This document shows, in pieces, positions 1-64,000 of a stretch of 64,000 bases of DNA (positions within the stretch are counted from its first letter, which is position 1; every line of letters begins with the position of its first letter). The notes under the pieces were generated by a model. The model saw only the letters and a list, made by a program, of their open reading frames with translations. It did not search any database and was not told where the DNA came from. Made by a program: the position numbers and the translations under genes. Source of the DNA: Ralstonia sp. A12 (GTDB taxonomy: Bacteria; Pseudomonadota; Gammaproteobacteria; Burkholderiales; Burkholderiaceae); the NCBI RefSeq assembly GCF_000801955.1, contig NZ_JSZO01000020.1:62001-126000 (forward strand), read 5' to 3'.

Positions 1-1006
1 CATCGCGCGCCAGCACGCGCGCCAGTTCGGTCTTGCCGGTACCAGGCGCGCCGTAGAGCAGGATGTTCACGCCCACGGCACGCGTCTGCGAGGCGTTCTC
101 CAGCAAGGCACTCAGGTAGCGGGCATCGGTCTCGACATGCGGATAGTCGGATTGCGCCAGCGTGGTCGGCGGCGCAGGGCGCGTGAAGACGGCCATCATC
201 TCCGCCTCGCTCGCGTAGTCGCCCAGCAACACGTGCAGCAGGCGATCGGAGATGCGCATCAGGTCGCCCAGATCAGTGACGCTGTTCTCGGGCAGTGGCG
301 GCTCGATCAGGCCCAGCGTTTCCAGGCGCGAGCCGGGGCGCAGAGAAGCCGCCACGTCAGCGGTGCTCGCACCCGCCAGACCCGCCAGCAACTGGAACGC
401 CTCCTGGCTGTGCGCGACCTTGCAATCGACCATCACGGCGCGCAGGTCGCGCTTGTACTTCACCAGCGATGCAAACAGCAGCAGCGCGCGTTCATGCGGC
501 GGCAGGCCCAGCACGCGCGCCAGCATGTCAATGTTGCCGACCAACAGCACGCGCTCGCTGGAGAGCCGCTCGCCCAGCGCATCACACGATGCACCGAACA
601 CGGTGAACATGTCCTTGGCGTGGTGTTTGACGTACTCGTCGAGGTAGTAGAACAGCGAGCTTTCATCAAACGCGCTGCTCCACTGGCCGTGGCGATCCAT
701 GAACGTGGGCAGATCCAGCTTGCCGACGGCGCGCCAGCCCGGCATGTCGGCGCATCGCGCAGCCAGAAAACGCTGCAGGCGCTGGATGACCGTCACGGGC
801 CAGATCAGCTCGGGCGCGCAGACGGTAAGGATGTCGTTGATGTTGGTACGCAGATTGAAGCGCAGGCCCATCGCACAGACGGTGCGCAACGCAAATTGCG
901 CGCACATGGAGTCCAGCGACGACAACAGCGATTGAGGCTGCCTGCCGCCTGTGGGGACGAACGTACCATCGTCGGCGTCGTCCAGGCTGAGGTTGGCATC
1001 ATCCAT
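1..1006 (-). CDS. AAA family ATPase (3' end outside window)
   Basis: The reading frame starts at the ATG complementary to 1004-1006 and runs off the left edge, so only about the first 335 residues are seen. A Walker A loop, GAPGTGKT preceded by NILLY, lies near residue 319 and is the signature of AAA+ ATPases. The roughly 300 residues before it have no recognised catalytic motif and probably form an adaptor or substrate domain, as in AAA proteins with long N-terminal extensions. The Walker B and sensor motifs would lie beyond the edge. It is divergent from the tonB group. Substrate and role cannot be told from the visible part. Confidence 0.8.
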   Translation of the reverse strand, partial: MDDANLSLDDADDGTFVPTGGRQPQSLLSSLDSMCAQFALRTVCAMGLRFNLRTNINDILTVCAPELIWPVTVIQRLQRFLAARCADMPGWRAVGKLDLPTFMDRHGQWSSAFDESSLFYYLDEYVKHHAKDMFTVFGASCDALGERLSSERVLLVGNIDMLARVLGLPPHERALLLFASLVKYKRDLRAVMVDCKVAHSQEAFQLLAGLAGASTADVAASLRPGSRLETLGLIEPPLPENSVTDLGDLMRISDRLLHVLLGDYASEAEMMAVFTRPAPPTTLAQSDYPHVETDARYLSALLENASQTRAVGVNILLYGAPGTGKTELARVLARD

Positions 1007-1359
1007 GGTCGCCCCCTATTCACCGCTTCCCCGTTCACGGTTGGCCGGCCGGTCACCGTGTTTGAATGCTTTTCATCCTAGCGTGTTTGCGCTTACTGCG
1101 TACCCGGGTCGACCCCCATGTCCGCAAGTTGCGAGCCCGTGAAACCCAAACGGCCAAAGCGCCTGGGCAGACAGTTCTCCGCTATCCGTCATCTGGATGT
1201 GCAGCCCACCCCACGAAAGACGTGGAAAGAATCAGGGGATTCTTCGCAAATAGGAATCATTATCGTTTATACTTTTTCCTATTGCTGCAATAGGCTGAAA
1301 CAAAGTCGCACCCCGACTGTCGCAACACTGTTGCATGTTGCGGGCCTAAAATACCTGTC
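1007..1359. other. Divergent intergenic region between AAA ATPase and tonB group
   Basis: This 353-bp stretch must hold the leftward promoter of the AAA ATPase and the rightward promoter of the tonB group. A Fur-box-like site and a -10 hexamer are visible near 1246-1273 and are listed separately. The remaining part, about 1010-1240, shows no convincing coding frame by codon use and no strong hairpin. Confidence 0.5.
1246..1273 (+). promoter_or_regulatory. Fur-box-like operator with overlapping promoter of the tonB group
   Basis: Positions 1246-1264 match the 19-bp Fur consensus GATAATGATAATCATTATC at 14 of 19 positions; the right half ATCATTATC is perfect. A -10-like TATACT follows at 1268-1273, so a bound repressor would cover the promoter. 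TonB-ExbB-ExbD genes are commonly repressed by Fur-Fe(II), which fits. The -35 region is weak (TTCGCA at 1243-1248, 19 bp upstream). Confidence 0.6.
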
Positions 1360-1464
1360 ATGCCGACGGCGACCCCGCCGGCACCAACGCTAGGCGCCAT
1401 GGAACTGCTCCTGAGTCTGCTCATTAGCATCGGAGTTTCACTCATCGTCTTCGGCAAACGCTGA
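1360..1464 (+). CDS. Predicted small hydrophobic protein upstream of tonB
   Basis: A 34-codon frame starts at ATG 1360. An alternative in-frame ATG at 1399 gives a 21-residue peptide. The C-terminal 21 residues are a single membrane-spanning stretch (MELLLSLLISIGVSLIVF) ending in a positive GKR, as in small single-pass membrane proteins. The start at 1399 has a weak purine stretch (TAGG) about 8 bases upstream; the start at 1360 has none. It lies downstream of the Fur-box promoter and 73 bp before tonB, so it would be co-transcribed with the TonB system. I do not recognise a family. It could also be untranslated leader. Confidence 0.4.
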   Translation: MPTATPPAPTLGAMELLLSLLISIGVSLIVFGKR

Positions 1465-1537
1465 AGCCGAGTCTGTTTGATCCACCCTCCACCGCCGCGT
1501 CGCCATATTTTTTTCCGCTCTCGATTCCCGGTCGTTG

Positions 1538-2194
1538 ATGATTCACCCTCGTACTCTCAAGATTCTGGTGGTCGTGCTGTTGCTGCACGCGGGCGTGCTG
1601 ATGCTGATTCAGCTTGGCCTGATCCAGTCGCCACTGAGCAAGGAGGAGCCGCCTGAACTGCAGGTCAACCTCATCCCCGCCACGCCGGAACCCATCAAGC
1701 AGCCGGAGCCGCCCAAGCAGCAGCCGGTCAAGCAAGAGGCGCCCAAGCAGGTGAACATCGTCAAGCCGGTGCCGCAACCCAAGCCGACCCCGATGCCGAC
1801 GCCCACCCTGCCGCCGTCGGACAACGCGCCCGTAGCGCCCGCCACACCGCCTGCGCCGCCGGCGCCGCCTGCTGAACCTGCACCCGCGCCAGCCGCAGCA
1901 CCGAGCGGCCCGATCAGCGTCGGCATCAACGACATCCAGTGCAGCGATCCGCAGCCGGCATATCCGTCGATGTCGCAAAAGATGGGTGAGGAAGGCCGCG
2001 CCATGGTCAAGCTCTCCATCGGCACTGCGGGTGAGGTCACCAATGTGGCGGTCACGTCGTCTTCCGGCTCACCGCGCCTGGACCGTGCCGCCACCGAGGC
2101 TGCCCGCTCCATCAAGTGCACCCCGTACAAGCAAAACGGCCATGCCGTGCCCGTCGTGGCAAGCAAGCCGTATGTCTTCAAGCTCGATAATTAA
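1538..2194 (+). CDS. tonB: TonB-family energy transducer
   Basis: The 218-residue protein couples the proton motive force of the ExbB-ExbD complex to outer-membrane receptors. An N-terminal membrane anchor spans about residues 7-27. A periplasmic linker rich in Pro, Lys and Gln follows (about 45-125), and a C-terminal TonB domain occupies about 130-218. The latter has the expected PAYP start, G-E-V turn, SSG-xx-LD-xAA core and a KPYVFKL end. The ATG at 1538 was chosen over the adjacent TTG at 1535; no strong Shine-Dalgarno is seen. exbB follows after 33 bp and exbD after that, an arrangement typical of a tonB-exbB-exbD operon. The Fur-like site upstream suggests iron repression. Confidence 0.9.
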   Translation: MIHPRTLKILVVVLLLHAGVLMLIQLGLIQSPLSKEEPPELQVNLIPATPEPIKQPEPPKQQPVKQEAPKQVNIVKPVPQPKPTPMPTPTLPPSDNAPVAPATPPAPPAPPAEPAPAPAAAPSGPISVGINDIQCSDPQPAYPSMSQKMGEEGRAMVKLSIGTAGEVTNVAVTSSSGSPRLDRAATEAARSIKCTPYKQNGHAVPVVASKPYVFKLDN

Positions 2195-2227
2195 TCCGAT
2201 CCGTCTCTCGTAATCAGGAAACCCATC

Positions 2228-2956
2228 ATGCAGGAACTCGGTCTTTCCCATCTCTGGACACAAGGCGATATCGTCGCGCGCGGCACGGCCATTCTGCTGC
2301 TGATCATGTCGCTCGCTTCGTGGATCGTCATCCTCACCAAGGCGTGGGACATCGTGCGCCTGAAGGCGATGGCGCAGGGCGCTGAAAAGCGCTTCTGGCA
2401 CTCCGACGACTTTGACCACGCCATGCAGACGCTCGGGAGCCCCAAGGACAACCCGTTCTACGCGCTCGCGCAAACCGGCCGCGAAGCGGCGCAGCACCAT
2501 CGCGCCAGCCAGCCGCAGTTGCACGACGTGATGGACATCTCCGACTGGCTCACGCGTTCGCTCAAGAGCGCCATCGATGAGTCGGTTGGCCAGATGCAAT
2601 CGGGCCTGGCCGTGCTAGCCTCGGTGGGCTCGACGGCACCGTTCGTCGGCCTGTTCGGTACGGTGTGGGGCATCTATCACGCGCTGCTGGGCATTGGCGC
2701 ATCGGGCGTGCCGACCATCGACAAGGTGGCCGGCCCGGTGGGCGAATCGCTCATCATGACGGCCTTCGGCCTGGCTGTGGCCATTCCGGCCGTGCTGGGC
2801 TACAACGCGCTCACACGCGGCAACAAGTCCATCATCGCCAAGCTCAACCGCTTCGCGCATGACTTGCACGCCTACTTCGTCACCGGCGCGCGCCTGCGCC
2901 CTGGCAGCCAGCGTGACGACGCCTCGGTGCGCCTGGCTTCGGTCAAGCAGCAGTAA
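2228..2956 (+). CDS. exbB: ExbB/MotA/TolQ-family proton channel subunit
   Basis: The 242-residue inner-membrane protein forms the pentameric channel that, with ExbD, energises TonB. Three membrane segments are seen: about residues 18-38, 126-150 and 166-187. The second carries the conserved stretch STAPFVGLFGTVWGI of the ExbB/TolQ family. The large cytoplasmic loop between the first two segments is present. The start has a good AGGAA site upstream. It could be called TolQ from sequence alone, but the TonB neighbour and the absence of tolA/tolB/pal make ExbB the better name. Confidence 0.93.
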   Translation: MQELGLSHLWTQGDIVARGTAILLLIMSLASWIVILTKAWDIVRLKAMAQGAEKRFWHSDDFDHAMQTLGSPKDNPFYALAQTGREAAQHHRASQPQLHDVMDISDWLTRSLKSAIDESVGQMQSGLAVLASVGSTAPFVGLFGTVWGIYHALLGIGASGVPTIDKVAGPVGESLIMTAFGLAVAIPAVLGYNALTRGNKSIIAKLNRFAHDLHAYFVTGARLRPGSQRDDASVRLASVKQQ

Positions 2957-2978
2957 TTCAGCCGATTCAGGAGTCCCC

Positions 2979-3395
2979 ATGGCCTTCGGTACCTTCGACA
3001 ACGATGACGAGGTGATGAACGAGATCAACATGACGCCGCTGGTCGACGTCATGCTGGTGCTGCTCATCATCTTCATCATCACCATTCCCGTGATCAACCA
3101 CGCGGTGAAGATCGACCTGCCACGCGCATCGAACAAACCCGACGACGCCAAGCCGCAAAGCGTGAACGTCGAGATCAACGCGCAAGGTCAGGCATTCTGG
3201 AACAACCAGCCAGTGGATGAAACCACGCTGGCCGCCAACATTGCGCAGGCCGCGCAGCAGCAGCCGCAGCCGGAGATGCACCTGCGCGCAGACCGCAACG
3301 TCCGCTACGAGCGCGTGGCCCAGGTGATGGCCGCCATCCAGCGCGGTGGCCTGGCGCGCATCGGCTTCGTGACAGAGCCGGAGCGTAGCAACTAG
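2979..3395 (+). CDS. exbD: ExbD/TolR-family protein
   Basis: The 138-residue protein is the ExbD partner in the TonB energising complex. A single membrane helix spans about residues 21-42 and carries the conserved Asp23 (TPLVDVMLVLLIIF), which corresponds to the proton-path aspartate of ExbD/TolR. The rest is a periplasmic domain. The start at 2979 has AGGAG 6 bases upstream; a longer frame starting at 2859 overlaps exbB and is rejected. The gene is the last of the tonB-exbB-exbD unit and is followed by a strong terminator. Confidence 0.93.
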   Translation: MAFGTFDNDDEVMNEINMTPLVDVMLVLLIIFIITIPVINHAVKIDLPRASNKPDDAKPQSVNVEINAQGQAFWNNQPVDETTLAANIAQAAQQQPQPEMHLRADRNVRYERVAQVMAAIQRGGLARIGFVTEPERSN

Positions 3396-3428
3396 GGCTG
3401 TCACACAACGTACCGCTTGATCGCCTTG

Positions 3429-3455
3429 AACCCCCGTCTTCGCACGGGGGTTTGT
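3429..3455 (+). terminator. Rho-independent terminator after exbD
   Basis: A stem AACCCCCGT / ACGGGGGTT at 3429-3452 with a 6-base loop (cttcgc) is followed by a short T-rich tail. It closes the tonB-exbB-exbD operon before betT. Confidence 0.8.
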
Positions 3456-3535
3456 CATTTCTGTCGCCGCCTATTTGCAATGGGGCGACGCTGGCGGTAC
3501 TTTTGCGTCCATCCCCGCATTCAGAAGGATCCTGC

Positions 3536-5554
3536 ATGACCAGTCCTCAAGCCGTTTCCGACATCGCGCCGCCGCGCACCACCCTCGTGCCGCAGGTCGT
3601 TGTGCCGTCGCTGATCGTCTTGGTCTTGCTGCTCGTGCTGTGTACGGTGCAGCCCGAATTGGCCGACCGCGCTTTCGGCGTCGCCCAACGCTGGGTCACG
3701 GGGCACTTCGACTGGTTCTACATGCTGGCGGTCACCGGCTTCCTGGTGTTCCTCATCATCGTGGCGGCCAGCCGGTTCGGCGACATCCGCCTGGGGCCGG
3801 ATGAGGCCGAACCCGAGTTCAGCTTCGTCTCCTGGACGGCCATGTTGTTTGCTGCCGGCATGGGCATCGGCCTGATGTACTTCGGCGTGGGCGAGCCGAT
3901 GCAGCACTACCTGCAACCGCCGACTGCGGCACCGCAAACGGCCCTCGCAGCGCGCGAGGCGATGCTCACCACGTTCTTCCACTGGGGCCTGCATGCGTGG
4001 GCCATCTACGGCGTGATGGGCCTGGCGCTGGCCTACTTCGCCTTCCGCTACAACTTGCCGCTCACCATGCGCTCGGGCCTGTACCCCATCTTGCGTGAGC
4101 GCATCAATGGCGTGCTCGGCCACGGCGTCGATGCCTTCGCGCTGATCGGCACGATTGCAGGTATTGCGACCACCCTGGGTTACGGCGTGCTGCAACTCAG
4201 CGCGGGTCTGCATCAGGTGGGCGGCTGGCAGACCGATTCCGATACCTTCCGCGTCGTGCTGATCTGCGCAGTGGTCGTCCTGGCTGGCGCGTCGGCGGCA
4301 TCGGGCCTCGGCAACGGCGTGCGCCGGCTCTCCGAGCTGAACCTCACGCTGGCCTTCCTGCTGCTGGCCTTCGTCATCATCGCGGGCCCAACGGTGTTTG
4401 TGCTGCAAGCCTTCAGCGAGAACATCGGCAACTACCTGTCGAACCTCGTCGGCCTGTCGTTCCGCACCTTTGCCTACACCCCCGCCAGTTCGGCGGATTG
4501 GTTCGGCGGCTGGACCATCCAGTACTGGGCATGGTGGGTGTCGTGGTCGCCGTTCGTGGGGATGTTCATTGCGCGCATTTCACGTGGGCGCACGGTGCGG
4601 CAGTTCGTCATCGGCGTGCTGATCGTACCGACGCTGTTCAACCTGCTATGGATGACGGCCTTCGGCAACAGTGCCATCTGGCTGGACACGCACCAGGCCG
4701 CGGGCGACCTTGCTCGCACCGCCAGCAATGTCGATGCCCTGCTCTTCCACTTCTTCGATTACTTCCCCGGCACCACGGCGCTGTCGTGGCTGGCCATCGT
4801 GCTGATCGCTGTGTTCTTCGTCACCTCGGCCGATTCCGGCGCGTTCGTAATCGACACGATCGCCTCGCGCGGTGCGGCGCGCTCGCCGGTGTGGCAGCGG
4901 CTATTCTGGGCAGTGGTGCTGGGCGCCACGGCGGCCATCCTGATGCTGGCCGGTGGGCTGAAGGCCTTGCAAGCGATGACGCTGGTCGCCGCCCTACCAG
5001 TCGCAATCATCATGGCGCTGCTCTGCTACGGCCTGTGGCGCGGCATGTCGGCCGACCGCGCGCACTACTCGCGCGAGCTGGCTCCCGCCACGTCGTTCTG
5101 GAGCGGCCAGCGCTGGCGCCAGCGCCTTGCCCAGATGGTGAACCCGTCCACCGAGGCCGACGTGCGCGCATTCCTCGCCACGCATGTGCGGCCCGCCATG
5201 AACGACGTGGTGACCGAATTGAGCCGACGCGGCATCGAAGCACACGTGCTCGAAACCGAAGACAGCGTGCGCCTGGTCATCCCCGACCCGTCAGACCGCG
5301 ATTTCGTCTACGGCGTGCGCAGTGCAAGCAAACCGCTGCCGGTCGCAACGCCAAGCCAGGCCGCGGCACCGGAGCATGCCCTCACCCACGAGCCGGTCAC
5401 CTTCTTCGAGGACGGCCGCGAGGGCTACGACATCGAGTACCTGCGCGGCGAAGAGATCATCGTCGACATCCTGCGCCACTACGAGCGCTATCGGACCCAA
5501 CGCACCGACGAACGCACGAGCCTGCTGCGCGAGGCGCCGGGACACACCACCTGA
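3536..5554 (+). CDS. betT: BCCT-family choline transporter BetT
   Basis: The 672-residue protein matches the BCCT family, the Na+- or H+-coupled transporters of choline and betaine, and most closely BetT. It has about twelve hydrophobic segments up to residue 510. Family signatures are visible: FAAGMGIGLMYFGVGEP near residue 105, and the aromatic substrate-site stretch QYWAWWVSWSPFVGMFIARISRGR near residue 330. A C-terminal cytoplasmic domain of about 150 residues ends in LLREAPGH, as in enterobacterial BetT. That long tail is associated with osmosensing. The start at 3536 follows GAAGGATCCTGC. No betA/betB or betI is adjacent, so choline oxidation must be encoded elsewhere. Confidence 0.9.
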   Translation: MTSPQAVSDIAPPRTTLVPQVVVPSLIVLVLLLVLCTVQPELADRAFGVAQRWVTGHFDWFYMLAVTGFLVFLIIVAASRFGDIRLGPDEAEPEFSFVSWTAMLFAAGMGIGLMYFGVGEPMQHYLQPPTAAPQTALAAREAMLTTFFHWGLHAWAIYGVMGLALAYFAFRYNLPLTMRSGLYPILRERINGVLGHGVDAFALIGTIAGIATTLGYGVLQLSAGLHQVGGWQTDSDTFRVVLICAVVVLAGASAASGLGNGVRRLSELNLTLAFLLLAFVIIAGPTVFVLQAFSENIGNYLSNLVGLSFRTFAYTPASSADWFGGWTIQYWAWWVSWSPFVGMFIARISRGRTVRQFVIGVLIVPTLFNLLWMTAFGNSAIWLDTHQAAGDLARTASNVDALLFHFFDYFPGTTALSWLAIVLIAVFFVTSADSGAFVIDTIASRGAARSPVWQRLFWAVVLGATAAILMLAGGLKALQAMTLVAALPVAIIMALLCYGLWRGMSADRAHYSRELAPATSFWSGQRWRQRLAQMVNPSTEADVRAFLATHVRPAMNDVVTELSRRGIEAHVLETEDSVRLVIPDPSDRDFVYGVRSASKPLPVATPSQAAAPEHALTHEPVTFFEDGREGYDIEYLRGEEIIVDILRHYERYRTQRTDERTSLLREAPGHTT

Positions 5555-5559
5555 TGCAC

Positions 5560-5586
5560 AACCGGGCCACGCGCCCGGTTTCCTTT
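5560..5586 (+). terminator. Terminator after betT
   Basis: An 8-bp stem AACCGGGC (5560-5567) / GCCCGGTT (5573-5580) with a 5-base loop is followed by TCCTTTT. It is located 6 bases after the betT stop. Confidence 0.7.
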
Positions 5587-5628
5587 TGGGGCCGGCGGGC
5601 AGCCATCAGCACATCGTCAGATGCCACT

Positions 5629-5647
5629 TGTAATGATAACGATTCTC
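5629..5647 (+). promoter_or_regulatory. Fur box upstream of hemP
   Basis: TAATGATAACGATTCTC matches the 19-bp Fur consensus at 14 of 19 positions and sits about 70 bp before the hemP start. hemP genes are typically Fur-repressed, so the position is as expected. Confidence 0.75.
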
Positions 5648-5717
5648 ATTTAGACTGCTTGGCATTCGCTGGAATCCCTTGCCAGTCAACGCTTTTCCGC
5701 CAGCCAGGACCCTCGCC

Positions 5718-5987
5718 ATGAACGCTGCCGAACACCAAGATGCAGGACGCACCGTGACCCGCCGTCGCCACGTCATCGTGGCGCGCCAACGCCCGGCCGG
5801 CTTCGACGCTGCACCGGCTACCGCGCCTGCCGCGGCACAAACCGCGGAAGCCAGCACCATCGGCGATACGCGTGTCATGAGCTCCGAACAATTGTTTGCC
5901 GGCCAGAGCGCCGTCGCCATCCGCCACAACGGCGCGATCTACACATTGCGCGTGACGCGCTTCGGCAAACTGATCCTGACTAAGTAA
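5718..5987 (+). CDS. hemP: Hemin uptake protein HemP
   Basis: The 89-residue protein ends in the characteristic HemP signature at about residues 55-89: SSEQLFAGQSAVAIRHNG followed by YTLRVTRFGKLILTK. HemP/HmuP proteins are small and linked to heme uptake; in alpha- and betaproteobacteria they activate the heme receptor gene. The first 50 residues are basic and Ala-rich and not conserved. The ATG at 5718 has AGGA upstream; a longer frame from 5679 is possible. A TonB-dependent heme receptor usually follows hemP; here none does. The TonB-ExbB-ExbD genes lie 2.3 kb upstream and a heme-binding GlcG/HbpS-like gene lies downstream. Confidence 0.88.
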   Translation: MNAAEHQDAGRTVTRRRHVIVARQRPAGFDAAPATAPAAAQTAEASTIGDTRVMSSEQLFAGQSAVAIRHNGAIYTLRVTRFGKLILTK

Positions 5988-6136
5988 CACGCAGCACGTA
6001 CTGACTTTTGTGGGGACGTCTCTCTCAGGAGACATTCGGCAGTAGCCAGCCATCGTCACTTCGCGTTGGTAGACATCAGACCCGTCTGCCGGACGACCGC
6101 CAGCCAAGCCGTTCTTTCCCATCCATCTGCGCTCAA

Positions 6137-6166
6137 AGAAAAAGGGCGCGACCTGCGCCGCGCCCT
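6137..6166 (-). terminator. Terminator after the GlcG/HbpS-like gene
   Basis: Read on the minus strand, stem CGCGCCC/GGGCGCG (6145-6151 with 6160-6166) is followed by TTTTTCTTTG. It ends the minus-strand gene at 6217-6630. Confidence 0.75.
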
Positions 6167-6216
6167 TCCCCTTCGATTCGCCTGAACTCACTTCAGGCGA
6201 TCTGCATATCAACGGA

Positions 6217-6630
6217 TCAGCAGATCACGTGCACGGCGGCAATGCCTGCCTTGGCGATCTGCACGTCTTCCGACGACTTCACACCCGACACACCCACCGC
6301 ACCGGCGCACACGCCTTCCACCAGCACCGGCACGCCGCCTTCGAGCATGCCTTGCAGATGCGGCGCCGACAGGAACGAAATGCGGCCGTTGTTGATGATG
6401 TCTTCATAGATCTTCGATTCACGGCGGCCCAGCGCGGCCGTACGAGCCTTCTCCGGCGCGATGTACGACGAGATGGTAGCGCAGCCGTCCATGCGGCGCA
6501 GGCCCATCAGGTGGCCGCCATCGTCAACCACGGCAATCGTCACGGCCCATTGGTGCGCGCGTGCTTCCTTCTCGGCGGCATCCAGGATCTTGGTGACATC
6601 ATCCTGGCACAGGCAGGGCTTGGTTTTCAT
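6217..6630 (-). CDS. GlcG/HbpS family heme-binding protein
   Basis: The 137-residue protein belongs to the GlcG/HbpS (DUF336) fold. Typical elements are AVVDDGGHLMGLRRMDG near residue 35, the KARTAALGRRES stretch near 62, and the GGVPVLVEGVCAGAVGVSG end region near 100. HbpS homologues bind heme or sense redox stress; others are encoded with glycolate oxidase. No glc genes are near. The HemP gene on the other side of the intergenic region makes a heme-related role somewhat more likely. The start at 6630 is chosen because AAGGAGAACGAGTC precedes it. No signal peptide is seen, so it is probably cytoplasmic. Confidence 0.85.
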   Translation of the reverse strand: MKTKPCLCQDDVTKILDAAEKEARAHQWAVTIAVVDDGGHLMGLRRMDGCATISSYIAPEKARTAALGRRESKIYEDIINNGRISFLSAPHLQGMLEGGVPVLVEGVCAGAVGVSGVKSSEDVQIAKAGIAAVHVIC

Positions 6631-6858
6631 GACTCGTTCTCCTTGGTTGTGGTGATGCAAGTGTGCGATGGCTGCATGAAGCTCGCATAGGGCGAAAGTA
6701 TGCCACTGGCCTGCGTCGCAGCTATAGCGCGATCCTGACTACCTGACGCAAATGAGCCGATACATCTTGTGTTTCCAGTATCGTCACGCGTGCGCCGCGC
6801 GCCAGTTCTTCTTACCGACCTTAGCACGCGATGCGCGCACGGAAGATGTACAAAGAAA

Positions 6859-6881
6859 AAGCCCGGGAATAGCCCGGGCTT
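6859..6881 (-). terminator. Terminator after the DPYTDG repeat gene
   Basis: A perfect 9-bp stem AAGCCCGGG (6859-6867) / CCCGGGCTT (6873-6881) with a 5-base loop is followed on the minus strand by TTTCTTTG. Confidence 0.8.
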
Positions 6882-6916
6882 GATGTTGCGATGCGACAGA
6901 ACAGCACGCCGTCGCG

Positions 6917-7180
6917 TTACGGTTGGCGACTGTGATCGCGATCGCTGCACGCGCCGTCGGTATACGGATCGCGTTGGCCTGTGCGGCCGCCATCCGTGTA
7001 TGGATCGGCGCGCCCCATCTTGGCCCCGTCGGTGTATGGATCCGCGCGGCTAATCTTATGGACAGACTGATGGGGCTCGATCGAGCCGGCGTGCGCCACT
7101 CCCGCGCCGAGCACGAACGCCAGACTGCCAGCGGCCGCCGCGAGGGTGCGCACAGCAAAGCGTTGCGTTGTGACTTGCAT
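6917..7180 (-). CDS. Small exported protein with three DPYTDG repeats
   Basis: The 87-residue product has a clear Sec signal peptide: basic start, hydrophobic LAAAAGSLAFVLGAGVAHA, cleavage near residue 32. The mature part is about 55 residues and contains three tandem copies of a 12-residue unit centred on DPYTDG (about residues 45-80), each beginning R-A/R-DPYTDG. The acidic, Asp/Tyr-rich repeats could bind cations, but this is only a guess; no named family is recognised. The start at 7180 was chosen because it begins the signal peptide; the longer frame upstream is not needed. It has its own terminator. Confidence 0.8.
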   Translation of the reverse strand: MQVTTQRFAVRTLAAAAGSLAFVLGAGVAHAGSIEPHQSVHKISRADPYTDGAKMGRADPYTDGGRTGQRDPYTDGACSDRDHSRQP

Positions 7181-7408
7181 GGAAACACCTTCGGTCAGTG
7201 CACTGCAAAACATGACGCGCGCCTGTACTGGCGCACGTATCCGCGCGCGTTTCATGCGGATGTCATATCGACCGGGCAAACGTCGCTCGCGTTCTGTACC
7301 GCGCCGCTTTGTCGCGCAAGCGCCTCTGCAACATCTGCCCGTTCTACAGGGGTCGCAAACGCTGTGCCGTACAGCGTCCTATTTGCACACTGCGCGCAGG
7401 CAAAGAAA

Positions 7409-7428
7409 AAGGCTCCCGAAGGAGCCTT
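7409..7428 (-). terminator. Terminator after the Pro/Tyr-rich protein gene
   Basis: An 8-bp stem AAGGCTCC (7409-7416) / GGAGCCTT (7421-7428) with tetraloop is followed on the minus strand by TTTCTTTG. Confidence 0.8.
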
Positions 7429-7446
7429 CTCTGCGCGATGTGCGGC

Positions 7447-7767
7447 TTAGCGCCAGCGACGCCAGTGGTAGCCGTCATAGTAGCGATAGCGCGGGCCCCA
7501 GCGGTACCAGCCCGGGCCCACCACGACAGGCGGCGGACCGTAGTACACGGGTGCCGGAGGTCCGTAGTAGACCGGAGCCGGCGGCGGGTAGTACGCCGGC
7601 GGCGGGGGCGGGTAATAGACGGGAGCCGGCGCCACATACACGGGCGCAACCGGCACACCAATCCCAATGCCGACGCTTACGTGCGCCGACGCCATTTGCG
7701 GCACCGCCAGCACGGCCAGTGCGGCTGCACCTGCCATCAACAGCCCATTGCGTCGAATCATGTTCAT
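7447..7767 (-). CDS. Exported Pro/Tyr-rich repeat protein
   Basis: The 106-residue protein has a signal peptide (LLMAGAAALAVLAVPQMASA, cleavage near residue 28). The mature chain is almost wholly repeats of the type PVYYxPPxP and YYGPP (about residues 45-85) and ends in an aromatic, basic tail WYRWGPRYRYYDGYHWRRWR. Such short YXXPP-rich exported proteins are common in Burkholderiaceae, with no established function; a surface or cell-wall role is possible. The ATG at 7767 was chosen over the GTG at 7770. It has its own terminator and is monocistronic. Confidence 0.82.
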   Translation of the reverse strand: MNMIRRNGLLMAGAAALAVLAVPQMASAHVSVGIGIGVPVAPVYVAPAPVYYPPPPPAYYPPPAPVYYGPPAPVYYGPPPVVVGPGWYRWGPRYRYYDGYHWRRWR

Positions 7768-7914
7768 CACCTGCAGCTAAGAAGCGCTTGGCAAGAGCCG
7801 TCGCCAGCGCCGATTACGGTATCTGTATTGTATTCAGGCCCGCCGTCACAGGTGATACGGTAGGGGCGAATTGGTAACAGAACGTAACGCCACATGGCTG
7901 CGCGCCTGCGCCAC

Positions 7915-8154
7915 TCAACTCCATGCGGGGCTGCAATCAAACTGGCCGGCAGCGATCATCGCTTCGGCATAAGCCCGCGCCGCTTCAAGCGCAATTCCCG
8001 CATTCGAGAATGTGTTGACCGACTCGCGCACAGTGGTACGCGGCAATAGGATTGCGCCGTCACTTATGCGCAGGATGCTGACTTCTGCACGCCAGGCGTT
8101 GGGTGAAAGTTCATAGGCAGAGACTTCGATCTTGCAATCGCCTCGGAAGGTCAT
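7915..8154 (-). CDS. Small conserved-type hypothetical protein
   Basis: The 79-residue cytoplasmic protein begins MTFRGDCKIEVSAYEL and has an alternating beta-rich first half and an alanine-rich helix near residues 50-72. A good AGGA ribosome site precedes the ATG. Third-position GC supports coding. I do not recognise a family. It is followed on the same strand by nothing within 140 bp and preceded by a small membrane ORF. Confidence 0.65.
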   Translation of the reverse strand: MTFRGDCKIEVSAYELSPNAWRAEVSILRISDGAILLPRTTVRESVNTFSNAGIALEAARAYAEAMIAAGQFDCSPAWS

Positions 8155-8196
8155 ACGTCCTCCGGTTCGCGTTGAGGGATCGGGCCGCGTGCATCA

Positions 8197-8298
8197 TCAA
8201 TGCACGAACAACCACATCAACAGCAACACGAACGCGGGAAGGCCCAGGAACCATGCAACGAGATAGGGCACGATCACCTCCTTCATGTTGATGGACAT
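8197..8298 (-). CDS. Predicted single-pass small membrane protein
   Basis: A 33-codon frame encodes MSINMKEVIVPYLVAWFLGL and continues with a hydrophobic FVLLLMWLFVH end. The helix runs from about residue 8 to the C-terminus. Two starts are possible (8298 or the ATG at 8286). No clear Shine-Dalgarno lies before the first. A longer in-frame extension to 8424 is low-complexity and overlaps the end of the phasin gene, so it is rejected. Small membrane proteins with a PYLxAWFLGxP motif exist in many proteobacteria, function unknown. Confidence 0.45.
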   Translation of the reverse strand: MSINMKEVIVPYLVAWFLGLPAFVLLLMWLFVH

Positions 8299-8420
8299 GT
8301 AGGAAGTGTAGAGATGAGCGCCCGGCACGCGTATCGAAGCCTGCCCGCGACGCCCTGTAGGACTGCGCCGAAATCCATGTCGGCCCACTGCCGACGAGCC
8401 TCCCCCGTGTAGAGGAGCCG

Positions 8421-8918
8421 TCAATGTGCCGTGCTGGTCTTGTCGGCAACGCCACCTGCTTCAGACGCTGCTGCCTCCGCGGCTTCAGCAGCAGCCACCT
8501 CCAGCCCGACAGATGCCTTGAGGAACTGCACAGCCGCTTCGGCACCCGGGGGCGCCGCATCAGCCAGGTTCTCGGCGACAAAGCCCCATTGACGGCGCAC
8601 TTCATCACCATGACGCTGCAGCGCGCGGGCGATACCGTTCTGCGTCTGCACGCCGATCTCGATGAAGTTGCGCGTGTAGCCCGAGACACGTTCTCCAGCA
8701 GGTTGTAGAAACCGCGCCTGCGCACCGAACCACTGCCCGGCGTCCTGCGCGCCAGCCGCCTCGTGCAAGCACTCCTCCGTCTCTCCAAAACCGGCCTTGA
8801 GCGCCTGGAGATTGAGCCCGATCAGACGGTTGACGCCGTCGACGGCTTCTTCGGTAACGGCCAGCCATGCCTCAATTTGCGATCGGTGCAGGATGCCGAG
8901 TTGCTCCAGAGTCATCAT
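8421..8918 (-). CDS. Phasin-like protein
   Basis: The 165-residue, largely helical protein fits the phasin family, the surface proteins of polyhydroxyalkanoate granules. It begins MMTLEQLGILHRSQIEAWLA, followed by amphipathic helices with VNRLIGLNLQALKAGF and an FIEIGVQTQNGIARALQRHGDEVR region. A long Ala/Glu-rich C-terminal tail is typical. The start at 8918 has GGGAGAAAGC upstream. No pha biosynthesis gene is adjacent. The assignment rests on length, helix pattern and motif order and is good but not certain. Confidence 0.75.
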   Translation of the reverse strand: MMTLEQLGILHRSQIEAWLAVTEEAVDGVNRLIGLNLQALKAGFGETEECLHEAAGAQDAGQWFGAQARFLQPAGERVSGYTRNFIEIGVQTQNGIARALQRHGDEVRRQWGFVAENLADAAPPGAEAAVQFLKASVGLEVAAAEAAEAAASEAGGVADKTSTAH

Positions 8919-9166
8919 GTCGCTTTCTCCCTCGTGGGTCGTAAGAACGGTGAACAGATCCGGCGCGCTGACGATGCCGGGCGTTTCAGTGTAGCCACCG
9001 GTCAAGCGTATTTCTGTGACATCACCCGTTTGTCCTACAGGTCTTTCGGACAACATCACCTGGGCGCGAAAGCCGCACGCAATAAGCTGCAACGGTGGCG
9101 CTGCGCCATTCGCCAATGCCGGTGGGCGACTTCTGCACCGGCCGATCAACAAAGGGGATCGACACC

Positions 9167-9349
9167 ATGAACAAGGACCAAGTGAAGGGCCGTCTGCAAG
9201 AAGCGAAAGGCAAGATCAAGGAAGTCGCGGGCAAGGTGACCGGCGATGAAAAGACGCAGGTCAAGGGCAACATCGAGAAGAACGTCGGCCGCGCACGCGC
9301 CACCATGGGCGATGTTCGTGAAGACGTGAAGAAGACGCTGGACCGTTAG
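9167..9349 (+). CDS. CsbD family protein
   Basis: The 60-residue protein begins MNKDQVKGRLQEAKGKIKEV and continues AGKVTGDEKTQVKGN, the CsbD family pattern. CsbD-like proteins are small, hydrophilic, highly expressed and induced by general stress; their biochemical role is unknown. An AAGGGGAT site precedes the ATG. It is divergent from the phasin gene. Confidence 0.92.
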   Translation: MNKDQVKGRLQEAKGKIKEVAGKVTGDEKTQVKGNIEKNVGRARATMGDVREDVKKTLDR

Positions 9350-9497
9350 CGATACGCAGGAAAAGGCGGAACTTCCGCGCCGGAATCCGCGTTCAGTGTG
9401 TGGGAATTGGCTGACACCGTTTTCAGGCATCGGTGCCTGCACATCGCGCCTTGCACGTCCTTTAATACAGGCATATGAACGATAAAAGGAGTGTGTT

Positions 9498-9698
9498 ATG
9501 CGTGCCTTCGTATCCTTGTTACTGGCGGCTATGTTGGCATCCGTCAGCGGATGCGCGGACATGACGCCAAGGCAGCGGAACACGGCGCTCGGCGCGGCCG
9601 CGGGCGGTGTCGCCGGGGCGGCCATCTGGGGCGGCCCGGGTGCGACGCTGGGTGGTGCAGCACTGGGTGGTGTGATTGGTAACACCATCGGCAGATAA
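9498..9698 (+). CDS. Glycine-zipper lipoprotein (OsmB-like)
   Basis: The 66-residue precursor has a lipoprotein signal with lipobox SVSGC, cysteine at about residue 19. The mature part is a glycine zipper: ALGAAAGGVAGAAIWGG and ATLGGAALGGVIGNTIG. OsmB/Rickettsia 17-kDa-type lipoproteins with this layout are outer-membrane anchored and often osmotically induced. AAAAGGAG precedes the ATG. A strong terminator follows. Confidence 0.85.
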   Translation: MRAFVSLLLAAMLASVSGCADMTPRQRNTALGAAAGGVAGAAIWGGPGATLGGAALGGVIGNTIGR

Positions 9699-9733
9699 GC
9701 CCACCACATGCAGCGATATCACGCTGCAGGCAG

Positions 9734-9763
9734 GGGCCAGACAGTGTTGTCTGGCCCTTTTTG
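9734..9763 (+). terminator. Terminator after the glycine-zipper lipoprotein gene
   Basis: A perfect 10-bp stem GGGCCAGACA (9734-9743) / TGTCTGGCCC (9748-9757) with tetraloop gtgt is followed by TTTTTG. Confidence 0.9.
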
Positions 9764-9854
9764 TTGTCTGAGCGAGTCGCCGGACCATCGCACATTCCCC
9801 GCATACGCATATGCCTAGGCGAGCGCATAATCAGCGTTTTGCAACGGAGGCGAT

Positions 9855-10817
9855 GTGCGATACGAGCAATCCGGCTTCGGCGTGAGCAGCACACCGATCC
9901 TGAGCGTCGAAGGCTTGCGCAAGCGTTATGGCGATCAAACCGTTGTCGACAACCTGAGCTTTTCCGTACGGCGCGGCCAATGCTTCGGCCTGCTAGGGCC
10001 CAATGGTGCCGGCAAGACCACCACGCTACGCATGCTGCTCGGCATGACAATGCCCGACGCAGGCGCGCTACAACTATGCGGTGAGGCGGTTCCCGAGTTT
10101 GCGCACCGTGCCCGCATGCGCGTGGGCGTTGTGCCGCAGTTCGACAATCTCGACCCCGATTTCACCGTCTCAGAAAACCTGCGCATCTTCGGTCGCTACT
10201 TCGGCCTGTCCTCCGCAGCCATCCGTGAACGCATCCCTGCCCTGCTGGAATTCGCGCGGCTCGAACAAAAGGCCGATGCGCCGGTGCGTGCGCTCTCAGG
10301 CGGCATGAAGCGCCGACTGACCGTGGCTCGCGCACTCATCAACGATCCCGACATCCTCGTGATGGACGAGCCCACCACCGGGCTCGACCCGCAAGCACGC
10401 CACCTGATCTGGGAGCGCCTGCGCTCACTGCTGGCCAGCGGCAAGACCATCCTGCTGACCACGCACTTCATGGAAGAGGCCGAGCGCCTGTGCGATGAAC
10501 TCTGCGTGATCGACAACGGCCGCAAGATCGCGCAAGGCAAGCCGCACGAACTCATCGCACGCGAGATCGGCTGCGATGTGGTGGAGGTCTACGGCGACGA
10601 TCTCGCTGCCCTGCGCACGCTGCTCACGCCCCTGGCCGAGCGCGTGGAGACCAGCGGCGAAACCCTCTTCTGCTATGCGCGCGATCCGCAACCGCTAGTG
10701 GCTGCCCTGCGCACGCAGACCGAAACGCACACCATGCCCGGCCTACGCTACCTGCACCGCCCCGCCAATCTGGAAGACGTGTTCCTGCGCCTGACGGGCC
10801 GCGAGATGCGCGATTGA
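9855..10817 (+). CDS. nodI: NodI-type ABC transporter ATP-binding protein
   Basis: The 320-residue ATPase carries Walker [10 protein letters not shown] near residue 50, signature LSGGMKRRL near 150 and Walker [14 protein letters not shown] near 170, followed by the switch His in [14 protein letters not shown]. The C-terminal 90 residues match NodI/DrrA-type exporters. It pairs with the NodJ-type permease 25 bp downstream. In rhizobia NodIJ exports lipochitin oligosaccharides; in non-symbiotic betaproteobacteria the substrate is unknown. Initiation is probably GTG at 9855 with GGAGG just upstream; GTG 9882 is an alternative. Confidence 0.88.
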
Positions 10818-10842
10818 TGCAGCGTGATTGACGCGTGATTGA

Positions 10843-11676
10843 ATGAGCCAACCCATGTCCAACGAAGCCACGCTTACCGCCGCCCCGCAGCAGGCGTATC
10901 CGCAATCGCTGCGGCCGCTCAACTTCCGCAACTGGCAGACCATCTGGCTGCGCAACTTCATGGTCTGGCGCAAGCTCGCCATTCCGTCGCTGGCCGGCAA
11001 TCTGGCCGACCCGATGATCTACCTGTTTGGCCTCGGGCTCGGCCTGGGCCTGCTGGTCGGGCATATCGACGGCGTGTCGTACATCGCGTTTCTGGCCGCC
11101 GGCACGGTGGCATCCAGCACGATGATGTCAGCGAGCTTCGAGGCGATGTACTCCGCGTTCTCGCGCATGCACGTGCAGCGTACGTGGGAAGCGATTCTCT
11201 ATGCGCCGCTCACCCTGGGCGACGTGGTGCTCGGTGAGTTGATCTGGGCAGCCAGCAAGTCCGTGCTCTCGGGTCTGGCGATCATGCTGGTAGCGGGTGT
11301 TCTGGGCTATGCGTCGATGCCGCAGGCGCTGCTCGCCTTGCCCGTCATCGTGCTCACGGGGTTCACGTTCGCCTGCCTGGCGATGAACATGACGGCGCTC
11401 GCGCCCAACTACGATTTCTTCATGTTCTACCAGACGCTGGTGATCACGCCGATGATGCTGCTCTCAGGCGTGTTCTTCCCGCTGTCGCAATTGCCGGCGC
11501 CCATTCGTGCGGTCACGAACGTGCTGCCGCTGCCGCACGCGGTGGAGCTGATCCGCCCGCTGATGCTGGGCCGCACGCCGGACAATGTGCTGCTGCACCT
11601 GGGCGTGCTGCTGCTTTACGCCGCTGCCGCGCTCGTGCTGTGCTTGTGGCTGCTGCGCCGTCGCATGCTCAAGTAA
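10843..11676 (+). CDS. nodJ: NodJ-type ABC transporter permease
   Basis: The 277-residue ABC-2 type permease has six hydrophobic segments, among them PMIYLFGLGLGLGLLVGHI near residue 58 and PMMLLSGVFFPLSQLP near 207, the latter typical of the ABC-2/NodJ family. It forms the membrane part of the exporter with NodI. The last residues are basic (LRRRMLK). A bidirectional terminator separates it from purF. No nodulation genes are in the window. Confidence 0.88.
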   Translation: MSQPMSNEATLTAAPQQAYPQSLRPLNFRNWQTIWLRNFMVWRKLAIPSLAGNLADPMIYLFGLGLGLGLLVGHIDGVSYIAFLAAGTVASSTMMSASFEAMYSAFSRMHVQRTWEAILYAPLTLGDVVLGELIWAASKSVLSGLAIMLVAGVLGYASMPQALLALPVIVLTGFTFACLAMNMTALAPNYDFFMFYQTLVITPMMLLSGVFFPLSQLPAPIRAVTNVLPLPHAVELIRPLMLGRTPDNVLLHLGVLLLYAAAALVLCLWLLRRRMLK

Positions 11677-11700
11677 CGCGACAAACCAAACGCCCAACGA

Positions 11701-11731
11701 AAAAGCCCGTCTTATTCAGACGGGCTTTTTG
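11701..11731. terminator. Bidirectional terminator between nodJ and purF
   Basis: A perfect 13-bp stem AAAAAGCCCGTCT (11701-11713) / AGACGGGCTTTTT (11719-11731) with a 5-base loop has a T-run on both strands. It serves nodIJ from the left and purF from the right. Confidence 0.93.
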
Positions 11732-11751
11732 TTTGCTGCTGCGGCAATCGC

Positions 11752-13290
11752 TTACTCGTTCACCGCCGAGCGCTGCAGGTGCAGTTGCGTGCGCGGATCA
11801 TCGTTCTGCGCGTTCTCACGATCCGCGCTGGCTGCCGAGCTGTTACGCGCGGTCTCCAGACGATCGAGGTACGCCTCATCGATGTCGCCCGTCACGTACT
11901 TGCCATCAAAGCACGATGCGTCGAAGTCCTTGAGCGCGGGGTTGACGTCGCGCACGGCGCGCTTCATGTCTTCCACGTCCTGGTACACGAGCTGGTCTGC
12001 ACCAATGATCTTGGCGATCTCTTCGTGCGTGCGGCCATAGGCCACCAGTTCGCCGCGCGTCGGCATGTCGATGCCGTACACGTTGGGGAACTTCACCGGC
12101 GGCGCCGCCGAGGCGAAGATCACCTTCTTCGCGCCGGCATCACGTGCCATCTGCACGATCTCCGACGACGTCGTGCCGCGCACGATGGAGTCGTCGACGA
12201 TCAGCACGTTCTTGCCCTTGAACTCGATCGCCATGGCGTTGAGCTTCTGGCGCACCGACTTCTTGCGCACGGCCTGGCCCGGCATGATGAAGGTGCGGCC
12301 CACGTAGCGGTTCTTGAAGAAGCCTTCGCGGTACGGCACACCCAGGTGGTTGGCGACCTGCATGGCCGCCGGGCGCGACGAATCGGGAATCGGCATCACC
12401 ACGTCGATCTGGTCGGTCACCTCGCGCTTGATCTTCTCGGCCAGGTAGTCACCCATGCGCAAGCGCGCGTCGTACACCGACACGCCATCCATGCGCGAGT
12501 CCGGACGCGCCAGGTACACGTACTCGAAGATGCACGGCGAGAGCACCGGGTTCTTGGCACATTGCTTGGTGTGCAGCTTGCCTTCGAGGTCGATGAAGAT
12601 GGCCTCGCCGGGCGCCACGTCGCGCTCGAACTTGAAGCCGATGCCTTCCAGCGCCACGGATTCGGAGGCGACCATGTATTCGATCTTGCCGTCCGGCGTT
12701 TCCTGGCTGCCCAGCGCCAGCGGGCGAATACCGAACGGATCACGCACGGCCAGCACGCCGTAGCCGGAGATCTCGGCAGCAATGGCGTACGAGCCACGCA
12801 CGCGGCGGTGCAAGCCTTCCACCGCCGTAAAGATCGAATCGCGGTTCAGAGGGATGTCATTGCTCGCGCGCTGCAGCTCGTCGGCCAACACGTTGAGCAG
12901 GACTTCAGAATCCGACTGCGTGTTGATGTGGCGGCGATCGCGCCGGAACATCTCTTCGCGCAGTTGATCGGAGTTGGTCAGGTTGCCGTTGTGTGCCAGC
13001 ACGATGCCGAACGGCGCGTTGACGTAGAACGGCTGCGCCTCTTCCTCGCTGGAAGAACCAGCCGTCGGATAACGCACCTGGCCGATGCCGCTCGTGCCCG
13101 GCAAGCCGCGCATGTTGCGCGTGCGGAACACGTCACGCACCATGCCATTGGCCTTGTGCATATGGAAGGTGTTGCCTGCCGCAGTGGCAATGCCAGCCGC
13201 GTCCTGCCCCCGGTGTTGCAGAAGCAGCAGGCTGTCATAGATCAGCTGATTGACCGGCGTGGAGGAAACCACGCCAACGATACCGCACAT
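11752..13290 (-). CDS. purF: Amidophosphoribosyltransferase
   Basis: The 512-residue enzyme makes 5-phosphoribosylamine from PRPP and glutamine, the first committed step of purine synthesis. It starts MCGIVGVV, where Cys2 becomes the N-terminal nucleophile of the class II glutaminase domain (about residues 1-235). The phosphoribosyltransferase domain has the PRPP loop [18 protein letters not shown] near residue 365. The start at 13290 is fixed by the need for an N-terminal Cys and by GGAG upstream; the longer frame is rejected. The cvpA-purF neighbourhood is conserved in proteobacteria. Confidence 0.97.
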
Positions 13291-13387
13291 GTCGATCTCC
13301 AACGAGAACGTATTGGTCGCGCCCACACCCGCTGCAGGCGCCGAAAAAGCTTCCCAGATCGTCTAGCTGGTGGCCAGACGCTCCAGA

Positions 13388-13885
13388 TCAATAGTGAACA
13401 TACTTCGCGACGTCAGGCGGCAACAGCGGCTTGGCTGCACGTGCAGCCTCCTCCGCATAGGGCCGGCTGATCGCATCGCGCCAGAACGGTTGCTCGGGCA
13501 GGCTGGTAAAGCCCGCCACCGTCATCAGCACGAGGATGATCACGCCACCGCGTGCCAGCCCGAACACCATGCCGAGGCCGCGATCGGCCGGCTTGAGCCC
13601 CGCGCTCGACAGTGCCGCCGACAGCAACGCACCTACCAGCGAAGTCGCAATCACCGTCACGATAAACAGTAGGACGAAACCGAGAATGGTGCGCGCTACT
13701 GGTCCGCCCGGCAGCGACTCAGGCATCCAGCCCGCCGCCACGCCCGAAAACGTATACGCCACCCACGCAGCAAACAACCACCCGAGCAACGCCAGCACCT
13801 CGCGAATCAGCCCGCGAAACAACCCAATCAGCGCAGACGTGACGACGATGAACAGCACGCCATAGTCAAAGAAAGTCGGTTGCAT
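13388..13885 (-). CDS. cvpA: CvpA family membrane protein
   Basis: The 165-residue inner-membrane protein has four predicted helices (about residues 8-25, 28-48, 65-88 and 103-125) and the CvpA start FFDYGVLFIVVTSALIGLFR. CvpA is linked to colicin V production and envelope stress tolerance in E. coli; the molecular role is not settled. It lies 97 bp before purF on the same strand. Confidence 0.9.
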   Translation of the reverse strand: MQPTFFDYGVLFIVVTSALIGLFRGLIREVLALLGWLFAAWVAYTFSGVAAGWMPESLPGGPVARTILGFVLLFIVTVIATSLVGALLSAALSSAGLKPADRGLGMVFGLARGGVIILVLMTVAGFTSLPEQPFWRDAISRPYAEEAARAAKPLLPPDVAKYVHY

Positions 13886-13975
13886 CGGGCAGCGGCTTGG
13901 ATTGACTTGGACTGAGGGCGGCGTGACAAATCAGCGAATCTGGCGAGTGCACGGAACGCACATTCGGCAGCACCA

Positions 13976-14860
13976 TCATTGCTGAACGAGCTTGGGCGTC
14001 AGGCCGATCTGCTCCGCACGCTTCTGCGCGGCTTCTGCCGCCGCACGATCGCTGAACGGACCTGCGCGCAGCAGCGCCAGATCGCCCTTCTCAGGCACCT
14101 TCTTGTGTTCGATGTAGCCGGGAATCTTCTCGGCCTTGAGCTTGCCTAGCCAATTGCGCGCACGGTCTTCAGACGCGAAGGCGCCAATCAGCAGGACGAA
14201 CTTGTTGCCGCTGGCGTCCGCAGTGGGCGCAGCAGCTTGCTGCGCTGGTTGGGCCGGTTTGGCTGCAGGCTTGGAATCGGCCGGCGGTGTCACGCTGGCG
14301 ACGGTCTTGGGCGGGGTCGGCTTGGCCGCCGGCGTGTTCTGAGCCGTTGCCGGTGCGGGCGTATTGGTGGACGGCGTATCGGCAGAAGCCACCACCTCTT
14401 CGCCCTGATCGAGCGCCTGCGGTTGGTCTGCCGACGCGCCTGGTGCGTGCGGCGCGGAACGGCGGCTGGCGACCTTGGGTTCGTCGGCGGACGCCTTGGC
14501 GCCTCGGTCGATCGGTTGATCCTGAATCTGCACGGCCACCGCATCCGTCACGGGCCGTGGCTTGGCATCGAACACCAGCGGCAACACCACTACGGCGGCG
14601 CCCACCAGCACCACCGCGCCGATCAGCCGACGACGTGCGCGTTGCTTTTGCGGGAGTTCGGGGTCCAGACCATCGTCGTCATCGTCCATACGACGAGAGG
14701 CGCGGCTGCGGGAATTCGACGATGCGCGGGACGAGGTGCGCGATTCATGCACCGCATCGCGGGCCACATCGGCGGCACTGCCGCTGGTGTTTGGTGTCCT
14801 GCCGCGCGAGCGTTCGCCGTCAGCATTCTTGCGGGAGGAGAAGATGGAAAACAGTCCCAT
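13976..14860 (-). CDS. SPOR-domain cell-division protein (DedD-like)
   Basis: The 294-residue protein has a basic cytoplasmic N-terminus, one membrane helix at about residues 80-100 (LIGAVVLVGAAVVVLPLVFD), a long Pro/Ala/Thr-rich periplasmic linker and a C-terminal SPOR domain from about residue 215 (NKFVLLIGAFASEDRARNWL). SPOR domains bind denuded septal peptidoglycan. Its place between folC and cvpA matches dedD in gammaproteobacteria, so a division role like DedD is inferred. Confidence 0.88.
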   Translation of the reverse strand: MGLFSIFSSRKNADGERSRGRTPNTSGSAADVARDAVHESRTSSRASSNSRSRASRRMDDDDDGLDPELPQKQRARRRLIGAVVLVGAAVVVLPLVFDAKPRPVTDAVAVQIQDQPIDRGAKASADEPKVASRRSAPHAPGASADQPQALDQGEEVVASADTPSTNTPAPATAQNTPAAKPTPPKTVASVTPPADSKPAAKPAQPAQQAAAPTADASGNKFVLLIGAFASEDRARNWLGKLKAEKIPGYIEHKKVPEKGDLALLRAGPFSDRAAAEAAQKRAEQIGLTPKLVQQ

Positions 14861-14965
14861 GGATTGCGCTCGGTTTGGCTCTCAGACGATGCATGCGAGG
14901 GCAGCGCCGACGCCCGGGTTGTCCTGTGCTGCCCGGCGCCGCCCAATCTTGGCAAATGCGCTTGG

Positions 14966-16267
14966 CTAATGTGCGCGGCTCTTGCGCTCTGCAAGCACAC
15001 CGGCAACGGTGAAGAACGATCCGAAGACTACGATTCTATCATCCTCAGTCGCACGCTCCATGGCGTTGCGATAGGCTGTGGCGGGATCGCTGAATGTGCT
15101 CACGCTTGATTCCTTGCCTGCGTGGAAACCGGCATCCGTCAATGCCTGCTCCAGGCGCGACGCGCTCGCCGCACGCGGCGTCGGCAGATCGGTCAGGCAC
15201 CAATGGTCGACCTTGTCGAGCATGTGGCCGAGCACCCCGGCAATATCCTTGTCCTGCATGGCGCCGAACACCGCGTAGGTGTAGCGGAAAAAGCCCATGT
15301 TTTCGAGGTTCTGGCCCAGCGCCGCCGCCGCATGCGGGTTGTGCGCCACATCCAGAATGACGGCCGGGCGGCCTGCCATGACCTGGAAACGGCCCGGCAA
15401 TGCCACCTGCGACAGCCCCAGGCGCACGTCCTGGGCCGAAACCGGCAACCGGTCGCGCACCGACTCCAGCGCCGCCAGCGCCGCCGAGGCATTCAGCAGC
15501 TGATTCGCCCCACGCAGTGCCGGATAGCCGAGGCTCGGCCAGCGCCGCCCTCGCCCACTGAAGCCCCACTGCTGCTTGTCGCCCTGGAAGTTGAAATCGC
15601 GGCCGATCAGCCAGAGGTCTGCACCGATAGCCTCGGCCTGTTTGACCAGCGAGATCGGCGGCACCGGGTCGGAACAGATCGCCGGCTTGCCCGCGCGGAA
15701 AATGCCGGCTTTCTCGAAGCCGATTGCCTCGCGCGTGTCACCCAGGTAGGCCATGTGGTCCAGGTCGACGCTGGTGATGATGGCGCAATCCGTGTCGATG
15801 ATATTGACCGCATCCAGCCGGCCGCCCAGGCCGACTTCGAGGATGACCGCATCGAGCCCCGCATTGGCGAACAGATGCATGATCGCCAGCGTGGTGAACT
15901 CGAAGTACGTCAGGCTGATTGGCTCGGGGAAACTGCAGCGCGCGCGCTCAACGGCTTCGAAATGCGGCAGCAGCATCGCATCGGTGGCGATCTCGCCGTT
16001 CACGCGGGCGCGCTCGTTGAAGTCGATCAGATGCGGCGACGTATGGCAGCCGACCTTGTAGCCGGCGGCCAGCAGGATCGCCTCCAGCATCGAGCAGGTC
16101 GAGCCCTTGCCGTTGGTGCCGCCAACCGTGAAGACGACGGATTTGAACTCCAGCCCCAGCAGCGCATCGCGCACGCGGTTGATACGGGCAAGACCCATGT
16201 CGATGCCGACCGGGTGTGCGGTTTCGAGGTGGGCCAGCCAATCAGGCAGATTGTCGAAAGTAGGCAT
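14966..16267 (-). CDS. folC: Bifunctional dihydrofolate/folylpolyglutamate synthase
   Basis: The 433-residue enzyme adds glutamate to dihydropteroate and to folates. The Mur-ligase P-loop GGTNGKGST is at residues 49-57, and the FolC stretch AGYKVGCHTSPHLIDFNERARVNG follows near 68-92. A cation-site region GGRLDAVNIID is near 150, and DVAHNPHA near 310 marks the second domain. It overlaps nothing and lies 84 bp after accD, in the conserved accD-folC order. Confidence 0.95.
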   Translation of the reverse strand: MPTFDNLPDWLAHLETAHPVGIDMGLARINRVRDALLGLEFKSVVFTVGGTNGKGSTCSMLEAILLAAGYKVGCHTSPHLIDFNERARVNGEIATDAMLLPHFEAVERARCSFPEPISLTYFEFTTLAIMHLFANAGLDAVILEVGLGGRLDAVNIIDTDCAIITSVDLDHMAYLGDTREAIGFEKAGIFRAGKPAICSDPVPPISLVKQAEAIGADLWLIGRDFNFQGDKQQWGFSGRGRRWPSLGYPALRGANQLLNASAALAALESVRDRLPVSAQDVRLGLSQVALPGRFQVMAGRPAVILDVAHNPHAAAALGQNLENMGFFRYTYAVFGAMQDKDIAGVLGHMLDKVDHWCLTDLPTPRAASASRLEQALTDAGFHAGKESSVSTFSDPATAYRNAMERATEDDRIVVFGSFFTVAGVLAERKSRAH

Positions 16268-16305
16268 GCGTCGGGGGCGCTGCGATTGTCGCCGCGCAAA
16301 AACAA

Positions 16306-16331
16306 GAAGCGCGGACTCTCGCCCGCGCTTC
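16306..16331 (-). terminator. Possible terminator between accD and folC
   Basis: A 9-bp stem GAAGCGCGG (16306-16314) / CCGCGCTTC (16323-16331) is followed on the minus strand by TTGTTTTTG. The T-run is imperfect and folC lies close downstream, so it may only attenuate. Confidence 0.5.
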
Positions 16332-16351
16332 GGTTCAACAGGTGTGGCGCA

Positions 16352-17224
16352 TCAGGCCAGTGCGTCGGCCGGTTGCTTCTGCAAGAGCGCCAGCAGTTCG
16401 GCGATCTCGCGGCGCATGTTGCGGCGGTCGACGATCATGTCGATGGCGCCCTTCTGCAGCAGGAACTCGGCGCGCTGGAAGCCTTCCGGCAGCTTTTCGC
16501 GCACGGTCTGCTCGATCACGCGCGGGCCGGCAAAGCCGATCATCGCCTTGGGCTCAGCGATCACCACGTCGCCCATGAACGCGAAGCTGGCTGACACACC
16601 GCCAGTGGTCGGATCCGTCAGCACGCTGATGAACGGGAGCTTGGCCTCGGCCAGCTTCTGGACCATCGCCGTGGTCTTGGCCATCTGCATCAGCGACAGC
16701 AGGCTTTCCTGCATGCGCGCGCCGCCCGAAGCCGTCACGCAGATGAAGGGCACCTTCTGCTCCAGTGCCATCTGTGCACCGCGCGTGAAGCGCTCGCCCA
16801 CCACCGAGCCCATCGAGCCGGTCATGAACTCGAACTCGAAGCAAGCCACCACCACCGGCAGCGCATGGATGGCGCCGCCCAGCACGACCATGGCATCGGT
16901 CTCGCCGGAATTGTCCATGGCGGCCTTGATGCGGTCGGGGTATTTCTTGCTGTCCTTGAACTTGAGTGCATCGACCGGGAGGACTTCCTGGCCCAGCTCG
17001 TAGCGGCCTTCAGCGTCCAGCAGTGCGTCCAGGCGAGCACGCGCGCCAATGCGCATGTGGTGGTCGCACTTCGGGCAGACGTGCAGGTTGGCTTCGATGT
17101 CGGTGCGGTACAGCACCGACTCGCAGGCCGGGCATTTGATCCAGAGGCCTTCCGGAATGCCCTTGCGTTGCGACGGATCGGTCTGTTGGATCTTGGGCGG
17201 AAGCAGTTTGTCCAGCCAGCTCAT
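16352..17224 (-). CDS. accD: Acetyl-CoA carboxylase carboxyltransferase subunit beta
   Basis: The 290-residue beta subunit transfers the carboxyl group from biotin to acetyl-CoA in fatty-acid synthesis, in complex with AccA. The N-terminal zinc ribbon is seen as Cys31, Cys34, Cys50 and Cys53. The crotonase-like core contains [20 protein letters not shown] near residue 165 and the oxyanion stretch [16 protein letters not shown] near 205. Length is normal. It lies 37 bp after trpA, the usual trpA-accD-folC order. Confidence 0.97.
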
Positions 17225-17261
17225 GCGTGCTCCTTGAATGCGCTCGCGCGAAGAATGTGAC

Positions 17262-18059
17262 TCAGGCGTCCAGCGCCTGGCGGATCTCCGCGATGAAATC
17301 AGTCAAGTATTGTACCGCTTGTTCGCGAGGTGCTTCTTCAAGCAATTGCACAATGCGGGATCCGATGACCACGGCATCGGCCACACCGCTGATAGCGCGT
17401 GCGGTTTCCGCATCACGGATACCGAAGCCGACACCCACCGGCAACCGCGCGTGCTGACGGATCTGCGGGATCCGTGCCGCCACGGCGTCCAGGTCGATGG
17501 TCGCCGCGCCGGTCACGCCTTTGAGCGAGACGTAGTAGATGTAGCCGCTCGCCACGCGGGCGATCTGCGCGATGCGAGCGTCCGTGGAGGTGGGTGCCAG
17601 CAGGAAAATCGGATCGATGCCCGCTTCGCGCATGGTCTTGGCGAAGCCCTCGCACTCCTCGGGCGGGTAATCGACCACGAGCACGCCATCCACACCGGCT
17701 TCAGACGCGGCCTTGGCGAAGACGTCGGCGCCCATGCGTTCGATCGGGTTGGCGTAGCCCATCAACACCACGGGCGTGGTCGTATCAGTGGTGCGGAATG
17801 CACGCACGTACTCCAGCACGGTGCGCAGGCCAACCTTCTTGGCGAGCGCACGTTCCGACGCACGCTGAATGACCGGGCCATCGGCCATCGGGTCGGAAAA
17901 CGGCACACCCAACTCGATGACATTAGCGCCGCCCTTGACCAGCGCGTGCATCAGGTCGACGGTCATCTCGGGGTATGGATCGCCCGCCGTGATGAACGGG
18001 ATCAGGCCCTTGCGGCCCTGTGCGGACAACTGCGAAAAGGTTTGAGCGATGCGGGACAT
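17262..18059 (-). CDS. trpA: Tryptophan synthase alpha subunit
   Basis: The 265-residue TIM-barrel enzyme cleaves indole-3-glycerol phosphate to indole. Catalytic Glu49 and Asp60 are in place ([19 protein letters not shown]). The phosphate-binding loop [12 protein letters not shown] is near residue 212. It lies 15 bp after the DNA methyltransferase gene that separates it from trpB. Confidence 0.97.
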
Positions 18060-18074
18060 AGGGGGATCAGTTTG

Positions 18075-18905
18075 TCAGGCGACCCGAATGACACCGCTGC
18101 GGGTGTCGGGCGCCTCGGATTCAATCGGTTGGGCAGCAGGCGCAGCGGCATGCACTGCAGCCACGCGCTCACGCGCCACGCGGCAATAGTCGGCGTTGAT
18201 TTCGAAACCGGCGAAGCGGCGGCCAAGCTTTGCAGACGCCGCTGCCGTGGTGCCGCTGCCCAGGAACGGGTCCAGCACCAGGCCGCCCGGCGGGCAGCTT
18301 GCCAGGATCATGCGCTCCACCAGTTCCAGCGGCTTCTGCGTCGGATGTTCGGCACGCTCCGGGTCTTGCCGGTGCAGGCGCGACACGCTCCACACGTCTT
18401 TCGGGTTGTAGCCGACTTCCAGCCACTTCTTGCCCTCGAAGCGCTTGCGGCTGCGCGCCTTCTTCGTCTCGGCGTCGTACGGAATGCGCACGGCATCGAC
18501 ATCGAAGTAGTAATCGCGCGAAGCCGCAAAAAAGCCGATGTTGTCGTGCACCGACGAGAACTTGCGTGTGCTGCCGCCCATGCTGGGCACGCGACGGTCC
18601 CAGATGATCTCATTGACCATCATGAGACGCTGTTTGAGCATCACGAACAGTTCCGGAGCGTATTGCCACGTGCAGAACACGTACAACGAGCCGTTGCGCG
18701 CCAGTTTCGGCACCACCGCATCGATCCAGCGTTCGGACCAGGCGAGATAGGCATCGCCCGACAGCTTGTCGGAGTCGTTGCCGTAGTCCTTGCCCAGCCC
18801 GTACGGCGGATCGGCGATGACGAGGTCCACACTGCCGTCGGCCAGATGCCGGACCCCAGTGATGCAGTCCTCGTTGAAGATGCCGTCGATGGCGCGCTCG
18901 GTCAT
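18075..18905 (-). CDS. Orphan DNA methyltransferase (beta-type, probably N6-adenine)
   Basis: The 276-residue protein has the DPPY catalytic motif at residues 32-35 (IADPPYGLGKDYG) and the AdoMet-binding motif DPFLGSGTT near residues 208-216. That order (IV before I) defines beta-class N6-adenine or N4-cytosine methyltransferases such as YhdJ and CcrM. The motif HPTQKPLELVERMI also belongs to this class. No restriction endonuclease gene is near, so it is an orphan. It sits between trpB and trpA with only 15 bp on each side and is thus presumably part of the trp transcript. It is the size of YhdJ and lacks the CcrM C-terminal extension. The target sequence cannot be read from the gene. Confidence 0.93.
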   Translation of the reverse strand: MTERAIDGIFNEDCITGVRHLADGSVDLVIADPPYGLGKDYGNDSDKLSGDAYLAWSERWIDAVVPKLARNGSLYVFCTWQYAPELFVMLKQRLMMVNEIIWDRRVPSMGGSTRKFSSVHDNIGFFAASRDYYFDVDAVRIPYDAETKKARSRKRFEGKKWLEVGYNPKDVWSVSRLHRQDPERAEHPTQKPLELVERMILASCPPGGLVLDPFLGSGTTAAASAKLGRRFAGFEINADYCRVARERVAAVHAAAPAAQPIESEAPDTRSGVIRVA

Positions 18906-18920
18906 GCGGTTGCCAGTGCC

Positions 18921-20114
18921 TTAGAGTGTGATGCCAGAGAATTCGGCGACGGTATGCATGTCCTTGTCGCCGCGGCCCGAGAGGTTCACCAGCAGGATCT
19001 TGTCCTTCGGCAGCGTCGGCGCCAGCTTGCAGGCATACGCCAGCGCGTGGCTCGATTCCAGCGCGGGGATGATGCCCTCCATGCGGCACAGATCATGGAA
19101 GGCCTGCAGCGCTTCCTTGTCTGTGATGGGGACGTATTCCGCGCGACGCGCGTCCTTCAACCAGGCGTGCTCCGGGCCAACGCCCGGGTAATCCAGCCCT
19201 GCCGAAATCGAATGCGTCTCGATGATCTGGCCGTCCTCATCCTGCAGCAGGTACGTGCGGTTGCCGTGCAGCACGCCCGGTGAGCCGCCCGTAAGCGACG
19301 CGGCGTGACGGCCCGTTTCAATGCCCTCACCCGCGGCCTCCACGCCGATCAGCTTCACGTCGGCATGGTCGATGTACGGATAGAAGATGCCCATGGCGTT
19401 GGAGCCACCGCCCACACAGGCGATCACGGCGTCCGGCTGACGGCCAATCATCTCGGGCATCTGCACCTTGCACTCTTCGCCGATCACGGCCTGGAAGTCG
19501 CGCACCATCATCGGATACGGGTGCGGGCCCGCCACCGTGCCGATGATGTAGAACGTGTCCGCCACGTTGGTCACCCAGTCGCGCATCGCTTCGTTCAGCG
19601 CGTCCTTGAGCGTACGCGAGCCGGATTCCACCGGCACCACGGTCGCGCCCAGCAACTTCATGCGGTAGACGTTGGCGGCCTGGCGGCGCACGTCTTCGCT
19701 GCCCATGTAGACGACGCATTCCATGCCGTAGCGTGCCGCGATCGTAGCGGTCGCCACGCCGTGCTGGCCGGCGCCGGTTTCGGCAATCACGCGCGGCTTG
19801 CCCATGCGGCGTGCCAGCAGCGCCTGGCCGATGACGTTGTTCACCTTGTGCGCGCCGGTGTGGTTCAGGTCTTCACGCTTGAGGTAGATCTGCGCGCCAC
19901 CGCAGTGTTCGGTCAGGCGGCTGGCGAAATAGATAGGCGACGGACGGCCGACGAAATGCTTCAGCTCGTACTCGTATTCCTTGATGAATTCGGGATCGTG
20001 CTGGTAGCGCGCATAGGCGTCGCGCAGTTCGTCCAGCGCGTGGGACAGCGTTTCTGCAACGAAGGTGCCGCCGTAAGGGCCGAAATGGCCGTGGGCGTCG
20101 GGCAGGTTGTACAT
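18921..20114 (-). CDS. trpB: Tryptophan synthase beta subunit
   Basis: The 397-residue PLP enzyme joins indole and serine. The PLP lysine is Lys90 in [19 protein letters not shown], and the phosphate-cup stretch [10 protein letters not shown] is near residue 235. Length is normal. It lies 98 bp after trpF and 15 bp before the methyltransferase gene. Confidence 0.97.
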
Positions 20115-20212
20115 GGCAATCTCTCGAGGCGTCCGCCGTGCCCTAGCGATGTAGGAGCCAGTTGGCGGAGGAATTCAGGAAGGTGCGGACCGCGAGAGGC
20201 CGGCTTTATCGC

Positions 20213-20932
20213 TCAGGCCTGAACCGACGCGCCTAGGGCGGCATCGGCCTCGCGGACCGCACTCACGAATGCGGTCATGCGGGCGTGGTCTTTCACGCCC
20301 CGTGCGGCCTCGATTCCGCTGCTGACATCAACAGCGTACGGCCGCACGCGCTCAATCGCGCCAGCGACGTTTTGCGCGCTCAACCCACCACTCAAAACGA
20401 GCTGAGGAGCGACGCTTGGGGTTGGCGAGGATGGCGATTGCGGGAGCCATTGCGGGGGAATCAGGGTCCAGTCGAAGACGTGGCCGCCGCCGCCATATCC
20501 CTCAACAAATGCGTCGAGTAGCAGGCCTTGGGCAGCGGCAAACCGATCGGCGAATTCTACCAAATCGGCCCCCGGCTGAACACGCAGGGCGCGCAACCAG
20601 GGCAGCCCCACCTTGCCGGCGATCTCGGCGCACAGCCCCGGCGGCTCATCGCCATGGAATTGGAGCAGCGTGAGCGGCACTTGATCGAGCACGCGGGCCA
20701 CCTCGTCAGCGCTGGCATTGACGAACAGGCCCGTCACGGTGACAAAGGGGCCGGCGCGGCGGGCGAGTTCGGCGGCGCGCTCCGTGGCGACGTAGCGCGG
20801 GCTGGGCGGATAGAACACCAGCCCGATGGCATCGGCGCCCAGCGCGACGGCATGATCGACGTCGGCCGGCTGGGTCAGGCCGCAGAGCTTGATGCGGGTT
20901 CGGTGAAGCGACATGGCGGATGTGGAATTCAC
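20213..20932 (-). CDS. trpF: Phosphoribosylanthranilate isomerase
   Basis: The roughly 239-residue TIM-barrel enzyme performs the Amadori rearrangement in tryptophan synthesis. The active-site [15 protein letters not shown] with the catalytic Cys is at about residues 12-26, and [10 protein letters not shown] and [15 protein letters not shown] are the C-terminal phosphate-site motifs. The start is uncertain: GTG at 20932 overlaps the truA stop as GTGA, suggesting coupling, while ATG at 20914 gives 233 residues. Confidence 0.93.
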
Positions 20933-21753
20933 AAGCCGACGTGCTCGTCGAACACGCCGCGAAACAGGCTGGACGATGCCGGAGATGCCGGCAACTGGAA
21001 GGCATCAGGATAGCCGACCTCGGCCAGGTACAGACCATCGGGCATGAAGGTCGGTGCGGCGGCCACACGGCTACGGGCGGCCAGCACGTCAGCCATCCAC
21101 GATGCCGGCTGACGCCCCCGCCCGATTGCCACGAGGCAACCCATGATGTTGCGCACCATATGGTGCAGGAAGGCGCTGCCGCGAATGCGCACGAACACCC
21201 ATTCGCCCTCGCCTCGTACCTCCATCGAATACATCGTCTTGACGGGCGACTTGGCCTGGCATTCGGCTGCGCGGAAAGACGAAAAATCGTGCTCGCCGAC
21301 CAGCGCCTGCGCGGCCTCGTGCATGGCTGCCACGTCAAGTGACTTGCCGGGCGGCAACATGACGTAGCCCGCCTTACCTTCGAGCAGCGGTGCGCGCGTC
21401 GGCCCGAAGGTCAGCGCGTAGTAGTAGGTGCGGCGATGGGCGGAGAAGCGCGCGTGAAAATCTTCCGGCATCTCCTGCGCCCAGCGCACGGCCACAGTCG
21501 ACGGCAGGAAGGCGTTGGTACCACGCACCCACGAGAACGGATCGCGCACGAGGTTTGTATCGAGGTGCACAACCTGCCCTAGCGCATGCACGCCGGCATC
21601 GGTGCGGCCAGCCACGGTGGTCGGCAGCAGCACGCCGGCAAACTGGCGCAGCGCCGCCTCCAGTGCGTCCTGCACGGTATTGCCGTGCGGTTGCGATTGC
21701 CACCCCGAAAACGCGGCCCCGTCGTACTGGATGCCAAGCGCGATGCGCGTCAT
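20929..21753 (-). CDS. truA: tRNA pseudouridine(38-40) synthase
   Basis: The 274-residue enzyme modifies uridines 38-40 in the tRNA anticodon stem. Catalytic Asp52 is in [16 protein letters not shown], and the C-terminal [17 protein letters not shown] motif is present. It overlaps trpF by about 4 bp and follows fimV, the conserved fimV-truA-trpF order. Confidence 0.96.
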
Positions 21754-21783
21754 GCCTTGTGAATCCTCATGCGAAAAGAAAAA

Positions 21784-21810
21784 CGCCGGCAGGATACCAC
21801 CCTGCCGGCG
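21784..21810 (-). terminator. Terminator after fimV
   Basis: A perfect 10-bp stem CGCCGGCAGG (21784-21793) / CCTGCCGGCG (21801-21810) is followed on the minus strand by TTTTTCTTTTCGC. It lies between fimV and truA, so truA-trpF presumably need some read-through or their own promoter. Confidence 0.85.
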
Positions 21811-21835
21811 CTGTCGATGCTTGGAACGCGGAGCG

Positions 21836-24772
21836 TTAGCCGATCTGGCGCATCAGAGCCTGAGCCTCGGCGTGGAACGAAGGATCACCCAGGTCCAGCA
21901 CTTCCTGCAGCAGCTCACGTGCACCTTCCTTGTCGCCGATCTCGATGTAGGCCTTGGCCAGATCGAACTTGATCTGCAGATCGCGCACGCCGTCGGCACC
22001 ATGCTCGCCGGACAGCGTGTGCGGCAGGTTGGTGTCCAGGCGGATGGCCGATTGCGGCTCGTCGTTGACGACATGCTCTTGCTCGGCGTGATGCGGCTCG
22101 GCATCGAAGTGCATCGGCGCTTGCGACAGATCCGTCGGCTGAGCCCAAGACGGCAGGCTTTCTTCAACTGCGGCAACCGGAGCTGCCGGTGCAGCCTCTG
22201 CAGCAGGCGGCGTCGGGTTCAAGTCCAGCGACAGGTCCGACAGGTCCATGTGCATCGGCGGCGCAGACACCGGCTGGTAAGCCTCACCAGCGTGCGCGTT
22301 GAACTGCGGCAGATCCGCTTCCGGCTCGGCGTGCGACTTGAACATCTCCACCGCTTCGTCCGGTGCGGTGATCGGATCACCAGCGGCCGGCGCCGGGAAC
22401 GAGTCCAGCGGCAGGTCCAGATCGGCCAGTTGCGGGGCTTTGGTCGACGGCGCGGACGGGTCCAAATCCGGGGACAGCGTGGTCCAGTCGTCGCCGCGGC
22501 GGGTGGTTTCGCCCGTCACGGTCGGCTTGAAGGCTTCGGCGGCAGCAACTGCACCCACACCTGCCAGAGCAGCGGCGCCGGCAGCGACGGCACCTGCGTG
22601 GCCGTGTTCAGCGGGCGCTTCAGCAGCAACATGATGCCCATCGCCCTGCACCGTCAGGTACAGCGGATTGGCCGGATCAAACTTGCGGCCCATCGCAGCG
22701 GCCTCGGCCCATTCCGGCGAAGCCGCGCCGACTTGTGCCAGCATTTCTTCAGCAATGGTCTGGAAGCCATGGGCGTCCTGACGATTTGCATAGATTTCCA
22801 TCAATTTCAAACGAATAGCCTGGCGCTCCGGATGCTGTTCAAGCGCCTCGCGCAGGATTTCCTCGGCCTGCACGTCGCGGCCGTAAGCGATATAGACGTC
22901 TGCCTCGGCAATCGGATCGACTTCGTTGCTCTCGTTGCTACCGCCGATGCGGAAATCCGCACCGAACACGCTGTGCTGCGAGGTATCGACGCTTTGACCA
23001 CCAGCCGCGCCGAACAGCGAGTTGGCACCCGCCATCACAGTGCTTTCCTGCGACAGCAGGCTGTCCTGGAAGCCATGCGCCTGCTCGGGCTTCTGCTGGC
23101 GACGGCGGTACACCGCCAAGCCACCGAGCAGCGCAACCACGACACCACCCAGGCCGAGTGCCATCGGGTTGCCCAACAGCGACGAGAAGAACGATTCTTC
23201 TGCGATCGGCGGCTGCGGTGCCACCACGACCGGCGCCTTCTTTGGCGCAACGGCCGGTGCCGACGCGGCGGCGACCGGTGCGCTGGCTGCCGCTTGCGGA
23301 GCCGAGGCCGCAGCCACCGGTGCCGATGCGGCTTCCGGCGCAGAAGCGGCAGCCGTGGCGGTTGCCGAAGAAGCCGATGCTGCTGGTGCAGCTTCTGCCG
23401 GAGTGGCAGCCGCCGGTTGGGCAGCTTGTTGAGCAGGTGCCGGCGTGGACGATGCCGCAGCCGGCGCCGGAGCGTTGGCCGCCGCTACGGCAGGTGCAGC
23501 CGTCGCCGGCGCAGCACCCGCAGCTGGCTTGGCAGCGCTGGCCGCCTTGGCCAGTTCGGCGTTCTTCAGCTCCACCAGACGTTGCATGTCGGTGAGGTTC
23601 TTCTCCAACTGGGCAACGCGCGATTCCATTTCCTTGAGCGCGCGCTCCTTGGCGACGAGTTCTTCGTCACGGGCAGCCGCATTGGCCTTGCCGCTGCGGT
23701 CAGCCTTCGACAGGCGCAGCTCATCGCGGCCGCTGGCGGCCGGCGTCGCTTGATCCTGCACGCGGGCCGACACGCTGCCGCTTTGCTGGCGGGTCGAATC
23801 GGTATCCGTGGCGGCGTTCGCCTCGGCAGCCGTTGCCAGGCGGTTGCGATAACCGGTAAAGCCGGAGGTTTGTGCGACCACCTCGCGGCGTGCTTCGCGT
23901 GCCGAGACCTTCTGCGCTTCTGCCTGCGACGGCACCTTCAGCACCGAGCCGGTGCGCAGGCGGTTGATGTTGCCGCCAATAAAGGCATTCGGGTTGTTGC
24001 GATACAGCGCCAGCAGCATCTGGTCGAGCGACACAGTGTCCTGACCTTGCGCAGCCGTCGACGCTACGTCGTACAGACTGTCGCCGCGTTGCACGGTATA
24101 CGAACCGCCCGGCGTGGCATCCGGTGCAGAAGCCGCTGGAGCGGCCTGCTGTTGGCGAGCAGCCTGGCGAGTTGCCGCACGCGGCTGGCGTGTCGGCGCA
24201 GGCGCAGCAGCAGCCGGGGCGCCGGCTTGCGACTGAGCAGCCGGTGCCGGTGCAGGCGCGGCAGATTCAGCGGCACCCGGCGTCGTGGCCTGCACCACCG
24301 GCGTCGGCGCGAAATTCTGTGCGGTATTGCTGGAGCCCACCGGGTCCAGCAGGAAGGTATAGGCGCGCGAAACGTGACCGCTCGCCCAGTTCAGGTCGAC
24401 CAGCACGTCGACAAACGGCTCGGCGACAGGCTGGGTGGAGCGCAGGCGCACCACGTAATTGCCATTCGACTGGCGCTCAAGCGATGCGCGCAGCGAGGAG
24501 ACGATCGGGTTGTAGGTCAGACCGGCACGCGAGTAGGCGTCCGGCGCAGCCAGCTTGGCGACCAGGTTTTGCGCCTCTTCGGGCGTCACGCCGGTCAGAT
24601 CGATTTCGGCCTGCAGCGGCTGGCCAAGGCTGGAACGCACGTGCAGCGCGCCGAAACCGGCGGCTTGCGCTGCGGGCTGGATCAGCAACAGGCTTGCCGC
24701 AGCAATTGCGACAACCGACCAGCTAGGACTGCGATGGGACGATTCTCTCCGGCGGTATTGGCTCACCCTCAC
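21836..24772 (-). CDS. fimV: FimV/HubP-family polar protein with LysM domain
   Basis: The 978-residue protein has a signal peptide (about 1-37), the FimV N-terminal domain starting [20 protein letters not shown], a LysM peptidoglycan-binding domain near residues 225-285 ([14 protein letters not shown]), a coiled coil near 370-410, long Ala/Pro/Ser-rich linkers, a membrane helix near 530-555 ([20 protein letters not shown]), and an acidic cytoplasmic part ending in the FimV C-terminal domain ([20 protein letters not shown]). FimV/HubP proteins organise the cell pole and type IV pili. Initiation is GTG at 24772 behind GGAGTCGAAG. Pilus genes are not in the window. Confidence 0.9.
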
Positions 24773-25173
24773 CTTCGACTCCGTTATCTTTTAATGTGCA
24801 AACGAACTTAACATCAACGAGTTAGCGCAGCAAGTTCACCCAAAGGGCGAAAAGCTGAGGCATCGAACCGCCGTCGATTTTTATCAAAACGACACAATTG
24901 GCGAGATTCTGAAGCATTCGACGTACCCCCCGGAATGCGAATGCTTCGACGTGACGCTAACTATTCCCCGTGACTGTCCACCCTACGAATGGGTGGACGG
25001 CTTTCTTACCGCAATTCTGGGCGCTATTGTGTACCAACGTTACAGCCCGTGGGCGTCCAGATGGCACAACGCCGCGCAGGCCGCGCGGCGTTGGTGGAAA
25101 AAGCACACTTTCTGTTGTCAGGCCGCAACGACAATCGCCATTGCCTGGCCCGACAACGAATGCAAAGCCGGGA
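24773..25173. other. Intergenic region between asd and fimV
   Basis: This 401-bp gap holds the fimV promoter. Two perfect inverted repeats are seen: GTCCACCC/GGGTGGAC at 24976-24998, and an 11-bp stem at 25067-25093 listed separately. Neither has a T-run suitable for a terminator on either strand. No convincing coding frame is seen. Confidence 0.5.
25067..25093. repeat. 11-bp perfect inverted repeat downstream of asd
   Basis: CAACGCCGCGC (25067-25077) and GCGCGGCGTTG (25083-25093) form a very stable hairpin with a 5-base loop (aggcc). There is no T-run after it on the plus strand; on the minus strand it lies about 80 bp after the asd stop, also without a T-run. It may be a transcript-stabilising 3' end or a Rho-type terminator hairpin. 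Confidence 0.7.
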
Positions 25174-26277
25174 TCACTTACCCAGCAGAATGCGCAGCGT
25201 GCGACGCAGCGGCTCGGCGGCGCCCCACAGGAGTTGGTCGCCGATCACGAAGGCGCTCACGTACTCCGGACCCATGTTCAACTTACGCACGCGGCCCACG
25301 CCGATCTCCAGACCACCGGTGATGGATGCCGGCGTCAGTTCCTTTTCGGTGATGCTGCGATCGTTCGGCACCCACTTCACCCACTGGTTGCCCGAGCGGA
25401 TGATCTGCTCGATCTCTTCGAGCGGCAGGTCGCGCTTGAGCTTGAGCGTCAGGCCCAGGCTGTGGCAGCGCATTGCGCCAATCCGCACGCACAGGCCATC
25501 GACCGGGATCGGTTGAGCGTTGCCCAGGATCTTGTTGACCTCGGCCTGGCCCTTCCACTCTTCCTTCGACTGACCGTTGTCGAGCTGCTTGTCGATCCAG
25601 GGGATCAGACCGCCAGCCAGCGGCGCCGGGAAGAACTCCGTCGGCACATCTTCGCGGATGGTCTTGGCGACCTTGCGGTCGATGTCGAGGATGGCGGATG
25701 CCGGGTTGGCCAACTCATCGGCCACCGCACCGTGGATCACACCCATGCCCTTGAGCAGTTCGCGCATGTGGTTGGCACCACCGCCCGAAGCCGCCTGGTA
25801 GGTCATCGAGCTGACCCACTCAACCAGACCTTCGCGGAACAGGCCACCCACGCCCATCAGCAGGATGGAGTTCGTGCAGTTGCCGCCGATGAAATTCTTG
25901 GTGCCAGCCGCTACCGCATTCTTGATCAGGCCCAGGTTGACCGGGTCCAGCACGATCACGGCGTCGTCTTCCATACGCAGGGTCGACGCAGCGTCAATCC
26001 AGTAGCCGTTCCAGCCGGCAGCACGCAGCTTCGGGAAGACTTCGGTGGTGTAGTCACCACCCTGGCACGTGATGATCGTGTCGCATGCCTTCAGTGCTTC
26101 GATGTCGTTGGCATCAGCCAGGGGCGCATCCGTCTTGGCGAATGCGGGCGCCTTGCCGCCAGCGTTGCTGGTGCTGAAAAACACGGTGTCGATCAGGTCG
26201 AAATCCTTTTCTTCCTGCATGCGCTGCATCAGCACACTGCCGACCATGCCGCGCCAACCGACGAGACCTACCTTCAT
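25174..26277 (-). CDS. asd: Aspartate-semialdehyde dehydrogenase
   Basis: The 367-residue enzyme reduces aspartyl phosphate in the lysine, threonine, methionine and diaminopimelate pathway. The nucleotide loop [13 protein letters not shown] is at residues 4-16, and catalytic Cys134 lies in [14 protein letters not shown]. Substrate-site residues appear in [17 protein letters not shown]. Length matches the enterobacterial Asd type. It stands between leuB and fimV, as in many beta- and gammaproteobacteria. Confidence 0.97.
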
Positions 26278-26616
26278 GATGTGAACCTCTAGTGATTTTC
26301 CCCGCCTCGGTCGCCCGGCGTGACCGCGCGGGGAAGGCGAACGGACACGACGGACGATCTAAGAGATCGTTTTTTTGGTAATGATTTTCGTGGTCGTGCG
26401 AATCTCGACAGGCGTCATGCGAGCGCGCGCGGCGGTGCCCTTGGCAGCGATAGCCAGGGTGCCCAGAATGCCCAGTACGAGGACGGGGAGCGCGGTCGAG
26501 ATCATCTGCAAAAATATACACGATTTGGCGGGCACACAATGCACTGCAACATGTGTCCGCCGAAAAAACGACGGTTGCGGCGCGTCATGTGACGACGCCG
26601 CAACGCGTATCCCAGC
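26278..26616. other. Intergenic region between leuB and asd
   Basis: This 339-bp stretch carries the asd promoter and one small candidate ORF (listed). The AT-rich part at about 26505-26525 (AAAATATACACGA on the plus strand) could be promoter sequence. No terminator with a clear T-run was found after leuB. Confidence 0.4.
26359..26505 (-). CDS. Predicted small membrane protein between leuB and asd
   Basis: A 48-codon frame begins MISTALPVLVLGILGTLAIA, a single membrane helix, followed by a basic Thr/Arg/Lys-rich tail (about residues 22-48). No good Shine-Dalgarno precedes the ATG, and an upstream in-frame GTG at 26544 gives 61 residues. The helix-plus-basic-tail layout supports a real protein, but the expression signals are weak. 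No family recognised. Confidence 0.4.
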   Translation of the reverse strand: MISTALPVLVLGILGTLAIAAKGTAARARMTPVEIRTTTKIITKKTIS

Positions 26617-27687
26617 TTAGAGCGCGGCGACCACGGCGTCGCCCATCTCCACGGTACCGACTTGCTTGCAGCCCGGCGTCACGATGTCGCCAGTGCGGTA
26701 GCCCTGGGCCAGCACTTTCTTGACAGCGTTCTCGATGCGGTCAGCCTGCTCGGCCTTGCCCAGCGAATAGCGCAGCATCATCGCCGCCGACAGGATGGTC
26801 GCCAGCGGGTTGGCAACGCCCTTGCCCGCGATGTCCGGTGCGGAACCGTGCGACGGCTCGTACAGGCCCTTGTTGTTCGCATCGAGCGACGCCGACGGCA
26901 GCATGCCGATCGAGCCCGTCAGCATCGCAGCCTCATCCGAGAGGATGTCGCCGAACATGTTGCCGGTGACGATCACATCAAAGTTCTTCGGCGCCTTGAC
27001 GAGCTGCATGGCCGCGTTGTCGACGTACATGTGCGACAACTCGACTTCCGGGTATTCCTTGTGCACATCGGTGACGATGTCCTTCCAGAACTGGAACGTT
27101 TCGAGCACGTTAGCCTTGTCGACGCTGCACAGCTTCTTGCCACGCTTGGCGGCTGCTTGGAAAGCGACGTGCGCGATGCGGCGGATTTCCGGCTCGCTGT
27201 AGCGCATGGTGTCGAAGCCTTCACGTGCGCCGGCGAACAGGCCGTCCGGTGCTGCACGCACGCCGCGCGGCTGACCGAAGTAAATGTCACCGGTCAGTTC
27301 GCGCACGATCAGGATGTCGAGACCTGCGACGATCTCGGGCTTCAGGCTCGATGCGCCGGCCAGTTCCGGATAGCAGATCGCCGGACGGAAGTTGGCGAAC
27401 AGCTGCAGGTGCTTGCGCAAGCCGAGGATGGCCTGCTCGGGACGCAGCTCGCGCGCCAGCGTGTCGTACTTCCAATCACCCACCGCGCCGAACAGGATGG
27501 CGTCAGCCTCCTTGGCGAGTTTGAGCGTGCCTTCCGGCAGCGGATGGCCTTCGGCTTCGTAGCCGGCGCCACCCACCGGGGCAAATTCCATCTCGAACGA
27601 CTCGCCCAGCACCTTGAGCACCTTCACGGCCTCGGCGACGATTTCCTTGCCAATGCCGTCACCCGGCAACACTGCAATCTTGGTCAT
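26617..27687 (-). CDS. leuB: 3-isopropylmalate dehydrogenase
   Basis: The 356-residue NAD-dependent enzyme performs oxidative decarboxylation in leucine synthesis. The family start [21 protein letters not shown] and the signature [25 protein letters not shown] near residues 240-265 are present, with [14 protein letters not shown] near 287. It is last in the leuC-leuD-leuB unit, 29 bp after leuD. Confidence 0.97.
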
Positions 27688-27716
27688 GCGTATGTCCTTA
27701 TTGTTCTATGGTCAGA

Positions 27717-28367
27717 TCAGCCGACGAGCTTGTGTGCAAGCCACGGCATCTTCGCCAGGCGCTGCGCTTCGTAGGCCTTGATCTGGTCTGCATAGCGCAG
27801 GGTCAGGCCGATGTCGTCGAAGCCGTTGAGCAGGCAGTATTTGCGGAATGCCGTGATATCAAACGGGTAAGCCGTGCCGCCCGGCGTGACGACAACCTGC
27901 TTGTCCAGATCGACGGTCAACTGGTAGCCGACGAAGGCTTGCGTCTCGTTGAACAGGTGGTCGACTTGCGACTCCGTCAGCACGATCGGCAGCAGGCCGT
28001 TCTTGAAGCAGTTGTTGAAGAAGATGTCGGCAAAGCTCGGCGCGATGATGGCGCGGAAGCCGTACTGCTGAAGCGCCCACGGTGCGTGCTCACGTGAGCT
28101 GCCGCAGCCGAAGTTCTTGCGCGCCAACAAAACCGATGCACCCTTGTAGCGCGGCTGGTTCAGCACGAAGTCTGGGTTCAGCGGACGGTTGCTGTTGTCC
28201 TGGCCGGGTTCGCCGACGTCCTTGTAGCGCCACTCATCAAACAGGTTCGGGCCGAAGCCCGTGCGCTTGATCGACTTGAGGAATTGCTTCGGGATGATGG
28301 CGTCGGTGTCGACGTTCTCGCGGTCGAGCGGCGCCACGAGGCCGGTGTGGATGGTGAATTGTTCCAT
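27717..28367 (-). CDS. leuD: 3-isopropylmalate dehydratase small subunit
   Basis: The 216-residue small subunit completes the isomerase active site with LeuC. The family pattern [20 protein letters not shown] is at about residues 18-37, and the [13 protein letters not shown] loop is near 77-90. The start at 28367 begins [18 protein letters not shown]. It lies 23 bp after leuC. Confidence 0.97.
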
Positions 28368-28390
28368 GATTGCTCTCTCTATCCTGCCGC

Positions 28391-29800
28391 TCAAGCGAGC
28401 TTGCGCACGTCGACGAAGTGGCCTTCCAGCGCAGCCGCAGCGGCCATCGCCGGGCTCACGAGGTGGGTGCGGCCACCCGCGCCCTGACGGCCTTCGAAGT
28501 TGCGGTTGGACGTGGAAGCGCAGCGCTCGCCCGGGTCGAGGCGGTCGGCATTCATCGCCAGGCACATCGAGCAACCCGGCTCACGCCATTCAAAACCCGC
28601 CGCCTTGAAGATCTTGTCGAGCCCTTCGCGCTCGGCCTGTTCCTTCACAAGGCCCGAGCCCGGCACAACCATCGCCAGCTTCACGTTGGAGGCAATGCGC
28701 TTGCCCAGCTTCTGCACCACCCACGCAGCAGCGCGCATGTCTTCGATACGGCTGTTGGTGCACGAGCCGATGAAGACCTTGTCGATGTTGATGTCGCTGA
28801 TGGCAACGTTCGGCTGCAGGCCCATGTATTCGAGCGCGCGCTCCATGGCGTTGCGCTTGTTCGGGTCCTTCTCCTTGTCAGGATCCGGCACACGGTCTTC
28901 AATGCTGACCACCATTTCCGGCGACGTACCCCAGCTCACCTGCGGGCGGATGTCTTCAGCGCGCAGCTCGACCAAGTGATCGAAGTGGGCACCTTCGTCG
29001 GAGTGCAGCGTGCGCCAGTAGGTGACGGCCTGCTCCCACTCCACGCCCTGCGGCGCGAACGGACGGCCCTTGATGTACTCGAGCGTGACATCATCCACGC
29101 CGATCATGCCGGCACGTGCGCCACCTTCGATCGCCATGTTGCATACGGTCATGCGCCCTTCCATCGACAGCGCACGGATGGCCGAGCCGCCGAATTCCAT
29201 GGCGTAGCCCGTGCCGCCAGCCGTACCGATCTTACCGATGATGGCCAGCACAATGTCCTTGGCGGTGCAGCCGCGCGGCAGCGTGCCTTCCACCTTCACG
29301 AGCATGTTCTTGCTCTTCTTGGCGAGCAGCGTCTGCGTAGCCAGCACGTGCTCGACTTCGGACGTGCCGATGCCGTGTGCCAGCGCGCCGAATGCGCCGT
29401 GCGTGCTGGTGTGCGAATCACCGCAGACCACCGTCATACCCGGCAGCGTCGCGCCCTGCTCCGGCCCGATCACGTGCACGATGCCTTGACGCTTGTCGGT
29501 CATCTTGAATTGCGTGATGCCGTAGCTGTCGCAGTTGGCGTCGAGCGTATCGACCTGCAGCTTGGAGACCGGATCGGCGATGCCGTGCGAGCGGTCGGTG
29601 GTCGGCACGTTGTGGTCCGACACGGCCAGGTTGGCGCTGATGCGCCAGACCGGACGCTGCGCCATCTTCAGGCCTTCGAACGCCTGCGGACTCGTCACCT
29701 CGTGCAGCAGTTGGCGATCGATGTAGAGCACGGTCGTGCCGTCCTCTTCGGTATGAACGACGTGATCGTCCCAGAGTTTGTCGTAGAGCGTCTTTGCCAT
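28391..29800 (-). CDS. leuC: 3-isopropylmalate dehydratase large subunit
   Basis: The 469-residue aconitase-superfamily enzyme carries a 4Fe-4S cluster. Cluster cysteines are seen in [17 protein letters not shown] near residue 345 and in the [10 protein letters not shown] pair near 405. The substrate loop [26 protein letters not shown] is near residue 130. The start at 29800 begins [15 protein letters not shown]. It is first in the leuCDB unit; no leader peptide rich in Leu was noticed upstream. Confidence 0.97.
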
Positions 29801-29962
29801 GATGCGATCCGTGCACAACGTGCCCTTTCAGGCGGCTGCGCGAGCAGTTTCGTGGGGAGTGATCGATTATGCCACCCGGTGCAATGCGCACCGGACGTGA
29901 CTGACGAAAGGGGGTTTCGTCATTTCGCGAAAGCTCGCCCTGGCAATCTCCAGGCAAGAAAA

Positions 29963-29994
29963 AACCCCGCCGGTTTCCCGAGCGGGGTTCTTGT
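29963..29994 (-). terminator. Terminator after gltA
   Basis: An 8-bp stem AACCCCGC (29963-29970) / GCGGGGTT (29982-29989) with an 11-base loop is followed on the minus strand by TTTTCTTG. It closes the sdh-gltA transcript. Confidence 0.85.
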
Positions 29995-30011
29995 GAAGCG
30001 GACAGCCTGGC

Positions 30012-31313
30012 TTAGCGCTTGTCGATCGACGGCACTTCGCGGGTTGCAGCGCCGTTGAACAGCTGGCGCGGACGGCCAATCTTGTATTCCGGATCAGTGA
30101 TCATCTCTTCCCACTGCGAGATCCAGCCCACCGAGCGAGCCAGCGCGAAGATACAGGTGAACATCGACGACGGGATGCCCAGTGCGCGCTGCACGATACC
30201 CGAGTAGAAATCGACGTTCGGGTACAGCTTGCGGCTGACGAAGTATTCGTCTTCCAGCGCGATCTTTTCCAGCTCCATGGCGAGCTTGAACAGCGGGTCG
30301 TTGTGCAGACCCAGTTCGTTCAGCACTTCATGGCAGGTTTCGCGCATCAGCTTGGCGCGCGGGTCGTAGTTCTTGTACACGCGGTGGCCAAAGCCCATCA
30401 GGCGCACGCCGCTGTTCTTGTCCTTGACCTGCTTGATGAACTCAGGAACCTTGTCGACCGAGCCGATCTCTTCCAGCATGTTCAGCGCGGCTTCGTTCGC
30501 GCCACCGTGCGCCGGGCCCCACAGGCAGGCGATACCAGCAGCAATGGCGGCGATCGGGTTCGTGCCCGACGAACCGGCCAGACGCACCGTCGAAGTCGAC
30601 GCGTTCTGCTCGTGATCAGCGTGCAGGATGAAGATGCGGTCCAGAGCACGCTCCAGCACCGGGTTCACCTTGTAGTCTTCACACGGCGTGGCAAACATCA
30701 TGCGCATGAAGTTGCCGGTGTACGACAGGTTGTTCTGCGGGTAGATCAGCGGCTGACCGATGTTGTACTTGTAGGCCATGGCCACCAGCGTCGGCAGCTT
30801 GGCGATCAGACGGATCTGCGAGATCTCGCGCTCGCGCGGGTCGTTGATGTTGGCGGCGTCCGGGTAGAACGCGCTCATCGCACCGACCAAGCCCGTCAGC
30901 ACAGCCATCGGGTGGGCGTCACGGCGGAAACCGCGCAGGAAGAACTGCATCTGCTCGTGCACCATGGTGTGATTCGTCACCACATGGTTGAACTCTTCCT
31001 TCTGCTTGGCGTTGGGCAGTTCGCCCTTGAGCAGCAGGTAGCAGATTTCCATGAAATCGCACTTGCTGGCCAGATCGTCGATGGCGTAGCCGCGGTACAG
31101 CAGCTCACCCTTGTCGCCGTCGATGTAGGTGATCTTGGAATTGCACGACGCGGTCGACATGAAGCCGGGGTCGTACGTGAACTTGCCCGTCTGGCCGTAC
31201 AGCTTGCGGATGTCGATCACGTCGGGCCCGACAGTGCCCTTGTAGATCGGCAACTCGACGCTGGGCGAGCCATCGGAAAACGATAGGGTGGCTTTCACTT
31301 CGGACGGCGTCAT
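30012..31313 (-). CDS. gltA: Citrate synthase (type II)
   Basis: The 433-residue enzyme joins oxaloacetate and acetyl-CoA. Active-site features are the histidine in [20 protein letters not shown], the [15 protein letters not shown] stretch, the second histidine in [17 protein letters not shown] and the aspartate in [10 protein letters not shown]. Length matches the hexameric type II enzymes that are NADH-inhibited. It follows sdhE by 121 bp. It could also accept propionyl-CoA weakly, which matters because prpC is absent from the prp genes nearby. Confidence 0.97.
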
Positions 31314-31434
31314 GTCGGTTTCCTTCTCTGCTGTTTATGAAAATGAATACGGGAGACTCCCGCCAGACGGATCGCAGGGTGCCGTGGGGGCGGCTGGACC
31401 GATTCGTCTTGCGGCAACCTCTCGTGCGCCGGTG

Positions 31435-31722
31435 TCAGACCGAACGCAGCAAGGTCAGGACGTGCTTGACTTCCGGCACGTCGAGATCACCTTCAGGCTC
31501 CTTGCGCGCAAGCAGGAGGTCCATCAGGTCGTTGTCGGGCAGATCGAACAACTGCGAGAGTGCGGCAACGTCATCATCTGACAGCTCCGTCTCGTAGCGG
31601 TTGAAGAAGCGCTCGACGATGATATCGTTCTCGAGCAAACCGCGTCGGGCACGCCAGCGCAGACGTGCGCGCTTGTGCGGATCGGCTTGGTGAGAGAACG
31701 TCGGGGTAGTCACAGCGGTCAT
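31435..31722 (-). CDS. sdhE: Succinate dehydrogenase flavinylation factor SdhE
   Basis: The 95-residue protein matches the SdhE/SDH5 family, which promotes covalent FAD attachment to SdhA. The family motif RARRGLLENDIIVERFF is at about residues 24-40, and the acidic helix with LFDLPDNDLMDLLL follows. The ATG at 31722 was chosen over an upstream TTG. It follows sdhB by 58 bp within the sdh transcript. Confidence 0.95.
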   Translation of the reverse strand: MTAVTTPTFSHQADPHKRARLRWRARRGLLENDIIVERFFNRYETELSDDDVAALSQLFDLPDNDLMDLLLARKEPEGDLDVPEVKHVLTLLRSV

Positions 31723-31780
31723 GCTCTTCAAAAGACGCGTCGCCGGAAAACCGCTCCGGCGACGCTGGGTGCGTTGCGAT

Positions 31781-32482
31781 TTACACCGCGCGGCGCACCA
31801 TCAGTTCCTTGATCTTGCCGATGGCCTTGGTCGGGTTCAGACCCTTCGGGCACACATCAACGCAGTTCATGATGGTGTGGCAGCGGAACAGGCGATACGG
31901 ATCCTCGAGGTTATCGAGGCGCTCGTTGGTCGCTTGGTCACGGCTGTCGGCGATGAAGCGGTAAGCCTGCAGCAGGCCAGCCGGGCCGACAAACTTGTCC
32001 GGGTTCCACCAGAACGATGGGCACGACGTCGAGCAGCTCGCGCACAGAATGCACTCGTACAGGCCGTCCAGCTCTTCACGCTCTTCCGGCGACTGCAGAC
32101 GCTCCTTCTCGGGCGGCGGCTCGTCGTTGATCAGGAACGGCTTGATCGAGTGGTACTGGTTGAAGAAGTGCGTCATATCGACGATCAGGTCACGCACCAC
32201 GGGCAGCCCCGGCAGCGGACGCAGCACGATCTTCTCGGGCAGCTCACGCATATTGGTCAGGCAGGCCAGACCATTCTTGCCGTTGATGTTCATGGCGTCG
32301 GAGCCGCACACGCCTTCGCGGCACGAACGACGGAACGCGATCGACTCGTCCAGCTTCTTCAGCTTGACCAGCGCGTCGAGCAGCATGCGTTCGTGACCGT
32401 CGAGTTCAACCTCATAGGTCTGCATGCGGGGCGCTGCGTCCTTATCCGGATCGTAGCGATAGACTTCAAAAATACGCTTCAT
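31781..32482 (-). CDS. sdhB: Succinate dehydrogenase iron-sulfur subunit
   Basis: The 233-residue subunit carries three Fe-S clusters. The 2Fe-2S ligands lie in [21 protein letters not shown] near residue 55-75. The 4Fe-4S and 3Fe-4S ligands lie in [18 protein letters not shown] near 145 and [17 protein letters not shown] near 200. It transfers electrons from SdhA to ubiquinone. sdhA lies 18 bp upstream. Confidence 0.97.
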
Positions 32483-32500
32483 TTTTGTGGGTCCTTCCGG

Positions 32501-34279
32501 TTAGAACGTACGGGCCTTGGGCGGCACGCTTTCCACCGTCAACGGCTTCATCGTCACAGGCTTGTATTCCAGACGGTTGCCTTCGCTGTAGTACAGCGTG
32601 TGCTTCATCCAGTTTTCGTCGTCGCGGTTCGGGAAATCGCTGTGGGCGTGTGCACCACGCGATTCCTTGCGGGCAGCGGCCGACACCATCGTCGCCTTGG
32701 CCACTTCCACCAGGTTGGCCACTTCCAGCGCTTCGACGCGCGCGGTGTTGAACACCTTGGACTTGTCCTTCAAGTGGATGTTGGCACCGCGCTCAGCCAC
32801 TTCCAGAATGCGCTGTACGCCTTCGTCCATCAGGGCCTGCGTACGGAACACACCCGCGTGCGACTGCATGTTGCGGCGGATGTCGTTGGCGACGTCCTGC
32901 GCGTACTCGCCCGAGCTGGACGAATCCAGCTTGGCCAGGCGCGACAGCGCAAGGTCGGCAGCATCAGCCGGCAGCGGCTTGTGTTCGCGGTTCTTCAGGT
33001 TCTGCGCAATGATGTGGTTACCCGCCGAGCGGCCGAACACCACCAGATCGAGCAGCGAGTTCGTGCCCAGACGATTGGCGCCGTGCACCGACACGCACGA
33101 GCATTCACCGATCGCGTAGAAGCCGTTGATGACTTCATTCGGGCTGCCGTTCTTCGGCACCACGACCTGACCGTGATAGTTGGTCGGAATACCGCCCATC
33201 TGATAGTGGATGGTCGGCACGACCGGAATCGGTTCCTTGATCGCATCGACGTTGGCGAACTTCAGGCCGATTTCGCGGATCGACGGCAGGCGCTTCATGA
33301 TGGTCTCGGCACCGACGTGGGTCAGGTCGAGCAGCACGTAGTCGCCGTTCGGGCCGCAGCCACGGCCTTCCTTGATTTCCTGGTCCATCGAGCGCGACAC
33401 GAAGTCACGCGGTGCCAAATCCTTCAGCGTCGGGGCATAGCGCTCCATGAAGCGCTCGCCATCCTTGTTACGCAGGATGCCGCCCTCGCCGCGCACGCCT
33501 TCCGTGATCAGCACGCCCGCGCCGGCCACGCCGGTCGGGTGGAACTGCCAGAACTCCATGTCTTCCAGCGGCACGCCTGCGCGCGCTGCCATGCCCAGGC
33601 CGTCACCCGTGTTGATGAAGGCGTTGGTGGAAGCTGCATAGATACGACCTGCACCGCCCGTGGCGAACAGCGTCGTCTTGCCTTCGAGGATGTAGACCTC
33701 GCCGGTTTCCATTTCCAGCGCCGTCACGCCCAGCACATCGCCTTCCTGGTCGCGGATCAGGTCGAGCGCCATCCACTCGGTGAAGAAGTGGGTCTTGGCA
33801 CGCACGTTACGCTGATACAGCGTGTGCAGCAGTGCGTGGCCGGTACGGTCAGCCGCGGCGCAGGCACGCTGCACCGGCTTCTCACCGTAGTTCGACGTGT
33901 GGCCGCCGAACGGACGCTGGTAGATCGTGCCGTCGGCGTTGCGGTCGAACGGCATGCCGAAGTGTTCCAGTTCATAGACCACGTTCGGTGCTTGACGGCA
34001 CATGAACTCGATCGCATCTTGGTCGCCGAGCCAGTCGGAACCCTTGATGGTGTCGTAGAAGTGATAGTGCCAGTTGTCTTCGCTCATGTTGCCCAGCGAA
34101 GCACCGATACCACCCTGCGCCGCCACGGTGTGCGAGCGGGTGGGGAAAACCTTGGACAGCACGGCCACGGAGAGGCCAGCTTCAGCGAGCTGCAGCGATG
34201 CGCGCATGCCCGAACCGCCCGCACCGACGATCACGACGTCGAACTTGCGGCGCGGCAGCCCAGTCTTGACTGCGACCAT
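32501..34279 (-). CDS. sdhA: Succinate dehydrogenase flavoprotein subunit
   Basis: The 592-residue subunit oxidises succinate. The FAD-binding GAGGSGMRASLQLAEAG is at about residues 19-35, and His50 in RSHTVAAQGGIGASLGN is the covalent FAD site. The substrate-site RYAPTLKDLAPRDFVSRSM stretch is near residue 275. Gene order sdhC-D-A-B is standard; the stop of sdhD is only 3 bp before the start. Confidence 0.97.
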   Translation of the reverse strand: MVAVKTGLPRRKFDVVIVGAGGSGMRASLQLAEAGLSVAVLSKVFPTRSHTVAAQGGIGASLGNMSEDNWHYHFYDTIKGSDWLGDQDAIEFMCRQAPNVVYELEHFGMPFDRNADGTIYQRPFGGHTSNYGEKPVQRACAAADRTGHALLHTLYQRNVRAKTHFFTEWMALDLIRDQEGDVLGVTALEMETGEVYILEGKTTLFATGGAGRIYAASTNAFINTGDGLGMAARAGVPLEDMEFWQFHPTGVAGAGVLITEGVRGEGGILRNKDGERFMERYAPTLKDLAPRDFVSRSMDQEIKEGRGCGPNGDYVLLDLTHVGAETIMKRLPSIREIGLKFANVDAIKEPIPVVPTIHYQMGGIPTNYHGQVVVPKNGSPNEVINGFYAIGECSCVSVHGANRLGTNSLLDLVVFGRSAGNHIIAQNLKNREHKPLPADAADLALSRLAKLDSSSSGEYAQDVANDIRRNMQSHAGVFRTQALMDEGVQRILEVAERGANIHLKDKSKVFNTARVEALEVANLVEVAKATMVSAAARKESRGAHAHSDFPNRDDENWMKHTLYYSEGNRLEYKPVTMKPLTVESVPPKARTF

Positions 34280-34282
34280 GTC

Positions 34283-34648
34283 TTAAACCCTCCAGAGAAT
34301 CTGAGCTGCGTAGCCCGCACAACCGACGAGCCACAGAATCGTCAACACTTGCAGCGTCAAACGCACTGCCACGGGCTTCACGTAATCCATCCAGATGTCA
34401 CGCACGCCAATCCAGGCGTGATACGTGAGCGACAGGAAGGCCACGAACGTCAGCAGCTTCATCCACTGGTTGGAGAACAGGCCAGCCCAGCTTTGATACG
34501 ACGTGTCTTTCGAGAGCAGGAACGCGGCCAGCAGCACAACGGTGTAGACCGCCATGACCACGGCAGTCACGCGCTGCGCGAGGAAATCCTTCAGGCCGTA
34601 GTGCGCGCCAACAACCAGGCGCTTGGGACCAATATTGTTATTTGCCAT
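34283..34648 (-). CDS. sdhD: Succinate dehydrogenase membrane anchor subunit D
   Basis: The 121-residue membrane subunit has three helices (about residues 23-45, 62-80 and 95-118). His77 in LTYHAWIGVRDIWMDYVKP is the likely heme b ligand and lies in the SdhD signature. It anchors SdhAB and helps form the quinone site. The start at 34648 has GAGGAGCTCCTG upstream. Confidence 0.93.
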   Translation of the reverse strand: MANNNIGPKRLVVGAHYGLKDFLAQRVTAVVMAVYTVVLLAAFLLSKDTSYQSWAGLFSNQWMKLLTFVAFLSLTYHAWIGVRDIWMDYVKPVAVRLTLQVLTILWLVGCAGYAAQILWRV

Positions 34649-34658
34649 CAGGAGCTCC

Positions 34659-35069
34659 TCAGAACAGGCCGAACAGCTTGGCGCCAAACACGACGGTCAG
34701 CAGCAGGCTGACGATCAGCACGCTCACGGCCGACTTGGCCGAGGTGGCCTTGTCGATGCCGACATGCAGATCGAGGAGCAGATAACGGATGCCGGCGCAG
34801 AAGTGGTGCAGGTAGGCCCAGATCAGCGCGAGGACGACCACCTTGGCGAAGCCGCTAGACAGAAGCGCGGTGAACTTGGCGAAACTGATTTCCGACGTGA
34901 GACTTTGCTCTAGCAAGTACAGCACGAACGGAAGAAGAAGGAACATCAGTGCACCGCTGGCACGATGCAAGATGGATACCTTACCGGCCCAGGGCAAGCG
35001 GTAGCGGGCGATGTCGCCCACGCCGATGTTCCTGAATTCCGGCCTGGCTTTCTTGATGGCTTCTGCCAT
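34659..35069 (-). CDS. sdhC: Succinate dehydrogenase cytochrome b556 subunit
   Basis: The 136-residue membrane subunit has three helices and the SdhC signature: RPEFRNIGVGDIARYRLPW near the start, SILHRASGALMFLLLPFVLY near 32, and the heme-ligand region LHHFCAGIRYLLLDLHVGID near 85. ATG 35069 is preferred because of GGGG upstream; ATG 35081 is possible. It begins the sdhCDAB-sdhE-gltA run. Confidence 0.93.
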   Translation of the reverse strand: MAEAIKKARPEFRNIGVGDIARYRLPWAGKVSILHRASGALMFLLLPFVLYLLEQSLTSEISFAKFTALLSSGFAKVVVLALIWAYLHHFCAGIRYLLLDLHVGIDKATSAKSAVSVLIVSLLLTVVFGAKLFGLF

Positions 35070-35327
35070 GTCAGACCCCATTGGCTAATCAACTAACAAA
35101 ACTGCTTTGCACAAATCCGCACGATTCTATCGCGCTTTTGTTGCGCAGCGCACCAATAATTCCACTCGGCGCGCTCCACTTTTGTGCTTCCTGCCCTCGC
35201 CTGCCAGTGGCGTGATGCGCGGGCAATTATCTGTTCTACACCGCCTTCATGACGCGCAATACGCTGTTGCACGCTCAACAAATCAAAACGCCGCCGACCC
35301 GCATGAACCAGGCCTGGCGGCGCGTCG
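35070..35327 (-). promoter_or_regulatory. Promoter region of the sdh operon
   Basis: The 258-bp gap between gntR and sdhC must contain the sdh promoter. A -10-like TAGAAT occurs on the minus strand at 35124-35129, about 55 bp before sdhC, with no good -35 partner. The palindrome found upstream of gntR does not recur here. Confidence 0.3.
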
Positions 35328-36140
35328 TCAATTCAACTCGTTCTGGTAGAAGTGCCGTGTCGTGACGTACAGGCCACGACGTAGTTCCACCGGCTTGTCA
35401 CCGAACGTGTGCGACACGCGCTCCACCGACAGCAACGGCGATCCGGCCTGCACCGATAGCAACTCAGCTGTGGCCGCGTCCGCCGCCACAGCGCGGATAC
35501 GCTCCGTAGCACGTAGCATGCGTACGCCGAATTCCGCCTCGAAGAACGCGTACATCGGGCCCTTCCACTCGGTCAGCTTTTCAGCCGTCAACCCTTTGAA
35601 GCTAGCGCCCGGCAGCCAGATCTCTTCAAACACCGTCGGCTCGCTGGAGAAGAACAGCACGCGGCGAATCTGCACGACACTGTCGCCAGCCTTGAGTTCG
35701 AGCAGGCGGGAGATCTCGGCCGGTGCGCGCATGCGCTTGCACTCCAGCACGCGACTGCTGGGGTAATGCTGCTCGCCCTGCTCCGGCATCAGGCGCAGGA
35801 AGCGGAACTGCACACCCTCTTCGTAATGTGTGGTGACGAATGTGCCCTTACCTTGGCGGCGCGCCACCAGGTTCTCGGCAGCCAGTTCGTCGATCGCCTT
35901 GCGCACGGTGCCCTGGCTGACCTTGTAGCGGGCCGCCAATTCCATCTCGCTGGGGATCATTTCGCCCGGCTTCCATTCGCCGGTCTGCAGGCTCTGCAGG
36001 ATCAACTTCTTGATCTGCTGGTACAGCGGGCTGAAGGTGGGCGATCCACCCCCGGCACCCGCAGATGCGGGCTGCGCGCCGGCCTCACCACCGTTAGACG
36101 GCGGCACGACGGCGGGCTGAGGGCTGGATGTACTCGACAT
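35328..36140 (-). CDS. GntR-family transcriptional regulator with UTRA domain
   Basis: The 270-residue regulator has a variable Ser/Pro/Ala N-terminus, a winged-helix domain at about residues 35-105 (SPLYQQIKKLILQSLQTGEW, PSEMELAARYKVSQGTVRKA, RRQGKGTFV) and a UTRA ligand-binding domain to the end, so it is of the HutC subfamily. It lies between sdhC and mdh, and a perfect palindrome sits 60 bp upstream of its start. A role in controlling TCA-cycle genes is inferred from place only. ATG 36140 is preferred to the GTG pair at 36158. Confidence 0.92.
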   Translation of the reverse strand: MSSTSSPQPAVVPPSNGGEAGAQPASAGAGGGSPTFSPLYQQIKKLILQSLQTGEWKPGEMIPSEMELAARYKVSQGTVRKAIDELAAENLVARRQGKGTFVTTHYEEGVQFRFLRLMPEQGEQHYPSSRVLECKRMRAPAEISRLLELKAGDSVVQIRRVLFFSSEPTVFEEIWLPGASFKGLTAEKLTEWKGPMYAFFEAEFGVRMLRATERIRAVAADAATAELLSVQAGSPLLSVERVSHTFGDKPVELRRGLYVTTRHFYQNELN

Positions 36141-36199
36141 AACTGCCGATTTCACCACAAAAGCGGCGAACGCGTCCAGCCCGTTTATAGAATGTCTTA

Positions 36200-36215
36200 T
36201 GTCTTATATAAGACA
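36200..36215. promoter_or_regulatory. Perfect 16-bp palindrome, probable GntR operator
   Basis: TGTCTTATATAAGACA reads the same on both strands. A partial direct copy (ATGTCTTAT) stands immediately before it at 36192-36200. It lies in the gntR-mdh divergent region, 60 bp from gntR and just before the putative mdh promoter, a layout fitting autoregulation and control of mdh. On the minus strand it would overlap the -35 of a gntR promoter with -10 TATAAA at 36185-36190. Confidence 0.65.
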
Positions 36216-36224
36216 GAAGATTGA

Positions 36225-36254
36225 TTGACTTTCGAGTGAGGCCAGCCCTACACT
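36225..36254 (+). promoter_or_regulatory. Putative sigma-70 promoter of mdh
   Basis: TTGACT at 36225-36230 and TACACT at 36249-36254 are 18 bp apart and resemble the sigma-70 -35 and -10 boxes. They lie 10 bp after the palindrome. Use of this promoter would give mdh a leader of about 235 bases. Confidence 0.5.
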
Positions 36255-36495
36255 CGCGCCTGTTCCGGACGACGGGCTCCACACTTGCGCCGGCAGGCTT
36301 CAAGATCAATCGCAAGGGTGTTTCCACTTCGTCATGCGGACGCATTAAACTGCGAGGCTCTTGCTGATTCCGAGCCGACCGCCCACGAGGCGCCGACCGT
36401 TGCCGGCAATGCCTGCGAGGCTGCACCGACATCCCGCGAGGATGCCCCGCCGCGCGCAGTGCGATCCGCTTTTCACTACCGTTTGGAGAGTTCTC
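36255..36495 (+). other. Long putative 5' leader of mdh
   Basis: The 240 bp between the putative promoter and mdh contain no convincing separate gene. A frame in phase with mdh is open from 36361, but the extension has poor codon use and no homology I can see, so it is treated as leader. No known riboswitch was recognised. Confidence 0.35.
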
Positions 36496-37485
36496 ATGGC
36501 AAAAGCACCCATGCGCGTCGCAGTGACCGGCGCTGCTGGTCAGATCGGTTACGCCCTGCTGTTCCGTATCGCCTCCGGCGAAATGCTGGGCAAGGACCAG
36601 CCCGTCATCCTGCAACTGCTGGAAATTCCCGATGAGAAGGCCCAGAAGGCGCTCAAGGGCGTGATGATGGAGCTCGACGACTGCGCTTTCCCGCTGCTGG
36701 CCGGCATGGAAGCCCACTCCGACCCGATGACTGCATTCAAGGACGTGGACGTGGCCCTGCTGGTGGGCGCTCGCCCCCGCGGCCCGGGCATGGAGCGCGC
36801 AGACCTGCTGTCCGCCAACGCCCAGATCTTCACGGCACAGGGCAAGGCCCTGAACGCTGTTGCCTCGCGCAACGTCAAGGTGCTGGTGGTCGGCAACCCG
36901 GCCAACACCAATGCCTACATCGCCATGAAGTCGGCGCCGGACCTGCCGCGCGAGAACTTCACCGCCATGCTGCGCCTGGACCACAATCGTGCTCTGTCGC
37001 AGATCGCTGCCAAGACCGGCAAGCCGGTGTCGAGCATCGAGAAGCTGTTCGTGTGGGGCAACCACAGCCCGACGATGTACGCCGACTATCGCTACGCCAC
37101 GATCGACGGCAAGAGCGTCAAGGACATGATCAACGATCCGGTGTGGAACAACGACGTGTTCCTGCCGACCGTCGGCAAGCGCGGCGCTGCCATCATTGAA
37201 GCGCGTGGCCTGTCGTCGGCTGCCTCGGCTGCTGGCGCTGCCATCGACCACGTGCGCGACTGGCTGCTGGGCTCGAACGGCAAGATCGTCACGATGGGCA
37301 TCCCGTCGAACGGCGACTACGGCATCCCGCAAGACGTGATGTTCGGTTTCCCGGTCACGACCGCCAACGGTAAGTACGAAGTGGTCAAGGGTCTGGAGAT
37401 CGACGAGTACAGCCAAGGCAAGATCAAGATCACGCTCGACGAGCTGGAAGGCGAGCGCGCTGGCGTGCAGCACCTGCTGGGCTGA
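36496..37485 (+). CDS. mdh: Malate dehydrogenase
   Basis: The 329-residue NAD-dependent enzyme interconverts malate and oxaloacetate. The nucleotide loop [20 protein letters not shown] is at residues 10-29, substrate arginines lie in [15 protein letters not shown], and the catalytic pair is Asp/His with [14 protein letters not shown]. The sequence is of the longer, cytosolic-type bacterial Mdh. ATG 36496 has GGAGAGTTCTC upstream. It is the first plus-strand gene after the divergent gntR. Confidence 0.96.
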
Positions 37486-37501
37486 GCAGCATGATCTGAG
37501 G

Positions 37502-37542
37502 AAAAACCGGAGCGGATCGGCAACGAACCCTCCGGTTTTTTT
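37502..37542 (+). terminator. Terminator after mdh
   Basis: An 11-bp stem AAAAACCGGAG (37502-37512) / CTCCGGTTTTT (37530-37540) with a 17-base loop is followed by TT. It separates mdh from the downstream lyase genes. Confidence 0.85.
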
Positions 37543-37597
37543 ACATCCGGAACACCGGCGCCCGAGCAGCAAGCGCCACTCATACCGATACGACGCA

Positions 37598-38578
37598 GTG
37601 CATCCCACCGAGGTTTTGTTCCAGGACGACGACGTTCCGGCCCAACTGCCGGTTTGCGACCACTATGCGGGCGCAGAAAAGCTGATGCGCAAGTCGCTCG
37701 CCCTGCAACAAGCCCTTGGCCCCGTCTTCGACATCACGTTTGACTGCGAAGACGGCGCCGCCGTCGGCCAGGAACGCGCACACGCAGAACTGGCCGCCGC
37801 CCTCATCAATAGCGACGACAACCGCTTCAACCGCGTCGGCGTGCGCATCCACGACCCGAGTCACGATGCGTGGACACAGGATGTCGACATCCTTGTCGGC
37901 CAGGCCGGCAGCCGTCTCGCCTACGTGACCGTGCCCAAGGTGCGTGATGTGGTGGAAGTGGCCCGCGTGACCGACCGCGTCAATCAGGCTGCCAAGGCCG
38001 CCGGCATCGCGCGACACCTGCCGATCCATGTGCTGATCGAAACGCATGGCGCGCTGGCGCAGGTATTCGATATCGCCTCGCTGGTGCAGGTGGAATGCCT
38101 GAGCTTCGGGTTGATGGATTTCGTTTCGGCGCACAACGGCGCGATTCCTGGGGCGGCGATGGGCTCGCCGGAGCAGTTCGAGCATCCACTGATCCGCCGT
38201 GCGCTGACCGATATTTCCGCCGCATGCCACGCGCACGGCAAGGTGCCATCGCACAACGTCAGCACCGACATCAAGCACCCGGACCGCGCCGGCAACGATG
38301 CAGCGCGCGCGCGCAATGAATTCGGCTATCTGCGCAAGTGGAGCATCCACCCTGACCAGATCGCGCCAATCGTTTCCGCGTTCCGCCCGTCACACGAAGA
38401 AGTGACACAGGCCGCCGCCATTCTTGCAGCTGCGCAGGATGCGTCGTGGGGCCCAATCCAGCATGATGGGCGCCTGCATGACCGCGCCAGCTACCGCTAC
38501 TGGTGGGCCGTGCTGCAGCGTGCGCACACCACCGGCGTACCGATGCCGACCGACGCCACCTCGCGCTTTTTTGCGTGA
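37598..38578 (+). CDS. CoA-ester lyase (HpcH/HpaI, CitE-like)
   Basis: The 326-residue protein fits the HpcH/HpaI aldolase superfamily, subgroup of malyl-CoA/citramalyl-CoA lyases. Family features are [15 protein letters not shown] near residue 45 with acidic metal-site residues, the [15 protein letters not shown] motif near 147 and [15 protein letters not shown] near 247. It probably cleaves a 3-hydroxy-acyl-CoA acid to acetyl-CoA or propionyl-CoA plus an oxo acid; which one cannot be told. Initiation appears to be GTG at 37598. Its place between mdh and prpB suggests C4/C3 acid metabolism. Confidence 0.82.
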
Positions 38579-38609
38579 CGCACGCCATTGCATTGAGAGG
38601 AGATTCGCC

Positions 38610-39506
38610 ATGACCGACACCACCCAAGCCAGCGCAGGCGCCCGCTTCCGCCAGGCCCTGGTCGAAGAGTCGCCGCTGCAGGTCGTCGGCACCATCAATG
38701 CCAACCATGCCCTGCTGGCCAAACGTGCCGGCTATCGCGCGATCTACCTGTCGGGCGGCGGCGTGGCAGCGGGCTCGCTGGGCCTGCCGGACCTCGGCAT
38801 CTCGGGGCTGGATGACGTGTTGACCGACGTGCGCCGCATCACCGACGTGTGCGACGTGCCGCTGCTGGTGGACGTCGACACGGGCTTCGGCGCCTCTGCG
38901 TTCAACGTGGCCCGCACGACCAAGTCGCTCATCAAGTTTGGCGCCGCGGCCATGCATATCGAAGACCAGGTCGGCGCCAAGCGCTGCGGCCATCGCCCAA
39001 ACAAGGAGATCGTCTCGAAGGACGAGATGGTCGACCGCATCAAGGCCGCCGTTGACGCACGCACCGACGCCAACTTCGTCGTGATGGCCCGCACCGATGC
39101 GCTGGCCGTGGAAGGTTTTGACCGCGCCCTCGAACGCGCCGTGGCCTGCGTGGAAGCCGGCGCGGACACGATCTTTCCCGAGGCGATGACGGATCTGTCG
39201 ATGTATCGCAAGTTCGTCGATGCCGTGAAGGTGCCGGTACTCGCCAACATCACCGAATTCGGCCAGACACCGCTGTTCTCGCGCGAAGAACTGGCCTCGG
39301 TGGGCGTGTCGATGATCCTGTATCCGCTGTCGGCCTTCCGCGCGATGAACAAGGCGGCGGAGAACGTCTACGCCGCGATTCGCCGCGACGGCACGCAAAA
39401 GAACGTAGTCGACACCATGCAGACGCGCATGGAACTGTATGACAGCATTGGTTACCACGAGTACGAAGCCAAGCTGGACGCGCTGTTTGCGCAGAATCGG
39501 GGCTGA
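38610..39506 (+). CDS. prpB: Methylisocitrate lyase
   Basis: The 298-residue ICL-superfamily enzyme cleaves 2-methylisocitrate to pyruvate and succinate. The catalytic loop KRCGH is at residues 124-128 with Cys126, and VDVDTGFG near 87-94 provides Mg-binding acids. [11 protein letters not shown] near 215 is typical of PrpB rather than isocitrate lyase. GAGAGGAG precedes the start. It lies 31 bp after the CoA-ester lyase gene. prpC is not adjacent. Confidence 0.95.
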
Positions 39507-39763
39507 GCATCGCAAATTTGACCTGATCCACACCACCACACAGATAAGGAGAACGGCCAGGACGAAGAAACGAGAGGTAAGCCGCCCAGAATCGGGCTGT
39601 AGTCGGCCGATACCCCCCGTTTGGACGAAGGCTTGCGTTGCCATGTAACAGAACGTTGGGCGCCGCGACCAAATCGGTCAAAATACCGGCCGGTGCGCGC
39701 AAAGCCCTGGCATTCCCGACCATGGCAACCGCCTCCCCACTCCGTCTTACCGAAGGAAACTCT

Positions 39764-40297
39764 ATGAACAAGTTCATCGTGGGCGCCTGCGCCGGCGTTT
39801 TTGCCCTGGCTGCGTCGCAATACGCTGCCGCACAGACCACCCCGGCCAAGCCGGCTGCCAAGAAGGCCGTGGCCAAGAAGAAGACCACCAAGAAGGCTGC
39901 CCCCGTGGCCGCAGTCAAGCCGGAAGGCGTGCAATGGAAGTGCGAACTGGGCAACGAGCTGTACATCGCGGGCGACATGACGCGCGACCAGATCATCAAG
40001 CTGCACTGGAAGGGCAAGAACTATGATCTGCCCCGCCAGCTGACCCACACCGGCGCCGACCGCTATTTCGACCAGAAGACCGGCTTCGACCTGGTGGTGA
40101 TCCCGGCCAAGGCCATGCTGTTCGACCGCAACGAAGGCCACCGCCTGGCCGACGAGTGCCAGACCGCCGACATGGCTGCTGGCGGCTCGGCCCCGACCCA
40201 AGGCGGTGCCCTGCGCGCGCCGGCCGGCCTGCCGCTGATGCTGCAAGACAATGCTGCCCCGGCATCGGCACCGGCCGCACAGCCTGCCAAGCAATAA
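39764..40297 (+). CDS. Exported protein with an MliC-like domain
   Basis: The 177-residue precursor has a signal peptide cleaved near residue 23 ([10 protein letters not shown]). A lysine-rich segment (about 27-47) precedes a compact domain at about residues 53-130. That domain has the layout of MliC lysozyme-inhibitor domains: [13 protein letters not shown] start, a [19 protein letters not shown] middle and a final Cys in RLADEC, the two cysteines likely forming a disulfide. A Pro/Ala-rich tail follows. The MliC assignment is a pattern judgement. It lies 36 bp before prpD, which is unexpected company. Confidence 0.7.
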
Positions 40298-40332
40298 GGC
40301 GCATTGACGCAAGAGGCCCACAGGAGCCGCCC

Positions 40333-41784
40333 ATGTCCGCACCGGTTGCGAACATCCGCCCGAAACCCGACAAGGTCATCGTCGATATCGTCGACTACGT
40401 GACCAAGTTCAAGGTCGACAGCAAGACCGCCTACGATACGGCGCGCCATTGCCTGCTGGACACCTTGGGCTGCGGGTTAGAGGCGTTGTCGTATCCGGCG
40501 TGTACCAAGCTCCTGGGGCCCATCGTGCCGGGAACCGTCGTGCCGAATGGCGCGAAGGTCCCAGGCACGCAATTCCAGCTCGATCCGGTGCAGGCGGCGT
40601 TCAGCATTGGCGCCATGATCCGCTGGCTGGATTTCAACGACACCTGGCTGGCGGCCGAATGGGGCCATCCGTCGGACAACCTCGGCGGCATCCTGGCCGT
40701 GGCGGACTGGTTGTCCCGCACGAACATCGCCGGCGGCAAGAAGCCGCTCGTGATGCGCGACGTGCTGACCGCGATGATCCGCGCCCACGAGATCCAGGGC
40801 TGCATCGCGCTCGAAAACGCATTCAACAAGGTGGGGCTGGACCACGTCGTGCTGGTCAAGGTCGCCACCACCGCGGTGGTCGGGCAACTGCTCGGGCTGT
40901 CGCGCGACGAAATCATCAATGCTGTGTCGCTGGCGTGGGTCGATGGCCAGGCACTGCGCGCCTACCGTCATGCGCCGAATACCGGCAGCCGTAAGTCGTG
41001 GGCCGCAGGCGATGCGACCAGCCGCGGCGTGCGCCTGGCGCTGATGGCCAAGACCGGCGAGATGGGCTACCCCTCTGCCCTCACCGCCAAGGGCTGGGGC
41101 TTCTACGATGCGTCCTTCAAGGGCCAGCCATTCAAGTTCCAGCGCAAGTACGGCACGTACGTGATGGAAAACGTGCTGTTCAAGATCAGCTTCCCGGCCG
41201 AGTTCCATGCGCAGACCGCCGCTGAAGCGGCCATGACACTGCACAAGGCACTTGCAAAGGCTGGTAAGGCTATCGACGACATTGAAATGATCACGATCCG
41301 CACGCACGAAGCGGCGATCCGCATCATCGACAAGCAAGGCCCGCTGAACAACCCGGCGGACCGCGACCACTGCATCCAATACATGGTCGCCGTACCGCTC
41401 ATCTTCGGCCGGCTGACGGCTGAGGACTACGAAGACACCGTCGCCCGCGACCCGCGCATCGATACACTGCGCAAGAAGATCGTCTGCGTGGAAGACAAGC
41501 AGTTCACCCGGGATTACCACGACCCCGAGAAGCGCTCGATCGCCAATGCGATCACCGTCCAGTTCAAGGGTGGCAAGGCTCTTAAGGAAGTCGTGGTCGA
41601 ATACCCGATTGGCCACAAGCGGCGGCGCAAGGAAGGCATGCCGCTCTTGGTCGAGAAGTTCAGGACCAACCTGGCCCGCCGTTTTCCGGCCAGGCAGCAG
41701 GACGCGATCCTGACGGCATCGCTGAACCAGAAGACGCTGGAAGCGATGCCAGTCAATGCGTATGTCGATTTGTACGTGATTTGA
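40333..41784 (+). CDS. prpD: 2-methylcitrate dehydratase
   Basis: The 483-residue MmgE/PrpD-family enzyme dehydrates 2-methylcitrate to cis-aconitate-type product in propionate breakdown. The family pattern includes [20 protein letters not shown] near residue 97 and [11 protein letters not shown] in the N-terminal half, and [17 protein letters not shown] near 420. The length is normal. ATG 40333 has AGGAG upstream. acnA follows after 78 bp, giving the lyase-prpB-(MliC-like)-prpD-acnA run. Confidence 0.93.
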
Positions 41785-41862
41785 GTTTGATTTTGTCGAC
41801 TTGATGTATCTGCAAAGGGCGCTCCGGTGCCCTGCGCAATCCTTAAGCCTTGGAGTCATGCC

Positions 41863-44568
<2,706 letters not shown>

Positions 44569-44591
44569 GTCAACACTGCGCTGCAGATCGG

Positions 44592-44619
44592 AAGCCGGCT
44601 CTTCGGAGCCGGCTTTTTT
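44592..44619 (+). terminator. Terminator after acnA
   Basis: A perfect 10-bp stem AAGCCGGCTC (44592-44601) / GAGCCGGCTT (44606-44615) with a TTCG tetraloop is followed by TTTT. The IS target duplication begins inside the T-run. Confidence 0.93.
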
Positions 44620-44623
44620 ATTG
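44616..44623. repeat. Left target-site duplication of the IS
   Basis: TTTTATTG, identical to 45455-45462 on the other side of the element. Confidence 0.93.
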
Positions 44624-45454
44624 GGTAATGCCTAACGAATCTGGACCAGAATAGGTTCGATTTCAGACTGGGGTGTTGCCCGCAAGAGCTTGAGCAGCAA
44701 GGGTTTCAGGTCTTGATCTCGGTGGTTAAAGCGCCAGCAAACTTCCCCCAAGTAAAGGTGGAAGTGTTTGCGAGGCACTCCACGGTAAGGATAGAGCCAA
44801 TTCTTGGCGTAGCTCCAGAAGCCCTCAATGCCGTTGATATGGTCCCGGCCGACGGGCCTGCCTTTCTCCTTGCGCACCACCACATGGTCACCTCGTAGCC
44901 GCAGGGTGGCATAGGCCTGCCACGCATCGGTGTAGTACAGCGAGCCCTCTCGGGTGTGGCCTGGATCTGCTCCATGATGGCCGCCTGGTCGTGCTGGGCA
45001 ATCGGTGCGGCCTTTACTTCGCCGTTGCGTTTGACGATGCCGAAGACCACGACTTTGCCCGCAGCTCCCCAACCCCGCTTGCCGTGCCGAGCCCCGCCAA
45101 ACGTCGTTTCGTCGCATTCTAGGGCTCCCGCGAACGGCTCGCGCAACTGCTCTTGCTGGGCCATGCACGCCCGAATCAGCCGATAAAAGCGTTCGATTGC
45201 GGGGCGGCTGGCCGTGCGGCCAAAGCGCTGTCGATACACCGGCACGCCCCAGACGAATCGCTGTAGCAGTTCATGTTTGACCCGCACTGACAGGCGACTG
45301 GCATCCCACGCGCTACGCCAGCGATACCGGTGTCCGCAGCGCCGGCATTTGCGCCTGCCATCACCAAGCTGGTATGCCCTCGTGTAGCCACACTCAGGAC
45401 ATCTTTTCATCGCCAAATCCTCGCAGATTTGGTCCAGCTTGGTTAGGCATTACC
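44624..45454 (-). mobile_element. IS1595-family insertion sequence, 831 bp
   Basis: Terminal inverted repeats start GGTAATGCCTAAC at both ends and match at 24 of the first 27 positions. The element is flanked by a perfect 8-bp direct repeat TTTTATTG (44616-44623 and 45455-45462), the duplication length known for the IS1595 family. A single transposase frame fills it on the minus strand and carries a frameshift. Insertion took place in the T-run of the acnA terminator. Confidence 0.93.
44632..45410 (-). pseudogene. IS1595-family transposase, frameshifted
   Basis: The N-terminal frame (from ATG 45410, AGGA upstream) encodes a zinc ribbon with two Cys pairs (CPECG and CRRCG) and the first catalytic Asp in ECDETTFGG. 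Near 44950-44965 the frame is lost; the continuation one base shifted carries the second Asp in YYTDAWQAY and the Glu region NGIEGFWSYAKN, ending at 44632 inside the left repeat. Joined, the two parts make about 260 residues of a complete DDE transposase. The family does not normally use frameshifting, so loss of one base and inactivation is the likely reading; a sequencing error is possible. Confidence 0.85.
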
Positions 45455-45462
45455 TTTTATTG
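45455..45462. repeat. Right target-site duplication of the IS
   Basis: TTTTATTG, identical to 44616-44623. Confidence 0.93.
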
Positions 45463-45601
45463 CCGGCCAAATCAAACAAGGTGACGATGTACCAATCCGA
45501 ACGCGGGCTTTGGTAGAGTGTGCCGAATAGGCCGCGTGACGGAATCGTCCTCCACTACCCGGCTCTCGCCCGATCGTTTCATCCGCAGGAGCTTCGCACC
45601 C

Positions 45602-45895
45602 ATGGCCAAAGTGGTCCTCGCCCTACTCGTCGTGGCGGCCGCCGTGTTCTACATCCTGTTCAAGGCGCCGCAGACCGATGCCCAGGCACCGACTGCCGCC
45701 GCAGCAACGTCACCTGCCGTGACAGCCGCGCCCGCGCCCGTGCCACAGCCCCCGCCGATGGAAGCACCCGCTTCTGCTGTGGCGCCCGCCGCCTCTGCAA
45801 GCGCGCCAGCAGCATCGGAGCCGGTCGCCGCATCTGCCCCGGCTTCTGCCCATGACGTGGTCGCCGAAGCATCGGCACCCGCCGCCAAGCCTTAG
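45602..45895 (+). CDS. Membrane-anchored Ala/Pro-rich protein
   Basis: The 97-residue protein begins MAKVVLALLVVAAAVFYILF, one N-terminal membrane helix (about 3-20). The remainder is a low-complexity Ala/Pro/Ser chain with repeated ASAPAAS units. Codon use is that of the neighbours. It is probably a small envelope protein; no family recognised. A long in-frame extension upstream to 45518 has no ribosome site and is left out. Confidence 0.65.
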   Translation: MAKVVLALLVVAAAVFYILFKAPQTDAQAPTAAAATSPAVTAAPAPVPQPPPMEAPASAVAPAASASAPAASEPVAASAPASAHDVVAEASAPAAKP

Positions 45896-45978
45896 GGGTT
45901 TCGCCGAGAAAGCATCACGCAGCAGCGACCAAGGGTAAAATAACGCCCCTTCTTTCCAATCGACCGGTACGGCACAGC

Positions 45979-47190
45979 ATGGCAGGATTCCGCTCCAAGG
46001 CCCCCCAACGTCTTTCCCCCGATGCCGAACGGCTTGTAGCCGATGCATTGGCGCTCGATGCGTCAGGCAGCCGCATCGAAGACGTCTACTGGGAACAACG
46101 GCTGTCCGAACGTCTCTCCCGGCTGCTCAAGAACGGCAGCCAGACCGCGCTCGACGCCGCGCTCGACCACCTCTTCAAGCACAACGAGGAAGCCTCCGAC
46201 GTACTGGCCGAACAGGCCGAGACGCTGGCCGAATCGGCGGTGCTCACGTCGGGTGGCGTTGAATACGATGCGCTGCTGATTGCGGCGCCCATCCTCGCGC
46301 ACACGCGCTACATGATCCCGTCGGGCGCGATCAAGCCCGAGCTGGCGCAGACGCTGCAGGTGCACCTGCAGGCGCACGTGATGGCGTCCAGCGCTCGCGT
46401 GGCACTCGCGCCGTACCTGTACAGCATCGACCAGCTCCCGCGCACGCATTCCGACACCTTCGCTCTCACGCACAAGCTGGCGGCGCATGCGCTGTCCGGT
46501 CAGCCGCCCAAGGTCGACCTGCGCGACATGCCCGAAACGGCGCCTATCTTGGCCGATCCGCGCTACCTGGTGGCCATCGTCGTGGCCCAGCACGGCCAGC
46601 CGCTGTTCCGCTGGCAGGAAGACGCCAAGGAGCACCACGCCGAGCGCACCACCTGCCTGGAGCAATGGCGCGAGCAGGTCACGCCGACCATCTCCACGCT
46701 GATGCCGGGCTGCGAGTTCGATCTGCTGCTGCCGGATGCCTTCTTCCTGTCCTGCCGCGAGTCCGACAAGCAGATCCGCCCGCTGACTGTGCGTGCCGCA
46801 GTCAATTACCTGCAAGGCGCGCTGGATCTGCCGGCCAACCGTTTCAGCGCCATCATCGGCGCATTCGGCGAAGAGCAGATTGAGGAATACCGCGTGGCCT
46901 TTACCGTGCGCGGCGAGAAAGAGCTGATCTACGGCATCGTCTGGCCCGTCTACGGCCGCGACGGCGGCGCCACGGATGTCGCCGCCGAGGGCGAACCCGG
47001 CAGCCCGCTGGAGCAGATCTGCGACGAGTTGCGCGCCTGCGGAATTGAAGACATCTTCCGCCACGGCCAGCTCTTCGAGCCGGAGTACTGCGAAGACTGC
47101 GGCGCCCCGCTCTATGCGGATCGCTCCGCCGAGATCGTGCATGCCGAAATGCCCGAAGACGCGCCGACGCAGCAACCGCTGTTCCACTGA
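45979..47190 (+). CDS. DUF2863 family protein
   Basis: The 403-residue cytoplasmic protein matches the DUF2863 family, found mainly in Burkholderiales; function unknown. It begins MAGFRSKAPQRLSPDAERLV and has a helical first half. A C-terminal CEDCGAPLY stretch near residue 375 resembles half of a zinc site. A terminator follows 19 bp after the stop. The family label is from recall of the sequence pattern. Confidence 0.75.
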   Translation: MAGFRSKAPQRLSPDAERLVADALALDASGSRIEDVYWEQRLSERLSRLLKNGSQTALDAALDHLFKHNEEASDVLAEQAETLAESAVLTSGGVEYDALLIAAPILAHTRYMIPSGAIKPELAQTLQVHLQAHVMASSARVALAPYLYSIDQLPRTHSDTFALTHKLAAHALSGQPPKVDLRDMPETAPILADPRYLVAIVVAQHGQPLFRWQEDAKEHHAERTTCLEQWREQVTPTISTLMPGCEFDLLLPDAFFLSCRESDKQIRPLTVRAAVNYLQGALDLPANRFSAIIGAFGEEQIEEYRVAFTVRGEKELIYGIVWPVYGRDGGATDVAAEGEPGSPLEQICDELRACGIEDIFRHGQLFEPEYCEDCGAPLYADRSAEIVHAEMPEDAPTQQPLFH

Positions 47191-47209
47191 TGCGCCCCTG
47201 CAAGTGATC

Positions 47210-47235
47210 AAGCCACCTTCGGGTGGCTTTTTTAT
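47210..47235 (+). terminator. Terminator after the DUF2863 gene
   Basis: An 8-bp stem AAGCCACC (47210-47217) / GGTGGCTT (47222-47229) with a TTCG loop is followed by TTTTAT. Confidence 0.92.
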
Positions 47236-47352
47236 TGCTGCAGCGTCGTTCATATTGATTGTTGGTTTGCGTCGCACGCGTCCAGTCGGCCTACGGCACA
47301 ATGACGCTCTCTCGCCACATGGCATCACCGCCCGAACTCCAGGAGCCCTCCG

Positions 47353-48939
47353 ATGACAACCCGCCCCCTGCTTCGCGCCTTGATCCGCAACCTCGCCGCT
47401 TGCGCGCTGGTTGCGACTGCCGCGGTGCCGTTGGCCGCGCAAGCCGACGACCTGCGCATCGGCCTGTCCGCCGACGTCACGTCGATGGACCCGCAATGGA
47501 ACAACGCCGGCCCCAACAACGCCATGGCGCTGCACGTCTTCGAGTCGCTAGTCTTCCTCGATAAGAACGGCCGCTACACGCCGGGCTTGGCCACGTCATG
47601 GAAGGCCATCGACGCCAACACGTGGGAAATCAAGCTGCGCCCGAACGTGAAATGGAGCGACGGCACGCCCTTCACCGGCGAAGACGCGAAAGCGTCCATC
47701 GAGCGCCCGGCACGCCTGACCAACAGCCCGGGCCCGTTCACGAGCTACACCAAGTCGATCACCGAAGTGCAGATCGTTGATCCGCTCACGGTGCGGCTGA
47801 AGGTGTCGATTCCGAACTACGCGAGCATCCCGAACGACCTGAACAGCCTGCCGATCATCCCCAAGAAGGTCGCAGACGCGTCACAGGCGGATTTCGATGC
47901 CGGCCGCGCCATGATCGGCACGGGCCCGTTCGTGTTTGACCACTTCACGCGCGGGCAGGAGATCGTGCTGAAGAAGAACCCGAACTACTGGGGCCATGTG
48001 CCGCAGTGGGACAAGGTGACTTTCAAAATCATCACCGACAACGCGGCACGCACAGCCGCCCTGCTCTCTGGCGATGTCGATGTCGTGGAAGCGGTGCCCG
48101 CCGCCGATGTGCCGCGCATCAAGCAGAACCCGAAGTTCCACCTGGAGCAGCAGGTGTCGTGGCGCACGATCTTCTGGCAGATGGATCAGAGCCGCGATGT
48201 GTCGCCGTTCATCACGGACAAGGCTGGCAAGCCGCTCGCCAAGAATCCGTTCAAGGACCACCGCGTGCGTGAAGCCGTGGCGCTCGCCATCAATCGCGAT
48301 GCGATCGTCTCGCGCGTGCTCGAGGGCCAGGGCGTGGTGGCATCGAGCATCGTGTCGCCGCAAATCTTCGGGCACCCTGGCGGCAAGCCGATTCCGTACG
48401 ACGCAGAGCGCGCGAAGAAACTGCTGGCCGAGGCAGGTTATCCGAACGGTTTCGGGCTCACGCTGCATGCCACCAACAACCGCTATCTAAACGATGCGCA
48501 GGTTGCGCAAACCACCGCGCAGTTGCTCACGCGCGTTGGCATTCAGACCAAGGTGGAAACACTGCCGGTGGCGGCGTACTTCACACGTGCGCGCCAGGGC
48601 GAGTTCTCGTTCATGATGCTGGGCTGGGGCTCGGTGGCGGCAGATGTGGCACTGCGCAGCATTCTTGGCACGCCAAATGCGCAGACCGGCTACGGCACCT
48701 GGAACTGGGGCCGCTACAGCAATCCGGAGCTGGACAAGCTGGTGCAGACGTCACTCTCAACAGTATCGAGCGAACAAGCCCACGAGCAGGCCGCCAAGAC
48801 CGCAGCACGCTTTGCGCAGACCGACTACGCGATCATCCCGTCGCACCATCAGCTCGCTACGTGGGCCATGCGCAAGGGTATCCGCTACGAGGCGCGCACC
48901 GACGAATGGTCGCTTGCATGGTTGTTCACCAAGCAATGA
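47353..48939 (+). CDS. Oligopeptide-type ABC transporter substrate-binding protein
   Basis: The 528-residue periplasmic protein has a signal peptide cleaved near residue 32 (AAQA/DD) and the SBP family 5 layout: DLRIGLSADVTSMDPQWNN start, FLDKNGRYTPGLATSWKAID near 75, KLRPNVKWSDGTPFTGEDA near 98 and MIGTGPFVFDHFTRGQEIVLKKNPNYWG near 180-207. It would deliver a peptide or similar ligand to an ABC importer. No permease or ATPase genes are adjacent, so its partner system is elsewhere. AGGAG precedes the start. Confidence 0.92.
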   Translation: MTTRPLLRALIRNLAACALVATAAVPLAAQADDLRIGLSADVTSMDPQWNNAGPNNAMALHVFESLVFLDKNGRYTPGLATSWKAIDANTWEIKLRPNVKWSDGTPFTGEDAKASIERPARLTNSPGPFTSYTKSITEVQIVDPLTVRLKVSIPNYASIPNDLNSLPIIPKKVADASQADFDAGRAMIGTGPFVFDHFTRGQEIVLKKNPNYWGHVPQWDKVTFKIITDNAARTAALLSGDVDVVEAVPAADVPRIKQNPKFHLEQQVSWRTIFWQMDQSRDVSPFITDKAGKPLAKNPFKDHRVREAVALAINRDAIVSRVLEGQGVVASSIVSPQIFGHPGGKPIPYDAERAKKLLAEAGYPNGFGLTLHATNNRYLNDAQVAQTTAQLLTRVGIQTKVETLPVAAYFTRARQGEFSFMMLGWGSVAADVALRSILGTPNAQTGYGTWNWGRYSNPELDKLVQTSLSTVSSEQAHEQAAKTAARFAQTDYAIIPSHHQLATWAMRKGIRYEARTDEWSLAWLFTKQ

Positions 48940-49097
48940 TGATCACTTGGTAACCAACACCGTGCCGTAACGCGCTGTTACAGCAAAATCGCTTGATGTG
49001 CCGCATTGGGGACGCATTGGGGTAACTAGCAGGAACTTTCAGCGCGAGCTTTCCTCTATCATGGCGATTTCCACGCCGACACCCTGTAACACTCGTG

Positions 49098-49931
49098 ATG
49101 TTGCGACCCAAACTACTCTGTCTCGGCGTCGTCGCTTTGCTGGCCGCCTGCTCTAACTTGCAGACTGAACCGACCGATGCGTCGGCCCAGGCCACCAACG
49201 CCACGCCGAGCGCTCAAGCCGCGCAAACCAAGCCGGCCACGCAGCCCGTACCGACCACGCCGCCCATCGTCTTCGGCTCGACCGACGCCAGCGGCAATAC
49301 CACGGTCAACCTGCCGTCCAAGGACAAGATGAGCTTGTCCGAGTACCGCGCGCAAACCCGTGACCGCCTGATCCAATCGGAAGGTGCCCGCCCCGACGTG
49401 GCCGACTGCGCCGCGCATGCGAGCTGGATCATCCCGCGCTCGACCAACTTCGATCAGTTCCGCCTGCCGACCGGCGCGCTGTCCAATGACCAGGCCAAGG
49501 TCGAGCCGTGGGACTCGCGCTTCTCCTCCAGCAAGCAAGGCGCGGTCAAAGTTTCGAGCGTCGTCAGCTTCAATGCCGCCGTGCACAAGCGCGGCACGGG
49601 CAATGACCAGTGGGAGCCGGTGCGCGTGCGCTGCGGTTATGACGAAGGGATGATGCTGGCGTACGAGTTGCTCAACGCCAACGGCGAGCCCTTCGCCGCG
49701 CCGGCCGCCGCACCGTCGTCAACGGCAACTCGAACCCACTGCCGTCGCGGTCATCGTTGCACGACCTCGGCAGTGCACGGCAAGAGCACTGCCAAGGGCA
49801 AGGCCTCGACGAAGTCCACGGGCAAGTCCGCCAAGGGCGGCGGCACGGCCAAGACCAAATCGACTTCGACCGGCAAATCCACTGCCAAGTCGACGGCCAA
49901 GAAGACGACGAAAAAGTCGACCGGCCAGTAA
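49098..49931 (+). CDS. Lipoprotein with Lys/Ser/Thr-rich tail
   Basis: The 277-residue precursor has a lipoprotein signal with lipobox LLAAC (Cys about residue 18). A globular part (about 70-195) contains ADCAAHASWIIPRSTNFDQF and EPVRVRCGYDEGMMLAYELL, with two Cys that may pair. It resembles a family in Burkholderiaceae sometimes labelled BspC-like, a recollection I cannot verify. The last 50 residues are Lys/Ser/Thr repeats (STAKGKASTKSTGK). Between about 49710 and 49775 third-position GC falls sharply in this frame and is high in another, hinting at two compensating frameshifts. Confidence 0.75.
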   Translation: MLRPKLLCLGVVALLAACSNLQTEPTDASAQATNATPSAQAAQTKPATQPVPTTPPIVFGSTDASGNTTVNLPSKDKMSLSEYRAQTRDRLIQSEGARPDVADCAAHASWIIPRSTNFDQFRLPTGALSNDQAKVEPWDSRFSSSKQGAVKVSSVVSFNAAVHKRGTGNDQWEPVRVRCGYDEGMMLAYELLNANGEPFAAPAAAPSSTATRTHCRRGHRCTTSAVHGKSTAKGKASTKSTGKSAKGGGTAKTKSTSTGKSTAKSTAKKTTKKSTGQ

Positions 49932-50010
49932 AGACAAACGCGCCGCCAGATCTCTGGAGGCGCGTTGTCGTTTAGGCTTCGGTTGACGGCTTTGGCGCCA
50001 TCAGTCTCAA

Positions 50011-51156
50011 TCAGCCGAGATACTCCAGGATCGCCTGCAGCATGGCCGCACCCAATGCGGCGCTGCGGGCGCCGTCCCAACCCACGCGTGCGTCGGGCAG
50101 ATCGGCGTTGTCCTTGAACGGCATTTCCAGCGTCAACGACAGGCAGCCATAGGTGTGGCCGATGTACTTCGAAGCGAGCTTGAGCGCGTCTTCGTTGTAC
50201 TTGCTGGCCTCGTAGCCGTATTGCGTCTGGAAGTCCGGCGATGCGCGCAAGAAAGCCGCGACAAAGCGGTCCTGATCGGCACGCTGCACATCGGTAAAGC
50301 CCGGCAACATCTCGCTGCCTGCCACGAACACGTAGGGCAGCGCTTCATCGCCGTGGATGTCGAAGAACAGGTCGACGCCGGTCTGCTCGATGGCCTGGCG
50401 CACGCACAGCACTTCGGGGCTACGCTGGGCGTCGGGCTCCATCCATTCACGGTTCAAGTTGGCGCCGGCGGCGTTGGTGCGCAAGTTGCCCAGAGAGGAG
50501 CCGTCCGGGTTCATGTTCGGGACGATGTGGAAGACGGCGCGCTCAGCCAGCACGCGGCCGATCGGGTCTCCGCCCCACACACCTTGACGCGTCAAGCGGG
50601 CGAGCAAGCCTTCGACAAACCACTCGGCCATCGTCTCGCCCGGATGCTGGCGCGCGATGATCCACACGTTCTTCTTGCCGGGGCCGGGTTCGCCAACGGT
50701 GATGCTCGTCATGTCGCGGCCCTGCACCGTGCTGCCAAGGCGCTGCGTGCGCACACCGGGCTTCGTTTGCGCGGCGGCCACGAGCGACAGGTGGCGCTCA
50801 TCTGAGTACGGCTCGAAATACGCAAACCAGATGCTGTCGTGCTCGGGCGTCAGCTCGATGGTCATGGTCTTGCCGTCATAGCGCGTCGGCACGCGGAACC
50901 AGTGCTCGCGGTCGTACGAGGCAACCGCGTGGTAGTCCTTCCAGCCGGCGGCGTACGTGCACTCGCCTGCGTTTTCCAGGGCGAGTTTGCACGCTTGGCC
51001 CTGCACGCCTTGCAGGCGGAAGTGGAACCACTGCGTGAAATCAGCATGCGAATCGCGGCGGATACGCAGGCGGATGGCATCCGCGCGCGCGGCGTCGACA
51101 ATCTCGATGGCGCCGCTGTCGAATGTGCTGGAGATGGTCGGTTGGGTAGCAGTCAT
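50011..51156 (-). CDS. M14-family zinc carboxypeptidase (cytosolic CCP-like)
   Basis: The 381-residue protein has an N-terminal beta domain (about 1-120) and an M14 catalytic domain. Zinc ligands are His and Glu in IARQHPGETMAEWF near residue 170 and His in LFFDIHGDEALPY near 265; the catalytic Glu is in SLTLEMPFKDNA near 345. The layout matches bacterial cytosolic carboxypeptidases related to tubulin deglutamylases; the substrate in bacteria is unknown. No signal peptide. ATG 51156 has AGGA upstream; ATG 51171 touches the yaaA stop. Confidence 0.88.
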   Translation of the reverse strand: MTATQPTISSTFDSGAIEIVDAARADAIRLRIRRDSHADFTQWFHFRLQGVQGQACKLALENAGECTYAAGWKDYHAVASYDREHWFRVPTRYDGKTMTIELTPEHDSIWFAYFEPYSDERHLSLVAAAQTKPGVRTQRLGSTVQGRDMTSITVGEPGPGKKNVWIIARQHPGETMAEWFVEGLLARLTRQGVWGGDPIGRVLAERAVFHIVPNMNPDGSSLGNLRTNAAGANLNREWMEPDAQRSPEVLCVRQAIEQTGVDLFFDIHGDEALPYVFVAGSEMLPGFTDVQRADQDRFVAAFLRASPDFQTQYGYEASKYNEDALKLASKYIGHTYGCLSLTLEMPFKDNADLPDARVGWDGARSAALGAAMLQAILEYLG

Positions 51157-51170
51157 GTCGAATCCTGTCA

Positions 51171-51944
51171 TCAGGTGAGCTTGCGGCGGAAGACCCAGCG
51201 CTCGTCGTCGGAATCGGCCGCAGCAAACGCATAGCCGTCGACATCGAACGCCTTGAGCTTGCGCGGATCGGTGATGCGGTGCTCGATCGCGTAGCGCGCC
51301 ATCAGACCGCGCGCGCGTTTGGCATAGAACGAGATGATCTTGTACTGGCCGTTCTTCCAGTCTTCAAAAACGGGGGTGACGATGCGCGCCTTCAGCACCT
51401 TGGGCCGCACCACCTTGAAATACTCTTCCGACGCGAGGTTGACGAGCACGGGGTCATCGTCCTGCTTGAAGAGCTTGTTGAGCGCGAGCGTCACCTCGTC
51501 GCCCCAGAAGGCGTAGAGGTCCTTTCCGTGCGGATTGGCTAGGCGCGTGCCCATCTCCAGGCGATACGGCTGCATCCAGTCGAGCGGGCGCAGCACGCCG
51601 TACAGGCCCGACAGAATGCGCAGATGCTTCTGCGCGAACTGCAGATCGTCGACTGCCAGCGAATTGGCATCGAGCCCGCCATAGACATCGCCGTCGAAGG
51701 CCAGTGCGGCCTGCTTGCTGTTCTCGGCAGTGAATTCGGCCGACCAATCGACATAGCGCGTGGCATTGAGCACGGCGAGCGGGTCGGAAATGTGCATCAG
51801 CGTGCCGATCTGGGCGGGCGACAGCTTGCGAAGCACTTCAATAAGCTCCGCGGAGCGCGCGATGAAATCGGGCAGCGTGTGGGTCTTGATGCGCGGCGGC
51901 GTGTCGTAGTCGAGCGACTTGGCCGGCGAGAGGACGATGATCAT
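51171..51944 (-). CDS. yaaA: YaaA family peroxide-stress protein
   Basis: The 257-residue protein matches YaaA (DUF328), which in E. coli limits free iron and DNA damage under peroxide stress and has a DNA-binding fold. It begins [16 protein letters not shown], and has FNGDVYxGLDA-like [16 protein letters not shown] near 75, [22 protein letters not shown] near 105 and [15 protein letters not shown] near 205. Start 51944 is fixed by the conserved N-terminus; a longer frame is rejected. The M14 gene follows directly. Confidence 0.95.
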
Positions 51945-51981
51945 GTCAGAATCGCGGTTCACAAGTCTGGAATTGTATCGA

Positions 51982-52485
51982 ATGGCAGACACTGCCGCCC
52001 TCGCCCAGATTCCCGCACCACGCGTGGTGCTGGACTCCAACATCTGGGTCGACATCCTGATCTTCGACGATGCCGTTGCGCGCCCCATCCGCGCCGCGCT
52101 GGAAGCCGGCCGGCTTGACGCCATCATCAGCCCCGCGTGCCGTGAAGAACTGCGCCGCGTGCTGGACTATCCGCAGTTCGCGCACTATGCCGTCGATGCG
52201 CAAGCCGCCCTCGCCTGGGTCGATCGCGTGACCCGCTCGGTCGCTGATCCGGAAGACGCCGCCCGCGCGCAAGGCGAAACCTTCGTCCCGCGTTGCAAGG
52301 ATCGCGACGACCAAAAATTCCTGGTGCTGGCCGATGCTGCCAACGCCGCGTATCTCGTCTCCAAGGACCGCGCCGTGCTCAAGCTCAAGCGCCGCATGGC
52401 CAAGTATTGCGACGTGGCGGTGCTGCTGCCCAAGGAGTTCGTCGCACAGGTCCAGTTGGAGACCACTCCCCTCGTTCAAGCCTGA
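51982..52485 (+). CDS. PIN-domain nuclease-like protein
   Basis: The 167-residue protein has the PIN metal-site acids: Asp in [15 protein letters not shown] near residue 15, Glu in [11 protein letters not shown] near 56, and Asp residues in [15 protein letters not shown] near 110. It belongs to the group annotated as putative toxin PIN proteins. No small antitoxin gene is adjacent; the divergent neighbour 37 bp away is yaaA, and the aminotransferase gene follows after 11 bp. It may be a housekeeping RNase rather than a toxin. Confidence 0.85.
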
Positions 52486-52496
52486 AGCCGTTTGTC

Positions 52497-53681
52497 ATGA
52501 CCACTGCTGCCCCATCCGCTGAATCGCTCGCGCCCATCGCCCCGCCGCCCTCGCGGCTGCCGAATGTCGGCACCACCATCTTCACCGTGATGTCGGCGCT
52601 GGCCGTGGAGAAGCAGGCCGTCAACCTCGGCCAGGGCTTTCCGGATTTCGATTGCGACCCACGCATCGTCGACGCAGTGTCCGACGCCATGCGCGCCGGC
52701 TTGAACCAGTACCCGCCGATGACCGGCGTACCCGCACTGCGCCAGGCCATCGCCGCGAAGGTCGCCAACCTGTACGGCCACACCTACGACGCCGACCGCG
52801 AGATCACCATCACCGCCGGTGCCACGCAGGCACTGCTGACCACGGTGCTGTGCTGCGTGCATCCGGGCGACGAAGTGATCGTATTTGAGCCGACGTACGA
52901 CAGCTATATCCCGTCGATCGAGCTGGCCGGAGGCAAGGTCGTGCCGATCACGCTGAACGCGCCGGACTTCCGCATCCCGTTCGACGAGTTGGCCGCCGCC
53001 ATCACGCCACGCACGCGGCTGATCATGCTCAACACGCCGCACAACCCGACCGGCACGGTCTGGCATGCGGACGACATGCAGAAGCTGGCCGAGATCCTGG
53101 CACCGACCAACGTGCTGCTGCTCTCCGACGAAGTGTACGAGCACATGGTGTACGACGGTGTGCCGCATGCCTCAGTCGCACGCATTCCAGAGCTGGCGCG
53201 GCGTGCCTTCGTGGTGTCGAGCTTCGGCAAGACGTATCACGTGACGGGCTGGAAGGTCGGCTACGTGGCCGCACCCGCAGCACTCACGGCGGAGTTCCGC
53301 AAGGTGCACCAGTTCAACGTGTTCACGGTCAACACGCCGGTGCAGCATGGGTTGGCGAACTACATGGCCGATCCGCGTCCGTACCTGGATCTCTCAGCGT
53401 TCTACCAGCACAAGCGCGATCTGTTCCGCGCCGGGCTGGAGAAGACACGTTTCAAGCTGCTGCCCTGCCAGGGCACGTACTTCCAGTGCGTGGACTACAG
53501 CGCCATCTCTGACCTGCCCGAGGCCGAGTTCGCCAAATGGCTGACGAGCGAGATTGGTGTGGCGGCGATTCCCGTGTCGGCGTTCTACTCGCAGCCGCTC
53601 GAATCGGGCGTGGTGCGCTTTTGCTTCGCCAAGAAAGACGAAACGCTCCAACTTGCGCTGGAGCGTTTGTCGAAGGTGTAA
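52497..53681 (+). CDS. Class I/II PLP aminotransferase (methionine aminotransferase-like)
   Basis: The 394-residue fold-type I enzyme has the PLP lysine Lys245 in VVSSFGKTYHVTGWKVGY. The start NLGQGFPDFDCDPRIVDAV and ITAGATQALLTTVLCCVHPGD are typical of the YbdL/KAT branch, which uses methionine, phenylalanine or kynurenine with 2-oxo acids. NTPHNPTGTVW is the substrate/PLP loop. It follows the PIN gene after 11 bp, so the two may share a transcript. Confidence 0.9.
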   Translation: MTTAAPSAESLAPIAPPPSRLPNVGTTIFTVMSALAVEKQAVNLGQGFPDFDCDPRIVDAVSDAMRAGLNQYPPMTGVPALRQAIAAKVANLYGHTYDADREITITAGATQALLTTVLCCVHPGDEVIVFEPTYDSYIPSIELAGGKVVPITLNAPDFRIPFDELAAAITPRTRLIMLNTPHNPTGTVWHADDMQKLAEILAPTNVLLLSDEVYEHMVYDGVPHASVARIPELARRAFVVSSFGKTYHVTGWKVGYVAAPAALTAEFRKVHQFNVFTVNTPVQHGLANYMADPRPYLDLSAFYQHKRDLFRAGLEKTRFKLLPCQGTYFQCVDYSAISDLPEAEFAKWLTSEIGVAAIPVSAFYSQPLESGVVRFCFAKKDETLQLALERLSKV

Positions 53682-53693
53682 AGCTGGTGAAGA

Positions 53694-54350
53694 TCAGGCG
53701 CGCTTGCTTGCGTAGTGCGCCAGCATCTGCTCCAGGTTCGCCTTGCTGTCTGCCCGCATCTTCTGCACGTTGGGGTTCTCGGCCATTTGAGCTAGGTAGG
53801 GCTTGACGCCCTCGACCGGCGCCAGCAGGTCTTCACCGTAGATGATCTTGGTGGCCTGGCTCACCAGCGGGAAGTGCACGATGGCGGCGCAATCCGCAAT
53901 GGTGAACGTGTCGCCTGCGACGTACGGCGCGAACTTGAACAGCTTGGCCGCCGCCGGAATGTTCTTTTCCAACTGCTCGCGCACCTTCACCTTCAGGTTG
54001 TCGCTCACCTTGCCGCCGAAGAACGCCTCGGGAAACAGTTGGCGCGCCACCAATTCCAGGTGCAGCTCCAGGAAGGTCACGATCTCGCGCACCTTGGCCG
54101 CTGCAAACGCATCCGCAGGCACCAGCGGATGTTCCGGATAGCGCGCCTCCAGATAGTCGACGATGACCTGCGATTCGCACATGCCGCGGTCGCCATCCTT
54201 CAGATACGGCACCTTGTGCAGCGGCGAGATTGCGCCATCGGTCTGGTCGGGCCAGCGCAGTTCTTCCTGAAACGGGAGGCCCTTCTCCATCAATGCGAGC
54301 TTGACCTTGTTGTAGTAGTTGCTCGCGGAAAAACCGTATAGCGTCAGCAT
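53694..54350 (-). CDS. Glutathione S-transferase family protein
   Basis: The 218-residue protein has a thioredoxin-like N-terminal domain (MLTLYGFSASNYYNKVKLAL, with KVPYLKDGD and CESQVIVDYLEARYP forming the glutathione site near 50-70) and an all-helical C-terminal domain from about residue 90 with the FTIADCAAIVHFPLV motif. Active-site Ser/Asn lie near residue 9-11. The physiological substrate is unknown. It is convergent with the aminotransferase gene, 12 bp apart, and divergent from the hydroxyacyl-CoA dehydrogenase gene. Confidence 0.9.
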   Translation of the reverse strand: MLTLYGFSASNYYNKVKLALMEKGLPFQEELRWPDQTDGAISPLHKVPYLKDGDRGMCESQVIVDYLEARYPEHPLVPADAFAAAKVREIVTFLELHLELVARQLFPEAFFGGKVSDNLKVKVREQLEKNIPAAAKLFKFAPYVAGDTFTIADCAAIVHFPLVSQATKIIYGEDLLAPVEGVKPYLAQMAENPNVQKMRADSKANLEQMLAHYASKRA

Positions 54351-54460
54351 GAACCGATCTCCTTGGATGGTGGTGCTACCTGTTATGGTTGGCGCGGATG
54401 CCAAAAAACGCACGCCCGTGCTATTTTAGCTGGACTTCTTTCCTTCGCAGTAGGTTTTCT

Positions 54461-55969
54461 ATGCAGACAATCGGGATTGTAGGCACCGGCGCCATGGGGC
54501 GCGGTATTGCGCAGATCGCGGCCCAGGCCGGCCTGCGCGTCAAGTTGTTCGATGCCAACCCGCCCGCCGTGGAAGCGGCGCGTACGGCACTGGCCGATAC
54601 GCTCGGCAAGCTGGCCGCCAAGGGCAAGCTGACGGCGGAGGACGCCAACGCCACCGTCGCTCGATTGATTCCCGCCGGCGCTCTCACCGATCTGGCCGAC
54701 TGCGATCTCGTCGTCGAGGCCATCGTCGAGAAGCTGGAGGTCAAGCGCGACCTCTTCCGCCAGCTCGAAGACATCGTCCGCGCCGATGCGATCCTGGCGT
54801 CGAACACGTCGTCACTGTCGATCACAGCGATTGCCGCAACGTGCAAGCACCCCGAGCGCGTGGCCGGCTTCCACTTCTTCAACCCGGTGCCGCTGATGAA
54901 GGTGGTCGAGGTGATCGACGGCCTGCGCAGCGCGCCTGCCACGGGTGATGCCTTGGCCGCACTCGCCAAGCGCATGGGCCACACGGCCGTGCGCTGCATC
55001 GACATGCCGGGCTTCATTGTCAACCACGCCGGGCGAGGCATGAACACCGAGGGCCTGCGCGTGGCGCAGGAAAGCGTGGCCGCGTATGCCGACGTGGACG
55101 CGATCATGCGCGAGCAGGCCGGCTTCCGCATGGGCCCGTTCGAGCTGATGGACCTGACGGGGCTGGATGTGTCGCACCCGGTGATGGAATCGGTCTACCG
55201 CCAGTTCTACGAAGAGCCGCGCTATCGCCCCTCGCAGATCACGGCGGTGCGCTTTGCCGGCGGCATCCTGGGCCGCAAGACCGGCGAAGGTTTCTATCGC
55301 TATCCGGAAGGACAGAAGCAGGTGCCCGCCGAAGCGCCTGTGCCGACCGCGCGCCCGTCGTCGGTATGGATCAGTCGCGCACATGAAGCCGGTCATGCCG
55401 CTGCACAGCGCCTGCTGCTCAACCTGGGCATCACGCCCGAGGCTGGCTCCAAACCGTCCGCCGACGCGCTGATCATCGTCACGCCGCGCGGGCTGGATGC
55501 CACGGCTTGCGTGGTTGCGGAAGGACTCGATGCACGCCGTACCGTGGCGCTCGATACGCTCTATCCGTTTGCCGCCACCAAGCGCCGCACGCTGATGACC
55601 ACGCCCGCCACCGATGCAGCCTATCGCGATGCCGCGCATGGCTTGCTCGCCTCCGACGGCGTACCGGTGACGGTGATCCGCGATTCGGGCGGTTTCGTCG
55701 CGCAGCGCATCGTCGCGTGCATCGTCAACATCGCATGCGATATCGCTCAACAGCGCATTGCCACGCCCACCGACATCGACCTCGCCGTTACGTTGGGCCT
55801 CGGCTATCCGCAAGGGCCGCTGGCACTGGGCGATACGCTGGGCGCGAATGCCGTGCTCGAAATACTGCAGAACCTCTACACGCTCTATGGCGACCCGCGT
55901 TATCGCCCGAGCCCGTGGCTGCTGCGTCGTGCCCGTCTGGGCATGTCGTTGCTGACACTCGATGCCTGA
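54461..55969 (+). CDS. 3-hydroxyacyl-CoA dehydrogenase (two-domain, PaaH-like)
   Basis: The 502-residue NAD-dependent enzyme oxidises 3-hydroxyacyl-CoA. The NAD loop GIVGTGAMGRGIAQIAAQAG is at residues 4-23, and the catalytic His is in VAGFHFFNPVPLMKVVEV near 135. It has the duplicated C-terminal helical domain (FGMGPFELMDL-type region FRMGPFELMDLTGLDV near 225 and a second TLGLGYPQGPLALGDTLG near 445), which is the layout of PaaH/PaaC. No other phenylacetate genes are near, so general beta-oxidation or 3-hydroxybutyryl-CoA is likelier. It opens the acyl-CoA cluster. Confidence 0.92.
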   Translation: MQTIGIVGTGAMGRGIAQIAAQAGLRVKLFDANPPAVEAARTALADTLGKLAAKGKLTAEDANATVARLIPAGALTDLADCDLVVEAIVEKLEVKRDLFRQLEDIVRADAILASNTSSLSITAIAATCKHPERVAGFHFFNPVPLMKVVEVIDGLRSAPATGDALAALAKRMGHTAVRCIDMPGFIVNHAGRGMNTEGLRVAQESVAAYADVDAIMREQAGFRMGPFELMDLTGLDVSHPVMESVYRQFYEEPRYRPSQITAVRFAGGILGRKTGEGFYRYPEGQKQVPAEAPVPTARPSSVWISRAHEAGHAAAQRLLLNLGITPEAGSKPSADALIIVTPRGLDATACVVAEGLDARRTVALDTLYPFAATKRRTLMTTPATDAAYRDAAHGLLASDGVPVTVIRDSGGFVAQRIVACIVNIACDIAQQRIATPTDIDLAVTLGLGYPQGPLALGDTLGANAVLEILQNLYTLYGDPRYRPSPWLLRRARLGMSLLTLDA

Positions 55970-56011
55970 TCCTGATGCCTGACCGCCGCCACTCACTCTG
56001 ACGAGGCCGCC

Positions 56012-56791
56012 ATGACCGCGCAACTGCTCTCCCAACGCATTGGCTCGACGCTGGTGCTCACGCTGTCCAACCCTGACGCACGCAACGCGCTGGACCCGGT
56101 GATGTACACCGCGTCGATGGAAGCCCTGGACCGCGCCGCCAACGACAACGAGATCCGCGCCGTCATCTTTACCGGCGCGGGCAACGCATTCTGCGCCGGC
56201 GGCAACCTGAACCGGCTGCTGGCAAACCGCAGCCAACCCAAGAGCGTGCAGGAAGAAGGCATCGACGCGCTCAATCATTGGATCGAGACGATTCGCACGT
56301 TCCCCAAGCCCGTGATTGCCGCAGTGGAAGGCCCAGCGGCGGGTGCGGGCTTCTCACTGGTGTTGGCGTGCGACTTTGCGATCGCCGCGTCGGATGCCAA
56401 GTTCGTGATGGCGTATGTGAACGTGGCACTCACACCGGACGGCGGTGGCTCGTGGCACATCGCACGCTTCCTGCCGCGTCCGCTGGCCAGCGAGATCATC
56501 ATGCTCGGCAAGCCGGTCGGTGCAGAGCGGCTGGCGCATTTCGGCCTCATCAACGAGGTCGTCAAACCCGGCGAGGCGCTGGACCATGCGCTGACACTGG
56601 CGGAGAAGCTGGCCGCGCAATCGCCGCATGCGGTGGGCCGCATCAAGGGCCTGATCACCAACACAGAAGACGCCTCGCTGCACGATCACCTCAAGGCCGA
56701 GCAGCACAGCTTTGTCGAAGCGCTGCATCACGCCGATGGCAACGAAGGCATCTCCGCCTTCCTGCAGAAGCGCAAACCGCAATATCGCTGA
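56012..56791 (+). CDS. Enoyl-CoA hydratase/isomerase family protein
   Basis: The 259-residue crotonase-fold protein has the oxyanion-hole stretches FTGAGNAFCAGGNLN near residue 52-66 and AAVEGPAAGAGFSLVLACD near 104-122. The second usual acidic catalytic residue is expected near 130-140 in VNVALTPDGGGSWHIAR, where Asp replaces one Glu position; an isomerase or dehydrogenase-linked activity is possible. It follows the dehydrogenase by 42 bp. Confidence 0.9.
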   Translation: MTAQLLSQRIGSTLVLTLSNPDARNALDPVMYTASMEALDRAANDNEIRAVIFTGAGNAFCAGGNLNRLLANRSQPKSVQEEGIDALNHWIETIRTFPKPVIAAVEGPAAGAGFSLVLACDFAIAASDAKFVMAYVNVALTPDGGGSWHIARFLPRPLASEIIMLGKPVGAERLAHFGLINEVVKPGEALDHALTLAEKLAAQSPHAVGRIKGLITNTEDASLHDHLKAEQHSFVEALHHADGNEGISAFLQKRKPQYR

Positions 56792-56803
56792 TCGCAGGCA
56801 CAC

Positions 56804-57562
56804 ATGGTTCCCTTTCCGACACCCAAGCGCCGGCGCGTCTATCTGATGCGCCACGGCGCCGTGACGTATTTCGACGAAACCGGCCGCCCTGTTCGCTCGC
56901 CCGAGGCCGTGCCGCTCAACGAACTCGGCCGCAGCCAGACCACCGCTGCGGGCAAGATCTTCGCCGCCGAGAACATCGTCTTCGATCGCGTGATCGTCAG
57001 CGGCCTACCGCGCACGGTGGAGACCGCGCAGCGTGTGCTGGCTGAGATGCCCGCGATGCAGGAGCGCGCTACCACACACGGCCTGACGCTGGAGCAATGG
57101 CCAGAGCTGCAAGAGATTCGCGGCGGCAAGCTGGCGGAGATTCCCGAGCATGAACTCGCGCAAGCCTTCATCGGCGCATTCGCGGGCACGGTGCGCGAAG
57201 ACCGCCGCTTCCTGAACGGCGAGAGCGTCGGCGAGTTCCTCGACCGTGTGATTCCCGCCATTGCACGCCTGCGCGCCCTGCCCGACTGGGACACCGTGCT
57301 GCTGGTGCTGCACGGCGGCACCAACCGCGCGATCCTCTCGCACGCCATCACCGGCGGGGAGCGTGTGTTCTACGGCAGCCTCGCGCAGACGGCCGGCTGC
57401 ATCAACGTGCTCGACGTGGGTGACGAACCTGGCGATTGGGTGCTGCGCATGAGCAATTTCTCGCCGCCGTCGCCCACGCATCTCGGCTCACGGCTGACGA
57501 CGATGGAGGTGCTGCTGCAGGAATACCTTCAGCATCGGCAACCAGCGCGCCAACCGGCCTGA
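56804..57562 (+). CDS. Histidine phosphatase superfamily protein
   Basis: The 252-residue protein has the phosphohistidine motif LMRHGAVTYF at about residues 14-23 (RHG), the second Arg in SGLPRTVETAQRV near 65, and the catalytic His in VLLVLHGGTNRAILSHAI near 168. Its place 12 bp after the enoyl-CoA hydratase and 38 bp before the acyl-CoA-linked kinase suggests a phosphate-handling step in the same pathway, perhaps phosphate removal; inference only. Confidence 0.9.
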   Translation: MVPFPTPKRRRVYLMRHGAVTYFDETGRPVRSPEAVPLNELGRSQTTAAGKIFAAENIVFDRVIVSGLPRTVETAQRVLAEMPAMQERATTHGLTLEQWPELQEIRGGKLAEIPEHELAQAFIGAFAGTVREDRRFLNGESVGEFLDRVIPAIARLRALPDWDTVLLVLHGGTNRAILSHAITGGERVFYGSLAQTAGCINVLDVGDEPGDWVLRMSNFSPPSPTHLGSRLTTMEVLLQEYLQHRQPARQPA

Positions 57563-57600
57563 ACTTTCCTCGACACACAACAAGATTCGGAGACATACCC

Positions 57601-58689
57601 ATGGCACAGACGGAGCAGCAGGATTTCTCGGCCTTCGAGGGCACGCGCCCGGTAGCAGACCAGCAGAAGTTCGACATCGCCGCGCTGGAAGCGTGGATGC
57701 GCGAGCACGTGGAAGGCTTTGCTGGCCCGCTCACGGTTGAGCAGTTCAAGGGCGGCCAGTCGAACCCGACCTTCAAGCTGATCACGCCGTCGCGCACGTA
57801 CGTGATGCGTGCCAAGCCGGGGCCGAAGGCGAAGCTGCTGCCGTCCGCACACGCCATCGAACGCGAGTATCGCGTGATGCATGCGCTGGCCAACACCGAT
57901 GTGCCGGCCCCCAAGATGTTCGCGCTGTGCGAAGACGAAGCCGTGATCGGCCGCGCCTTCTACATCATGGAGTTCGTGCAGGGCCGTGTGCTGTGGGACC
58001 AGGCCCTGCCCGGCATGGAGCCCGCCGAGCGCACCGCCATCTACGACGAGATGAACCGCGTCATTTCCGCGCTGCATCGCGTGGACTACGCCGCCATCGG
58101 CCTGGCTGACTACGGCAAACCCGGCAACTACTTCGCACGCCAGATCGAGCGCTGGAGCAAGCAATACAAGCTGTCGGAAACCGAGTCCATTCCGGCGATG
58201 GACAGCCTGATCGAATGGCTGCCCAAGCACGTGCCGCAAGAGGCGGAAGAGATCACCAGCATCGTCCACGGTGACTACCGGCTCGACAACCTGATCTTCC
58301 ACCCGACCGAGCCGCGCGTGCTGGCCATTCTCGACTGGGAGCTGTCGACGCTGGGCCATCCGCTGGCCGACTTCAGCTACCACTGCATGAGCTGGCATAT
58401 CGAGCCTGGGCAATTCCGCGGCGTGGCCGGGCTGGACTTTGCGGCGCTCGGCATCCCTTCCGAAGCCGAGTACATCCGCCAGTACGAAGAACGCACCGGC
58501 CGCCGCATCACCGGCGACTGGAACTTCTACCTCGCCTACAACATGTTCCGCATTGCGGGCATCCTGCAGGGGATCATGAAGCGCGTGGTGGATGGCACGG
58601 CGTCATCCGCACAGGCGCTGGAAGCGGGCAAGCGCGCTCGCCCGATAGCCGAGCTGGGCTGGAAATACGCCCAGCAGGCTGGCGCATAA
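57601..58689 (+). CDS. Phosphotransferase like the kinase domain of ACAD10/ACAD11
   Basis: The 362-residue APH-fold kinase has the ATP loop VEQFKGGQSNPTFKLITPSR near residue 42-61, PSAHAIEREYRVMHALANTD near 81, the catalytic Brenner motif VHGDYRLDNLIFHP near 222 (Asp as base) and LAILDWELSTLGHPLADFSY near 243. These closely follow the kinase part of mammalian ACAD11, and LvaA of levulinate catabolism belongs to the same type. There the enzyme phosphorylates the 4-hydroxyl of 4-hydroxyacyl-CoA. The matching ACAD is at 62375-63634. AGAC/GGAG precede ATG 57601. Confidence 0.88.
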   Translation: MAQTEQQDFSAFEGTRPVADQQKFDIAALEAWMREHVEGFAGPLTVEQFKGGQSNPTFKLITPSRTYVMRAKPGPKAKLLPSAHAIEREYRVMHALANTDVPAPKMFALCEDEAVIGRAFYIMEFVQGRVLWDQALPGMEPAERTAIYDEMNRVISALHRVDYAAIGLADYGKPGNYFARQIERWSKQYKLSETESIPAMDSLIEWLPKHVPQEAEEITSIVHGDYRLDNLIFHPTEPRVLAILDWELSTLGHPLADFSYHCMSWHIEPGQFRGVAGLDFAALGIPSEAEYIRQYEERTGRRITGDWNFYLAYNMFRIAGILQGIMKRVVDGTASSAQALEAGKRARPIAELGWKYAQQAGA

Positions 58690-58698
58690 GGCAGCGCG

Positions 58699-59103
58699 TC
58701 ACACGTACTCGCGCGCCGCTTCCAACGGACCGGACAGCGACGCTTCCAGCTCCAGCACCACCCCGCCCGGCAACTGCACAAAGATCTGTGCGGCAGGCCG
58801 CGCGGGGTGTTTTCGTACCTGATGCGGGATACCGCTTTCACGCACCGCAGCCAGCACATCCGCCGCATCCTTCTTTGTGCGGAACGCAATGTGCGAAAAC
58901 ACAAGCTCCGGGGTCTCTCCCTCCTGCGTCACTAGGTGCACCAGCGCATCGTCGTTCTGGTACAGCCATGTACCGGGAAACGGAAACGCCGGGCGCGGCC
59001 CCGGTTTCCAGCCAAACACGTCGGCGAAGAACTTGAGGATGGGCGCGTCACCTGCCACGTGGAAATTCACGTGGTCGAATGTCCAGTCGTTGTCCTCTGT
59101 CAT
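58699..59103 (-). CDS. VOC (glyoxalase/bleomycin resistance) family protein
   Basis: The 134-residue protein fits the vicinal oxygen chelate fold. It begins DWTFDHVNFHVAGDAPILKF with a His near residue 10, has FSHIAFRTKKDAADVLAAV near 68 and ends with the GGVVLELEASL strand with a Glu metal-ligand candidate. Activity and substrate are unknown. Its start overlaps the stop of the SDR gene by 4 bp (ATGA), so the two are translationally coupled. Confidence 0.85.
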   Translation of the reverse strand: MTEDNDWTFDHVNFHVAGDAPILKFFADVFGWKPGPRPAFPFPGTWLYQNDDALVHLVTQEGETPELVFSHIAFRTKKDAADVLAAVRESGIPHQVRKHPARPAAQIFVQLPGGVVLELEASLSGPLEAAREYV

Positions 59104-59804
59104 AGCAAACCGCCTCCTTCAATATCGATGATGGCGCCGGTCATGAAGCCGTTGGTCATGGCCAGCAGGTAGCCCTGAGCAAGATCTTCCGGCGTACCGA
59201 CACGGCCGACCGGTAAGCCGCTGCCAATGCGCGCGAGCATTGCTTCACGATCGGCGGGGGCGCCCCACACTTCCGTATCCACCACGCCGGGGCTGACCAC
59301 GTTGACGCGGCGCGGCGCCAGTTCCTTTGCGAGGTTCTTGCCAGCCGCTTCCACGGCTGCGTTGATGGATGCGCGCAGCAACCCGGTCGCGGTAGCTTTG
59401 CGTGAGAGCAGACCCGATGTGAGTGTGATCGACGCCCGCTCCGCCAAATGCGGCAGCGCGGCCTGCACCGCCATCAGCGCAGCAAACAGCTTGGTGCCGA
59501 AGCCCTGTTCCAGATCAGCCCGTTGCAGCGAGGCAAACGGCGGCGGGCTCGTGCGCGAGCCGATGGTGACGACAAGGTGGTCGATCTTGCCGCCAGCCGC
59601 CGCCTGGGTGAATGCGCTCGCCAACGATGCCGTGTCGTTTGCATCCACAGCAACCCCATGAATACCGCCATCCGCCCTGGCCGAACGGCCCAGCACCGTC
59701 ACGCGGGCGCCTGCGGCCGCTGCGGCGCGCGCCACCGCTTGCCCAATGCCCGCCGTACCGCCCAACACCACCACCGACTGGTCCTGCAAGGTCTTCGAAG
59801 TCAT
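59100..59804 (-). CDS. SDR-family protein lacking the YxxxK motif
   Basis: The 234-residue Rossmann protein has the SDR cofactor loop GGTAGIGQAVARAAAAAGARV near residue 15 and the structural PGVVDTEVW near 170. Where the catalytic YxxxK should follow the Ser (SGLLSRKATATGLLRASINAAVE), neither Tyr nor Lys is present: Leu and Asn stand there. The helix after it is normal (AAVEAAGKNLAKELAPRRVN). Either it catalyses a different step or it is a non-catalytic binding protein. It is coupled to the VOC gene and divergent from the first LysR gene. Confidence 0.85.
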   Translation of the reverse strand: MTSKTLQDQSVVVLGGTAGIGQAVARAAAAAGARVTVLGRSARADGGIHGVAVDANDTASLASAFTQAAAGGKIDHLVVTIGSRTSPPPFASLQRADLEQGFGTKLFAALMAVQAALPHLAERASITLTSGLLSRKATATGLLRASINAAVEAAGKNLAKELAPRRVNVVSPGVVDTEVWGAPADREAMLARIGSGLPVGRVGTPEDLAQGYLLAMTNGFMTGAIIDIEGGGLL

Positions 59805-59859
59805 GCCAACGCTCCTTTGAGAAGAAAGAAAAAACCGTCAATCGACCGGGGCGATTCTT

Positions 59860-59900
59860 TCATCAAACAAAAGCAAGATAATCTGGCTATGCTTTGATGA
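59860..59900. promoter_or_regulatory. Inverted repeat between SDR and LysR genes, probable LysR operator
   Basis: TCATCAAA (59860-59867) and TTTGATGA (59893-59900) form an 8-bp perfect inverted repeat 25 bp apart, in the divergent promoter region of the SDR and LysR genes. LysR-type regulators commonly bind such sites in the region shared with the divergent target. Confidence 0.5.
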
Positions 59901-59921
59901 TTCTCCAAACTGGCTTTGACA

Positions 59922-60890
59922 ATGATCGCCCTCGACGACCTCCGCCTGCTGGTGCGCATTGCCGATGCCGGCAACCTTTCCGCCGCCGCACGACAACTCG
60001 GCTGGCTGCCTGCCACCGCCAGCGCCGCGCTCAAGCGTGTAGAGACTGATCTGGGCGCCCGCCTATTCGAACGCACCACGCGCAGCATGCGGCCCACTGA
60101 AGCAGGCCAGCGTTATCTAGGGTATGCAAGACAGGCGCTGGAAGCGTTGGATGAAGGCGCTGAAAGCCTGGGTCAAGACCGCACCGAGCTGGCGGGCGCC
60201 ATCCGGATTGCCGCCACCTCAGACCTGGGACGGCACATCCTGCGCCCGTGGCTCGATGCCTTCTGCGATGAACACCCCGGAGTGCGCGTCACGCTGGTGC
60301 TGGGCGACCGGCTGGCCGACCTGATGCGCGAAGACCTCGATTTCGCGCTGCGCTATGGGAATCTGCAGGATTCGGCACTGGTACGGCGGCCGCTGGCGTC
60401 GCATCCACGCGTGGTCGTGGGCGCGCCGTCGTACTTCAAGCAGCATGGCCGGCCCGCACATCCGAGCGATCTGGCCGACCACCGCTGCCTGATCCTGCTG
60501 CGCAACGGCGAGCCCGTCACGCGCTGGCAGCTCACGCATTCCAGCGGCCCCGCCCCCATCGACGTGCGTGGCGATTTCCAATGCGATGACGGCGCCGTCG
60601 TGCGCGACTGGGCGGTCGCCGGGCGTGGGCTGGCGTTCAAGTCGTGGCTGGACGTGGCGCAGGATGTGAGCGCCGGTCGACTGGAGGTGGCATTGCCCGC
60701 GTGGAGCCATGCGCCCACGCCACTGCAACTCGTGAGCTTGGCGCGCCGCCATCGGCCAGCACGGCTGACGGCCTGTGCGGAATTCCTGGCCGCGCGCTTT
60801 GCGGAGTTCAGCGCGCGCTATCCGTTTCCGTCGGCAAAGGCAGCCGCGGCTTCATCCAAGGCTACCTCGGCCATCGCCGCGAAGATGTGA
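59922..60890 (+). CDS. LysR-family transcriptional regulator
   Basis: The 322-residue regulator has the N-terminal winged helix-turn-helix (IALDDLRLLVRIADAGNLSAAARQLGWLPATASAALKRVE, residues 2-42; RLFERTTRSMRPTEAGQRY) and a substrate-binding domain from about residue 90. It probably controls the divergent SDR-VOC pair. The 3' end overlaps the convergent second LysR gene by 73 bp. ATG 59922 is preferred to an upstream TTG. Confidence 0.92.
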   Translation: MIALDDLRLLVRIADAGNLSAAARQLGWLPATASAALKRVETDLGARLFERTTRSMRPTEAGQRYLGYARQALEALDEGAESLGQDRTELAGAIRIAATSDLGRHILRPWLDAFCDEHPGVRVTLVLGDRLADLMREDLDFALRYGNLQDSALVRRPLASHPRVVVGAPSYFKQHGRPAHPSDLADHRCLILLRNGEPVTRWQLTHSSGPAPIDVRGDFQCDDGAVVRDWAVAGRGLAFKSWLDVAQDVSAGRLEVALPAWSHAPTPLQLVSLARRHRPARLTACAEFLAARFAEFSARYPFPSAKAAAASSKATSAIAAKM

Positions 60891-61765
60891 TCACGCAACC
60901 AGCGGCCGGCGGCATCCTGATCGCTGTTGGCGTGCCAGTACAGGTACAACTCCAGCGCCGGCACGTTGAACGGCAGCGGCAGCATGACGTTGCCATACGG
61001 CTCGTTGGCAATGCGCGCGTAGCGCACTGGCAGCGTGACGAGCCAATCCGTACAACTCACGACACGGCACGCCGCCGGGTAGTGCTGGCAGCGCAGGCGC
61101 ACCCGGCGCTCGCGCCCCAGTCGGCGCAACTCCACGTCTTCCAGCCCCGCCCCGCGACGCCGTGATGACACCTGCACGTGCTCACAGGCCAGGTAGCGAT
61201 CCAGCGTGAGCGGCGCCTGTGTGATCGGGTGGCCGGGGCGCGCCAGCACCACCATCGGGTCTGACAGGATCGGCGCGTGGCGGATGGCTGGGGACGCCGG
61301 CAGCAGAATGTCCGCCACCGCATCAATGGTGCCGGCCAGCAGCTCGGCTTCGAGCTGGCGACGATCTCCGCGCACCGTGGTCACGTCGATGCGTGGCGCT
61401 TCCTTGGCAATCGCTGCCATCAGGGGCGGCAGCAACGTTGCCTCCAGTGCGTCGCGCATCGAGATCGTGAAGCGGCGTTCACTCGTGGCCGGATCAAACC
61501 GCGTGCCCTCGCGCAACGTGCGCTCAAAGCCCTGCAACGATGTGCGCACCTCGGCGATGAGCGTGCGCGCCAGCGGCGTCGGCACCATGCCCTGCCCGCG
61601 CCGCTCGAACAGCGGGTCGTCAAACAGCTCGCGCAGCCGCCCGAGTGCGTGGCTGACGGCCGGCTGCGTCAGGTTGAGCGTGCGCGCCGCCGCCGTGATG
61701 CCGCCTTCCGTATAGATAGCGTCGAAGACGACGAACAGGTTCAGGTCGACCCGCGAGATATGCAT
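60818..61765 (-). CDS. LysR-family transcriptional regulator (NodD/NahR-like subgroup)
   Basis: The 315-residue regulator starts MHISRVDLNLFVVFDAIYTE, the hallmark of the NodD/NahR branch, with the helix-turn-helix GITAAARTLNLTQPAVSHAL at about residues 22-41 and the effector domain from about 90. It is divergent from the thioesterase-ACAD genes and likely regulates them. A candidate T-N11-A site, ATGAAT/ATTCAT at 61773-61797, lies in the shared upstream region. The last 24 codons overlap the first LysR gene on the other strand. ATG 61765 is preferred to TTG 61783. Confidence 0.92.
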   Translation of the reverse strand: MHISRVDLNLFVVFDAIYTEGGITAAARTLNLTQPAVSHALGRLRELFDDPLFERRGQGMVPTPLARTLIAEVRTSLQGFERTLREGTRFDPATSERRFTISMRDALEATLLPPLMAAIAKEAPRIDVTTVRGDRRQLEAELLAGTIDAVADILLPASPAIRHAPILSDPMVVLARPGHPITQAPLTLDRYLACEHVQVSSRRRGAGLEDVELRRLGRERRVRLRCQHYPAACRVVSCTDWLVTLPVRYARIANEPYGNVMLPLPFNVPALELYLYWHANSDQDAAGRWLRDHIFAAMAEVALDEAAAAFADGNG

Positions 61766-61772
61766 GATTTTG

Positions 61773-61797
61773 ATGAATGGCAATCTACGAAATTCAT
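61773..61797. promoter_or_regulatory. Candidate LysR binding site
   Basis: ATGAAT (61773-61778) and ATTCAT (61792-61797) are inverted repeats with 13 bp between, i.e. of the T-N11-A type, in the divergent region of the second LysR gene and the thioesterase gene. Confidence 0.4.
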
Positions 61798-61857
61798 TTC
61801 TCTTATTGTAGGCGAAGGCTTAAGCTGCGGGCATTGATGTGAGTGATGCGATCAGCC

Positions 61858-62313
61858 ATGACCACAGCCACCGAACGCTCTGTACCTGCCGGCTTTGAGA
61901 TCCTGAATAAGCCGAGCCCCTTCCTGACGATGCTGGGCCCGGTCTATGCCCGTGGCATGGGGCCGTCGATGGTGATGGGCTTTCATGTGGGGCACCACCA
62001 CCTGAACCGGCGCGGCATGCTGCACGGCGGTGTGGTGGCCTCGCTGGCTGATGCGGCGCTGGGTTACTGCCTGGCCGACCCAGCCAGCGGCAACAGCAAC
62101 GAAGGCGTACTCGCCATGTCCACCGCCAGCCTCACCGTAGATTTCATCGCCTCGGCAGCAGAAGGCGACTGGATCGAGATCGCCCCGGAAGGCTTGCGCA
62201 CCGGCAGCAAACTGGCCTTTGCGCAGGCGCTCTTTCACCGCGGCGACCGGCTGGTTGCTCGCGCGAGTGCCGTATTTGCCGTGCTCGGCGGCCGTATCGC
62301 CGCGCCCGTCTGA
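61858..62313 (+). CDS. PaaI-type hotdog thioesterase
   Basis: The 151-residue protein fits the PaaI thioesterase family. RRGMLHGGVVASLADAALGYCL near residues 57-78 is the hotdog helix with the HGG motif and an Asp; the beta strands TASLTVDFIASAAEGDWIEI and RLVARASAVFAVLGG follow. It would hydrolyse acyl-CoA, here probably tied to the ACAD 61 bp downstream. No strong Shine-Dalgarno is seen before ATG 61858; GTG 61843 is an alternative. Confidence 0.85.
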   Translation: MTTATERSVPAGFEILNKPSPFLTMLGPVYARGMGPSMVMGFHVGHHHLNRRGMLHGGVVASLADAALGYCLADPASGNSNEGVLAMSTASLTVDFIASAAEGDWIEIAPEGLRTGSKLAFAQALFHRGDRLVARASAVFAVLGGRIAAPV

Positions 62314-62374
62314 ACTGAACTGACTTGATGGATTGCCCGTTCGAGACGCTTGTTCGATGTATTGAGGAGACACC

Positions 62375-63634
62375 ATGAATTTCGATTACACCCCGAAGGT
62401 CAAGGAAATGCAGGCACGCCTGCTCGAATTCTTCGACCAGCACATCTACCCGAACGAGCAGCGCTTCTACGAAGAAATCGAAGCCAACCGCCGTGCGGGC
62501 AATGCCTGGATCCCGACCAAGGTGATCGAAGAACTCAAGCCGCTGGCGCGCAAGGCCGGGCTGTGGAACCTGTTCCTGCCGCGCTCGACGCGCGCACCGG
62601 AAGGCCTGTCGAACCTGGAATACGCCACGCTGTGCGAGATCATGGGCCGGGTGCCCTGGGCGCCGGAAGTGTTCAACTGCTCCGCGCCGGACACCGGCAA
62701 CATGGAGACGCTGGAGCGTTACGCCTCGGAAGCGATCAAGGACCGCTGGCTCGAACCGCTGCTGCGCGGCGAGATCCGCTCCGCCTTCCTGATGACCGAG
62801 CCGGCCGTGGCCTCGTCGGATGCCACCAACATCGAATGCCGCATCGAGCGCCAGGGCGATGAGTACGTCATCAACGGCCGCAAGTGGTGGTCGTCGGGCG
62901 CAGGCGACCCGCGCTGCGCCGTGTACATCGTCATGGGCAAGACCAACCCGGACGCTGGCCGCCACGAGCAGCAATCGATGATCGTGGTGCCGGCCGATGC
63001 GCCGGGCATCACCGTCATGCGCCCGCTGACGGTGTTCGGCTACGACGACGCACCGCACGGCCACATGGAAGTCGACCTGAAGAATGTGCGCGTGCCGGTG
63101 GGCAACATCCTGCTGGGTGAAGGCCGTGGCTTCGAGATCGCGCAGGGTCGCCTGGGCCCGGGCCGCATCCATCACTGCATGCGCAGCATCGGCATTGCCG
63201 AGCGTGCGCTGGAACTGATGTGCAAGCGCCTGACGACGCGCATCGCGTTCGGCAAGGCCATCGCACAGCATAGTGTCTGGCACGAACGCATTGCCGAGGC
63301 CCGCTGCATGATCGAACAGGCCCGCCTGCTCACGCTCAAGGCCGCGTACATGATGGACACGGTTGGCAACAAGGTCGCCAAGGCCGAGATTGCGATGATC
63401 AAGGTGGTGGCGCCGAACATCGCTTGCCAGATCGTCGACTGGGCGATCCAGGCGCACGGCGGTGCGGGTGTGTCGGGCGACTTCCCGCTGGCCTCGTTCT
63501 ACGCGCATCAGCGCACGCTGCGCCTGGCCGACGGCCCAGACGAAGTGCACCGTGCCGCCATCGCCAAGCTGGAACTGGCCAAGCACCTGCACCTGAAGGA
63601 CATTCCTGACATGCCTGTCACGCGCGGCGCATAA
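62375..63634 (+). CDS. Acyl-CoA dehydrogenase of the ACAD10/ACAD11 type
   Basis: The 419-residue flavoenzyme has the ACAD signatures [20 protein letters not shown] near residue 148 and [16 protein letters not shown] near 170 at the FAD site. It also has [33 protein letters not shown] near 245-280 and [20 protein letters not shown] near 350. These closely follow mammalian ACAD11 rather than the short-chain enzymes; the ARDFA-type Glu base position differs in that group. In ACAD10/11 and LvaC the enzyme eliminates phosphate from 4-phosphoacyl-CoA. The fitting kinase gene is at 57601-58689. TGAGGAG precedes the start and a terminator follows. Confidence 0.92.
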
Positions 63635-63670
63635 CAACAGACAACGCCGACAATACCGTTCACTCCTTAA

Positions 63671-63697
63671 CCCCGCATCAAGCGGGGATTTTTTTTG
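63671..63697 (+). terminator. Terminator after the acyl-CoA dehydrogenase gene
   Basis: A 6-bp stem CCCCGC (63671-63676) / GCGGGG (63682-63687) with a 5-base loop is followed by ATTTTTTTT. Confidence 0.9.
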
Positions 63698-63798
63698 CCC
63701 ATGCCCATCGTCTGCGCGTTTTTCCGTTCTGTGCTGGAATGGAATACTTTGCAGGCTTCTGGTGGCCTGCTCGTCTCTTCCCTCGCGGAGCCAATTCG

Positions 63799-64000
63799 AT
63801 GATCGACGTCTATAGCTGGGCCACACCCAACGGGCACAAAGTGCACATCATGCTGGAGGAATGCGGGCTGCCTTACCGCGTTCACGGCATCAACATCGGC
63901 GCCGGCGACCAGTTCAAGCCCGACTTTCTGAAGATCAGCCCGAACAACAAGATCCCGGCCATCGTTGATCAGGACGGCCCGGACGGCCAGCCCATCTCGC
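63799..64000 (+). CDS. yfcG: YfcG-type glutathione transferase (3' end outside window)
   Basis: The visible 67 residues begin MIDVYSWATPNGHKVHIMLE and continue with GDQFKPDFLKISPNNKIPAI, a close match to E. coli YfcG, a disulfide-bond reductase of the GST superfamily. Thr9/Asn11 of the active-site TPNGHK and the cis-Pro in KIPAI are present. The gene runs off the right edge. It is separate from the ACAD gene, which ends in its own terminator. Confidence 0.88.
   Translation, partial: MIDVYSWATPNGHKVHIMLEECGLPYRVHGINIGAGDQFKPDFLKISPNNKIPAIVDQDGPDGQPIS

Follow-up and report, generated by a model that had tools for sequence, protein, structure and literature searches.

A predicted split bacterial counterpart of ACAD10/ACAD11 in Ralstonia sp. 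A12 and its histidine phosphatase neighbour

Two separate genes in a 64,000-nucleotide stretch of Ralstonia sp. A12 DNA (hereafter the window) very probably form, as a kinase and an acyl-CoA dehydrogenase (ACAD), the split bacterial counterpart of mammalian ACAD10/ACAD11, accompanied by a phosphatase that may limit the phosphorylated intermediate. This kinase/ACAD core is largely ordinary, and the interesting part is the histidine phosphatase encoded directly upstream of the kinase. The mammalian 4-hydroxy fatty acid enzymes were reported in 2024 and 2025; bacteria supply split, easily handled versions of ACAD10/11, many of them with a separate phosphatase-like gene.

Organization of the locus

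An operon-like run on the forward strand is headed by a PaaH-like 3-hydroxyacyl-CoA dehydrogenase (3HCDH, 54461-55969), followed by a crotonase of the enoyl-CoA hydratase/isomerase family (56012-56791), a type-A histidine phosphatase (56804-57562) and the predicted 4-hydroxyacyl-CoA kinase (57601-58689). The spacings are 42, 12 and 38 bases, and the same run was found again in several Burkholderiales genera; 3HCDH lies upstream of the kinase in the Ralstonia loci and in most Cupriavidus and Caballeronia loci. The kinase ORF opens with an ATG at 57601, preceded by GGAGA, and encodes 362 residues. Also on the forward strand, a hotdog thioesterase (61843-62313; 4HBT, 43 bits) ends 61 bases 5' of the predicted 4-phosphoacyl-CoA-eliminating ACAD (62375-63634), which opens with an ATG at 62375, preceded by GAGGAG, and encodes 419 residues. 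Both halves, with the motifs quoted for them in the initial annotation, were recovered in the translations, as were the neighbours that it had named, namely 3HCDH, crotonase, histidine phosphatase, thioesterase and two LysR regulators.

The stretch between kinase and ACAD also holds two reverse-strand ORFs absent from that annotation: a VOC-like one (58699-59103), labelled by eye and with no match in Pfam or NCBIfam, and an SDR oxidoreductase (59100-59804; adh_short_C2, 106 bits). Together with LysR regulator 1 (59916-60890, forward strand; LysR_substrate, 139 bits) they make up a block that looks like a variable Ralstonia arrangement. Relatives of the VOC-like ORF were found in nine loci (L051-L058 and L103), and LysR regulator 1 had no match in L056 and L059. 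LysR regulator 2 (60818-61783, reverse strand), which resembles LeuO/BsrA while scoring under the cut-offs of those models, is divergent from the thioesterase-ACAD pair and is likely the regulator of the ACAD. The divergent LysR/ACAD pair was also seen in many Cupriavidus loci and in L306, L307 and L308.

The kinase

The kinase matched Pfam APH with 185 bits, and its PDB relatives were 3dxp (706 bits), mouse ACAD11 (8v3v, 276 bits) and 9o56 (189 bits). Alignment with the mouse ACAD11 kinase gave 43% identity across 335 residues. The catalytic aspartate of the HGD motif and the following asparagine of APH-like enzymes are present (D225 and N230). Residues D220, N225 and R176 of the ACAD11 kinase, numbered as in PMC12440821 (the aligned chain trails the paper's numbers by one residue), have identical counterparts in the window kinase; for R86 no counterpart was matched by position in the alignment with mouse ACAD11. 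In the nine nearest loci (L051-L059), two of which are from R. pickettii (96%), the kinases are 95-98% identical to that of the window. Identity falls to 81% in a more distant Ralstonia locus (L091) and to 72-76% in Caballeronia and Trinickia. Two kinases of the ACAD10/11 type were found in the window genome.

The acyl-CoA dehydrogenase

The ACAD is 59% identical to mouse ACAD11 across 388 aligned residues. Its PDB matches to ACAD11 reached 504 (8v3u), 502 (8v3v) and 498 bits (2wbi), with 4hr3 at 447 bits, after which the next score fell to 136 bits. In the ACAD tree, a 41-row clade (SH-aLRT 99) includes mouse ACAD11 together with the window protein and leaves out seven other ACADs of the same genome, these seven having been taken from 19 other matches. 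Both the PDB scores and the tree place the window ACAD with ACAD10/11 rather than with other ACADs. Within its genome it stands apart from the other ACAD-like matches (20 in all, the runner-up at 125.8 bits), and a single ACAD of the ACAD10/11 kind is found beside the two kinases. The likeness to both ACAD11 domains proposed by the initial annotation was thus upheld by identity and by matching catalytic residues. Phylogeny bore it out for the ACAD; in the kinase tree, mouse ACAD11 fell among the sampled kinases without a supported position or neighbour.

ACAD11 residues R626, R631, H634, R637 and D753 (same numbering) have identical counterparts in R259, R264, H267, R270 and D386, among them the catalytic aspartate (D386) and the phosphate residues (R259, H267 and R270). 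An ACAD of the same class was present in 143 of the 233 kinase stretches fetched, and the HHCMR motif was found in every one of the 138 that were long enough to use; 77 of the 233 stretches carried a same-strand ACAD within 1.6 kb of the kinase. A search for lva operons by way of the ACAD, in 59 genomes of a genus taken as Pseudomonas, returned an ACAD in 58 at E 1e-70 or better, mostly with 64-69% identity. It adjoined a LysR gene in all three loci read from this set. No kinase was matched in the vicinity of the second ACAD copies, which were L304 and L305 (53-54%) and L309, a partial copy at the end of its contig.

The histidine phosphatase

The initial annotation had left the phosphatase as an unexplained extra. 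It is no stray: a histidine phosphatase accompanies the ACAD10/11-type kinase repeatedly, if not at every locus. Among the 233 kinase loci (a redundant set) we counted 88 phosphatase ORFs, every one on the kinase strand, and 82 loci had one within 2.5 kb of the kinase. In a control whose queries were only the four non-linked phosphatases of the window genome, 81 matches were near, 5 far and none on the opposite strand, the near and far spans covering 1151 kb and 2747 kb, respectively. The window genome itself has six His_Phos_1 genes, and two of them sit directly upstream of its two kinases. One printed case of such a neighbour is the histidine phosphatase gene reported near an lvaA homologue in P. 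citronellolis (PMC6692424). No same-strand phosphatase was found within 5 kb of the kinase in 145 of the 233 loci of the redundant set, which implies that the phosphatase is dispensable for the pathway. In L109, L115 and L127, the phosphatase-less slot 5' of the kinase holds an ORF that reads, by eye, as a Crp/Fnr-type regulator.

Two phosphatase lineages, A and B, are involved as kinase neighbours. The window protein (His_Phos_1, 108 bits) belongs to type A and has the signature of branch 1 of the histidine phosphatase superfamily, with RHG motif, second arginine, acidic residue and second histidine; its catalytic residues R16, H17, R70, E104 and H170 are intact and at least 95% conserved across 56 type-A sequences (redundant set). 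Its AlphaFold2 model (pLDDT 83.5) found histidine phosphatases as structure matches. The C. necator loci L065 and L068 carry a type-A phosphatase together with the kinase and the ACAD. An assignment as alpha-ribazole phosphatase CobC was rejected for the window protein, whose score of 62.6 bits lies under the model's cut-off of 162.9. In type B, to which the partner of the second kinase in the window genome belongs, alignments show a serine in place of the second catalytic histidine, and the branch 1 signature is thus incomplete. For 40 of 72 type-B genes, no listed kinase was found nearby. Type-B proteins occur in Azoarcus sp. KH32C and in Deinococcus radiodurans.

The role that we favour for the histidine phosphatase, with slightly less than even confidence, is to limit the phosphorylated intermediate, by hydrolysing either 4-phosphoacyl-CoA or free 4-phospho acid that would otherwise be stuck. 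The serine-for-histidine exchange of type B recalls ACAD10, whose kinase is held back by a degenerate HAD domain. This leads us to a speculative and rather unlikely generalization, in which 4-hydroxyacyl-CoA kinases would be braked by phosphatase-fold partners bound to the kinase itself or to its product; such partners would have arisen at least three times, as type A, type B and the ACAD10 HAD domain. Type A would have retained catalysis, whereas type B, a probable pseudo- or modified phosphatase, and ACAD10 would have lost it. If the phosphatase-like gene does control the kinase or clear its product, the ACAD10 HAD domain would be explained by convergence, and there would be a general reason why the pathway has to keep a phosphorylated CoA ester in check.

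Proposed pathway and alternatives

The kinase would phosphorylate, at the expense of ATP, the 4-hydroxyl of a 4-hydroxyacyl-CoA, and the ACAD would eliminate the phosphate to yield trans-2-enoyl-CoA, FAD cycling without net oxidation. The product may then enter beta-oxidation through the adjoining crotonase and 3HCDH. By analogy, the 4-hydroxyacyl-CoA reading of the kinase/ACAD pair, already put forward in the initial annotation and supported by tree and residues, is close to established because, in vitro, orthologues from B. pseudomallei reportedly stand in for the two ACAD10 domains and carry out both reactions (PMC11342911). Turnover by the B. pseudomallei ACAD orthologue is reported in the same paper, and ACAD10/11 have been described as eliminating the phosphate of 4-phosphoacyl-CoA with no electron acceptor required (PMC12440821, PMC11342911). 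We infer the natural substrate, the use of 3HCDH and crotonase in beta-oxidation, the activity of the phosphatase and any control of the kinase.

The chemistry could be right and the natural substrates other than simple 4-hydroxy fatty acids or lactones, perhaps 4-hydroxyacyl-CoAs derived from the side chains of compounds such as terpenoids or aromatics, with the two kinases of the genome serving different ones. These kinases are 52% identical and have differing neighbours, yet the genome has one ACAD of this kind, and kinase neighbours elsewhere vary, including a ring-hydroxylating dioxygenase subunit or an AtuA family protein with a biotin carboxylase. However, the relatives that were assayed are reported to act on plain 4-hydroxyhexanoyl-CoA (PMC11342911), and we regard this possibility as unlikely, if worth keeping in mind.

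The crotonase and 3HCDH could also serve phenylacetate catabolism, and it is conceivable, with a somewhat lower probability still, that they are its oxepin-CoA hydrolase and PaaH and mere neighbours of the 4-hydroxyacyl-CoA genes. The crotonase (ECH_1, 185 bits; NF005700, 416 bits, cut-off 274) clears the cut-off of NF046063, oxepin-CoA hydrolase, alternative type (380 bits against 300), and PaaA is encoded elsewhere in the genome. With the window 3HCDH as query, no second full-length match was found in the genome, the best other being 41% identical over residues 2-288. However, 3HCDH fits NF006124 (764.7 bits, cut-off 508) and remains far under the PaaH equivalog cut-off (TIGR02279, 452.7 against 669.4 bits), and the tight four-gene run co-occurs in several genera.

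A main route in which the phosphate is taken off by the phosphatase, ahead of the ACAD or in its place, is improbable. Such a step was put forward as a possibility by the authors who described the P. citronellolis phosphatase gene near the lvaA homologue, lvaB being reported as not found there (PMC6692424). Simple hydrolysis, however, would merely give back 4-hydroxyacyl-CoA, phosphate removal in vitro is reported for the ACAD/LvaC step, many kinase loci do without the phosphatase, and type B has lost its second catalytic histidine. Finally, an aminoglycoside-resistance phosphotransferase, to which the APH domain and a weak NF033068 match (31 bits, cut-off 205) might point, can be dismissed given the far stronger ACAD11 and 3dxp matches and the metabolic neighbours.

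Comparison with known systems

The kinase and ACAD split in the window belong to the same families as the domains of mammalian ACAD10/ACAD11 and share the catalytic and phosphate-pocket residues of ACAD11, but two genes replace the fused single protein. In ACAD10, a HAD domain with an incomplete DxD motif is reported to restrain the kinase, whereas in the window the histidine phosphatase is encoded by a gene of its own and retains its catalytic residues. The lva operon of P. putida KT2440 is likewise reported to have a separate kinase and ACAD, LvaA and LvaC, and a route through phosphorylated 4-hydroxyacyl-CoA; LvaA reportedly shares 29% identity with the kinase domains of ACAD10/11 (PMC11342911). 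However, the window run carries 3HCDH, crotonase and phosphatase instead of an acyl-CoA synthetase and LvaR-type regulator, neither of which was found among the ten proteins of 54461-63634, and it thus departs from the lvaABCDE set with LvaR. The P. citronellolis LA18T cluster is described as a levulinate cluster with an LvaR homologue, unlike the ten genes of 54461-63634, but shares with them a histidine phosphatase gene, located between the LvaA and LvaC homologues (PMC6692424). A further parallel is the B. pseudomallei kinase (Q63VL0) with its ACAD, which we presume to be orthologues of the window pair, judging from the identity of the Caballeronia and Trinickia kinases given above.

Kinase and ACAD as counterparts of the ACAD11 domains

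The kinase (57601-58689) and the acyl-CoA dehydrogenase (ACAD, 62375-63634) lie where the initial annotation had placed them, with start codons and ribosome-binding-like sequences. The kinase ends a plus-strand run of four genes, preceded by a 3-hydroxyacyl-CoA dehydrogenase (54461-55969), a crotonase (56012-56791) and a histidine phosphatase (56804-57562), with gaps of 42, 12 and 38 bases. It is followed by a VOC-like ORF, an SDR and two LysR genes, then by a thioesterase (61843-62313) and the ACAD. The LysR genes converge, with 73 bases (60818-60890) common to the two listed ORFs. Among the best matches listed, the kinases of the nine nearest loci, two of them from R. pickettii, were 95-98% identical to that of the window, and a kinase was present in all 15 other same-genus genomes sampled (two as partial matches).

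Alignment with mouse ACAD11 gave 43% identity over 335 residues for the kinase and 59% over 388 residues for the ACAD. Counterparts of D220, N225 and R176 are present in the kinase and those of R626, R631, H634, R637 and D753 in the ACAD, residues assigned to catalysis, substrate binding and phosphate binding in PMC12440821. Numbering follows that paper; the count of the aligned mouse chain runs one behind it, and the flanking letters gave the assignment. R86 had no positional match in the kinase alignment, an Arg-Glu pair lying close by. A quick IQ-TREE phylogeny of 52 rows, including seven of the 19 other ACAD matches in the window genome, placed the window ACAD with mouse ACAD11 in a 41-row clade (SH-aLRT 99) and those seven apart; only the window gene exceeded 126 bits in the ACAD search of this genome. 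The proposed ACAD10/11-type processing of 4-hydroxyacyl-CoA is thus supported. Its core chemistry is already reported for orthologues: according to PMC11342911, the B. pseudomallei kinase and ACAD substituted for the matching ACAD10 parts in vitro, so that the core biochemistry is known for relatives.

Variation of the locus

The comparison covered 233 kinase loci. Named genomes supplied 80 of them (the best matches listed, with Cupriavidus and Ralstonia strongly represented) and Pseudomonadota genomes the other 153 (a subset of the kinase matches found). An ACAD11-kind ACAD was present in 143 of these stretches, and in 77 of them it stood within 1.6 kb of the kinase on the same strand; the distance was about 3-9 kb in Ralstonia and many Cupriavidus loci. 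The VOC-SDR-LysR1 block (58699-60890) is absent from one Ralstonia locus (L059) and, except for a weak VOC-like match, from another (L056), and is therefore variable in Ralstonia. The ACAD is divergent from the second LysR gene (60818-61783, minus strand) in many Cupriavidus loci as well, and ACAD and LysR are divergent in all three loci read from a genus presumed to be Pseudomonas. This pairing in other genera makes LysR regulator 2 a better regulator candidate than LysR1. The three presumed Pseudomonas stretches (L306, L307 and L308), whose ACAD orthologues are 64-68% identical, gave no kinase match; of the 59 genomes under this genus code, 58 contain an ACAD at E 1e-70 or better.

The two genes upstream of the phosphatase may serve phenylacetate degradation, or both pathways. 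The crotonase scored above the NCBIfam cut-off of NF046063 (oxepin-CoA hydrolase, alternative type), as well as matching a broad enoyl-CoA hydratase model, paaA lies elsewhere in the genome, and searching it with the dehydrogenase gave no other match of full length, the best covering residues 2-288 at 41%.

A histidine phosphatase recurs beside the kinase

The phosphatase directly before the kinase had been regarded as an unexplained extra; it is instead a recurrent partner, though 145 of the 233 loci had none within 5 kb of the kinase, which is evidence against a strict requirement. An HMM search found 88 histidine-phosphatase ORFs in these loci, every one on the kinase strand and 82 within 2.5 kb. 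Because this HMM was seeded from kinase neighbours, a control search was run with only the four window-genome phosphatases not adjoining a kinase. It returned 86 matches, all within the same 88: 81 near the kinase, 5 far and none on the opposite strand. The far span searched was 2.4 times larger (2747 against 1151 kb), giving a phosphatase density about 39-fold higher near the kinase. Of the 89 genus codes in the Pseudomonadota set, 29 had a phosphatase within 5 kb in one locus or more, as had 16 of the 36 family codes. Presence or absence at this distance switches at least 13 times on the kinase tree (FastTree, 118 labelled rows).

Three of eight annotated plasmid records held the pair, the phosphatase being upstream of the kinase in Azoarcus and downstream in Pseudoalteromonas and in Deinococcus radiodurans, of another phylum. 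It was not found in the records of Haloterrigena, Rhodococcus (two), Paraburkholderia and C. necator H16, the last centred on the ACAD with no kinase listed. On D. radiodurans plasmid 3 (L310) the phosphatase and kinase genes overlap by 8 bases, and ACAD, thioesterase, MaoC and SDR genes lie upstream of the pair.

The window genome has six His_Phos_1 genes (seven matches, two in one frame), of which two stand directly upstream of its two kinases. The second kinase (contig C3, about 5611-7312; L002 and L175) is 52% identical to the first and has its own phosphatase upstream, an ORF that looks OYE-like by eye further upstream and an SDR downstream; no ACAD11-kind ACAD was found in the 14.6 kb stretch around it.

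Two phosphatase lineages

A careful IQ-TREE analysis of 36 sequences, with several long branches that leave the deep order unsure, separated type A (10 rows including that of the window, support 100/100) from type B (21 rows, 98/94), which includes the phosphatase of the second kinase. The four unlinked window-genome phosphatases fell outside both, as did that of L194; in its family (f88, one of the 16 above; L194 and L201, only the former in the tree) the phosphatase belongs to neither type and lies about 4 kb downstream of the kinase. Of 55 type-A cases, 54 had the phosphatase directly upstream of the kinase. Type B stood upstream in 27, next to the kinase in 10 of these and otherwise separated from it by at least one gene, and was adjacent downstream in 4. 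At locus L268 a small ORF, SCP2-like by eye (9181-9516, minus strand), separates a type-B phosphatase from a kinase with HND in place of HGD.

Among 56 redundant type-A sequences, no fewer than 95% keep each of R16, H17, R70, E104 and H170. The corresponding first histidine, both arginines and the glutamate are kept in 32 type-B sequences, with Ser160 at 95% or more. In the joint alignment the second catalytic histidine is a serine in all 21 type-B rows, including Deinococcus and the second copy of the window genome, and is kept in L194 and all four unlinked phosphatases. Three of three fetched type-B genes located away from a kinase also have the serine. The predicted structure of the window type-A protein has the expected fold (pLDDT 83.5), its top PDB matches being alpha-ribazole phosphatase, RosC and mycobacterial hydrolases (21-24% identity, TM-score by query length 0.5-0.6).

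Searched from the phosphatase side, 200 genomes of the order contained 17 type-A matches (E 1e-25), whose positions relative to kinases were compared by eye. A kinase adjoins 12 of the 13 that were at least 48% identical (the exception is in G038) and none of the remaining four (36-38%). Type B gave 72 matches in 69 of 398 genomes, 32 within 5 kb of a kinase and 40 not, among the kinase matches listed; in at least two genomes (G202 and G429) the kinase place lies outside these. A kinase (E 1e-40) was present in 66 of the 69 type-B genomes compared to 64 of the 329 others, raw counts that ignore shared ancestry and genome size.

Discussion

The novelty lies in a phosphatase partner that recurs beside the kinase and was recruited from two lineages. 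Such a partner would limit the phosphorylated intermediate. For the window type-A protein, putative hydrolysis would be the simplest mechanism, given its intact residues and the expected fold of the model, while type B would more likely act by control without ordinary hydrolysis. No report joining ACAD11, bacteria and histidine phosphatase was found among the open-access papers searched. Among the papers listed, the histidine phosphatase term occurs in an Acinetobacter transcriptome study (PMC5757984) and in PMC6692424, which describes such a gene between the lvaA and lvaC homologues of P. citronellolis and whose authors called for its functional analysis. For ACAD10, PMC11342911 reports that the HAD domain, with one aspartate of its DxD motif missing and negligible phosphatase activity, restrains the kinase.
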